A stretch of 40,521 bases of DNA from Victivallales bacterium (GTDB lineage: Bacteria; Verrucomicrobiota; Lentisphaeria; Victivallales; Victivallaceae): the NCBI GenBank assembly GCA_031261965.1, contig JAISIP010000045.1:1-40521 (forward strand), in the 5' to 3' direction. The notes beneath the pieces are model-generated. The model had not been told where the DNA came from and ran no database searches. It saw only the letters and a list, made by a program, of their open reading frames with translations. Position 1 is the first letter of the stretch; each line of letters opens with the position of its first letter. Both the position numbers and the translations under genes were made by a program. Positions 1-40,521 of the stretch are shown piece by piece.

Positions 1-1
1 G

Positions 2-700
2 TTCAATGATATGCTGGGCAACACTTTAGGCGTAAGCGACAACGGAAACTTCACTAAGGTGAACATGACCGCTTTCGGCGAAACTACCGCCACTAACAAC
101 TCATCACTATCCACTAATCACTTCTTCACCGGGAAACCCTATATCAGCGAACTCGGCTATGCAGTCCTCTTTCGCAACTACCGCCCGGAACAAGGCAAAT
201 GGCAAACCGCCGACCCCTTAGGCTACCCCGACGGCTGGAACAACTTAGCGTATGTCAATAACGGCGTAACCGGAGCAATCGACTATTTGGGGATGGAGTG
301 TGTAGCTGCAGATACTATTCAAAGGACGCGCAATTACATTTTATCTACCGGTCCACTTGTGGTTGAGAAGTTATCCGATTTTTCTTACCTGTATAGTATG
401 ACTTGGAGTGCCTACGGATTTGAACATTACGGGAGTTATATTTCTTGTTCATGTGGAGGCAGTTGTGGTTCTTGTGACGGGTTACATTGGGTAGAAGATA
501 ATATAGAAGGTCCATTTGTGGCTAATGACCCGGTTGTAGGGTGGTATCTTTCCGACGAAGTGATGACGGAAGAAGAATTAGCAGTGAAGAAAGATGATTG
601 GACTAAACAACTATCAGATGCTATTAGAGGTCCTCTTGAGGCATGGAAAGCCGATATATGGAAAGACATTGAGGTGTCGTGTATACCTAAGCCAGAGTAA
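2..700 (+). CDS. RHS-repeat protein, C-terminal part only (5' end outside window)
   Basis: The reading frame is open to the left edge, so the ATG at 11 is internal and the listed ORF is only the tail of a much larger protein. The segment with FRNYRPEQGKWQTADP and a following AYVNNG stretch matches the RHS repeat-associated core, the conserved block that ends the RHS shell and precedes a variable tip. After the usual ...DYLG boundary, about 137 residues form a tail I do not recognise. It has a Cys-rich SCSCGGSCGSCDG stretch and a charged helical end. In RHS proteins such tails are often polymorphic toxins released by self-cleavage, but no known toxin motif is visible here. The DNA of the tail looks richer in A+T than the core. 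No gene that is clearly an immunity gene follows; the next gene encodes an exported Sel1-repeat protein. Family assignment is good, toxin function is only a hypothesis. Confidence 0.8.
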   Translation, partial: FNDMLGNTLGVSDNGNFTKVNMTAFGETTATNNSSLSTNHFFTGKPYISELGYAVLFRNYRPEQGKWQTADPLGYPDGWNNLAYVNNGVTGAIDYLGMECVAADTIQRTRNYILSTGPLVVEKLSDFSYLYSMTWSAYGFEHYGSYISCSCGGSCGSCDGLHWVEDNIEGPFVANDPVVGWYLSDEVMTEEELAVKKDDWTKQLSDAIRGPLEAWKADIWKDIEVSCIPKPE

Positions 701-783
701 TTATCGCAAGTGTATTAGGCGAAAGCTGACGAGAAGACACCACGCATAGTGTAAATAAGTTGCGTATATAGCTGAGAGGTTTT

Positions 784-3348
784 ATGAAACCAGGTTATTA
801 TATTATCGGGTTGTTGCTGTGCTGTGGTGGTTTTTTGTTCGGGAAACAGCCGGAGGAGGACATTGAGGTGATCACCGGGGAATGGGTCGAAACCGGCAAC
901 GTCAAAAAACTCTACGACACCCCGCTTGGGGCGGTTTACCGTTTTTCGCTCAGCTCCACATATCTTTGCCAACCTTATTCCTCCGATCTCGTTGTAAAAT
1001 ATCGGGGCAAGATCAATTATAAAAAGGAGAGTTCGAGTGGGGGCAGCCAACAGGAAGGAGTTAAATTCTCTGGCGTGTTGCAGTTCAATTTCGGCAAGAA
1101 ACGGCTGAAAGATAAGCGGTTTGTCGTTATTGACTTCAAGGTTCGGGCGTTCCCGGCGGTGGAAAAAAAGGAAACCGCCGACTTTCAGTTCCAGCTCCTC
1201 AGAAGCGGCGAGGAGAAACTTCACGACCGTTATAAAACAGTCAATGGGATTCTTGATCTGCATAATCGCAAATTGCCATGGTTTAGCACCTCTTTTCGTC
1301 AGCTCTCTGATTTTTGGAAAACGGAAACCAGCGGATATTATTATACTCCCCTATTTGAGCCGTATTCGTATCGAATTATTTTTGATACCCGAACGGGCAA
1401 AAATCTGACTGTGAATAACAATGGACTTAAAATGATTATTACCAAGCCGGAAGAGTTAATCGACAGCCGCTCCCCGATTGAGATAAAAACCTTTGGAATA
1501 GTGGCGCAATCTTTCGGGTCAAAATATCGACGGCAGGTGCTGGAATTTTCGCCGCCCAAGGTGTATCGTTTCAACTCAGCCGAGCTATTGGATGCTTTGC
1601 CGGAGTTGACGGTAAAAGCTTATCCATATGCCGGATACGCCTTGCGCGATTCCAGAAATCGCCCGGCTGCCGCCGAAGATGAGTTCCGGCAAGTAAAAAG
1701 AAACAATAACCCGGATTTGCAGTACGCCTACGCCTTGCGACTGCTCTATGGCGATAATGCGCAACCATCGCAAGCGATCGAACTTTTGGAGCGGGCGGCA
1801 AAAGAAGACCATGTTTTGGCAAATTACCAGCTTGGAGTATGTTACTATCGGGGATATGCCGTGGAGATGGATTACCGCAAGGCGGATCGTTATTTGAAAA
1901 TTGCCGAAAATTATGGCTATACCCCCGCGACTATCTTACGAATGTTACTGATTTGGAATCAGAAGAATCGCCCTCGATTCGCATATAAAAAACCTTGGGC
2001 GGAAAAAATGAAGAGAATGTTTATGTACAATCCTTCTTTTTGTCATGCTCATGACCCTCACGCATATAGAGGGATTTTTACCGGAGTAGGGGATTTGTCT
2101 GAAAGGGAGATTTCACCCAAAAGTTTCGCCAGAGGTGATTGGGCTGCAAAATATTTACATCTTAAAGAGGTTTTCACTGATGCGCGGGAAAGAACACTCA
2201 AAGAATTGGACGAGCTTATTCAATCCGGCTATCGACCGGGAGCGTTGCAACTGGCTATGTTTTTACAATGGAATAGAGCCTCTGACTTTGAGATCGCCGC
2301 AGCACTCAAGCGCGGAGTGGATATGGGCGACCGCGAGACGGAAATTATGTATTTGGAGTGGCAAGCCCGGCTCAAAAAATTGGATGCTTCGGCTTTTACC
2401 CTCTTGAAACAACTCCAATTCGGGTTTTATCCGCAATATCTTTTGCTTGAATTTGCGATGAAGAATCCCGACTTTCCCGGCGTTGCCGAGTTTTTGCAGT
2501 TTAAAAACGACCATGCCGAAGCAAAACGGATTTGGCAAGCGACAGATAAGCCCGAAGCCCGCTATTTGTTGGGTCTGCTGGAGTGGACGGTGGCGTTTCC
2601 TTATTGGAATATGCATGGCGTTATCCCGGTTCAAATCGAAGAAGAATCAATTGAAGATGGGAAAGACAGCCGCCCTGTAACCGAGCTTGACCGGCAACGG
2701 CGATACGAAATGAGGTCAATTCCCGCAGACGTCGGATTTAAGTATTTGAAAGAAGCCGCAAAGCAAGGTGTTCCCAATGCGATGTATCTGATTGCCCGGC
2801 AATATTCCCTGGCGGATTTTCCGATAGGCGATACGATAGATGACGAGGAACGATCAAAAATCGAGGGGCATCTTTTAATGAAACGTGCCGCCGAAGCCGG
2901 GCAGTTGAATGCGCGGTTTGAACTCTTAAAAACGGTAGTGGAGGACTCAACTACCTCTATAAACAAGATACCGCAATATTTGCCGGAAGTTGAGGAGTTT
3001 ATCAAGTTGGATTATTCCCCGGCGTATCTCGTAAAAGCGCGGATTTTGGATAAAATGGGGAGAAAAGATGCCCCCGAGGCATATTTGCGTGCCGCAAGAA
3101 AAGGCGAACGTGAAGCGTGGCGTCTGCTTGCACTTAAAGCCGCTGCGCAAAAACAAATGAAAATCGCCGATGAGTTTTGGAGCGATTATATCCGCGCCGA
3201 CCGGGAGTTCCGCCAACAGGATCGTTACGACGTATTCTACCCGGAAATCAAGATTGATATAAAAGAAAAACCGTGGCAAAAGCTCCTTGATGAGCGTGCC
3301 AAAATCTGGGAATCCAGCCTGAAGCCTGAAAAAATATTTGAAGATTGA
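784..3348 (+). CDS. Exported Sel1/TPR-like repeat protein
   Basis: The 854-residue product starts with a short hydrophobic segment (YYIIGLLLCCGGFLFG) after MKPG, typical of a signal peptide, so it is probably exported or lipid-anchored. The first 300 residues are beta-rich and unrecognised. Helical Sel1-like repeats follow: around residues 315-380 (AIELLERAAKEDHVLANYQLG, then YRKADRYLKIAENYG) and again around 640-830 (KYLKEAAKQGVPNAMYLIAR, LLMKRAAEAGQLNARFELL). Sel1 repeats form solenoids that bind partner proteins. The start is supported by AGAGG five bases upstream. It lies 83 bases after the RHS gene on the same strand and may be transcribed with it. The stop TGA abuts a dispersed repeat element. 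The overall fold is convincing, but the ligand and role are unknown. Confidence 0.8.
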   Translation: MKPGYYIIGLLLCCGGFLFGKQPEEDIEVITGEWVETGNVKKLYDTPLGAVYRFSLSSTYLCQPYSSDLVVKYRGKINYKKESSSGGSQQEGVKFSGVLQFNFGKKRLKDKRFVVIDFKVRAFPAVEKKETADFQFQLLRSGEEKLHDRYKTVNGILDLHNRKLPWFSTSFRQLSDFWKTETSGYYYTPLFEPYSYRIIFDTRTGKNLTVNNNGLKMIITKPEELIDSRSPIEIKTFGIVAQSFGSKYRRQVLEFSPPKVYRFNSAELLDALPELTVKAYPYAGYALRDSRNRPAAAEDEFRQVKRNNNPDLQYAYALRLLYGDNAQPSQAIELLERAAKEDHVLANYQLGVCYYRGYAVEMDYRKADRYLKIAENYGYTPATILRMLLIWNQKNRPRFAYKKPWAEKMKRMFMYNPSFCHAHDPHAYRGIFTGVGDLSEREISPKSFARGDWAAKYLHLKEVFTDARERTLKELDELIQSGYRPGALQLAMFLQWNRASDFEIAAALKRGVDMGDRETEIMYLEWQARLKKLDASAFTLLKQLQFGFYPQYLLLEFAMKNPDFPGVAEFLQFKNDHAEAKRIWQATDKPEARYLLGLLEWTVAFPYWNMHGVIPVQIEEESIEDGKDSRPVTELDRQRRYEMRSIPADVGFKYLKEAAKQGVPNAMYLIARQYSLADFPIGDTIDDEERSKIEGHLLMKRAAEAGQLNARFELLKTVVEDSTTSINKIPQYLPEVEEFIKLDYSPAYLVKARILDKMGRKDAPEAYLRAARKGEREAWRLLALKAAAQKQMKIADEFWSDYIRADREFRQQDRYDVFYPEIKIDIKEKPWQKLLDERAKIWESSLKPEKIFED

Positions 3349-3503
3349 GGACTATCTCTAAAAGCGGAAAAGTTGTCTAAAAATCGCACTTCCAAATTGT
3401 GAATCTGCTGATTTTTGAGATACCCTTGAGCTTAAAAATCACATCACGCATAGAATTGCGAGGCGCGATTTTCTGTCAAACTATCGATTTTCAGAGGTAG
3501 CCT
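3349..3503. repeat. Dispersed TIR element, copy 1 (composite)
   Basis: The segment starts with GGACTATCTCTAAAAG directly after the Sel1-gene stop and ends with TTTTCAGAGGTAGCC, whose last base is part of the recN stop codon. An internal end (TTTTTGAGATACCC, about 3412-3425) suggests two shortened elements side by side: the first in minus orientation (GCACTTCCAAATTGTGAATC), the second showing only the right part. It fills the whole gap between two convergent genes. Confidence 0.75.
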
Positions 3504-5157
3504 AAAGATTGCTCAAGATGTCTTTGGCGTGGGTTTCCGCCGATGCGCCGCCGCCGAGCATTCGACCGATCTCTTTGATTTGCTCCGGCTGGTTTAATTC
3601 GCGGCACCGGGAATAGGTTCGCCCCTCTTTGGTGAGTTTCTCGACTCCAAAATGGCGATCCGCCCGGGCTGCCACTTGCGCTAAATGTGAAATACAGAGA
3701 ATCTGGCGGTTCTTCCCCAAATTATGCAACTCCTTGCCCACCTGATTCGCGGTTTCCCCACCGATATTTACATCAATTTCATCGAAAACAACCATCGGAA
3801 TTAAGTCAGCGTCGGCTAAAACCGTCTTTAACGCCAACATCAGTCGCGATAATTCACCGCTTGAGGCGATCTTGCGCAACGGTTGCACGCTCTCTCCGGC
3901 GTTTGCGCTAAACAGCAACTCAATGCGATCCATGCCGTTAGCACCCGGTTCAACTTGGGTGAATTCAACTTCAAGAACGCTCTTGGCAAAACCGATCGCC
4001 GTAAGTTTTTGCATCACTTTTGTGGCAAAAGAAGCGGCACACTTTTTGCGTAAAATCGAGAGCTTTTCCGCCTCTTCTTGCAATTTTTCTGCAAGTTGTT
4101 TTTTTCTCAAATCAAATTCGGCACGTCGCGCCGCGGTATTGCGAAACAATTCGAGCCGATGCGCCGATTCTTCACGAAGTGTCAACACCTGTTCCAGCGT
4201 CGGGCCGTAACGTCGCTTGAGCGTAAAGAGTTCCCCAATGCGGCTCTCCATCGCCGATAACGCCTCGGGGTCAAGTTCGACTTTTTCGGCAAGCTCGCCG
4301 ATTCGGCTCGAAAGCGTGCCGATGCTCTGTTGCAAGCGGTCGCACTCCTCCAAAAATCCGGTCGTCAACGCTTCATCAATTCGCGACAGTTCCAAGAGTT
4401 TGCGATAGACGCTTCCGAGTTGGTCGGCGACCCCGTTCTCCTGTTCGGTCAGCATCTCGGTCAATTGCCGCGCCGTTTCGACCACCTGCCGGGAGTTTCC
4501 GGCAATTTTAAATCGCAATGAAAGCTCCTCGTCTTCGCCCAATGTGGGGTTGACCTTGTCGATATCCTCCAACTGAAGCTCTAACAAACCCCGCTCAGCT
4601 TCGTCCGGCAATTGACGGTCGAAGTCCTCTCGTTCACGCTTAAGCGCGTCAAGCTCTTCGGTGATTAGCCGACACTGTTCCAATTGGGGTTCCGCCCCGG
4701 CATAACGATCGAGCATTTCAAGCTGGCGTGCCGGAATCAGCAATGAAAGCTGCTCATTTGCACCGTGAATATCGATCAACTGCCCGCCGATTGCCGTCAG
4801 CAATCGGGCGCTGACCGGGGTGTCGTTCACGAAATTCCGCACATTCGTCGCTCCGATCACCCGGCGCAATTGAAGCGGCTCGGACTTCTCAAACGGAATT
4901 CCAGCCGGAATTAAAATTGCCTCGATATTGGCAACCAAGTACTCCGGCACCTCAAAACTGCCGGTAACTGCACAATAACTGCACCCGGTGCGGATCACCC
5001 CGCGATCGACTCTTCCTCCGAGCAAAAGCTCCACCGCCCCCATCAAAATCGATTTGCCCGCGCCGGATTCGCCGGTAACGACGTTGAAACCGGGGGCGAA
5101 CTCCAGCTCCGCCTCTTCAATCAGCGCAAAATTGGTGATTTTTACAAATGTAAGCAT
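3502..5157 (-). CDS. recN: DNA repair ATPase RecN
   Basis: The 551-residue protein has the RecN layout. An N-terminal ABC/SMC ATPase half carries Walker A GESGAGKS at residues 29-36, after the typical start MLTFVKITNFALIEEAELEF. A central coiled coil covers roughly residues 160-370. The C-terminal half has the signature SSGELSRLMLALK, Walker B VVFDEIDVNIGG and a late ISHLAQVAARADRHF. RecN is an SMC-like protein that acts early in double-strand break repair. The length is normal for the family. It is the last gene of a five-gene minus-strand run and starts 6 bases after the ribokinase stop. Its own stop codon overlaps the end of a dispersed repeat element. Confidence 0.95.
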   Translation of the reverse strand: MLTFVKITNFALIEEAELEFAPGFNVVTGESGAGKSILMGAVELLLGGRVDRGVIRTGCSYCAVTGSFEVPEYLVANIEAILIPAGIPFEKSEPLQLRRVIGATNVRNFVNDTPVSARLLTAIGGQLIDIHGANEQLSLLIPARQLEMLDRYAGAEPQLEQCRLITEELDALKREREDFDRQLPDEAERGLLELQLEDIDKVNPTLGEDEELSLRFKIAGNSRQVVETARQLTEMLTEQENGVADQLGSVYRKLLELSRIDEALTTGFLEECDRLQQSIGTLSSRIGELAEKVELDPEALSAMESRIGELFTLKRRYGPTLEQVLTLREESAHRLELFRNTAARRAEFDLRKKQLAEKLQEEAEKLSILRKKCAASFATKVMQKLTAIGFAKSVLEVEFTQVEPGANGMDRIELLFSANAGESVQPLRKIASSGELSRLMLALKTVLADADLIPMVVFDEIDVNIGGETANQVGKELHNLGKNRQILCISHLAQVAARADRHFGVEKLTKEGRTYSRCRELNQPEQIKEIGRMLGGGASAETHAKDILSNL

Positions 5158-5163
5158 AATCGA

Positions 5164-6045
5164 CTAATGTACGTCACGCCGCAAAGGAATTGAATCCGCC
5201 GCTCCGGCACGCCCAATGGCAATCGCCGCCGCCTTGGTCGCAAGTGTTATTGCCGCCTTTAACTCCATCCCCTCCGACAGCCCGGCGAATAAATAGCCGA
5301 TAAATGTGTCGCCCGCACCGGTGGTATCCACCACCTCGGCCGGATATGCCGGTACGGTTACAAACATGCCGTCTTCATCGAGAAAAGCACTGCCGGAAGC
5401 ACCCAAAGTGAGAATCACCCGGCAATTCGGATAGTTTGCATTTAGTGCAATTAAAATCGCTTTGGGGTCTTCCACTCCTGCCACACCTGCACCTTCGGTC
5501 TGGTTCAGTACCAGATAGCTCAACAGCCCAAGCGGCAACGTTTCGGCGATTTTGGGGTCAAACGGGGCAAAGTTCAGCCCGATTACAATGCCTGCTTCAT
5601 GTGCTTTGCGAATAATCAAATCAAGCGAATTTATCTCGTTTTGCAGCAACAAAAAGCCTCCTTCAGCCGCCTTAAGCACCGTATCAATCTCTTGTTCGGT
5701 GATCTTATAGTTCGCCCCGCCGAAAATAATAATGGCGTTTTCTCCGCTCGGATCAACTTGAACTATCGCATGACCGGTCGGAGCAGTGTCGGTGGTAATG
5801 ACCAATGACGTATCAACCCCGGCGTTATCGAGCGCCAAACGCAAAACTTCGCCGTCTTTGCCGATTTTTCCGGCATGCATAATTTTCGCCCCGGCACGCG
5901 CTAAAGCGATCGACTGATTCAGACCCTTTCCGCCGCAACCGGTAACGCAGTTCTCGGCACTCAACGTCTCGCCCGGACGGACAAAATGAGTTACCTTATA
6001 GAAATAATCGAGATTCATCGACCCAAAACAAACAATTTTCTTCAT
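5164..6045 (-). CDS. rbsK: Ribokinase-type PfkB sugar kinase
   Basis: The 293-residue protein shows both PfkB signatures: an N-terminal GCGGKGLNQSIALARAGA, which holds the sugar-binding glycine pair, and a C-terminal DTTGAGDTFIGYLFAGL with the catalytic Asp and anion hole. The start MKKIVCFGSMNLDYF and motif placement fit ribokinase, which makes ribose-5-phosphate from ribose and ATP. Substrate choice within the PfkB family cannot be settled by eye, and related deoxyribokinase or nucleoside kinase activity is possible. The start ATG overlaps the stop of the upstream acyltransferase fusion by 4 bases, so translation is probably coupled. No ribose transporter lies nearby; its neighbours are lipid and repair genes. 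Confidence 0.85.
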   Translation of the reverse strand: MKKIVCFGSMNLDYFYKVTHFVRPGETLSAENCVTGCGGKGLNQSIALARAGAKIMHAGKIGKDGEVLRLALDNAGVDTSLVITTDTAPTGHAIVQVDPSGENAIIIFGGANYKITEQEIDTVLKAAEGGFLLLQNEINSLDLIIRKAHEAGIVIGLNFAPFDPKIAETLPLGLLSYLVLNQTEGAGVAGVEDPKAILIALNANYPNCRVILTLGASGSAFLDEDGMFVTVPAYPAEVVDTTGAGDTFIGYLFAGLSEGMELKAAITLATKAAAIAIGRAGAADSIPLRRDVH

Positions 6046-8309
6046 AGCTGTTTCTCCGCAAGTTTTTTCAATTTAGTTAAGTCGAGTTTGCCGCTGCCGA
6101 GCAACGGAAGACGATCGATTTTGACAAAATCCTCCGCCTTGGGAATCCAAAGATTCGGAAGTTTATCAGCACGCAGCTGTGCGATAATCGCCACCGGGTC
6201 AAAATCATCCGGAGTATAAAATACCACCAACCGTTCACCGCGCTTCGCGTCCGTGCGGCCTGCGACCGCGATTTCGCGTTCGCCGTTACCGCGAATAGTG
6301 GCGATCGCCTGCTCAACAACTTCATGCGGCACCATTTCTCCGCCGATTTTGCTGAATCGTGACGCCCGCCCGGTAATATACACATAGCCGTCGCGGTCAA
6401 TTCGCGCAATATCACCGGTGTTGTAGTAGCCGTTCTGGACGACCCTGGCGGTTTGTTCCGGGTCGTTCAGATAACCTTTCATGACAATTCCGCCTTTAAC
6501 CTGCAAAAGTCCGGGCTGATTCGCGCCGAGTTCCACCCCGGTATAAGGATCGACCGTCCGTACATGAATTCCCGGCAAAGGAATGCCGATACTGCCGGAG
6601 TGATGAGCATGTTTTCCCAGCAGATGAATCTCATTGCACAAATTGACCGTCACAATCGGCGAAAGCTCGGTACAACCGTAACCCTCGACAATCTCCAGCC
6701 CCGTCATCGCCCGAAACTTAGCGGCAAGCTCAAAACTCAATTTCTCCGCCCCGGTAATTACCAGTCGCAACGACTTAAGCTGTTCGGCATTCGCTTTTCG
6801 CATATAGCCTTGCAAAAAGGTCGGAGTAGCTGTGAGTAACGTCACTCCATACTCGTTGATCGCTTTTACCACACCGGTAGCGTCAAGCGGGTTCGGCACA
6901 TAGATCACCGGGGTTCCGGACAGCGCCGGAAACGCAAATTCCACCGTGAAACCGTAAGCGTGAAAGAGCGGCAGATTCCCGGCGATACGATCGCGCTTAG
7001 TCCACAAAATCATCCGCCAAAACGACCAAAGATCGCAATTGATGTTACGGTGGGTAAGTTGAACCGCCTTGGGTTTGCCGGTTGAACCGCTGGAGAACAG
7101 CAGCACCGCCTCCCTGCCGACGTTGAACGCGCTGCGCGGTGCAAGACGGCGCATTAGCATTTTGAACGGCATAAACAGACAAAGCAGCGTGATTAAATAT
7201 TTGTCGTATTTGGTTATCTTCTTTGCCTCATCTTCAAGAATAACCATCTGAGCAGTCTCTTGCCACCCGAGTTTCTCTAAAAATTTGCGGCTGGTCAAAA
7301 TCCGGTCGATCCCGGCACGGGTCGCGGCTTCAAGTGCAACCTCTTCACCTGCGCTGAAGTTTATGATTCCCGGTGTTTTATCCGCAAAAAGCACACCCAT
7401 AATCATTGCAACCATAGTAGTGCAATTGGGCAGCAATACCCCGACGTAACGCGAATTGGTTTCCAGTTTACGTACCCGGCGCGATAAAATCGCACTGCGA
7501 ATGAGCATTGACAAGTTGCCGTATTTCGTCCCGTCCGCATCAAGATAAGTTACGGTAAACGGATGTCTTTTCGCCCGTTTGGCAAACCATATATGCAGCG
7601 GCAACTCACCGGGTTGCGGAGCCGCTTCGGACTCGGCTCCAAGCTCGGAAATCACCTGCCGAAACTCAAACGCCGACAGCGACGGTGAGACCGGGTGTCC
7701 GATTTTTAAGCTGAAATTAATCGGAATCGTGCGTGGCACACGGTATTTGAGCCGTTTTTTGTGTATGGTAAACAATCGCCCCCAGAGCATTCCGATTCGC
7801 ATCGGAATTACCGTCACTTCCACCCCGTTCGGGAGCAATGGCGCCACGCCGGAACGAAAACGCATAAGTCCGCCGTTGCCGGAAATCCCCCCCTCAGGGA
7901 ACAGGCAAAGCACTTCGCCTTTGCGCAACCGGGCGCGAACCCGATGAAAAAATCGCCGCATCGCCTTTGGTTGACTGATCGACGGAACTTGGATAACTCC
8001 AAGATACCAAAAGAGAAACCGGGTCGGCACAAAATCGATAATCTCTTTGCGTATCATAAATTTGACCGGGCGATGCGATGCCGATTGGATCAGCAGCATA
8101 TCGATCAGCGAAACGTGATTTGAAACCAGAAGCACCGGGCCGGAATCCGGGATATTCTCCACTCCGTCCACTCGAAATCGCATAAGCGTATGGCGCAAAA
8201 TCCAGACCGTAAGCTTCATCGAAAGTCTGGGACGCAACACCAAAATCAAGAGGCAAAGAAAAACAATAAAACCGAGTACCGACAGGAGGATTATCGTCAT
8301 ATTATTCAT
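6042..8309 (-). CDS. aas: Acyltransferase/acyl-ACP synthetase fusion (Aas-like)
   Basis: The 755-residue protein joins two enzymes. Residues 1-30 are a membrane segment. Residues 40-225 are a PlsC-type glycerophospholipid acyltransferase with NHVSLID (H65-x4-D70) and FPEGGISG near 135. From about 260 to the end is an AMP-forming acyl-activating domain with the P-loop-like LLFSSGSTGKPKAVQLTHRN, a GYGCTELSP motif and the hinge region YNTGDIARIDRDGYVYITGR. This matches Aas, which reacylates lysophosphatidylethanolamine using fatty acids activated onto ACP. E. coli Aas is about 719 residues. The C-terminal lysine region ends in GSGKLDLTKL. It lies in an operon with a 10-base gap from the MBL hydrolase and a 4-base overlap with the ribokinase. 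Exact acyl acceptor is inferred from family. Confidence 0.88.
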   Translation of the reverse strand: MNNMTIILLSVLGFIVFLCLLILVLRPRLSMKLTVWILRHTLMRFRVDGVENIPDSGPVLLVSNHVSLIDMLLIQSASHRPVKFMIRKEIIDFVPTRFLFWYLGVIQVPSISQPKAMRRFFHRVRARLRKGEVLCLFPEGGISGNGGLMRFRSGVAPLLPNGVEVTVIPMRIGMLWGRLFTIHKKRLKYRVPRTIPINFSLKIGHPVSPSLSAFEFRQVISELGAESEAAPQPGELPLHIWFAKRAKRHPFTVTYLDADGTKYGNLSMLIRSAILSRRVRKLETNSRYVGVLLPNCTTMVAMIMGVLFADKTPGIINFSAGEEVALEAATRAGIDRILTSRKFLEKLGWQETAQMVILEDEAKKITKYDKYLITLLCLFMPFKMLMRRLAPRSAFNVGREAVLLFSSGSTGKPKAVQLTHRNINCDLWSFWRMILWTKRDRIAGNLPLFHAYGFTVEFAFPALSGTPVIYVPNPLDATGVVKAINEYGVTLLTATPTFLQGYMRKANAEQLKSLRLVITGAEKLSFELAAKFRAMTGLEIVEGYGCTELSPIVTVNLCNEIHLLGKHAHHSGSIGIPLPGIHVRTVDPYTGVELGANQPGLLQVKGGIVMKGYLNDPEQTARVVQNGYYNTGDIARIDRDGYVYITGRASRFSKIGGEMVPHEVVEQAIATIRGNGEREIAVAGRTDAKRGERLVVFYTPDDFDPVAIIAQLRADKLPNLWIPKAEDFVKIDRLPLLGSGKLDLTKLKKLAEKQL

Positions 8310-8319
8310 GTTGTTACAT

Positions 8320-8937
8320 TTACTCCAAGTTTTTCAGTTGCTTGCGAAATTCTTCGACAGAAGTACAACGCAAATAAGGATTTTTCGTTTTCTCCTCGCC
8401 TAAAGTGCGGCACGACACCTCCCCGTAATCATGTCCCGGGTAAATCATCAACTTATCCGGCAAAGGTAAAATCACGTTTTTTATGGTCTCAAACATCTCT
8501 TTTGAACGGCAAAAGCCGATGCAGCCGACAAAAAGCGTATCCCCGGTGAAAAGTGCCGAATCATCGGAAAGTCTGAAGATCAGCGAATCCCGGCTATGTC
8601 CCGGCGTTGAAAGAACTTCGATCCACCCGTCGCCAAACGGCAGTTTTTGACCGTTGTGCAGTTTGATTTCTCCGGCAAGCGGGTGGTTGGAGTGGCTTGC
8701 GACTTCGGCGGGGAAGAATCCCCGCGCCTCGCCGAGGCACTCGCAATGATCCTGGTGTCCATGCGTCAAAAGAATATATCGCGCCTTGAGCGACTCGACA
8801 TTTTTCACGGCACGGCGAATTACATCGCAATCTCCGGTCGGGTCCACCAGCGCGGCATCGCCGTTGTCCGCGACGATCAGATAGGAGAAATTCTGATCGT
8901 ATCCCCCAACCCGTAATTGTTTAACCAGAAAGGACAT
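8320..8937 (-). CDS. MBL-fold hydrolase (glyoxalase II-like)
   Basis: The 205-residue protein is a compact metallo-beta-lactamase-fold hydrolase. The metal-binding motif THGHQDH is at residues 58-64. Further ligands are seen in STPGHSRDS, in LFTGDTLF and in MIYPGHDYG, in the right order for the glyoxalase II / hydroxyacylglutathione hydrolase branch. The C-terminal substrate domain of true GloB is short or absent here, which fits the general thioesterase-like subgroup seen in many anaerobes. The physiological substrate cannot be named. It lies in the ROK-MBL-aas-rbsK-recN run, one base after the ROK stop codon and ten before the aas start. Confidence 0.85.
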   Translation of the reverse strand: MSFLVKQLRVGGYDQNFSYLIVADNGDAALVDPTGDCDVIRRAVKNVESLKARYILLTHGHQDHCECLGEARGFFPAEVASHSNHPLAGEIKLHNGQKLPFGDGWIEVLSTPGHSRDSLIFRLSDDSALFTGDTLFVGCIGFCRSKEMFETIKNVILPLPDKLMIYPGHDYGEVSCRTLGEEKTKNPYLRCTSVEEFRKQLKNLE

Positions 8938-8938
8938 A

Positions 8939-9931
8939 TCAGTGGCTCGCTTCGCCTCGTTCCTTGAGGAAATTCAACGCAGCGGCAGCTCCGGCGTAAT
9001 ATCCTATGTCACGACGCAACTCGGATGAGACGATTTCACAAGCTTCCCGCGGCTCTTTCCAGCAGAATTGCGGCAAATACTTTTTAATCGGGTCGGTGTA
9101 GAGATCACCCACCGCCCATGCCAAAGTGCCGAGAATCAGTTTTTCCGGGTTGAACGTATTTATAAGCATACCAAACGCCTGAGCGTTGCGCAAACTCATT
9201 TCGTCCCACAACGCGACCGAGTACGGGTCGTTGGCACGCACCGCCTTTTCCAACACGACCATATCAATTGCGTCAGCTTTGCCATCGACAAGCTGCATAA
9301 TCATGCTGTCGGGCTTATCTTTTAGCTCCGCTTGTATGCGCAAAGCGAGTGCCCGGCCGCCGGAGTACGCCTCGTAGCACCCTTTTTGTCCGCAACTGCA
9401 TTGTCTGCCGTTTATTTCAACGCAGATATGCCCGACTTCACCGGCACTCAACGCCCGACCGCCACGAATTAAGTGACCGGCGGCGATAATTCCGCCACCG
9501 ATGCCGGTACTCATAGTTAAGTAGATAATATCCTTGCAAGCGCGACCGGCACCAAAAAACCACTCAGCCAGAGCACCGCAGTTCGCATCGTTTTCAAAAC
9601 AACCGTCCAACTTCAAATTATCGCGCATATATTGTAAAATAGGGACGTTGCGCCAATGGCGATTGTTTACCGGGGCGGTCATAATTCCATTGACCGGGTC
9701 GGCGGGAAACGGCGCGGAAATTCCAAAAGCGGCGATGTCGCCCATCGTAAGCTTGGCTTCGGCGACAAGTCTCTTGGCTTCGGAGACCATTTGCGGAAGA
9801 ATATCTTCGGGATACGTATCGACATTTTCAATGCGTGCTTTGCCGAGAATTTTCCCTTCGCTTGATCCCAAGCCGATTCCAAGTTTAGTTCCGCCGACAT
9901 CAAAACCCAGCACGATTTGTTCTCGAACCAT
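8939..9931 (-). CDS. ROK-family sugar kinase (glucokinase-like)
   Basis: The 330-residue protein starts with the ATP-binding FDVGGTKLGIGLG. It has the ROK core FENDANCGALAEWFFGAG with the catalytic Asp, and the zinc site GEVGHICVEINGRQCSCG followed by QKGCYEAYSGG, which supplies His plus three Cys. No N-terminal winged helix is present, so this is a kinase rather than a NagC/XylR-type repressor. Glucose is the likeliest substrate, but N-acetyl sugars and others are known in the family. It is the first gene of the minus-strand operon and has its own promoter in the shared region with tolQ. RBS: CGGAG shortly before the ATG. Confidence 0.87.
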   Translation of the reverse strand: MVREQIVLGFDVGGTKLGIGLGSSEGKILGKARIENVDTYPEDILPQMVSEAKRLVAEAKLTMGDIAAFGISAPFPADPVNGIMTAPVNNRHWRNVPILQYMRDNLKLDGCFENDANCGALAEWFFGAGRACKDIIYLTMSTGIGGGIIAAGHLIRGGRALSAGEVGHICVEINGRQCSCGQKGCYEAYSGGRALALRIQAELKDKPDSMIMQLVDGKADAIDMVVLEKAVRANDPYSVALWDEMSLRNAQAFGMLINTFNPEKLILGTLAWAVGDLYTDPIKKYLPQFCWKEPREACEIVSSELRRDIGYYAGAAAALNFLKERGEASH

Positions 9932-9971
9932 ATTTTTCTCCGTTTTTTTAACTTTTATTGTAAATACACGT

Positions 9972-9999
9972 TTGCAGAATATAACCCCGGTACTATATT
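9972..9999 (+). promoter_or_regulatory. Candidate tolQ promoter
   Basis: TTGCAG (9972-9977) and TATATT (9994-9999) are spaced by 16 bases, about 40 bases before the chosen tolQ start. The two divergent promoters share the -10 sequence, so RNA polymerase could occupy only one at a time. Confidence 0.5.
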
Positions 10000-10020
10000 T
10001 TATAAAGGGTCTAAATTCAA
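9992..10020 (-). promoter_or_regulatory. Promoter of the ROK-recN operon
   Basis: On the minus strand TTGAAT (10020-10015) and TATAGT (9997-9992) are separated by exactly 17 bases, followed by a leader of roughly 55 bases to the ATG. Its -10 box overlaps the -10 candidate for tolQ on the other strand. Confidence 0.65.
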
Positions 10021-10040
10021 CTTTCTCGGAGTTTTTTTAT

Positions 10041-10829
10041 ATGATTTCTTCTTTTATGACTTTAGCGGCGACTCCAGGGGTCTATTACGCGTTTGAAAAC
10101 AGCGATATGGTCGGCAAAAGTATTGTCGTTCTGTTGCTGGTGATTTCGACTTTCACATGGTCGGTTATGATCGAAAAAGGGATTTCGCTTTATCGGGCGA
10201 AAAAGCTTTCGAGCTTGTTTATCGAGCGATTTAAGGCAAACACCAAAAGCATCACCAATGCCCAAATGCTGCGCGAAGCCGTCAACAACGCCAGCCCCGC
10301 CGCCCAGATTTACAATCAGGGCGTGGAGAAACTTCTGGAATTTTACGAAAGTGACTCGGCGACTTTCGGTCGCACCACCGGGGTGGCGAATTGCCCGACC
10401 AGGTTATCCGAAGCGCAATACAATGCGATCGAAGCGGTTTTAATCAGCGAAGAATCCTGGCAGGAAGTCGAGCTGGAAACCCGCGTAGGATTTCTCGCTA
10501 CCATGGTCAGTGTAAGCCCGTTCCTCGGTCTTTTCGGTACTGTCTGGGGTGTTATGCTCGCTTTTTGCGGTATTGCCGCTGCGGGCAAATCGGACTTTTC
10601 GGCATTGGCTCCGGGCGTTGCCGGGGCGTTGCTGACTACCGTGGCGGGGCTGATCGTGGCAATTCCCTCGCTGATCGGATACAATTTATTGACTTCGACA
10701 ATTCGCAACATCACCACTCAGCTGGACAATTTTTCCGACGAATTTATGGCGAGAATCAAACTCGAACAGCTTGGTATCGCCAAAGAACTTTCCCGGGAAA
10801 ACAGCTCAAAAATCGCGCCGGAGAGTTAA
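10041..10829 (+). CDS. tolQ: TolQ/ExbB/MotA-family proton channel protein
   Basis: The long ORF from 9534 has a start that lies inside the opposite ROK gene. The real start is taken as the ATG at 10041 (MISSFMTLAATPG), preceded by CGGAG, which gives 262 residues. Three membrane segments are visible: about residues 24-42, about 145-170 with the family signature FLGLFGTVWGVMLAF, and about 180-205 (GVAGALLTTVAGLIVAIPSL). The cytoplasmic loop between the first two is typical. TolQ forms the proton-driven inner-membrane motor with TolR and powers TolA or TonB. ExbB is the alternative name; the TolA-like third gene favours a Tol-type assignment. Three bases separate it from tolR. Confidence 0.85.
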   Translation: MISSFMTLAATPGVYYAFENSDMVGKSIVVLLLVISTFTWSVMIEKGISLYRAKKLSSLFIERFKANTKSITNAQMLREAVNNASPAAQIYNQGVEKLLEFYESDSATFGRTTGVANCPTRLSEAQYNAIEAVLISEESWQEVELETRVGFLATMVSVSPFLGLFGTVWGVMLAFCGIAAAGKSDFSALAPGVAGALLTTVAGLIVAIPSLIGYNLLTSTIRNITTQLDNFSDEFMARIKLEQLGIAKELSRENSSKIAPES

Positions 10830-10832
10830 TAA

Positions 10833-11243
10833 ATGAAGCGTCGCCGAAAAAGACGGCAAATGGCCGCCATCGACCAGATCAATGTAACGCCGTTGCTGGA
10901 TTTGACTTTTTTGTTGCTGATCGTCTTTATGATTACCATGCCCTTAATGGAGTACGGCACGAATATCACGCCTCCGGAAATGAATAGCGACAAACTCCCC
11001 GAAGATAACTTTAAAAGCGTCACTTTGACCAAAACCGGCACGGTGATGTTCGACAAGGACGCGGTGAGCCGCGAAGAGTTGTCCGCTTACCTTACACGGC
11101 TCAGAGAGAACGCGCCTAAAACTCAACTGCTGTTGCGGGCCGACGGTTCCCGGACTTACAACGATGTCATTGAGCTTATGGCACTGATTCGCCGCGCCGG
11201 ATTTCAAGATGTTTCACTGGTCACTCAAGCAGAGGGTAATTAG
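10833..11243 (+). CDS. tolR: TolR/ExbD-family motor protein
   Basis: The 136-residue protein has a basic cytoplasmic start (MKRRRKRRQ), then one membrane helix beginning NVTPLLDLTFLLLIVFMI. The Asp in this helix is the conserved proton-pathway residue of TolR/ExbD. A periplasmic domain of about 90 residues follows (LLLRADGSRTYNDVIELMALI). Length and layout are standard. It sits between tolQ (3-base gap) and the TolA-like gene, whose ATG follows its TAG directly, so all three are one operon. Confidence 0.9.
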   Translation: MKRRRKRRQMAAIDQINVTPLLDLTFLLLIVFMITMPLMEYGTNITPPEMNSDKLPEDNFKSVTLTKTGTVMFDKDAVSREELSAYLTRLRENAPKTQLLLRADGSRTYNDVIELMALIRRAGFQDVSLVTQAEGN

Positions 11244-12170
11244 ATGGCAGGGAGCTTCACAGTTGCGCCTCCGTTGCGGCACGCTGAAGCACAGGAGCTG
11301 ATTTCACGAAAGTTGCGTTGCAAAATCGGTGTGCAAGTGGTGGCGGCTCACTGTCTGGTTATTTTCGGTCCGCTTGGAGTGGTGCTTTTTTCAAACTGGC
11401 GAAATCCGCCGGAAAATGCGTTTAAAGTGAAGTTAGTCGGCACGCTTTCGACCGGGGAACAAGTTGGGAACCCGACGCGATTGCGCCCGGTGGAAACTCC
11501 TAAAATCGCATCAAAACCGACCCCGCCTCCGCCGGTGGTAACGCCCCCGCCGCCGACCGTTAAGCCTAAAATTACGCCCAAAAAGCCGACTCCGCCTCCG
11601 CCGGTGGTCAAGCCCAAGCCGACACCCAAACCGCCGGTAGTCAAGCCCAAGCCGACTCCCAAGGCAGTGACCAAAAAGCCGACTGTTCCGGCTAAAAAAC
11701 CGGCGACCGAACCCAAAGCAACTCCACGCAAATTAAGTGATGCCGAGCAAGTGGCAATGGTGCGACAGTTGGCGGCGCAACGCGATAAAGTCGGGGGCAG
11801 CAACCCGAATATCGCCGTGCCGATCGGAGATGCCGACCGCGCTCAAGTTTTGGGCAAGCCCAATTACGGCACTCCGGGCGGCGGGGCAAAAGGTGAAGAC
11901 GAACGGCATTGGAACCGGCTCAATAACTACATCAAAAACCGCTGGGTTGAACCGCCGGATTCACTCTTAAGCGGAGTGCGTCCTGAGGTGACAATTCAAC
12001 TTGACATTGCGACGGACGGCAGAGTTACAGGCTCGCGAATCATAAAACAAAGCAAAAACTCCGCCATGGATAACTCGGTGCAAAGAATGCTCGATAATCT
12101 CGACCGCGTCCCTGCTCCGAGCAACGGTAAAACGACAATTATAATCATCTTGCGAACCGAAAACCAGTAA
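11244..12170 (+). CDS. tolA: TolA/TonB-like energy transducer
   Basis: The 308-residue protein has one membrane helix near residues 30-52 (VVAAHCLVIFGPLGVVLF). Next comes a Pro/Lys-rich spacer of about 85 residues (repeats like PPPVVKPKPTPKPP) that can span the periplasm. The C-terminal domain of roughly 90 residues, starting at NNYIKNRWVEPPDSL, shows the TonB/TolA C-terminal pattern (VTIQLDIATDGRVTGSRIIK). The spacer is TonB-like in composition, while the NRWVEPP entry and the LDRVPAP end resemble TolA. Together with TolQ and TolR it should link the proton gradient to outer-membrane processes. No TolB or Pal follows, which is unusual. TolA is preferred over TonB with moderate certainty. Confidence 0.78.
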   Translation: MAGSFTVAPPLRHAEAQELISRKLRCKIGVQVVAAHCLVIFGPLGVVLFSNWRNPPENAFKVKLVGTLSTGEQVGNPTRLRPVETPKIASKPTPPPPVVTPPPPTVKPKITPKKPTPPPPVVKPKPTPKPPVVKPKPTPKAVTKKPTVPAKKPATEPKATPRKLSDAEQVAMVRQLAAQRDKVGGSNPNIAVPIGDADRAQVLGKPNYGTPGGGAKGEDERHWNRLNNYIKNRWVEPPDSLLSGVRPEVTIQLDIATDGRVTGSRIIKQSKNSAMDNSVQRMLDNLDRVPAPSNGKTTIIIILRTENQ

Positions 12171-12299
12171 AAAAGGCGATTTTTTGCGATATTTTTTGAT
12201 ATTCGGGACTCAATGAGATTGATTTTCTAAAAAGCGGCGTTAAATTTCACAATAAGATATGTTTTATTATTTTTGCTATACAGGATGAAAGGGTGAATT

Positions 12300-13568
12300 A
12301 TGGCCGATCCGGATACAATCAAAAAGGACAACGCCCCAGAAGAGGGCGACGATACCAAGACCAGAAAAACCGTGCGGTTGAAACCCTCGATGACTCCGTC
12401 CGAGATTGATCTGACCCCACTGTCCAAACCCCCGCTTGCCGACCCGTTTGACGATCGTGACACCGACACCGGCAATCTCGAAGTCATGGAAGACACTCAG
12501 ACCCGCCGGACGGTCAAACTCAAGCCGATCGCCACTCAATCGGCGGAGCAACCCAAAGTCCCGATGTTGCAGAAACCGCTTGACGACGGCAGCAACACTC
12601 AAACCCGCAAGACAATCGTGCTTAAACCGATGGCGGTTTCAAACAGTAGCGTTAAGCTTGATGCTCCGACCGGAACTGCCCCCAAGGAATCGGACGACAC
12701 TAAAACCCGCAAGACCGTGCGTTTACATCCCTCGGCTGTCACCCCGTCCAAGGTGCAAGTCATACCGCCTCCGACTCCGGTTATACCGCCTCCGGCTCAA
12801 GCCAAGGCAGCCCCGGCGCAAGTGACACCACCCCCGGCACAAGTTACACCGCCTCCGGCTCAAGTTACACCGCCTCCGGCTCAAGCCAAGGCAGCCCCGG
12901 CGCAAGTTACGCCGCCTCCGGCAAAAGCAGCACCGGCTGCCGATGATTCCGACGATGCAGGTGCCCTTGAGAGCAGCGATACGATCAAAATCGCCCGTCC
13001 GGTACGTCCCGGCGGAATGATTCCTCCCAAAGTTCCGATTCAGGGAGCGACTCCGAATGCGGCACCAAATGCAACTCCGGGTGCGGCATCCAAAGCGACT
13101 ATGGTTTTGCCCGGTCTCGGAGGGGCAAGTCCGACGACACCGCCGCCATCGGTGACGCATTCACTGCCGGTGGCAAAACCTTTGCCGAGCGGGACAATCC
13201 GCCCCGAGCCGACCAAACCGCCGGTTTCTAAAGCCGTGCCGGTGATTCCGACACTCTCGGGACTAAAGCGGAGTAAACCTGAAGAGCCGGAGATTAAACC
13301 GACCGGCAGTGCCAATTCCACTCTCCCGGGCGGAGACATTAAGGTTGCAGAGAGCAAAAAGGCTCAAGAAGCCAAGACCGAAGCAACCGTTGCTCCCAAG
13401 ACCAAAGAAAAGGTCAAAGGCGAAAACGCGCCGTCCCGGCTCTATTTGATTTTAGCGGCGGTCAGTTTGGTGCTTATAATTTTGACGCTGACCTTTACCG
13501 CGGTGCAGTATTTGAATATCTGGGAAGAGCAAAAAATCATCCTGCCGCTGCTACCGCAACCTAAATAA
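12300..13568 (+). CDS. Unrecognised tail-anchored protein with TKTRKT repeats
   Basis: The 422-residue protein matches no family I recognise. The N-terminal part carries four copies of a motif like DTKTRKTVRLKP (near residues 18, 63, 98 and 131) and a decayed fifth (SDTIKIARPVRP). Low-complexity Pro/Ala sequence follows, including AQVTPPP repeats at about 165-215. A single membrane helix (ILAAVSLVLIILTLTFTAV) lies close to the C-terminus, with about 20 residues after it. The bulk is probably cytoplasmic and anchored at the inner membrane by its tail. Thr residues in a basic repeat could be phosphorylation or FHA-docking sites, but this is speculation. Start: GAAAGGG shortly before ATG. It follows tolA after 129 bases that hold no clear strong promoter, so co-transcription is possible. 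Confidence 0.75.
   Translation: MADPDTIKKDNAPEEGDDTKTRKTVRLKPSMTPSEIDLTPLSKPPLADPFDDRDTDTGNLEVMEDTQTRRTVKLKPIATQSAEQPKVPMLQKPLDDGSNTQTRKTIVLKPMAVSNSSVKLDAPTGTAPKESDDTKTRKTVRLHPSAVTPSKVQVIPPPTPVIPPPAQAKAAPAQVTPPPAQVTPPPAQVTPPPAQAKAAPAQVTPPPAKAAPAADDSDDAGALESSDTIKIARPVRPGGMIPPKVPIQGATPNAAPNATPGAASKATMVLPGLGGASPTTPPPSVTHSLPVAKPLPSGTIRPEPTKPPVSKAVPVIPTLSGLKRSKPEEPEIKPTGSANSTLPGGDIKVAESKKAQEAKTEATVAPKTKEKVKGENAPSRLYLILAAVSLVLIILTLTFTAVQYLNIWEEQKIILPLLPQPK
12786..12928 (+). repeat. In-gene Pro/Ala-coding tandem repeats
   Basis: A 21-base unit around CAAGTTACACCGCCTCCGGC is repeated in tandem. A longer block, beginning CCGCCTCCGGCTCAAGCC, recurs 84 bases apart (12786 and 12870). It encodes AQVTPPP repeats and stays in frame, so repeat number may vary by slippage without breaking the gene. 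Confidence 0.8.
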
Positions 13569-13574
13569 TCTTTT

Positions 13575-13647
13575 GGCTATTTCTAAAAACGGAAAACTTG
13601 CAAAATCGCACCCCCAAATTGCGACTCTGCTGATTTTCGAGATACCA
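13575..13647 (-). repeat. Dispersed TIR element, copy 2 (short)
   Basis: It begins GGCTATTTCTAAAAACGG six bases after the stop of the TKTRKT-repeat gene and ends TTTTCGAGATACC one base before the stop of the convergent exonuclease gene. The core CGCACCCCCAAATTGCGA matches the other copies in minus orientation. It is again the sole content of a convergent gap. Confidence 0.75.
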
Positions 13648-14604
13648 TTAAAAGAGTTCTCCTTGCTCCATTTGGGGGGCAGGGGGGCTTTGTTTTGGGG
13701 TGGATACTGTACCAAAGAGGTCGTTATTCTTATCCGTACTTGCCGCGACGGGGGGCAACTCCCGAATGATGCTGTGAAGCTCCATTCGCTCGCAGATTTC
13801 GCGAATTTTATTCCAGTCGGGGGCGGTACGGCGAAGATGTTCGGCAGGGGGCGTAAACCGGGCGGGAAGATCATCGCGCAACGTGACTAACTTGCGGTTT
13901 TTTCGGATAAGTTCCACATAATCCGCCAACTTTGCCCGAATCTTGGGGTTATCGATAAGCGAAAGGTCATCGAGCCACTTTTCGCTTGAGCCGTAAGCGT
14001 TCAAAATCTGTGCCGCACTCTTCGGTCCGACTCCCGGCACGCCCGGAATGTTGTCGGAATTATCCCCGGTCATTGCCAAAAAATCCACGATCAATTCGGG
14101 CGGAACTCCGAATTTGGTCATAACCTCGGCGATGCCACGCTCTTCAAAGCCGTTTTTGGCGGCGGGAATCAGCATTTTTATTTGCGAATTGACCAATTGC
14201 GAAAGGTCCTTGTCGGCACTGACGATGAGTACCGGCTGTTTTGCGTTGCGGGCAAAAGCGGCAATGAGGTCGTCCGCCTCATATTCCGGCTCTTCCAACA
14301 GCGGCCAGCCAAAGGCACAGGCCAATTCGCGAATGATTGGAATTTGAACCTTGAGTTCTTCGGGCATCGGCGGGCGGTTGGCTTTGTATTGCGGGGCAAG
14401 TTCGAGCCGAAATTGAACTTTGCCACAGTCGAACAACATCGCCCCGGCATCGGATGAATGCTCGGACTGAAGTTTCAACAGTATTCTGGCAAAGACAAAA
14501 ATCGCGTTGGTCGGCTCGCCTTTTGAGTTGGAAAGATAACGAATTGCGTAAAAGGCGCGAAAAATCTGACTGTACGCATCGATTAGAATCAGCGGGGATG
14601 TCAT
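13648..14604 (-). CDS. Stand-alone 5'-3' exonuclease (PolA N-terminal-type FEN)
   Basis: The 318-residue protein corresponds to the 5' nuclease domain of DNA polymerase I with no polymerase part. Acidic metal ligands occur in LILIDAYSQIFRAFYAI, EEPEYEADDLIAAFAR, LIVSADKDLSQL and DFLAMTGDNSDNIPGVPG. The helix-hairpin-helix region GVGPKSAAQILNAYGS follows. It should remove RNA primers or cut flaps. Alternative relatives are Xni-type enzymes, but those lack some acidic residues that are kept here. The tail after residue 285 is low-complexity and ends EQGELF, which resembles a sliding-clamp-binding pentapeptide (QxxLF). Whether a separate polymerase I exists cannot be told from this window. It has its own promoter. 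Confidence 0.88.
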   Translation of the reverse strand: MTSPLILIDAYSQIFRAFYAIRYLSNSKGEPTNAIFVFARILLKLQSEHSSDAGAMLFDCGKVQFRLELAPQYKANRPPMPEELKVQIPIIRELACAFGWPLLEEPEYEADDLIAAFARNAKQPVLIVSADKDLSQLVNSQIKMLIPAAKNGFEERGIAEVMTKFGVPPELIVDFLAMTGDNSDNIPGVPGVGPKSAAQILNAYGSSEKWLDDLSLIDNPKIRAKLADYVELIRKNRKLVTLRDDLPARFTPPAEHLRRTAPDWNKIREICERMELHSIIRELPPVAASTDKNNDLFGTVSTPKQSPPAPQMEQGELF

Positions 14605-14652
14605 GAGTTGTTCCTAAGTTTAATTGCCGGGGCTATAATTGGCGATACCTTT

Positions 14653-14681
14653 AAGGTACACCCGCAGGAGCGGCTTGTCAA
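14653..14681 (-). promoter_or_regulatory. Promoter of the exonuclease gene with palindrome over -10
   Basis: Minus-strand TTGACA (14681-14676) and TACCTT (14658-14653) are 17 bases apart. The -10 lies in a 13-bp palindrome TACCTTTAAGGTA (14646-14658, plus-strand reading), which could be an operator or chance. Confidence 0.5.
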
Positions 14682-14703
14682 TAACGATACCCTAATTTGT
14701 AAA

Positions 14704-14800
14704 GGGTATCTCTAAAAACTCACCTTGAGTTAAAAAATCGATAGAGTCGTAATTTGGAGGTGCGATTTTTAGCCAATCTTCCAGTTTTTAGAGGTAGCCC
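14704..14800 (+). repeat. Dispersed TIR element, copy 3, flanked by 10-bp direct repeats
   Basis: This 97-bp copy has intact ends GGGTATCTCTAAAAACTC and CCAGTTTTTAGAGGTAGCCC, and part of the core (AATTTGGAGGTGCGATTTTT). AATTTGTAAA occurs directly before it (14694-14703) and one base after it (14802-14811), as expected for a target-site duplication. Confidence 0.8.
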
Positions 14801-14811
14801 CAATTTGTAAA

Positions 14812-15261
14812 TGGTTACAGGAACATTATTGTAAAATTCTTTTCACGGAATCAGAACAAAAAAAAGAGTCCGAGGTTTGTTTTTCTTCAGACGCTTAGAG
14901 GAGTAATTATGAAGAGGAGAAATTGCGTATAGGAGCCTGAATAGTACAAACCTCGAACAATACTTAGTATACAATGAAAAAATTTAAAATCAAACTATTT
15001 TTCGTTTTTTTTTAGAAAATTTTTCATTTTTTTTACAAATTTTGCCATTTACAAAAAATCATTACACAATTTTCCAAGACTCCACAAAATTTGGCGTGTT
15101 ATTGGTAAAATGATTTTTTGATATTTTTTTATCAAATATAAGTTTGAGCTGGATACGTTATACAATGAATAATCCGTTTTATCAACATAGAAATTGGTTT
15201 CGATATAAAAAATTTAACAAACCTCCCTTGACAAAGAGATAAAACGAGGATAGTTTACCCC
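14812..15261. other. AT-rich gene-free region upstream of the AraC regulator
   Basis: The stretch holds no convincing gene. It contains a 10-bp inverted pair CGAGGTTTGT (14871-14880) / ACAAACCTCG (14946-14955), and a third ACAAACCTC at 15217-15225. TATACAATGAA occurs twice (14968 and 15159). A 7-bp inverted repeat TTTGATA/TATCAAA lies at 15117-15136. Inside the first inverted pair, GAGGAG precedes a seven-codon ORF MKRRNCV (about 14914-14937). TTGACA at 15228 has no good -10. The likely role is regulation of the AraC gene or a small RNA. Confidence 0.5.
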
Positions 15262-16122
15262 ATGACAATTTTTAGTTTACAGAAAACACGAAAAAAGTTT
15301 GCCGAAGCACTGTCGCAAGGACCCAATGAGGTTCATTTTGCCACGCCCAAGCCGATGGCGGCAAGCCGTGTCGGCCGGCGCCCGGAGCATAGCTTCATTC
15401 TCAACTACACCGGCGGAAAACATGCCGTATGGGCGGAGAACGGACGGGTAAATTCACATCTAATGGCGTCGGGTGCGGCGGTGATAATTCCCGCCGGTTG
15501 TTGGATTGAGGAACATTGGGATGAACCTCATGAATCGATAGCGGTAACGCTTGCTGCGAATTATATCCAAGTTGCATATATCGGCAAAGATTTTAACGAG
15601 CGAAAATTCCCCGATCCCGACATTTGTTATCGGACTCGGGAGGGTACAGACAAGGTACTGTCGGTGCTTTTTGACTCGCTATGCATGTTAAAGCCGAGGT
15701 CGCGGGCGGCAATCTCTCTGCTGCGTTCGATCTGTGAGATAGTGGAGGAGCGTCTCGATTTGGAAATAGAGCAACAACTCTCCGACGATGAATTACTCTG
15801 GCAACGGCTTTGTGAACGGATTTTATATTGCTTTTCTTACGACGTATCCCGCGAGACGATGGCGGAAATGCTACAGATTCATCCTGCCAGGCTCTCTAAA
15901 TTGGTACGTAAATTCGCCGGGTGCGGGGTGTGTGATTTTATCCGCCATTTTCGGCTCAACTATGCAGAGGGGCTTTTAATGGAGAACGAGGTGATCTCCA
16001 TTGAAGAGATTGCCCGTCGAAGCGGATTCAACTCTGACAGCTATTTCATCTGGAGTTTTCGCCAACGGCACGGAGTTTCGCCGGGTCATTTCCGCCGGAG
16101 ACATTTAGAGCTTATCAACTAA
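15262..16122 (+). CDS. AraC-family transcriptional regulator
   Basis: The 286-residue protein has an N-terminal region of about 150 residues with cupin-like sensor character (HSFILNYTGGKHAVWAENGR, ...GAAVIIPAGCWIEEHW). The C-terminal end has a double helix-turn-helix: a first one around VSRETMAEMLQIHPARLSKL and the classic second one ISIEEIARRSGFNSDSYFIW, ending SFRQRHGVSPGHFRRRH. It should bind DNA in response to a small molecule, often a sugar. No obvious target operon adjoins it. The long upstream gap with repeated ACAAACCTC sites suggests autoregulation. The RBS is weak, so the start is less certain than the domain call. Confidence 0.85.
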   Translation: MTIFSLQKTRKKFAEALSQGPNEVHFATPKPMAASRVGRRPEHSFILNYTGGKHAVWAENGRVNSHLMASGAAVIIPAGCWIEEHWDEPHESIAVTLAANYIQVAYIGKDFNERKFPDPDICYRTREGTDKVLSVLFDSLCMLKPRSRAAISLLRSICEIVEERLDLEIEQQLSDDELLWQRLCERILYCFSYDVSRETMAEMLQIHPARLSKLVRKFAGCGVCDFIRHFRLNYAEGLLMENEVISIEEIARRSGFNSDSYFIWSFRQRHGVSPGHFRRRHLELIN

Positions 16123-16140
16123 TAAACGAAAACGCCCTGA

Positions 16141-16233
16141 CTTGCCCAGATTAGCCATTCACTTGCAGAATCGCATCTCCAAATCATGAATCTGCTAATT
16201 TTCAACACAACCCAGTTTTTAAAGATACCCTTT
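16141..16233 (-). repeat. Dispersed TIR element, copy 4 (left end degraded)
   Basis: The core CGCATCTCCAAATCATGAATC and the right end CCCAGTTTTTAAAGATACCC match the family in minus orientation. The left end is weak (TTGCCCAGATTAGCC). The right end touches the ilvN stop codon. It lies between the convergent AraC and ilvN genes. Confidence 0.65.
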
Positions 16234-16729
16234 ATGCTTTGCGGCAACGACTGATCGCAACCCGCCCGGAGCGGGCCATTTCCACAATGCCGAAGTCGCG
16301 AACCATTTCGACAAAGTTGTCGAGCCGATCGGAGCGTCCGGAAATTTCAACCCCGATTTCATCATGGCTGACCGAGACGATCGTGCCGTGAAAAATATCG
16401 ATAAGCTGAAGTAACCTGGTCTGTTTTTCGGGCGAATCGGTGCGGATTTTGATTAACGCCATTTCGCGTTCGACAAAGTGACTGCCGGTGAGATTCTCCA
16501 CGCTGATCACGTCGATCAGTTTGCGCAACTGCTTGTCGATTTGCTCAAGAATCGTGCTGTCGCCGCTGGTGACGATGGTCATTTTTGAAAATTTGGGGTC
16601 TTCGGTTTCGTGTACGGTCAAACTTGAGATGTTGTAGCCGCGTCCGCTGAAAAGACCCGCCACCCGGGCGAGAACTCCGAATTTGTTTTCGACGAGGACT
16701 GATATTGTGTGTTTTTCGGTTGCTTCCAT
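16232..16729 (-). CDS. ilvN: Acetolactate synthase small (regulatory) subunit
   Basis: The 165-residue protein has the standard length and the N-terminal ACT domain (HTISVLVENKFGVLARVAGL, FSGRGYNISSLTV) followed by the second domain found in IlvH/IlvN (GTIVSVSHDEIGVEISGR). It binds and activates the catalytic subunit and gives feedback inhibition by valine in branched-chain amino acid synthesis. The large subunit gene ilvB is not in this window, which is unusual because they are normally adjacent. It lies 15 bases after the GlmU-like gene and is probably co-transcribed with it. Its stop codon touches repeat copy 4. Confidence 0.93.
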   Translation of the reverse strand: MEATEKHTISVLVENKFGVLARVAGLFSGRGYNISSLTVHETEDPKFSKMTIVTSGDSTILEQIDKQLRKLIDVISVENLTGSHFVEREMALIKIRTDSPEKQTRLLQLIDIFHGTIVSVSHDEIGVEISGRSDRLDNFVEMVRDFGIVEMARSGRVAISRCRKA

Positions 16730-16744
16730 AAATAAAATCTCCGA

Positions 16745-17614
16745 TTATTTTGAGTGTGAAACGATTTCGCCGGGGAGTGTCGCGCAATTATCGGAAAGAC
16801 TGCGTCCGGGGTAGATTGAGGTGTGAATCCCGGTATGAACGTTTTCTCCGATTATTGCGCCGAACTTACGCCGCCCGGTATCGACAAATGCTTGATTTTC
16901 CAGCCAGCGGTGGTTTCGCCCGTCGTGCCGTAAATTTGAGACGATTGTTCCCGCACCGAAGTTGACTCCGTCGGAAATGACCGAGTCCCCGGCGTAACTT
17001 AGGTGACCGACACACACCTTTTTGCCGATCAGCGAATTTTTGATCTCCACAGCCTGGCCGATATGGCAGTTGTCGCCGATGGAGGTGTTGCCGCGGATAT
17101 AACAATTCGGACCGATTTTGCAATTTTCGCCGATGACGACATTGCCCTCGATATAGACTCCGGGTAAAATTACGCTGTTGCGACCGAGTTGGACGAACCC
17201 GTCCAGCGTCGCCCCGGTGCGGACTGTCCCCTCAAGGCGATTCGCAACGAGTTTGCCGACGAGTTGTTCGTTGAGTGCGAGCAAATCCCAGGGGTGGCGA
17301 ATGCGAAAAGAGTCCGGGTCGATCGCAATTACCGTCGGCGCGCCGGAAACTCCGGCGAGGGTAAGCTGCATAACGTTCGCTCCGTCGGAGGAGTCGCGTA
17401 CAACGCAGTTGCCGGAACTTAGCGCGATAAGTTTTGCGAACTCCAAGGTCGGCAGAAAGTCGGCGCGGATACTTAATGTTCGATCGGCGGGGACTTCAGG
17501 GATTCGGCTTAAGATCAGCTCGCTGATTTGCCGACCGGCTACTTTTATCGACCCGACTTCGCGGGTAATCGGCCAAAGACCGGGAACTTTTACCGGGACG
17601 ATCTCAACTGGCAT
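16745..17614 (-). CDS. GlmU-like left-handed beta-helix sugar acetyl/nucleotidyl-transferase
   Basis: The 289-residue protein has an N-terminal part of about 110 residues that resembles the short sugar-nucleotidyltransferase-like domain seen in Bacteroidetes-type GlmU homologues (PGLWPITREVGSIKVAGR, HPWDLLALNEQL). A hexapeptide beta-helix follows from about 125 to 285. The segment VGHLSYAGDSVISDGVNFGA is close to the acetyltransferase site of GlmU, and its His matches the catalytic one. The classic GGxGTRM pyrophosphorylase motif is absent, so uridylyl transfer is doubtful. It may supply acetylated sugar phosphates for cell-wall precursors. Start: GGAGG eight bases before ATG, with a promoter at 17650-17678. 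Confidence 0.7.
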   Translation of the reverse strand: MPVEIVPVKVPGLWPITREVGSIKVAGRQISELILSRIPEVPADRTLSIRADFLPTLEFAKLIALSSGNCVVRDSSDGANVMQLTLAGVSGAPTVIAIDPDSFRIRHPWDLLALNEQLVGKLVANRLEGTVRTGATLDGFVQLGRNSVILPGVYIEGNVVIGENCKIGPNCYIRGNTSIGDNCHIGQAVEIKNSLIGKKVCVGHLSYAGDSVISDGVNFGAGTIVSNLRHDGRNHRWLENQAFVDTGRRKFGAIIGENVHTGIHTSIYPGRSLSDNCATLPGEIVSHSK

Positions 17615-17649
17615 GGGGCAACCTCCGCCTGATTATTTACCTTTTTGAC

Positions 17650-17678
17650 AATATATCATCAAAAGGGGTGCAGTGCAA
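17650..17678 (-). promoter_or_regulatory. Promoter of the GlmU-like/ilvN pair
   Basis: Minus-strand TTGCAC (17678-17673) and TATATT (17655-17650) are spaced by 17 bases, about 35 bases before the start codon, with a strong GGAGG ribosome site following. Confidence 0.65.
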
Positions 17679-17699
17679 CTTTTTTTATAGCTTCGGCGA

Positions 17700-18608
17700 T
17701 CATTTCCACTCCGACAAATTCAGCTTGTTTACGAGTTTTAGCCGGAGATTTTGATCCATAACCGAGAAGAAATACAGCCCGGTCGCGGCACTGATTCGAT
17801 TGACGGAGACGGCGAAAGAGGAGAGATCGCGGTCGCCTGCGTCACGGTTCGGCAGGATAAAGCCGATCATAGCGGGCTCTTTCGTCTTGGGTGCGTACAA
17901 TACTTTGTAGTAAGCTTGCGGTACGGCAACGCGGTTTTGTCCGATAAATTGGGGTGTGCCCACAAAAATCGGGCCGGTAACGACTTGCAATTCGCCTTTG
18001 GCGAGAGCCCAGTCGCGAACTTTCGATTCCAATTCGCGCCAGATCCCCCGGTTGAAATCGGGGGTTTGCGGCGACATGTTGGAAAAGTAAAAACTCTCCG
18101 ACATCGACCTTGGCGACCACGCCAGATCGGCGGCGGGCGCCAAATGACCGCGGTCAAAACCGCTTTTTCGGTAATCTTCCTGCTGGGCTGAACCAGTTGA
18201 GATGTAAGGATCCACCCTGAAGTCGTCGGTGCGTTTTTCCGACTTGTTGCGGACTTCTTCCGCCGTGATTCGGTAAGTGACCCAGAGCGGTTGCTCATAT
18301 CTTTCGGAGTACCCCAGCGCGTAGCCGTGACGGTCGATCACCACGTCGGCCATGGCGGGTACGCCCAATTTTAAATTGTCGTAGGGCGAGTTCTCGGCGT
18401 CGGCGTAAGAGGTGATCAAAATCGGGCGATCGGGGGTTTTGAGCAGTCGGTCTTTGGTGAAATAAAACCAGGCGCGACCTTGCTGATAAAACGGGATGAA
18501 GTCGGCGTATTTTTCGCCGATTTCGAGGATGCCTACGCCGCCGACTCCGAGGATAAGGAGCAGTGAAACGAAGAGTTTTGATAAAGGAGAACGTTTTTTC
18601 TTTGCCAT
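17700..18608 (-). CDS. Membrane-anchored or secreted DNA/RNA non-specific endonuclease
   Basis: The 302-residue protein starts with a basic stretch and one hydrophobic helix (LFVSLLLILGVGGVGIL, residues 9-25), a signal anchor or signal peptide. The catalytic domain belongs to the beta-beta-alpha-Me NUC1/Serratia nuclease family: FDRGHLAPAAD holds the DRGH motif with the catalytic His, and FYFSNMSPQTPDFNRGIW holds the Mg-binding Asn. It should degrade DNA and RNA outside the cytoplasm, perhaps for nutrient recovery. No inhibitor gene is seen next to it. Repeat copy 5 lies 8 bases upstream of its start codon, so its promoter may sit in or beyond that element. Confidence 0.9.
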   Translation of the reverse strand: MAKKKRSPLSKLFVSLLLILGVGGVGILEIGEKYADFIPFYQQGRAWFYFTKDRLLKTPDRPILITSYADAENSPYDNLKLGVPAMADVVIDRHGYALGYSERYEQPLWVTYRITAEEVRNKSEKRTDDFRVDPYISTGSAQQEDYRKSGFDRGHLAPAADLAWSPRSMSESFYFSNMSPQTPDFNRGIWRELESKVRDWALAKGELQVVTGPIFVGTPQFIGQNRVAVPQAYYKVLYAPKTKEPAMIGFILPNRDAGDRDLSSFAVSVNRISAATGLYFFSVMDQNLRLKLVNKLNLSEWK

Positions 18609-18616
18609 AATTATGA

Positions 18617-18691
18617 GTGCCTCTAAAAACCGAAAACTCGGTTAAAAATCGCACTTTCAAATTGCGAATATGTCGATCTTTAGAGATACCC
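18617..18691 (-). repeat. Dispersed TIR element, copy 5
   Basis: A 75-bp copy with ends GTGCCTCTAAAAACC and CTTTAGAGATACCC and core CGCACTTTCAAATTGCGAAT in minus orientation. It separates the endonuclease gene from the hepT stop codon. Confidence 0.75.
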
Positions 18692-18698
18692 TATAGAT

Positions 18699-19034
18699 TT
18701 AGAGTTCAGATCGAAGTTGGACAAGGCGCTGATACAGGGGTTCAATATCTTTTACTATAGTTTCCCAAATGATTTCTTCCTCGGTTTTGACGTAATCATG
18801 TGCTACGGTATTGCGCATATTTTTGATCTGTCGCCATGGAATATCAGGATACTTCTGTTTGAGTGCATCTGAAATGGACGCTGCGTCTTCGCCAAGCATG
18901 ATGAATGCAAATTTTACGGCATACTGTTTTTCTATCGATGCGGCATATTCAGTTTCGGAGAGATTTGCCACAAATGTCAGGAGGGCATTGGCATTTTCGA
19001 TCATATGCTCAATGCGTTGTAGATCGCTTAGCAT
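18699..19034 (-). CDS. hepT: HEPN-domain RNase toxin HepT
   Basis: The 111-residue all-helical protein is a DUF86/HepT toxin. The RNase motif RX4HXY is present exactly as R74-NTVA-H79-D-Y81. In studied pairs, HepT cuts RNA, and the MntA partner blocks it by adding AMP units to the motif tyrosine, which is kept here. Its start overlaps the end of mntA by 7 bases, and both are in the usual MntA-then-HepT order. The pair lies between two copies of the dispersed TIR element, with a restriction locus beyond, so it is probably a defence or addiction module. Confidence 0.9.
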   Translation of the reverse strand: MLSDLQRIEHMIENANALLTFVANLSETEYAASIEKQYAVKFAFIMLGEDAASISDALKQKYPDIPWRQIKNMRNTVAHDYVKTEEEIIWETIVKDIEPLYQRLVQLRSEL

Positions 19035-19327
19035 ATTTTTAACATCTCTTTTTGAACATTACAGCTGAATTCATCGTTTTTTTGAAGCCGTCTTAACGAA
19101 ACAACATCAACTTGACAACCTAAAAGATCCGACAAATCAAGCTCCAAGCCGGCATGGTCAAAGAGCGTCGTATGCTCTTTGAATTCGGCGAGGAAATCGA
19201 CATCGCTATCGGGGGTTTCCTCTTTGCGGACGCAGGAGCCGAACACATACATCCTTTTGGCGTTGTGTTTTTTCGCGATACGATGGATTTCGGTTTTTAG
19301 GCTCTGAATTCTTTCAAGCCGGCACAT
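19028..19327 (-). CDS. mntA: MNT-domain nucleotidyltransferase antitoxin MntA
   Basis: The 99-residue protein is a minimal nucleotidyltransferase. The signature FGSCVRKEETPDSDVDFL gives G30-S31 and the metal-binding Asp pair D42/D44. The usual Gly after Arg in GSxxRG is replaced by Lys. It should AMPylate the HepT tyrosine and so neutralise the toxin. GGAG before the ATG supports the start. Full-length repeat copy 6 ends upstream, 23 bases before the start codon. The family call is firm; enzyme activity is inferred from retained residues. Confidence 0.9.
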   Translation of the reverse strand: MCRLERIQSLKTEIHRIAKKHNAKRMYVFGSCVRKEETPDSDVDFLAEFKEHTTLFDHAGLELDLSDLLGCQVDVVSLRRLQKNDEFSCNVQKEMLKIC

Positions 19328-19350
19328 TTCAGTTCTCCACGTTTACTTCA

Positions 19351-19517
19351 GGGTATCTCTAAAAACTCACGTTGCGCTGAAAATTAGCAGATTCACAATT
19401 TGGATGTGTAATTTTGCAAGTATCAGGCTAACATAGAGTTAACCGAATATGTGCAATGTCGCGCATACGAATATGAGCTGCAAATTTCAGCCAAATTTCC
19501 AGTTTTTAGAGGTACCC
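19351..19517 (+). repeat. Dispersed TIR element, copy 6 (full length, 167 bp)
   Basis: This is one of two complete copies: ends GGGTATCTCTAAAAACTC and CCAGTTTTTAGAGGTACCC, core GCAGATTCACAATTTGGATG, and the central GGCTAACATAGAGTTAACC, which can form a small hairpin. By hand alignment it is about 84% identical to copy 8 in inverse orientation. TTCA stands at both flanks (19347-19350 and 19518-19521). Confidence 0.85.
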
Positions 19518-19544
19518 TTCAATATACACTGCTTTTTGCCAAAG

Positions 19545-19898
19545 TCAACACCGCTTGGTCGCCCAACGCCGAAAGCGCGTGGCGATTTGCGATTGGACAC
19601 GATAGCCCAGTGCTATGATCATGTCGAGGTTATAATGGCTGATCTCCCGCTTGACCTGACGTTTCCCTTCGGTTTGAACTAATAAGAATTTCTTATGAGT
19701 TGAAATTTGCGGCAACTCGCCGTCTCTGAGGATTCCGTCAATGTGCATACTAATGTTAGGTTGGGTAGTATCGTAGATTTTGGCGATCTGATTTTGGGTG
19801 AGCCACAAATCCTCATCGGAAAAAAGCACATTGACGTTGGTAATGCCGTTTTCGTCCTGATAAAGGACAATGTTATTCGGTGTGGTATGGTTTTTCAT
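19545..19898 (-). pseudogene. RhuM-family protein, C-terminally truncated
   Basis: The 117 residues match the N-terminal third of RhuM-type virulence-associated proteins, which are normally over 300 residues. Seen are NIVLYQDENGITNVNVLFSD, DLWLTQNQIAKIYDTTQPNI and YNLDMIIALGYRVQSQIATRF, a DNA-binding-like Bro-N/helix-turn-helix segment. The frame stops after RRWATKRC, where relatives continue with the rest of the protein. Repeat copy 6 begins 27 bases beyond the stop. The element's insertion or an associated deletion probably removed the 3' part. RhuM genes are common in defence and integrative islands, next to restriction systems as here. The remnant may still be expressed but is unlikely to be functional. 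Confidence 0.7.
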
Positions 19899-19964
19899 TA
19901 AGTTGCTATCCTATCTGATTCCGCATTCAAAATTTCTTTCGCGCCTTTCGCGGTTGTTATATGG

Positions 19965-20107
19965 AAACGGGCTCTTTGAGGCGGTCTCCCCTACACCGCC
20001 GTCCGTCGTACGGACTTCCGCGTTCCGCATTTACCCAAACGGGCTCTTTGAGGCGGTCGCCCCTACACCGCCGTCCGTCGTACGGACTCCCGCATTTAGC
20101 CAAACGG
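19965..20107. repeat. Tandem intergenic repeat (72 and 65 bp units)
   Basis: A unit starting AAACGGGCTCTTTGAGGCGG is present twice in tandem (19965 and 20037) with a third start at 20102. The second copy lacks a 7-base piece. Each unit holds two inverted repeats, GGCGGT..ACCGCC and GTCCGT-CGT-ACGGAC. GGTCGCCCCTAC-type sequences are widespread as intergenic palindromes in diverse bacteria. No gene is seen here. Confidence 0.8.
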
Positions 20108-20125
20108 GACGATGTGGACAAAAGT

Positions 20126-20167
20126 CCCCTACTACCCACTAATCACTACCCACTAATCACTAACCAC
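20126..20167. repeat. Degenerate short tandem repeat
   Basis: CCCACTAATCACTA recurs twice, followed by a decayed TAACCACTG, just after the end of the restriction-enzyme gene. Low-complexity minisatellite with no visible function. Confidence 0.6.
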
Positions 20168-20175
20168 TGCGCATC

Positions 20176-23100
20176 TCACTCCATGGCGCGGACTTTCTCT
20201 TCGATAAAGGCGATCTCTTTTTCTTCCAGACCGTATTTTTTGTAGAGCTGGCGGTCGATCTCGGGAATGGATTTCGTCCAGTCGACGTCGCTCTTCGCCG
20301 TAAAGTCCTGCAACGGCACTTTGGCCCACTTGTCTTTCGGATTGTCCTGAGTGACTTTCAATATCCCGAGCATGGTGCGGGCAAACTTTGACTTCACATA
20401 CTTGAGGCAATTTTGTGCCTCGGATTCATGATCAAACGCTCCGATTGAGATGAAAGTTCCCGTGAACCCCACCAGGGGTTCCCCCACCAGGGGTGTACTC
20501 AATACTTCGCCGATTGCTCCAGAGCCATTAGATTTAGGAATAAGTACTTTATACGTTTTTATATTTTCGTGTTTCATATCCACAAATCGTTGAGGGATAT
20601 AACGGTAAACACGTTCGTTGTCAATTACTCCGAGAGTTTTTATATCATCAGCGTTTATCGGAGATTCTGTAAAAACGGCTATTTTATCAAAACTATTGCT
20701 CCTGAACCGTCGATCTTTTCCTCCGCTACCTATGACTTTTTTATACTGAGGATATTCTTTGAAAAGAACATCTAAATTGAATTTGTTTTGTATGTACATG
20801 ATCTCGGTCAAGCTGTCTGAGAGCTTATGAGGCGCGGCTTTCTTCATAATACTTTTTAGTTCTTTAAACGAGGTAAATGTTTCTATTGAACCAAAATCTT
20901 TTTGGGTGTCACGATATGTGATAGCCACGCCCCCTTTAATGTCTGTATTGGGAAACAAAGTTTTACTGTCTTGTTCGTAGTGTTCCACCTTGATATGCGG
21001 ATCACTCAGCATTTTATCATTCCAAGATTTGGAGGTCTGTCCGGCATTGAACAGAAATCGTGCTGGAGTAATGAGGCAGACTTTATCGGACGCATGATAA
21101 GCAAAGTCAATAAAAAAATTATAAATAGGCAGCCCCGCAGTATTGTCACCTGCTGCCTCTTCCTGATACGGGGGATTACCCACTACGGCGTCGAATTTCA
21201 TATCCAAGTTACCTCCGGTTTTGGCAATTTCGGTTAAATCGCGGTGGACAAGGTGCGAATTATCGATGTCCGCAAAGTTGCCATAAACAAAATTTTTCGC
21301 GATATTGTAGATGATCTCGCTCGGCGCGAATCCGTAAATCTGATTCTCAAGAATGTGTTTGAGCCGTTTATGTTTGTCGGGGATCGATTTTTTTAGCCCG
21401 GCATAGAGCCGCTTGACGATTTCGGCGAGGAACAGCCCGGATTTGACATACAAATCGGCAAAGGTTTTATCGGGGTCGGTGAACAAGCCGGGATTCTCTT
21501 TTTCCAGCGCATCGATCATCATTTTCACCACACGCTTGGGGGTGTAGATCTGATTGGTTCTCTGCGGTGGGATTGAATTGAAAATATCCTCGGTTTGCGT
21601 TTCGTCGAAGTAGTCGGCAAGTTGCTCTTTTTTGCTCAAAAACTTCCGCACTGAATCATCAAACACCTTAGAATCGAAAAATTGGCATTCATCGCGTAAA
21701 ACACGAAATTCGTCAAGCGTAATACTCGTGACCTCTTTGAACACCTGTTCGCTAATGTGCGTATCGAAATTGGCAAGCGTGGTGTCCGGCGTGCCGTACG
21801 CCATCAAAAACGGCGGAATGGTGCGGGAGAATCCGCGCAAACGAGCGCGGACATCGTCCTCAACAGAGTCTTTCTTCTTCACCTCGCCTTTTACCAGAAT
21901 CTCTTTGGTAATTTCGCGGGTAAGTTCTTCGGTGGTTTCTTCGATTTTATGAGCCAATTCCTCTTGTAAGTCGGCGTTGATCTTATCGCGCTCATGCTCA
22001 AAACGTTCTTTGGCTTCGGCGATAGCCGATTGGTCGCTTCCGGCCTCGGCAATGGCTCTTTCGCAAACGGTTTCCGCCTCGTGTAGCTTGATATCCGTTT
22101 GTCGCTTTATAATCTCCACCTCTCGACCAAGGACGTTGGCACCTCCCTCTACAATCTGCTCAGCTTGGGCCGCGCTTACGGAGCGTTCGGATGCCAAATC
22201 TTTGGCGATCGGTAAAGTGCGGTCTCTAAAACTTTTCTTAATCGTCCCGGCGGCTTCTTCGGGAGTTTTATCGATAATTTCGGCAACTACCTCTTGCACG
22301 TCGCCGTAAATTTTCCTGCCGAAACGCGCTTTGGTCGTGCCTATGGTAATCGCCGGCGGGATAATCGGATTTCCCTCGTCGTCAAGATTTACCTCTCTGG
22401 TATCGATCGGCGAACCGATTTTATCGGGAACGCGTTTGCCGGGTTTGACCGGCTTTAACTTTTCCAATATTTCGCGGGCTTTGGCGGAGGCGAATATTCC
22501 ACCGATATTCTGAAACAGCAAGTTGGACATGAAGCCGCGCCTGACCACCTCTTGCGCTTTGATAAAGGTCGGTATGGTCAACACTTGACGGACGTCAAGC
22601 TCAACCATTTTTCCCTCCTCGTCTTCGGCGATGACCGGGAAAAAGTTGAGCAATGCGCCGATGTTCTGCTCGCGTTCCTCCGATGTGCCGCCACCCTCAG
22701 CGGTGACTCCATCGAGATTGTTGGCGAACTGGTCGTAAAGAATCAGCGTCCGCTCCGGCGCGAAATCAAAGACATAGGCGTTCTCTTTGCGCCGTTTCTC
22801 GCCTTTCACCGTGTAGCTCCACGGATTTTGAGAGCGGAACGCCGCTTGCATGTATTGACTGGGGGACTTGAGGTTGGAGAGCATGATCACCGCCGTCCAC
22901 TCCGGCACGGTTACGCCGGTGGTGAGTTGCCCGACCGAGAGGGTTATGGTTTTGGGGTGTGTTTTGATCGCGCTTTTCACCCGGTCGAACGCTCTTTGCA
23001 TGACGACCTGGTCTTCGTTCTCATTTTCTTCGCTGTCATGGGATCTGCCATCGCCGGCCGCTAAAATCACCTCATATTCGCCAAAAATCGGGTGTTCTCT

Positions 23101-24435
23101 AAGCAGTTTCTCCAGAGCCTTGGCGCTTGCCACCCGACTGAGATACCAAAATGTGTGCTTGAGTTCGTCGCGCAGCGCGGGTGTGGAAAAGGGATACTTT
23201 TCATTTGTCGTTAAGGTGTCGAGCCAGGTTTTTACCTCGTTTTTGTGTACGAATTCGCCCTTGCTGTCAGTCAGGAAAAATTCGTTGAGGTCAAAGGCGA
23301 AATCCACGTTTTCGCCATCGATTTCCGCGCCTTGGTTCACCTCATCGGTGATCATTCGACTCATTTGATAGCTGAAGAGATTTAGGCGTGGCAAATTTTC
23401 GTAAGGATTGTTAGTCTCACTGTCGTTTGGATAGCTTTCTTTGGCATCCTGCTCATCGGCGTATGTCCAGTTGTAAATTTGCTCCGCCGAGAATTTACCG
23501 CTCGCTATCGCTTTAAACGGAGTCCCCGACAAATGCAAGGTAAAATTGCGTTTGATGTTGTTAAAAGCAGTGTCGGTTTTTACCGTCTCGATTCCCTCAT
23601 GGGCTTCGTCGATCACCAGCAAATCCCATGTTAACTCTTTGACGTAGTCAAGTTTGTCGTATGCCCCTCCAAAACATTTTGCGCCTTTCAGATCCTGCAA
23701 CGAAATGAAAGTTATACAGTCATAACACTCATCGGCACTCTTTCCGCTATTGGCGTTGATAAACTCTTCGCGGGTAATAACGGCGCGATCGCTCAAGCTG
23801 TCGGCAGTGGAGACAAATTTATATTTGGTCTGCCATGCGATAAATTTCTCAAAATCATCGAACCACGAGTTGGCAATCGCCGGGCGATTGGTTACAATTA
23901 GTACGCTTCGCGCTTTCATTTGGCGTGCCAAATCGTAAGTGGTAAGAGTTTTGCCGAAGCGCGGTTTGGCGTTCCACAAAAATTCGCCGCCGGGATGATC
24001 TGACGCGTAAGTTAGTGTAAGCTCCACCGCCTTTTGTTGTTCGACGCGTAACTGATAATCCATCGCAGCATTGACTTGATCGCGTTTCTTTTTGCGGAAA
24101 TCATCGAAATCGGTATGGGATTTCTCCGGCGTTCCGTTGTAGTAAAACCACTCGGTGTTCGCCCGCTGTTCGATATGTTTGAATTTTCTCAAAAAAGCGT
24201 GAAGTTGCCGGTCGGTGAACCATTCGTTTATTCCGATGAATTTAGCCGGCTCCGACCAGAGTTTAGCCGGTGTAATTCCGGCGGTGTGGGTTTGCTGTCT
24301 GATACGCTCGTTGACATCTTTGCGTTCGGTGTAGCCGATTTTTATCCACCCGTCGTTCGGTTTGTATTCAGGAAGAATATAGGCGTAAATTTGAGGATAA
24401 ACAGTTTTGACCGTCTTGATTTGCGTATTGTTCAC
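20176..24435 (-). CDS. Single-chain restriction-modification enzyme: GIY-YIG nuclease, SF2 helicase, N6-adenine methyltransferase
   Basis: The 1419-residue protein starts at a GTG (track shows M) with GAGAGG in front. Residues 10-110 resemble a T5orf172-type GIY-YIG nuclease: IYAYIL, then WIKIGYTER and VNERIRQQ, then a Glu-bearing helix. An SF2 ATPase spans about 125-620: Walker A AKPRFGKT near 158, LLVIDEAHEG near 277, LSGTPFKA, TLSVGQLTTGVTVPEW and QAAFRSQNPW. A long charged coiled-coil region (750-880) acts as a spacer. An Eco57I-like methyltransferase follows, with YTPKRVVKMMID, motif I DLYVKSGLFLAEI near 998 and motif IV VGNPPY near 1085. The last 200 residues could be target recognition. 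The order nuclease-helicase-methylase-TRD is that of Type ISP enzymes such as LlaGI, but those carry an Mrr-like nuclease. It follows a small methylase-like gene by 13 bases. Confidence 0.85.
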   Translation of the reverse strand: MNNTQIKTVKTVYPQIYAYILPEYKPNDGWIKIGYTERKDVNERIRQQTHTAGITPAKLWSEPAKFIGINEWFTDRQLHAFLRKFKHIEQRANTEWFYYNGTPEKSHTDFDDFRKKKRDQVNAAMDYQLRVEQQKAVELTLTYASDHPGGEFLWNAKPRFGKTLTTYDLARQMKARSVLIVTNRPAIANSWFDDFEKFIAWQTKYKFVSTADSLSDRAVITREEFINANSGKSADECYDCITFISLQDLKGAKCFGGAYDKLDYVKELTWDLLVIDEAHEGIETVKTDTAFNNIKRNFTLHLSGTPFKAIASGKFSAEQIYNWTYADEQDAKESYPNDSETNNPYENLPRLNLFSYQMSRMITDEVNQGAEIDGENVDFAFDLNEFFLTDSKGEFVHKNEVKTWLDTLTTNEKYPFSTPALRDELKHTFWYLSRVASAKALEKLLREHPIFGEYEVILAAGDGRSHDSEENENEDQVVMQRAFDRVKSAIKTHPKTITLSVGQLTTGVTVPEWTAVIMLSNLKSPSQYMQAAFRSQNPWSYTVKGEKRRKENAYVFDFAPERTLILYDQFANNLDGVTAEGGGTSEEREQNIGALLNFFPVIAEDEEGKMVELDVRQVLTIPTFIKAQEVVRRGFMSNLLFQNIGGIFASAKAREILEKLKPVKPGKRVPDKIGSPIDTREVNLDDEGNPIIPPAITIGTTKARFGRKIYGDVQEVVAEIIDKTPEEAAGTIKKSFRDRTLPIAKDLASERSVSAAQAEQIVEGGANVLGREVEIIKRQTDIKLHEAETVCERAIAEAGSDQSAIAEAKERFEHERDKINADLQEELAHKIEETTEELTREITKEILVKGEVKKKDSVEDDVRARLRGFSRTIPPFLMAYGTPDTTLANFDTHISEQVFKEVTSITLDEFRVLRDECQFFDSKVFDDSVRKFLSKKEQLADYFDETQTEDIFNSIPPQRTNQIYTPKRVVKMMIDALEKENPGLFTDPDKTFADLYVKSGLFLAEIVKRLYAGLKKSIPDKHKRLKHILENQIYGFAPSEIIYNIAKNFVYGNFADIDNSHLVHRDLTEIAKTGGNLDMKFDAVVGNPPYQEEAAGDNTAGLPIYNFFIDFAYHASDKVCLITPARFLFNAGQTSKSWNDKMLSDPHIKVEHYEQDSKTLFPNTDIKGGVAITYRDTQKDFGSIETFTSFKELKSIMKKAAPHKLSDSLTEIMYIQNKFNLDVLFKEYPQYKKVIGSGGKDRRFRSNSFDKIAVFTESPINADDIKTLGVIDNERVYRYIPQRFVDMKHENIKTYKVLIPKSNGSGAIGEVLSTPLVGEPLVGFTGTFISIGAFDHESEAQNCLKYVKSKFARTMLGILKVTQDNPKDKWAKVPLQDFTAKSDVDWTKSIPEIDRQLYKKYGLEEKEIAFIEEKVRAME

Positions 24436-24448
24436 TTGCCTCTCGCTC

Positions 24449-25327
24449 CTATTTGCCGAACGGCTCCATTTTGTAGGTGTTCCAATTCATGACCCTGACC
24501 GGATTGCCGGGAGTCGTGACAAACTTCGGCTCAGGCTCGAAACCCGAGAAATACCCGTCGTCGCCCTGAACTTTTTTCTTTCGCCCGGTGAGCGGGGGAG
24601 TACAGCTCAACCCATCCATCTGAAACACGTTGTAACTGAGGATCAAAGCGATGTTTTTCAGCAATCCTATAGTCGGATTCTTGCCCCATTTCGCATGGTA
24701 ATAATCGGCATAGGTATACAAAAGATTCTCCCGGGCAAGCAAAAGCGAATCGCCGTTCCACTCAAAACCGTAGCTCGCCTTAAACGCAAGCTCCGCCAAC
24801 CGCTGGTACTCCGCCAGGTCATCGCATTCGGCGTTGATTCGCGTCAGCTTGCGATCCACAAACCCCTCGCGCTTCCCCAGCGGAATCAGTTCGCCCGTAC
24901 CCATGTCGTAACGGGTCGCCATGTAAGGAGCTTCCCCGCAGGTTATCTCCAGCCACGTCCGGCGAATATAGGTCTCCAAATCATCGTTTTTGTAACTCTC
25001 ATCAATTGCGTCTGCCTGCAACTTCACAATCCGAATCGGGGTGAAAACCTCCGCTTGAGTTTTTGTGCGTTGTTTTTGCATTTCCGCCGACTTTAACGCC
25101 CGGGGCATGATCAGTGTGCCGTTCTTCCCGGTGATGAGATCGGGCTTGATTTGAGCGGTCGCGGCATAACGGGTCGCGCCGTACTCTTTGTAATTGTCGT
25201 TCGCCCAAATTATATTCCGGGGACGCGAAGGCTTTGATCGGTTCTGATCACGCAGCAAAAGATCAAGTATTTCGGGCATGGTTTCCCTGATTTTGCTTTC
25301 CAGAATATCGGCGGATCGTTCACTCAT
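24449..25327 (-). CDS. Methyltransferase-like partner of the restriction enzyme
   Basis: The listed ORF begins at 25447, but the start MSERSADILESKIRE (ATG at 25327) is preferred because a promoter lies at 25361-25388; this gives 292 residues. EVFTPIRIVKLQADAID resembles methylase motif X, WLEITCGEAPYMATRYD resembles motif I, and FEWNGDSLLLARENLL plus NVFQMDGL follow as in class I DNA methyltransferases annotated as restriction subunit M. The catalytic NPPY/DPPY motif is not visible, and the protein ends 45 residues after FQMDGL. It may be a catalytically dead specificity or regulatory subunit. It is the first gene of the restriction operon. Confidence 0.65.
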   Translation of the reverse strand: MSERSADILESKIRETMPEILDLLLRDQNRSKPSRPRNIIWANDNYKEYGATRYAATAQIKPDLITGKNGTLIMPRALKSAEMQKQRTKTQAEVFTPIRIVKLQADAIDESYKNDDLETYIRRTWLEITCGEAPYMATRYDMGTGELIPLGKREGFVDRKLTRINAECDDLAEYQRLAELAFKASYGFEWNGDSLLLARENLLYTYADYYHAKWGKNPTIGLLKNIALILSYNVFQMDGLSCTPPLTGRKKKVQGDDGYFSGFEPEPKFVTTPGNPVRVMNWNTYKMEPFGK

Positions 25328-25360
25328 ATCTTTACGGACACTCCCATTTTTGTATCTCGA

Positions 25361-25388
25361 AATATAGCACCTGAACAAGCGAAAACAA
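25361..25388 (-). promoter_or_regulatory. Candidate promoter of the restriction operon
   Basis: Minus-strand TTGTTT (25388-25383) and TATATT (25366-25361) are spaced by 16 bases, about 33 bases before the preferred start codon. The -35 is weak. Confidence 0.45.
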
Positions 25389-25479
25389 ATCAAAGCGCAA
25401 GTTAATTGCGAAAAATTGTCGTTATATGTCGGTTTTGCAATCAGCACTCTTGAAAAATCCTGTTTGTGAGGCTAAAAGT

Positions 25480-25506
25480 TGACAATTTTTTGATGTAACA
25501 TCAAAG
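25480..25506 (+). promoter_or_regulatory. -35 box with adjoining 17-bp palindrome
   Basis: TTGACA (25480-25485) is followed at 25490-25506 by the perfect palindrome TTTGATGTAACATCAAA. The palindrome occupies the spacer to an unclear -10, about 28 bases before the orphan gene. It looks like an operator for a dimeric regulator. Confidence 0.55.
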
Positions 25507-25533
25507 TACTGCAATAACAGAAAAGGTAAACTC

Positions 25534-26337
25534 ATGGAAAAGCAATCGAATCCTTGCGGCGAATTCTCATCGGCACTTTGCAACCACGCCAAAGCGGCGG
25601 TCAATATTCTGACCGTCGAACGGGCGTTGATTACCCGAATCAACCATATGCGGATTTTGCCGGAGTATGAGCGAATCCGTTATGGTACGCTTGAGCCGGA
25701 CGAGGTGGGCATCGCGCTGGCTTTTTCCAAATACTTGCCTGAGTCGGCGGTCGATCAAATGGATCTGGAATTCACGATTTGGGGTCGAAGTTGCCGTGCC
25801 GGGGAGTTTCGCTCTTATTTTCGTAAGCTCGGAGCAAAAATTCCCCAAAAGGAGTGTATAGTGGAGCTTTCGGGCGGTTCGCGTCTTGCTTTTGCCGAAA
25901 TAACCGCTCCGCATGGCGCATTGTTCGCCCCTGAGCATTTGTCGGGCGTGCCCGTCTTAAACGGTGCGTTGTTCCTCGCGGTAAGATTGAAGCTTATGGA
26001 GTCCTGCTTTCACGCCGACGACATCCCAAGTCACAGCGTCCGCATCGCCGAAGAGCCGCATTTGCCCCTTTTGGAGATAGAACGCTCACTCGAAGAGTAC
26101 CTCCGCCGGAAACTCCGGTCTCCCGTTGCCGTGGAGATCGATTCCCTTTCACCATTGCGGCGAATCGGGGGCAAGGAGATCCGATTCCGGGTAAGCTTGC
26201 TCGGCGTCGGGTCTGAAGCATTTGTCCGCCGTTTTCCGATCATCCGCCCCGAGTTCCCGAATTTAATGCATGCTCCGCTGGCGATATTGCCGGATACCGC
26301 CAGCGAAGATTACTTCACCGTGCTATGTGTGTATTAA
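25534..26337 (+). CDS. Unrecognised cytoplasmic protein
   Basis: The 267-residue protein belongs to no family I recognise. It has no signal peptide or membrane helix. The N-terminal half contains GEFSSALCNHAKAAVNILTV and a stretch (PEYERIRYGTLEPDEVGIAL) of mixed helix and strand. The middle holds LSGGSRLAFAEITAPHGALF, and the end has a charged helical block LEIERSLEEYLRRKL followed by beta strands. AAAAGG seven bases before the ATG supports the start. It is transcribed away from the restriction operon, between two defence-type modules, and is preceded by a strong palindromic site. A role in that island is a guess. The stop codon is immediately followed by the end of a dispersed repeat element. 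Confidence 0.7.
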   Translation: MEKQSNPCGEFSSALCNHAKAAVNILTVERALITRINHMRILPEYERIRYGTLEPDEVGIALAFSKYLPESAVDQMDLEFTIWGRSCRAGEFRSYFRKLGAKIPQKECIVELSGGSRLAFAEITAPHGALFAPEHLSGVPVLNGALFLAVRLKLMESCFHADDIPSHSVRIAEEPHLPLLEIERSLEEYLRRKLRSPVAVEIDSLSPLRRIGGKEIRFRVSLLGVGSEAFVRRFPIIRPEFPNLMHAPLAILPDTASEDYFTVLCVY

Positions 26338-26347
26338 GGATACCTCT

Positions 26348-26386
26348 AAAAAAACAGCGACTTTTGCAAAATACCAAAAGCCGCTG
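26348..26386. repeat. Hairpin direct repeat, left copy
   Basis: CAGCGACTTTTG and CAAAAGCCGCTG pair with one mismatch around an 8-base loop, after a run of A. The same 39-bp sequence recurs at 26973-27011 with one difference. It can act as a terminator for convergent genes; it ends a few bases from the yoeB stop. Confidence 0.8.
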
Positions 26387-26392
26387 TCAAGG

Positions 26393-26650
26393 TCAGTAGT
26401 GATAGCGAAGCTGGGCAATTATCAACGTGTCACCATCCATTTTGTAAACCATTCGATCTACTTCGGTAATACGACGCGACCACCACGAGCTGAGATTACC
26501 TTTCAGCGGTTCAGGCTTGCCGATCCCCTCAAAAGGAGTGCGAATACAGACTTTTATTAGCTCATTTATTCTTTTGACGATTTTTTTATTCGATGATTGC
26601 CAATAGATATACTCTTCCCAAGCCTGCGGTGAAAATTTAAGATTGGCCAT
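26393..26650 (-). CDS. yoeB: Toxin YoeB/Txe (ribosome-dependent mRNA endonuclease)
   Basis: The 85-residue protein has the exact length and pattern of YoeB: FSPQAWEEYIYWQSSNKK, KPEPLKGNLSSWWSRRI and the end IAQLRYHY. Residues matching the E. coli catalytic set (E46, R65, H83, Y84) are seen at E47, R66, H84 and Y85. YoeB cuts mRNA in the ribosomal A site when freed from YefM. The start overlaps the antitoxin stop by 14 bases, as is common. The whole pair lies inside a TIR-bounded cassette. Confidence 0.95.
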   Translation of the reverse strand: MANLKFSPQAWEEYIYWQSSNKKIVKRINELIKVCIRTPFEGIGKPEPLKGNLSSWWSRRITEVDRMVYKMDGDTLIIAQLRYHY

Positions 26651-26903
26651 TGAGAAGCGACTCCAAATCTTTTTCTATGGCATCACCTTTTTCCAGCGAG
26701 TCAATCGAGGCGATTAGGCGTTTGGCGTTTTTGGGACTACGCAGCAAATAAACGGTTTCCGCCCATGCTTCGTAATCATCCAAGCCCATCATTACCACCG
26801 CATCTTTCTTTTTTCGGATAATCACCGGAATCCTGTTTCTTATCACTTTGTTGATAGTTTCGGACAAATCGGCTCTGGCAGCGGAGTAACTCATAACGTC
26901 CAT
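26637..26903 (-). CDS. yefM: Antitoxin YefM/Phd
   Basis: The track ORF is longer, but the start MDVMSYSAARADLSE (ATG at 26903) is chosen because AAAGGA lies nine bases upstream and the operator lies beyond it; this gives 88 residues. MSYSAARADLSETINKVIRN is the Phd/YefM DNA-binding fold, and the end DYEAWAETVYLLRSPKNAKR with SIDSLEKGDAIEKDL is typical of YefM that wraps YoeB. It neutralises the toxin and represses its own promoter together with it. Confidence 0.93.
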   Translation of the reverse strand: MDVMSYSAARADLSETINKVIRNRIPVIIRKKKDAVVMMGLDDYEAWAETVYLLRSPKNAKRLIASIDSLEKGDAIEKDLESLLNGQS

Positions 26904-26921
26904 AATATATATCCTTTGAGT

Positions 26922-26940
26922 TGTACAATAATAATGTACA
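26922..26940 (-). promoter_or_regulatory. yefM operator with paired TGTACA cores
   Basis: TGTACA occurs at 26922-26927 and 26935-26940, 13 bases apart, directly upstream of the antitoxin RBS. The E. coli yefM-yoeB operator has two palindromes with TGTACA cores about 12 bp apart. A TTGATT-16-TACATT promoter on the minus strand overlaps the distal core. Confidence 0.75.
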
Positions 26941-26972
26941 TCATTGTTGAAGGAAATCAAGATTAAAAAAAC

Positions 26973-27011
26973 AAAAAAACAGCGACTTTTGCAAAATGCC
27001 AAAAGCCGCTG
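26973..27011. repeat. Hairpin direct repeat, right copy
   Basis: Second copy of the 39-bp hairpin repeat, differing by one base in the loop (ATGCC for ATACC). It lies upstream of the yefM promoter and downstream of the pgk stop, so it could also terminate pgk. Confidence 0.8.
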
Positions 27012-27047
27012 ATAGCCAAATTTCCAGTTTTTAGAGGGAGTCAAAAG

Positions 27048-28301
27048 TTACTTATCGGTGAGTGCAACCACTCCGGGCAGCTCCTTGCCCTCAAGGTATT
27101 CGAGCGACGCGCCGCCGCCGGTGGAGATGTGGCTCATCTTATCCGCCAAGCCGGACTTGTTCACCGCCGAAACACTGTCGCCACCACCGATAATCGAAAC
27201 TCCGCCGTTGGCTTTGACTTCGGCGACCGCTTTGCAGACTCCAAAAGTTCCGTTGGCGAATTTCGGCATCTCAAAACATCCCATCGGACCATTCCAAACC
27301 ACGGTTTTGGCACTTTTAATCGCGTCGGCGTAAAGTGCTGTGGTCTTCGGACCGATGTCGAGTGCCATCCAACCTCCGGGAATATCATCGCCGACGATTT
27401 GCGTATTCGCTTCGGCATCGAATTTGTCGGCGGCAACGTTGTCCACCGGCAAGAGGAAGTTGACTTTGAGCTCTTTCGCCTTGGCGATCATCTCGTTGGC
27501 GTAGTCAAGCTGATCCTGTTCACAAAGCGAGTTGCCCACGTCGTGACCTTGCGCCTTGAGGAACGTGTAAGCCATCCCCCCGCCGATAATAAGCGTATCG
27601 ACTTTGGTCAGCAAATTTTTGACCACCGCGAGCTTGTCGGAGACTTTTGCCCCGCCGAGAATCGCGACGAACGGACGCACCGGAGTCTCCACCGCGCTGC
27701 CGAGGTAGGCGATCTCTTTTTCCATCAGAAACCCGGCGACCGCCGGCTTCAGAAATTTGGTGATAACCGCAGTTGAAGCATGGGCGCGGTGAGCCGTGCC
27801 AAACGCGTCATTGCAGTAAATATCGCCGTAAGACGCCAATTTTTCGGCGAGCTTAAGCTGTTTGGCTTTCATCTCGGACTTTTTCGCGGCGTATTCGTCG
27901 TCGCTCATGCCCTCTTTCTTCTTGACTTTGCCTTGTTCCTCGGCGTAAAAGCGGGTGTTTTCAAGCATGACCACATCGCCGGGCTTCATCGCTTGAACCT
28001 CTTTGTCGGCATTGGCGCAATCGGGAGCGAAAGTCACCGCTTTGCCGAGCATTTTGGACAAATACTCCGCCACCGGCTTGAGGCTGAAATCCGCCTCGTA
28101 ACCTTTTTCCGCCGGGCGGCCGAGGTGACTCATGAGTACCAGACTGCCGCCGTTGTCCAACACATATTTGATCGACGTAAGCGCGCCTTTGATCCGGGTG
28201 TCGTCTTTGATGACTCCCTCTTTGATCGGAACATTAAAATCAACGCGCATAACTACGCGCTTGCCTTTGAGATCGACGTCGCGGAGTGTTTTCTTATCCA
28301 T
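27048..28301 (-). CDS. pgk: Phosphoglycerate kinase
   Basis: The 417-residue protein shows all PGK marks: [11 protein letters not shown] at the start, SHLGRP, an [11 protein letters not shown] region, [28 protein letters not shown], the nucleotide site NGPMGCFE and the end [21 protein letters not shown]. It makes ATP from 1,3-bisphosphoglycerate in glycolysis. An inserted Lys-rich helix of about 20 residues (around 130-155) makes it longer than E. coli PGK; such insertions occur in Bacteroidetes and eukaryotic enzymes. It follows gapA on the same strand after 92 bases with an intrinsic terminator, so it may be partly uncoupled. Confidence 0.97.
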
Positions 28302-28334
28302 TTTTTTCTCTCTATCGTTTGGGGAAACCTTAAT

Positions 28335-28370
28335 GCAAAAAAGGCGGGCGGCCTATTACCACCCGCCCTT
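28335..28370 (-). terminator. Intrinsic terminator between gapA and pgk
   Basis: On the minus strand, GGCGGGTGG and CCGCCCGCC (28367-28359 and 28351-28343) form a 9-bp GC stem with one wobble, closed by a 7-base loop and followed by TTTTTT. It should stop much of the gapA transcript before pgk, setting different expression of the two genes. Confidence 0.8.
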
Positions 28371-28393
28371 TATGGGAATTACAAACAGTGTAA

Positions 28394-29404
<1,011 letters not shown>

Positions 29405-29448
29405 TTAGTTGTGTTAAGGGTCTGTGCAAGAATTATCAATGTTTATGA

Positions 29449-29476
29449 AATATAATCCGATTTTTAAAAAAGTCAA
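29449..29476 (-). promoter_or_regulatory. gapA promoter
   Basis: Minus-strand TTGACT (29476-29471) and TATATT (29454-29449) with 16-base spacing, about 55 bases before the gapA start. It is divergent from the glycosyltransferase promoter. Confidence 0.7.
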
Positions 29477-29503
29477 ACTCCGCACCGAACTTATTGCGCG
29501 GAA

Positions 29504-29532
29504 TTGGCAAGTAACGTTTTCTGTGCTATAGT
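29504..29532 (+). promoter_or_regulatory. Promoter of the membrane glycosyltransferase
   Basis: TTGGCA (29504-29509) and TATAGT (29527-29532) are 17 bases apart, about 36 bases before the ATG. The context CTATAGTATGAGCC recurs in the tRNA-Cys promoter. Confidence 0.7.
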
Positions 29533-29568
29533 ATGAGCCTAAAATACTTCTAAAAAAGAGAGACGTCA

Positions 29569-30933
29569 ATGAACCGTATCTGTAACTTTTTGCGCGACAA
29601 TCGCGTTTTATTGCTTCTTTTTGTCTTGGGCTTTTTGTTGCGTTTGGCACTGGCGTTGCCGGGGTATTGGAGTGGTGCGGATCTGAGTTTCGCCCGACCC
29701 GACACCCCCGGTTATCTCGGTCCTGCTCAAGCTCTCGCGCAGGACAACGCCTACCTCGATTCTCCCGGCGGCGTTCCCAATTGCGGACGCGCCCCGGGAT
29801 TCCCGTTTTTCGCCTCGCTCTTTTTCCGCCTTTTCGGAATGTCTATATCGGCAGTGGAAACTCTTGTGTTTGGGTTGATTCTGGTCGGCTCTCTGATACC
29901 GTTGGCGGTTTACTGGGCGGGAAAAGTTTGGTTTGACCGCCGTATCGGGTTGTGGGCATGCGGCTTTACGGTGCTGAATCTAACAATGATCGCCAACAGT
30001 CCGATGTTGCTGTCGGACACTCTCTTTGGATTGTTCGTTGCTTTGACTCTCGGTTGTTACGGCATGTTTTACAAACACAAAGCGATCGGTTACTTTTTTA
30101 TCGCCCTTTTCTTGGCCGGAATCGGAGCGTTGATTCGTCCGATCAATTCGGTCTGGGTCTTGCCCGCCCTCTTTTTAATCGCCGTAACGCCGGAACTGAA
30201 CTATCGCAAGAAATGTTTGGCGGCGGTCGGTGGCGCGACACTCTTTTTGCTCGTTATTTTTCCGTGGATGGGGCGTAACGCCGCACTCGGTGCCGGATGG
30301 GTGATCGATACTAACACCGGCGCGATGTACCACCAAAACGGCGCGATGTTATTATCTAAGGTCAATCACTCCGGTTTCGAGGAGGAAAAGGCGAAAATTT
30401 TAGCCGAGTTAGAGAAGGAATTTGCCGATAAAACCAAATATCCCGACCTCAAAAGCCAAAGTGATTACCGCAAGCGGCAGTTTTTAAAATTGATTTTAGC
30501 CCACCCCCTGGCGTGGTTGCCGCAACATTTTAAAGTGCAAATCCTCTTGCCCGATGCTCCGACTTTTTTTGAAATTCTCGGCATTACCAGTGGCGGTCGC
30601 GGCACGATGGATGTTATGCAAAAATCCGGGGTTTTAGCGGCGGTAAATCACTATTTCAACGGCAAAACCTATATATTGCTCCCGGTGTTGCCGTTGTTGC
30701 TGGTCACTTTAGTGATGTATATTTTTGCGCTTATGAAACTCTTCGACTGGGTCATTCATATCCGGCACGACTGGTATATGATCTTGATTTTTCTCGCCTT
30801 TGTCGAATATTATTTCTTTTTGCCAGGTCCGATCGTTGCACCCCGCTATCAGATTCCGGCGTTGCCCCTTATCGCAATCATGGCATCAACACAAGTGCTG
30901 CGTTTTTGCAATTGGCTCAGACGCAAAGAATAA
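29569..30933 (+). CDS. Membrane glycosyltransferase, ArnT/PMT-like
   Basis: The 454-residue protein has about ten hydrophobic helices, beginning LLLLFVLGFLLRLALALPG. The early periplasmic loop FARPDTPGYLGPAQALAQD has the acidic Asp typical of lipid-phosphate sugar-dependent transferases (GT-C fold, PMT/ArnT group), and further helices match the DUF/PMT_2 layout. Such enzymes move a sugar from a polyprenyl phosphate to lipid A, proteins or polysaccharides in the periplasm. The acceptor is unknown. GAGAG before the ATG supports the start. Its last 17 bases overlap the end of the convergent permease gene. Confidence 0.75.
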   Translation: MNRICNFLRDNRVLLLLFVLGFLLRLALALPGYWSGADLSFARPDTPGYLGPAQALAQDNAYLDSPGGVPNCGRAPGFPFFASLFFRLFGMSISAVETLVFGLILVGSLIPLAVYWAGKVWFDRRIGLWACGFTVLNLTMIANSPMLLSDTLFGLFVALTLGCYGMFYKHKAIGYFFIALFLAGIGALIRPINSVWVLPALFLIAVTPELNYRKKCLAAVGGATLFLLVIFPWMGRNAALGAGWVIDTNTGAMYHQNGAMLLSKVNHSGFEEEKAKILAELEKEFADKTKYPDLKSQSDYRKRQFLKLILAHPLAWLPQHFKVQILLPDAPTFFEILGITSGGRGTMDVMQKSGVLAAVNHYFNGKTYILLPVLPLLLVTLVMYIFALMKLFDWVIHIRHDWYMILIFLAFVEYYFFLPGPIVAPRYQIPALPLIAIMASTQVLRFCNWLRRKE

Positions 30934-32395
30934 AGTAACGCGCCAAAATGTAACCCGACGCCAGCACCATACTGCCGAGAGTGACCGGGATTCCGTATCT
31001 CAAAAAGTCCGAGAAAGTCACATTGTGTCCGTTCTTTTCGGCGATGCCGACCGTCACAAGGTTCGCCGCCGCGCCGACCAACGAGGCGTTGCCGCCGAGA
31101 CATACCGCCAATGCCAGACCCCACCAGAGCAGATCGCGGCACGCCTCATTTGTCCCGAACGCCGGAGTGCTGCTGATAAAAGCCGCTATGACTGTCACCA
31201 TCGCCGCCGTGAACGAAACGTTGTTCATCACCGCCGCCGCGATTGCGCTGACCCACATGATGACCAAAATCACAACCGGGACCGACCAGCCGTTCATAAG
31301 TGACATCAGTCCGCCGATTTTTGCCATCAGTCCGCAAAATTCCGCTCCGCAAACCAGGATAAACAAAGCCATAAAGAAAAACAGCGTACTCCACTCGATC
31401 TTTTCTAACGCATGGTCAACATCCACTTTGCAAATGCAAAGCGCCAGCGTCGAACCAGCCATCGCTACCACGCAGGGTTGTAATCCCACCGCACCATGAA
31501 TGAGAAAGCCGATAATCGTAAGAATCATAACGACTCCGCCGCGCTTGAGATTGCTCCAGTCGGTGATCGCCGCCCGCTCGTCCAACTCCATAATCAGTGC
31601 CCGTTTCTCAACGGTCACTTTCATGCGTTTGGAGTAATGCGCCCAGAGACAGATGCAATAGATGATCATGACCACCACGATAAACGGCGCAAGATTGATG
31701 AGAAAATCCGCAAAATTCAGCCCGGCGATCGAACCGATAATCAAGTTCGGCGGGTCGCCGATCAAAGTTGCGGTTCCGCCGATGTTCGATGCCATGGTTT
31801 CCGCCATAAGGAACGGAATCGGCGGAACTCCAAGCTCGTTGCATACCAAAAGCGTGACCGGCGCGACCAGAAGAATCGTCGTGACGTTGTCGAGGAACGC
31901 CGAGAGAATCGCCGTGGCGAAAACCAGAAGAATCATAGTGCGAATCGGCAACCCTTTGGCGATTTTTGCACATCTGATTGCAACGAACTGAAAAAGCCCT
32001 GTGCCGGAGAGCAAATTTACCAGCAACATCATCCCCGCCAAGGTAAAAACCACGTCGAAATTGGAATATCGCGCAAAGGTGTCCAGCTTATCGTACAATT
32101 CGGCTTTGCGGAGCATGGTTTCCTGCCCTGTCGCCTCCGGTGTCGCCTGTTCGGCATGGGCGAGTGTTTCGGTGCGATTTTGCTCCAACTGTTCCTGGGT
32201 TGAACCCAAATTTTCTGTTTGAACGATCTCGTGGGATGATGTACTATGCCCGGGTCCGGGCAGAATGACGATCAGCATAAGCATCGCACCCAAGAGGGCG
32301 GCGACGGTTTTATGCACTTTTTCCGAGGCGATCAAAACATATGTACCGACAAAAACAATTGTCCCAATCCAAAACATCAACGCTGAATATTCCAT
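30917..32395 (-). CDS. ArsB/NhaD-superfamily ion transporter
   Basis: The 492-residue membrane protein belongs to the ArsB/NhaD (IT) superfamily. The two inverted-repeat signature loops are clear: FLDNVTTILLVAPVT with TMASNIGGTATLIGDPPNLI, and MNNVSFTAAMVTVIAAFI with LGGNASLVGAAANLVTVGIA. Around 12 helices are likely. A polar insert of about 65 residues after the second helix (near 48-112, with NLGSTQEQLEQNRTETLAH) is unusual for the family. The substrate could be Na+/H+, a dicarboxylate or another anion; sequence alone cannot decide. It is the last gene of a probable operon with icd and an EIIA-CBS protein that could regulate it. Its gap to the EIIA gene is 12 bases. Confidence 0.8.
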   Translation of the reverse strand: MEYSALMFWIGTIVFVGTYVLIASEKVHKTVAALLGAMLMLIVILPGPGHSTSSHEIVQTENLGSTQEQLEQNRTETLAHAEQATPEATGQETMLRKAELYDKLDTFARYSNFDVVFTLAGMMLLVNLLSGTGLFQFVAIRCAKIAKGLPIRTMILLVFATAILSAFLDNVTTILLVAPVTLLVCNELGVPPIPFLMAETMASNIGGTATLIGDPPNLIIGSIAGLNFADFLINLAPFIVVVMIIYCICLWAHYSKRMKVTVEKRALIMELDERAAITDWSNLKRGGVVMILTIIGFLIHGAVGLQPCVVAMAGSTLALCICKVDVDHALEKIEWSTLFFFMALFILVCGAEFCGLMAKIGGLMSLMNGWSVPVVILVIMWVSAIAAAVMNNVSFTAAMVTVIAAFISSTPAFGTNEACRDLLWWGLALAVCLGGNASLVGAAANLVTVGIAEKNGHNVTFSDFLRYGIPVTLGSMVLASGYILARYFILCV

Positions 32396-32407
32396 AAATG
32401 ACCGTCT

Positions 32408-33316
32408 CTACCCGCGTAAAACTTTTTTTACAATATTACGAATCATAATTTCTCCGATGTACTTGCCGTCGGCATCGACGACGAAACAGGTACGGACGTT
32501 ATTTTTCACCATTTTTACGGTGAATTGAATCAATGGGGTCTCAGGGTGAACCTTGATTCTGGGAGCATGCATATAATCTTTTACCACATGTTGGTTCTCT
32601 TCCTGAAAAATCCTGGTGAACGGTTCAAAGCTGGTGAGAAACTCAAGGTTGTCCATGCGGAAAATATACTCAGGAATAAAACCTTTGAGAATATCGATTG
32701 CCGTTAACACCCCGACTAAATGCCCGTTGTTGTCGAGCACCGGAACGGTCGTATTGTCATCCCGGCTGAAACAGTCCAGCGCGGTCGAAAGCGTGTCGTT
32801 TTCGCGCAAAACTCCGGCACCTGAAACCATCACATCTTCGGCGACGAGGTTGTTGCGCACGGTGACGTTCGCTTCCCGCAAAATTTCGAGAAACCCTGCG
32901 GCGTTTTTAGCCGTGGAAAGCTTCTTTAGATTACCCGGTTTTGCCAAAAACCGCACCATCGCCGAGAGCGATTTCAAATACAAATCACTGGTATCGGGGG
33001 AAATCAGCGACATGACAACCAGATCACAGGGAGCGACATCACTTTCTTTGAAATGAATCGGCTTGGGTAAAATCCCGATGATTATATACAAGTCGTCAAA
33101 CCCGGCGTTGCGCAAATGCGGCAACGCACACCCTTCGTAGGGAATCTGCAAGGTATCTTCACGTTCGATCAGACCTGAGACGATTTGATCGACATTTAGC
33201 GGAATTCCGAGTACCGATTGCGCTTTTTTAAGCATTTCAGTATAGATCCCGGAACGGCTTACGCCATTGATCCCGGTAAAAATCAGTTCTTCGTTTAGAA
33301 TGGATACCAGTTTCAT
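32408..33316 (-). CDS. PTS EIIA domain fused to two CBS domains
   Basis: The 302-residue protein joins an EIIA(fru)/PtsN-type domain (residues 1-150) to a pair of CBS domains (about 160-300). The phosphorylatable His is H67 in GCALPHLRNAGF. The CBS part shows VAEDVMVSG, TVPVLDNNGHLVGVLTAIDI and CFVVDADGKYIGEIMIRNI. No EIIB or EIIC genes accompany it, so it is likely regulatory rather than a sugar carrier. CBS domains bind adenine nucleotides. It sits 25 bases after icd and 12 bases before the permease gene, which suggests it controls that transporter in response to energy state. Confidence 0.85.
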   Translation of the reverse strand: MKLVSILNEELIFTGINGVSRSGIYTEMLKKAQSVLGIPLNVDQIVSGLIEREDTLQIPYEGCALPHLRNAGFDDLYIIIGILPKPIHFKESDVAPCDLVVMSLISPDTSDLYLKSLSAMVRFLAKPGNLKKLSTAKNAAGFLEILREANVTVRNNLVAEDVMVSGAGVLRENDTLSTALDCFSRDDNTTVPVLDNNGHLVGVLTAIDILKGFIPEYIFRMDNLEFLTSFEPFTRIFQEENQHVVKDYMHAPRIKVHPETPLIQFTVKMVKNNVRTCFVVDADGKYIGEIMIRNIVKKVLRG

Positions 33317-33341
33317 TTTTTATACTCCTCTTTTTCGCCGG

Positions 33342-34592
33342 TTACATCCTTGCTACGACCGCTTCGGCGAACGCGGAACAACCGACTTCGGTAGCTCCCT
33401 GCATAAGCCGGGCAAAATCGTAAGTCACCACCCGGTCGGCGATGGCACGCTCGATTCCCGAAGTCACCAGTTCGGCGGCTTCGACCCAACCGAGGTGACG
33501 CAACAACATTTCGCCGGACAGCGCGAGCGAACTCGGATTAACTTTGTCCAAGTTGGCGTATTTGGGCGCAGTTCCGTGAGTTGCCTCAAAAAGAGCGTGA
33601 CCGGTAGTGTAGTTGATATTCGCTCCCGGAGCTATGCCGATGCCGCCGACGCATGCCGCCAGCGCGTCCGAGACATAGTCGCCGTTGAGATTCATAGTGG
33701 CAATCACATCGTATTCGTCCGGGCGGGTCAGGATTTGCTGTAAAAACGCATCGCAAATGCAATCTTTGACCAAAATTTTTCCCGCCGGGGCTTGCCAATC
33801 GCAATCGGCGGCGACGACGGCTTTGTCGGCGTATTCCCGGCGTATAAGGTCATATCCCCAATTTTTGAAGCCGCCCTCGGTGAACTTCATGATGTTCCCC
33901 TTGTGAACCAAAGTGACGCTCTTGCGATTGTTTGCAATGGCGTAGTCCATAGCGGCACGGATCAGCCGCTCGCTGCCCTCGATTGAAATCGGTTTTATCC
34001 CGATGCTCGAACTTTCGGGGAAACGAATCTTTTTTACCCCCATTTCGTTCTGTAAAAAGGCGATCACTTTGCTTACTTCCGGCGTCTTGGCGTTCCATTC
34101 GATTCCGGCGTAAATATCCTCGGTGTTTTCGCGAAAAACCACCATATCGGTCTTCTCCGGGTGTTTTACCGGGGAGGGGACTCCGTTGAAGTAACGAACC
34201 GGACGCAAACAAACGTAGAGATCAAGTTCCTGGCGCAACGCGACATTCAGCGAGCGGATTCCGCCGCCGACCGGAGTGGTCAACGGTCCTTTGATCGCAA
34301 TGAGATATTCGCGAATGGCATCGACGGTTTCGCCGGGCAACCAGAGTTCTTCGCCGTAAACTTTATTTGCCTTTTCGCCAGCGAACAGCTCCATCCAGGC
34401 GATCTTGCGCTTGTTGTTGTAGGCTTTTTCGACCGCGCTGTTCCAAATCAGCATTGAGGCCTTGGTAATATCCGAACCGATACCGTCGCCCTCGATAAAT
34501 CCGACAATCGGATTATCCGGCACTTGAAGTTTGCCGGACGCGTCGGCGGTGATTTTTTTTCCGTTCGGGATTTTTATTTTTTGATAGGACAT
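33342..34592 (-). CDS. icd: Isocitrate dehydrogenase (NADP-type)
   Basis: The 416-residue protein is a prokaryotic-type isocitrate dehydrogenase of E. coli length. [14 protein letters not shown] opens the fold, and [20 protein letters not shown] holds the substrate Ser and Arg residues. [14 protein letters not shown] and [20 protein letters not shown] are standard. The cofactor site [19 protein letters not shown] keeps the Lys-Tyr pair that selects NADP in E. coli. It makes 2-oxoglutarate, likely for glutamate synthesis here. A promoter lies at 34637-34665 and a leader hairpin lies between it and the start (GGAGAAGG before ATG). Confidence 0.95.
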
Positions 34593-34607
34593 ACCTTCTC
34601 CGTGTTT

Positions 34608-34627
34608 AAAAAATGCTCTTTTAGAGC
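34608..34627 (-). promoter_or_regulatory. Leader hairpin with T-run in the icd 5' region
   Basis: On the minus strand GCTCT-AAA-AGAGC is followed by A and six T. It lies between the icd promoter and its RBS, so the mRNA would start with it. It may attenuate icd, protect the mRNA 5' end, or terminate read-through from the lactate operon upstream. Confidence 0.5.
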
Positions 34628-34636
34628 TATCTGTCT

Positions 34637-34665
34637 AATATACAGCACGATAATGTTTTCTTCAA
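34637..34665 (-). promoter_or_regulatory. icd promoter
   Basis: Minus-strand TTGAAG (34665-34660) and TATATT (34642-34637) at 17-base spacing, in the gap after the lactate dehydrogenase stop codon. Confidence 0.65.
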
Positions 34666-34682
34666 GTCTGAGAGCTTATCAA

Positions 34683-36092
34683 CTACTTCGTACCAACTAC
34701 TTTTGACGGGTTGAGAATATTCAACGGGTCAAAAATTTGTTTGATTCCCGATAAAAGCTCATCTTCACGCGGACTGAGCGATTCCGCAAGGAACGGTCGT
34801 TTTGCGATTCCGATGCCATGTTCTCCCGAAACTTTTCCGCCGAGGGTTTTAGCTTTGGCGTATAACTCGTTAAAGACGGCGTTGAGAGTCTTTTTCCACT
34901 CCTCTTCTTTTAATTCGTCGCGCAATACGTAGATATGCAAATTGCCGTCCCCGGCGTGACCGAACGAGCGTATTCTCGCCCCGTATTTCTTTTGCAGCGA
35001 ATGTGAAAAAAGTACAAATTCCGCCACATGCAAGCGGGGTACAACCACATCGCACTCGTCCATTTCAGTGGTGGACGCCTTGATCGCTTCGAGAAACGCT
35101 CCACGCGCCGACCAGATTGATTCGTTGCGTTCGGTGGTGTTGGAAATAAACACGTCAAGCGCCCCCGCCTCAAGGCAGGTATGGGCGGCGGCGTGATAGG
35201 CAAGGTCAAGCTCTTCCTTGCCGGCGGCATCGAAAGTCAGGAGCAAGTACGCATCGGAGCTGTTGTCGGGAAATTTCCGTCCGAGAAACTGTTCTGCCGC
35301 AAGAATCACTTCACGCTCCATAAACTCCACTGCCGTGGGAACAGAATTCGCCCTGATCACCGCAGGAACCGCTTTGATTGCCGAACTCAGATCGGGGAAC
35401 GGCACGAGCAAACTAAGCTTAAACTTCGGCAACGGGAGCAAACGCAAAATCGCTTTGGTCACAATCCCGAGCGTGCCTTCCGAGCCGACAATTAAGTCCT
35501 TCAAGCTGTAGCCGGAGCTGTTTTTGACGACTTTGCCGCCGATTTCAATAATCGAGCCGTCCGCAAGCACCACTTCCAGACCCCTGACATAATCGCGGGT
35601 TACACCGTATTTTACCGCCCGCATACCGCCGGCGTTGGTATTGATGTTTCCGCCGATGGTCGCGGTTTTTTCGCCCGGGTCTGGCGGGTAAAACAAATTG
35701 TGTTCTTCGACAAATTTGGAGATTTCCATGAGCAATACGCCCGGTTCGAGCGTAAGAGTCATATTTTCCTGGTCAAGCTCAAGAAAACGATTCATGCCGG
35801 ACAAGTCGATCATAATTCCACCGAAAAGTGCCACCGAGCCGCCGACCAGCCCTGTCCCTTGACCGCGTGGAGTAACCGGGATTCTGTTTTTTGAGGCGTA
35901 TTTCATAATCGCCGAAACCTCTTCGGCGGAGGCGACTTTAATTAGCACATCAGGGCGGTGAAACGTCCCGGAAAGTTCGTCATGGCAAAAATCTTCGCTG
36001 ACTTCAGCACCGGGAATAACCCGGTCGGGCGAGCAGATTTTTCGCAATTCCGCTAAATCATCGGAGTTGAATTTTTTGTATGAAGCAGACAT
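34683..36092 (-). CDS. lctD: FAD-linked D-lactate/glycolate dehydrogenase (LctD/GlcD-type)
   Basis: The start [13 protein letters not shown] (ATG at 36092) is preferred over the track start, because AAAGGA precedes it and it lies one base after the etfA stop; this gives 469 residues. The FAD-binding PCMH domain shows [20 protein letters not shown] and [20 protein letters not shown], followed by [15 protein letters not shown]. The C-terminal FAD oxidase domain ends [16 protein letters not shown]. This close GlcD form next to etfB/etfA matches the Acetobacterium LctBCD complex, in which lactate oxidation to pyruvate is coupled to NAD+ and ferredoxin by electron confurcation. Glycolate or 2-hydroxyglutarate are other possible substrates, but the LarA gene favours lactate. 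Confidence 0.88.
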
Positions 36093-36093
36093 T

Positions 36094-37281
36094 TTATTGT
36101 CCTTTCTCAAGCTTGATTTTTTCAATCAATTGCGGCACGATTTTATAAAGATCGCCATGAATTCCGATATGTGCACTCTTGAAAATCGCGGCGTTGGGGT
36201 CGGTGTTAATCGCGACAATCAGCTCCGAGCCACTCATCCCCGCCACAAACTGAATCGCACCGGAAACTCCGCAAGTGATGATCAATTTGGGTTTGACCGT
36301 CCGCCCGGAGAGTCCGATCTGGCAACGCGGATTGACCCAGCCGGCTTCGATCAGCGAGCGGGTCGAGGCGAGTTTGCCTCCGAGCAACCCGGCAAGCTCT
36401 TCGAGCATGGCAAGATCCTCCTGTTTGCGAATTCCGCGTCCGGCGACTACGATGACTTCGGCTTCTTCAATCCCGACTTCGCGCTTCTTTTCGGTTACTT
36501 TTTGCACCGAAATGGCGGAATTCAGTTGCGGGTTTGCAAGCGAACAACGCGTGATTTTGCCGATGGCTTCCCGTTTGGGAGGAATCGGGAAAATCTTGTA
36601 ACGCACCGTCGCAAATTGCGGGCGGTGTTTCGGTGTATTGATATGCGCCATAATATTTCCGCCGTATGCCGGGCGAATCTGATCGAGGTCGGTACTCGGT
36701 TGCATATCAAGCTTGGTGCAGTCGGCGGTAAGCCCGGTACGGAATCGCGCCGCCACCCGGGGTGCGAGCGATCGACCCGAAGTGGTTCCGCCCACCAGTA
36801 CGGTGGAGGGGAGATTTTTATTGATAAAATCCTCCAGTACCGCGGTATAGGGTTCGATGCGGAAATGTTCGAGCGCCGGGTCGTCGTAGACGAACACCTC
36901 GTCCGCCCCGTAAGAGAGCAATTCATCCGCTTTGTCGGCGATCCGATACCCGATCAAGACGCAATAAACCGGATGATTGATCTTATCGGCGAGATCCCGC
37001 GCTTTGCCCAATAATTCAAACGTAATCGGGTGAACCGCTCCGGCGGTTTGTTCGGCAACCACGGCGACGCCGCGCCACGCGGATTTATCCACCGCCGGGG
37101 CATTCTTTTCTTCGACATACTCAAAAACACCGCCGCCTTTTTTAATGCAAATCCGACACATCTTGCAACCGGAGTCGATATCGAGTTTGCCGTTGTCGTA
37201 ATGAATCGCCCCAAACGGGCATAGTTTGACAAGCGCAGTGGGATTTTCCGCCTTTTCCTGATGAATTTTAATAAATGCCAT
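36094..37281 (-). CDS. etfA: Electron transfer flavoprotein alpha subunit with N-terminal ferredoxin domain
   Basis: The 395-residue protein has an extra N-terminal part of about 65 residues with [10 protein letters not shown] and [13 protein letters not shown], four Cys for one 4Fe-4S cluster. The EtfA domain follows, with the FAD site [20 protein letters not shown] and [20 protein letters not shown] and the end [19 protein letters not shown]. Ferredoxin-fused EtfA occurs in bifurcating systems such as LctC and CarE. It pairs with EtfB and passes electrons between lactate dehydrogenase, NAD and ferredoxin. It follows etfB by 7 bases. Confidence 0.93.
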
Positions 37282-37288
37282 AAATCTA

Positions 37289-38089
37289 TTACCTCAGCTG
37301 CTGCAAAAATTTTCTGTCTTCGAGAAGTTCAAAGAGACGTTCGGCAAGTTCCGCATCGGAACCCTCCCAACTTTCGTGCGTGTTGGTGCTTTCGGGCGGA
37401 AAAATCCGTTTGACTTGCGTCGGCGAACCGGATAGTCCGTAATGGTTCGGGTCGGTGTCCACCATATCGTCCAGCGTGTATACTTTTATATCGCGCCCGG
37501 CGGTTTCGAGTTTGCGCCGGAATGACGGCAAACGCGGTTCATAAATGCCCTTTTCCACACAAACCAGACCAGGCAGTTTTACTTTTACACTTTCGATGTG
37601 CAAGGGTAAATCCAAGTCCAGGGCAATTTCGCGATCGGAAAGCTCATGGATTTGTGAAACTCCCGCCACATGGGCGATACCCAAAAACTCCGCCAACTCC
37701 GCTCCGACTTGCGCTGTGTCGCCGTCGGTGGTCTGCTTGCCGCAAATAATCAGATCCGCCCCGCCGGAAGTCTTGATCCCTTGCGAAAGCGTATAGGCGG
37801 TCGCCAACACGTCGGAGCCGCCAAACCGCCGATCGGAGAGGATTATCCCATGGTCAACGCCCATCATAAACGCTTCGCGAATTACGCTTTCGGCCTGCGG
37901 CGGTCCCATGGTTACGACGGTTATTTCCGCACCGTGCGTCTGCTTAAAGCGCAACGCGGTTTCAAGCGCGTAAAGGTCGTAGGGATTCATTTTGGATTCC
38001 ACTCCATCCCGCTTAAGTACGCCGGTTTTGGGGTCGATTTCGACCTCCGAGGTCCCGGGAACCTGCTTGATACAGACTATTATTTTCAT
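37289..38089 (-). CDS. etfB: Electron transfer flavoprotein beta subunit
   Basis: The 266-residue protein starts MKIIVCIKQVPGTSEVEIDP and has MNPYDLYALETALRFKQTHG. The nucleotide-binding LIICGKQTTDGDTAQVGAEL and the family signature region VKVKLPGLVCVEKG are also present. In bifurcating Etf this subunit holds the second FAD and the NADH site. The start overlaps the larA stop by 4 bases, so translation is coupled. Together with etfA and the FAD dehydrogenase it forms the LDH-Etf unit. Confidence 0.93.
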   Translation of the reverse strand: MKIIVCIKQVPGTSEVEIDPKTGVLKRDGVESKMNPYDLYALETALRFKQTHGAEITVVTMGPPQAESVIREAFMMGVDHGIILSDRRFGGSDVLATAYTLSQGIKTSGGADLIICGKQTTDGDTAQVGAELAEFLGIAHVAGVSQIHELSDREIALDLDLPLHIESVKVKLPGLVCVEKGIYEPRLPSFRRKLETAGRDIKVYTLDDMVDTDPNHYGLSGSPTQVKRIFPPESTNTHESWEGSDAELAERLFELLEDRKFLQQLR

Positions 38090-39363
38090 GCATACCCCTT
38101 GATAATGACAGAGACTCCATCGGGAATCACCGCAACTTTGGAATTTTTCCCCGTGATTGCAAATGCAGTATTTAGTGCCTCATTGAGGGTAGAGGCAGTT
38201 AAAAGATGCATTTTTTTGAGCATGGCGTGATCGCAATCGCGAGTTACTACAATAACTTTTCGTTTGGCGAGAATACGGCCGAGAATTTGAAATTCCCACT
38301 GATCCGGCTCGGTCTGATCGCGGGGAATATTTGCCACGCGCCGGAGCAACTCCTCAGGTGACGCGGCGTTTGCCAAATTTTGATAAAAAGATTCGCCGCC
38401 GTGACCGTCGGAACACGAGGCGGCGATGATAATCACTCCGTTTTCACGCGTGGCGGCTTCCCCGGCGGTCATGCCTTTTACCGTCTGATAGACGTTTTGA
38501 TCGAGCGGATATCCGCCGTTGCTGGTCACGACAATATCGGATAACGGAACTTTTATCTCGGCGAACGAACGCAAAAAATCGCATCCGGCACGATGAGCCT
38601 CAAACGGATCGCCGGCAAAGGCGCGGACGATTTTTTTGTTGCGGTCGATCACCACGTTGGCGATAAACGCCAATTTTGTGGCTTTGGCGGCAAAGACCAT
38701 ATCGCGGTGAATCGGATTGTCCGCAAGGTTGCCGGTACGCGCATATGGACTTTGAATGAACTCCGAACAGTGGTTTGCCAAAACGGTTTGGCGCGAGGCT
38801 ATTCCGGGTAACACGCTTTTGCGGCCGCCGGAAAATCCGGCAAAAAAGTGCGGTTCGATAAAGCCTTCGGATAACAAAAGCTCGGTTTCAATTGCGAGAC
38901 GGTTGACGATAAGCTCTCCGCCCGAAGGCAACGTGCCAAGCCGAATCAGCGAAGAAGCGTCATTTGAATCGTGAATGACGATTTTTTCGCGTTCGACGAT
39001 CTCTGTACCGAATTTCGCCACGAGTTCGGCTTTGGTCGTACCGCGATGAAACCCGGTGGCGATAAGGATAGTTATATCGATGTCCGGTGAGTTTTGGCGC
39101 AAACGCGACAAAAGTTGCGGCACGATAAATTTGCTCGGCACCGGGCGGGTGTGGTCACTGGCGATGATCACGGCGGAACGCTTACCTCTGGCAAGTTCTT
39201 CAAGTTTGGGCGATTTGATTGGAGAATCCAAAGCGCAGTCAACGGCAGCTGCCTGATCGGTCGCCGCTTCGGGCAGGGCGGATTCAAAACTGCCTAAAAA
39301 GTTCTCTTCGGCGATTTCTCCGGAAATTTCGGTCCGGTTGTAAGGTAGGTTGATAGTTGTCAT
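38086..39363 (-). CDS. larA: LarA-type nickel-dependent lactate racemase
   Basis: Two starts are possible (ATG at 39372 or 39363). MTTINLPYNRTEISG from 39363 is chosen: 425 residues matches LarA, and GGA lies at the right distance. Seen are IIASDHTRPVPSKFIVPQLL with the LarA DHTRP, ATGFHRGTTKAE, EPHFFAGFSGGRKSVLPGI with the nickel-pincer Lys/His environment, and SNGGYPLDQNVYQTVKG. LarA interconverts L- and D-lactate using the NPN nickel cofactor. The maturation genes larB, larC and larE are not in this window. As the first gene of the operon it would feed one isomer to the dehydrogenase. Related LarA homologues racemise other 2-hydroxy acids. Confidence 0.9.
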   Translation of the reverse strand: MTTINLPYNRTEISGEIAEENFLGSFESALPEAATDQAAAVDCALDSPIKSPKLEELARGKRSAVIIASDHTRPVPSKFIVPQLLSRLRQNSPDIDITILIATGFHRGTTKAELVAKFGTEIVEREKIVIHDSNDASSLIRLGTLPSGGELIVNRLAIETELLLSEGFIEPHFFAGFSGGRKSVLPGIASRQTVLANHCSEFIQSPYARTGNLADNPIHRDMVFAAKATKLAFIANVVIDRNKKIVRAFAGDPFEAHRAGCDFLRSFAEIKVPLSDIVVTSNGGYPLDQNVYQTVKGMTAGEAATRENGVIIIAASCSDGHGGESFYQNLANAASPEELLRRVANIPRDQTEPDQWEFQILGRILAKRKVIVVTRDCDHAMLKKMHLLTASTLNEALNTAFAITGKNSKVAVIPDGVSVIIKGYA

Positions 39364-39377
39364 ATATTCCATTGGAT

Positions 39378-39421
39378 TCGGTTTCGCCTCTAAAAATACT
39401 ATGAAACCGAGCTTTTTTCAA
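39378..39421 (-). promoter_or_regulatory. Lactate operon promoter with inverted-repeat operator
   Basis: Minus-strand TTGAAA (39421-39416) and TATTTT (39398-39393) are 17 bases apart. An 8-bp inverted repeat TCGGTTTC (39378-39385) / GAAACCGA (39403-39410) straddles the -10, with 17 bases between the arms, as expected for a repressor site controlling the lactate genes. Confidence 0.6.
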
Positions 39422-39462
39422 TGGAAAAGGGATATTTATTTGGAAAATTTTCGTTTCTTGAT

Positions 39463-39490
39463 TTGATTTTCTTAAAACGCGAACTATAGT
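39463..39490 (+). promoter_or_regulatory. tRNA-Cys promoter
   Basis: TTGATT (39463-39468) and TATAGT (39485-39490) at 16-base spacing; the tRNA begins 14 bases after the -10. The context CTATAGTATGAGCC is shared with the promoter at 29504-29532. Confidence 0.65.
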
Positions 39491-39504
39491 ATGAGCCATC
39501 ACAA

Positions 39505-39578
39505 GGCGTGGTAGCCAAGAGGTTAGGCGGCGGTCTGCAAAATCGCTTAGATCGGTTCAATTCCGATCCACGCCTCCA
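39505..39578 (+). tRNA. tRNA-Cys (anticodon GCA)
   Basis: All four arms can be folded: acceptor GGCGTGG/CCACGCC, D-stem GCC/GGC, anticodon stem GCGGT/ATCGC with loop CTGCAAA (anticodon GCA at 39537-39539), and T-arm TCGG-TTCAATT-CCGA. The 3' CCA is encoded. A T-run follows directly and may end transcription. Confidence 0.95.
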
Positions 39579-39597
39579 TTTTTTTGCCAGGATTTCA

Positions 39598-39785
39598 GGC
39601 TACCTCTAAAAACTGGAAATTTGGCTAAAAATTGCAGCTCACAATTGTATGCGCGGTCTTGCGCGTATCTGGTTAACTCTATGTTAGCCAGATGCTTGCA
39701 AAACCGCACCTCCAAGTTGTGAATCTGCCAATTTTTAACACAACCCAGTTTTTAGAGATACCCTTCAGTTTTTAGGGGGTAGCCT
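39598..39785 (-). repeat. Dispersed TIR element, copy 8 (full length plus extra end)
   Basis: A complete 166-bp copy (39598-39763) in minus orientation: GGCTACCTCTAAAAACTGG, the central GGTTAACTCTATGTTAGCC, core CGCACCTCCAAGTTGTGAAT, and end CCCAGTTTTTAGAGATACCC. TTCA flanks both sides (39594-39597 and 39764-39767). A further solitary end AGTTTTTAGGGGGTAGCC follows and runs into the stop codon of the prepilin-like gene. It starts 20 bases after tRNA-Cys. Confidence 0.85.
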
Positions 39786-40422
39786 AATATCGGTACGCGC
39801 TGCCTCCTGCCCACATATATTTGAGCTCATCTGATGACCCGTAAGAGTTTGCCGGCGTGCACGCAATATTGGTTGATCCGTCGGGATTGCTTATTCCGAC
39901 AATCGTTCCGGGTGGATTGACTTTGCGCGGGGACATCGCCTGAACATGTCCGTCAAGAAAACCAATCGGGGTGGAAGTCAAATGTACATCGCCAAGAGGT
40001 CGATACGCACCGTCGATGCTCCCCGCCAAAGAGGTAAGTCCCTCGGCTCGATCTCCCACAATAATCCGCAGGGAAGGTTTTTTTACCAAAGGTGCATTAA
40101 GTATGCTTGACAAAACAATTGCCCCCTCGGAATATCCGCAAGCGGGATTCCAACCATAGGTTTCGCCCAGTCCGCCGATATAATTCCACCAATCCGTATG
40201 TGCGCCTTGAATACCGCCAATGGTCTTGTTGCTCGACGGGCAACGCAATTTTACTTGAATATAGTTGACGCTTTTACCCTGCAAAGTATATTCCGGGGCG
40301 TATCCCATTGAAACAAACCGGACTTCCCAGCGTATCTTGTCATACAAAAAAGGAGCAGTCATCCCCCGAAAATCACCCATATATGAGGCATTGTAAGAAT
40401 TGAGGCAACCTCTAAAAACCAT
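39784..40422 (-). pseudogene. Prepilin-like H-X9-DG protein, N-terminus lost
   Basis: The 212 residues match the C-terminal part of the type II secretion/prepilin-like proteins abundant in Lentisphaerota and Planctomycetes. The defining motif is DVHLTSTPIGFLDGHVQAM: His, nine residues, then Asp-Gly. Intact relatives begin with a prepilin leader and FTLIELLVV-type helix, which is missing here. The first codons of the ORF (MVFRGCL) are encoded by the terminus of a repeat element at 40404-40434, and no prepilin leader is found further upstream in the window. Insertion or recombination at the element probably removed the start of the gene. The annotated ATG is therefore likely not a natural start. 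Confidence 0.7.
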
Positions 40423-40434
40423 TTTTTAGAGGTT
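40404..40434. repeat. Dispersed TIR element, copy 9 (two ends only)
   Basis: AACCTCTAAAAA and TTTTTTAGAGGTT face each other around a CCA centre with no core between. It is the minimal form of the element, a near-perfect palindrome, and it supplies the start codon region of the truncated prepilin-like gene. Confidence 0.75.
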
Positions 40435-40521
40435 TTGTATTAAACATAGTTCCGTTTTTTTGAATTTTACCAGTTTTTTGTCGCGTTTTTTCTGTTTTAT
40501 ACCCGGTTATTTTGGGGCGAT

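Follow-up and report, generated by a model that had tools for sequence, protein, structure and literature searches.

The window, the whole stretch of 40,521 nucleotides analysed here, corresponds to contig C68 in a metagenome-assembled genome of 2.38 Mb; among named organisms, Victivallis sp. are the closest to this genome. In an AT-rich intergenic region the window carries copy 3, a 96-bp short-form MITE on the plus strand (14704-14799; ends GGGTATCTCTAAAAACT and AGTTTTTAGAGGTAGCC), the boundaries of which were fixed by the family-wide element ends (GGG...GCC). The 10-bp word AATTTGTAAA is present in exact form on both sides, also on the plus strand: the left repeat (14694-14703) abuts the element, as a sequence-only reading of the window had described, and the right repeat (14802-14811) begins two bases (CC, 14800-14801) past the element end, not one base as given in that reading. 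The tetramers abutting copy 3 are TAAA on the left and CCAA on the right, so no 4-bp duplication is visible. When copy 3 is removed at the family-defined ends, the joined flanks read CTAATTTGTAAACCAATTTGTAAA, an imperfect tandem of 12 bp that also accounts for the CC. A third, inverted AATTTGTAAA lies at 15032 in the same intergenic region, which holds two other exact 11-bp repeats; the 10-mer is rare, with eight occurrences in 1.26 Mb, three of them in this region. Copy 3 matches the left and right parts of a full-length copy on contig C69 but lacks the middle, which lies between similar GAGRTGMGATTTT words, and hence looks like an internal-deletion derivative of a full-length MITE. A neighbouring exonuclease gene has a conserved promoter-like sequence (TTGACA-17-TACCTT, minus strand, 14650-14682), also present in the relatives L097 and L098, and copy 3 sits some 20 bp upstream of it.

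On the other side, between copy 3 and an AraC gene, a small RNA candidate about 100 nt long is predicted on the minus strand (at about 14860-14960, within 14854-14965), with a promoter-like TTGATT-16-TATACT, a U-tract and a fold z of -4.2. Its closing helix has 12 pairs, 10 of which show changes on both sides, and 84.5% of cells in both helices are paired compared with 71.0% after shuffling, counts that lean in favour of the helices since these were defined on the fold of the window sequence itself. When the partner strand is slid by one column, pairing collapses to about 50%. The loop, UUUCUCCUCUUCAUAAUUACUCCUC, is near-invariant and pyrimidine-rich, with two CUCCUC words. Of 78 genomes of the family, 51 contain the candidate, nearly always once, and at the places checked it lies upstream of the gene for the 5'-3' exonuclease; among 120 other genomes searched in the class it was found in one, weakly. 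An Rfam search with the candidate gave no match up to E = 1. This conserved candidate small RNA is a more interesting by-product than the 10-bp repeat.

The window contains several further copies of the element. Two are full-length with family ends: one of 167 bp on the plus strand (19351-19517), flanked by TTCA at 19347-19350 and 19518-19521, and one of 166 bp on the minus strand (39598-39763), flanked by TTCA at 39594-39597 and 39764-39767. The TTCA flanks of both had been recorded correctly from the sequence alone. A 77-bp copy (3349-3425, plus strand) has a TTGA duplication (3345-3348 and 3426-3429) and is followed by the right half of another copy, to 3502. A partial copy with one end only lies on the minus strand at 16151-16232, and a diverged 77-bp copy with no clear duplication on the plus strand at 18615-18691. 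Between this diverged copy and the 167-bp copy (18615-19517) sits a HepT/MNT toxin-antitoxin pair; a RhuM-family fragment follows at 19545-19898, and two 60-bp tandem copies (AAACGGGCTCTTTGAGGCGGTC..., 95% identical) lie at 19965-20096. MITE-like ends without a matching 4-bp duplication also flank a toxin-antitoxin module at 26338-27042 (plus strand). Within the MITE-like ends, this module, of the Phd/YefM type, has a 39-bp direct repeat on either side; the two repeats are near-identical and each is hairpin-like.

A dense MITE family with 4-bp target duplications

Element ends with at most two mismatches number 540 in the genome compared with 3 in a reversed control, which corresponds to roughly 270 copies, a density of one element in about every 9 kb, and shows that the terminal inverted repeats are common to many dispersed copies. 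Pairing of outward-facing ends in 1.26 Mb of the same genome gave 163 copies. Nearly all of these are 38-169 bp long and without a transposase gene, with size classes near 167 bp (107 of 163 at 164-170 bp) and 95 bp (18 copies of about this length), besides smaller ones. Eight congeners contain at most one such end each, and genomes of other genera of the family contain 39, 10 and 1. The density and the near-absence from the congeners suggest that the family expanded in a burst specific to this lineage. Where long paired ends enclose a gene, 4-mers match in 6 of 117 pairs, no more than expected by chance, and the candidate on contig C57 for a gene-carrying long element was rejected, as it encloses host genes.

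An exact 4-bp duplication abuts the GGG...CCC ends in 104 of the 163 copies, compared with 9.2 expected when flanks are shuffled between copies; the remaining 59 lack one, and this fixed-length duplication, seen family-wide, is not visible at copy 3. Among the same 163 copies a 5-bp duplication is seen once (0.4 expected), and none of 6 bp or more is found. The duplicated sites match TNNA in 77% of cases, compared with 5.8% of all genome positions. The duplication is retained in 66 of 83 copies with 0-1 terminal mismatches and in 1 of 10 with at least five, the pattern that a footprint undergoing decay should leave. The same length is seen in copies from other genera of the family (4 bp in 15 of 21; 2.5 expected). 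Together, these counts set the family rule: the elements make a 4-bp target duplication, with TNNA preferred. IS5 itself makes a 4-bp duplication and has the target preference YTAR; the present family likewise duplicates 4 bp but prefers TNNA.

The sequence-only reading had left duplication length and target preference open, and rightly so for the length, which the comparison of 163 pairs of flanks sets at 4 bp. Given the enrichment at 4 bp and at no greater length, TTCA at both full-length copies represents genuine duplications and is not merely a preference, although a TNNA preference exists as well.

Probable relation to IS5-family transposons

Several contigs end inside longer elements that bear the MITE terminus. 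One end, A (GGGTATCTCTAAAAACCCCACC...), is found on C48, C70, C72 and C202 and leads to a ribosome-binding site and then ATG GCA AAC GGA CTT TTC GAT (MANGLFDLEFR). The other, B (GGCAACCTCTAAAAACC...), closes C68, C113, C142 and C146 with the same 114-118 bp; in the window it occupies 40404-40521 on the plus strand, where the contig end cuts what is probably a multi-copy autonomous IS. That ends A and B each occur in four identical copies suggests recent activity of a multi-copy IS not spanned by the assembly, of which A and B would be the two ends. On C202 (L208, 1-915), end A and the first transposase codons run into a truncated gene for an FAD-dependent oxidoreductase, with which they seem to form a single open frame.

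In a congener (G001, contig C39), GGGTATCTCTAAAAACC is followed by an ORF of 369 aa that has its first ATG 45 nt in from the terminus, and its leader and the beginning of its coding sequence can be aligned with end A. The encoded protein is an IS5-family transposase (NF033581, E 2.9e-84, 282.8 bits against a cut-off of 140) with the domains PF05598 (DUF772) and PF01609 (DDE). Only one end of this congener IS shows a clear terminus. A DUF772 search of the window's own assembly gave no match; the full transposase gene is absent from the assembly, in which the IS ends appear only at contig breaks. The single clear terminus and the missing full gene both count against the IS5 link. The MITE ends are thus common to an autonomous IS5-family element, both in the genome's own ends A and B and in the congener, and the copies were probably moved by an IS5-family transposase of the kind that the congener carries behind the shared terminus and the MITEs themselves lack.

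Derivation from IS1380-type transposons would explain why transposase fragments of that type adjoin element ends on C35 and C166. However, the remnant on C166 appears to have ends of its own, CCTAATTCCGTGAA...TTCACGGAATTAGG, which are unrelated to the MITE family, and IS1380 was rejected as the parent for this reason; we regard it as barely credible. The C166 remnant (L172, about 7190-8190) is an internally deleted IS1380-type transposon with CCTAATTCCGTGAA and TTCACGGAATTAGG as its ends, in which transposase residues about 8-68 and 321-457 have become adjacent.

MITEs of this kind are known. BrickBuilt and MITE464/PgRS are IS5-family-related MITEs of Porphyromonas gingivalis (PMC4596501). These MITEs and the present family are alike in being short and gene-less, with terminal inverted repeats that match IS5-family elements of the same genome (PMC4596501), whereas their terminal sequences differ and the copies are far more numerous here. 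Duplications of varying length were seen in three of four intact BrickBuilt copies (PMC4596501), in contrast to the constant 4 bp of the present family. The ATR elements of Neisseria meningitidis, in the passage of PMC4596501 that cites them, are attributed to ISNme1 (IS5 family) and are likewise MITEs matched to an IS5 parent by their ends; they number 19 copies, compared with about 270 here, and their terminal sequence is unrelated. The present family is new and dense but of a kind already known; it most likely derives from IS5 and reflects ordinary transposon biology.

Origin of the 10-bp repeat

Copy 3 stands out among the 163 copies: the longest word common to both 14-nt flanks is 10 bp at copy 3 and at most 7 bp at every other copy, and its 10-bp repeat with the 2-nt displacement has no counterpart among them. 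Mismatched flank pairs share a word of at least 10 bp (14-nt windows) in 7 of 26,406 cases, or about 2.7e-4 per copy, so about 0.04 such matches are expected in 163 copies and about 0.07 genome-wide (4-7%). With a local Markov model the figure was 3 in 40,000 (<1e-4). The match is unlikely for one named copy, yet not overwhelming given the size of the family. None of the 17 other copies of the 89-100-bp class has a displaced repeat, which gives no link to short copies. The two nearest species (exonuclease 72% and 71% identical) retain the gene order and can be aligned over the exonuclease promoter and over a conserved block on the right-hand side of copy 3; the insertion point itself is not alignable, and no empty site was obtained from them. 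A role of AATTTGTAAA as a conserved operator was rejected, as TTTGTAAA is missing from the syntenic gap of three relatives.

The explanation that we consider well supported, and very probably correct as a whole, is that of an IS5-mobilised MITE with a 4-bp TNNA rule, beside a 10-bp repeat that is most likely not an insertion footprint. Copy 3 would be a short non-autonomous member of the approximately 270-copy family, an IS5-family DDE transposase would recognise GGGTAYCTCTAAAAACY-type ends and mobilise the MITEs in trans, making 4-bp target duplications preferably at TNNA, and copy 3's own 4-bp duplication would since have been lost or overwritten. The AATTTGTAAA repeat would then have its own, local origin, whether as a chance match in AT-rich DNA, as an imperfect 12-bp tandem CYAATTTGTAAA that the target carried beforehand, or through a small duplication at a later time. 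The claim that the repeat is the footprint of transposition with target duplication stands in so far as the elements are transposable and duplicate their target, and is not supported for the 10-bp repeat itself.

Pure coincidence, the same 10-mer occurring on both sides in AT-rich intergenic DNA, is a reasonable candidate within this explanation, though at somewhat less than even chances. The 0.04-0.07 expected cases leave room for it, and the region is rich in repeats of this kind (the two exact 11-bp repeats and the inverted AATTTGTAAA), but the left repeat standing hard against the element needs a further coincidence, and so rare a 10-mer would have to occur three times here. Alternatively, and still within the preferred explanation, the target may have held an imperfect 12-bp tandem (CTAATTTGTAAA CCAATTTGTAAA) between the units of which copy 3 entered, with the TAAA duplication later lost on one side. 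This is possible but tentative: the joined flanks form exactly such a tandem (11 of 12 bases identical), which explains the extra CC, and an exact 4-bp duplication is missing from 59 of the 163 copies, but the nearest species shows no such tandem in its syntenic gap, though that gap is not alignable. A third origin under the same explanation, the relic of an element-plus-spacer tandem duplication in which one element was then lost, draws on GATACCC (14686-14692), a typical right end of the family, just left of the left repeat; as the last bases of the lost element it would place an element end 1-2 nt before both repeats. Seven bases are weak evidence, given that end-like heptamers occur in about 0.5% of 15-nt windows anyway, and we consider this unlikely.

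The match is improbable for copy 3 taken alone, which keeps a causal tie to the element in play. It would also fit the reading by which the repeat was first noted, a true but aberrant target duplication from the insertion of copy 3, as would its exact 10 bp and the left repeat abutting the element. Against this stand the 4-bp duplication of the family, the lack of any other copy among 163 with at least 6 bp abutting, and a right repeat displaced by two bases foreign to both element and repeat, and we find it distinctly improbable. Taken more broadly, there is a small chance that the repeat reflects an aberrant event specific to this type of element, either an over-long staggered insertion or an element-plus-spacer tandem duplication followed by precise excision; if so, it would reveal a secondary rearrangement pathway of IS5 MITEs.

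Under the preferred explanation, in which the 10-bp repeat arose apart from the insertion, the case illustrates how a striking repeat beside a single copy can be misread when it is not set against many other copies. For a dense MITE family of an uncultured Victivallis relative, the analysis settles the duplication length at 4 bp and points to the IS5 family as the likely parent.
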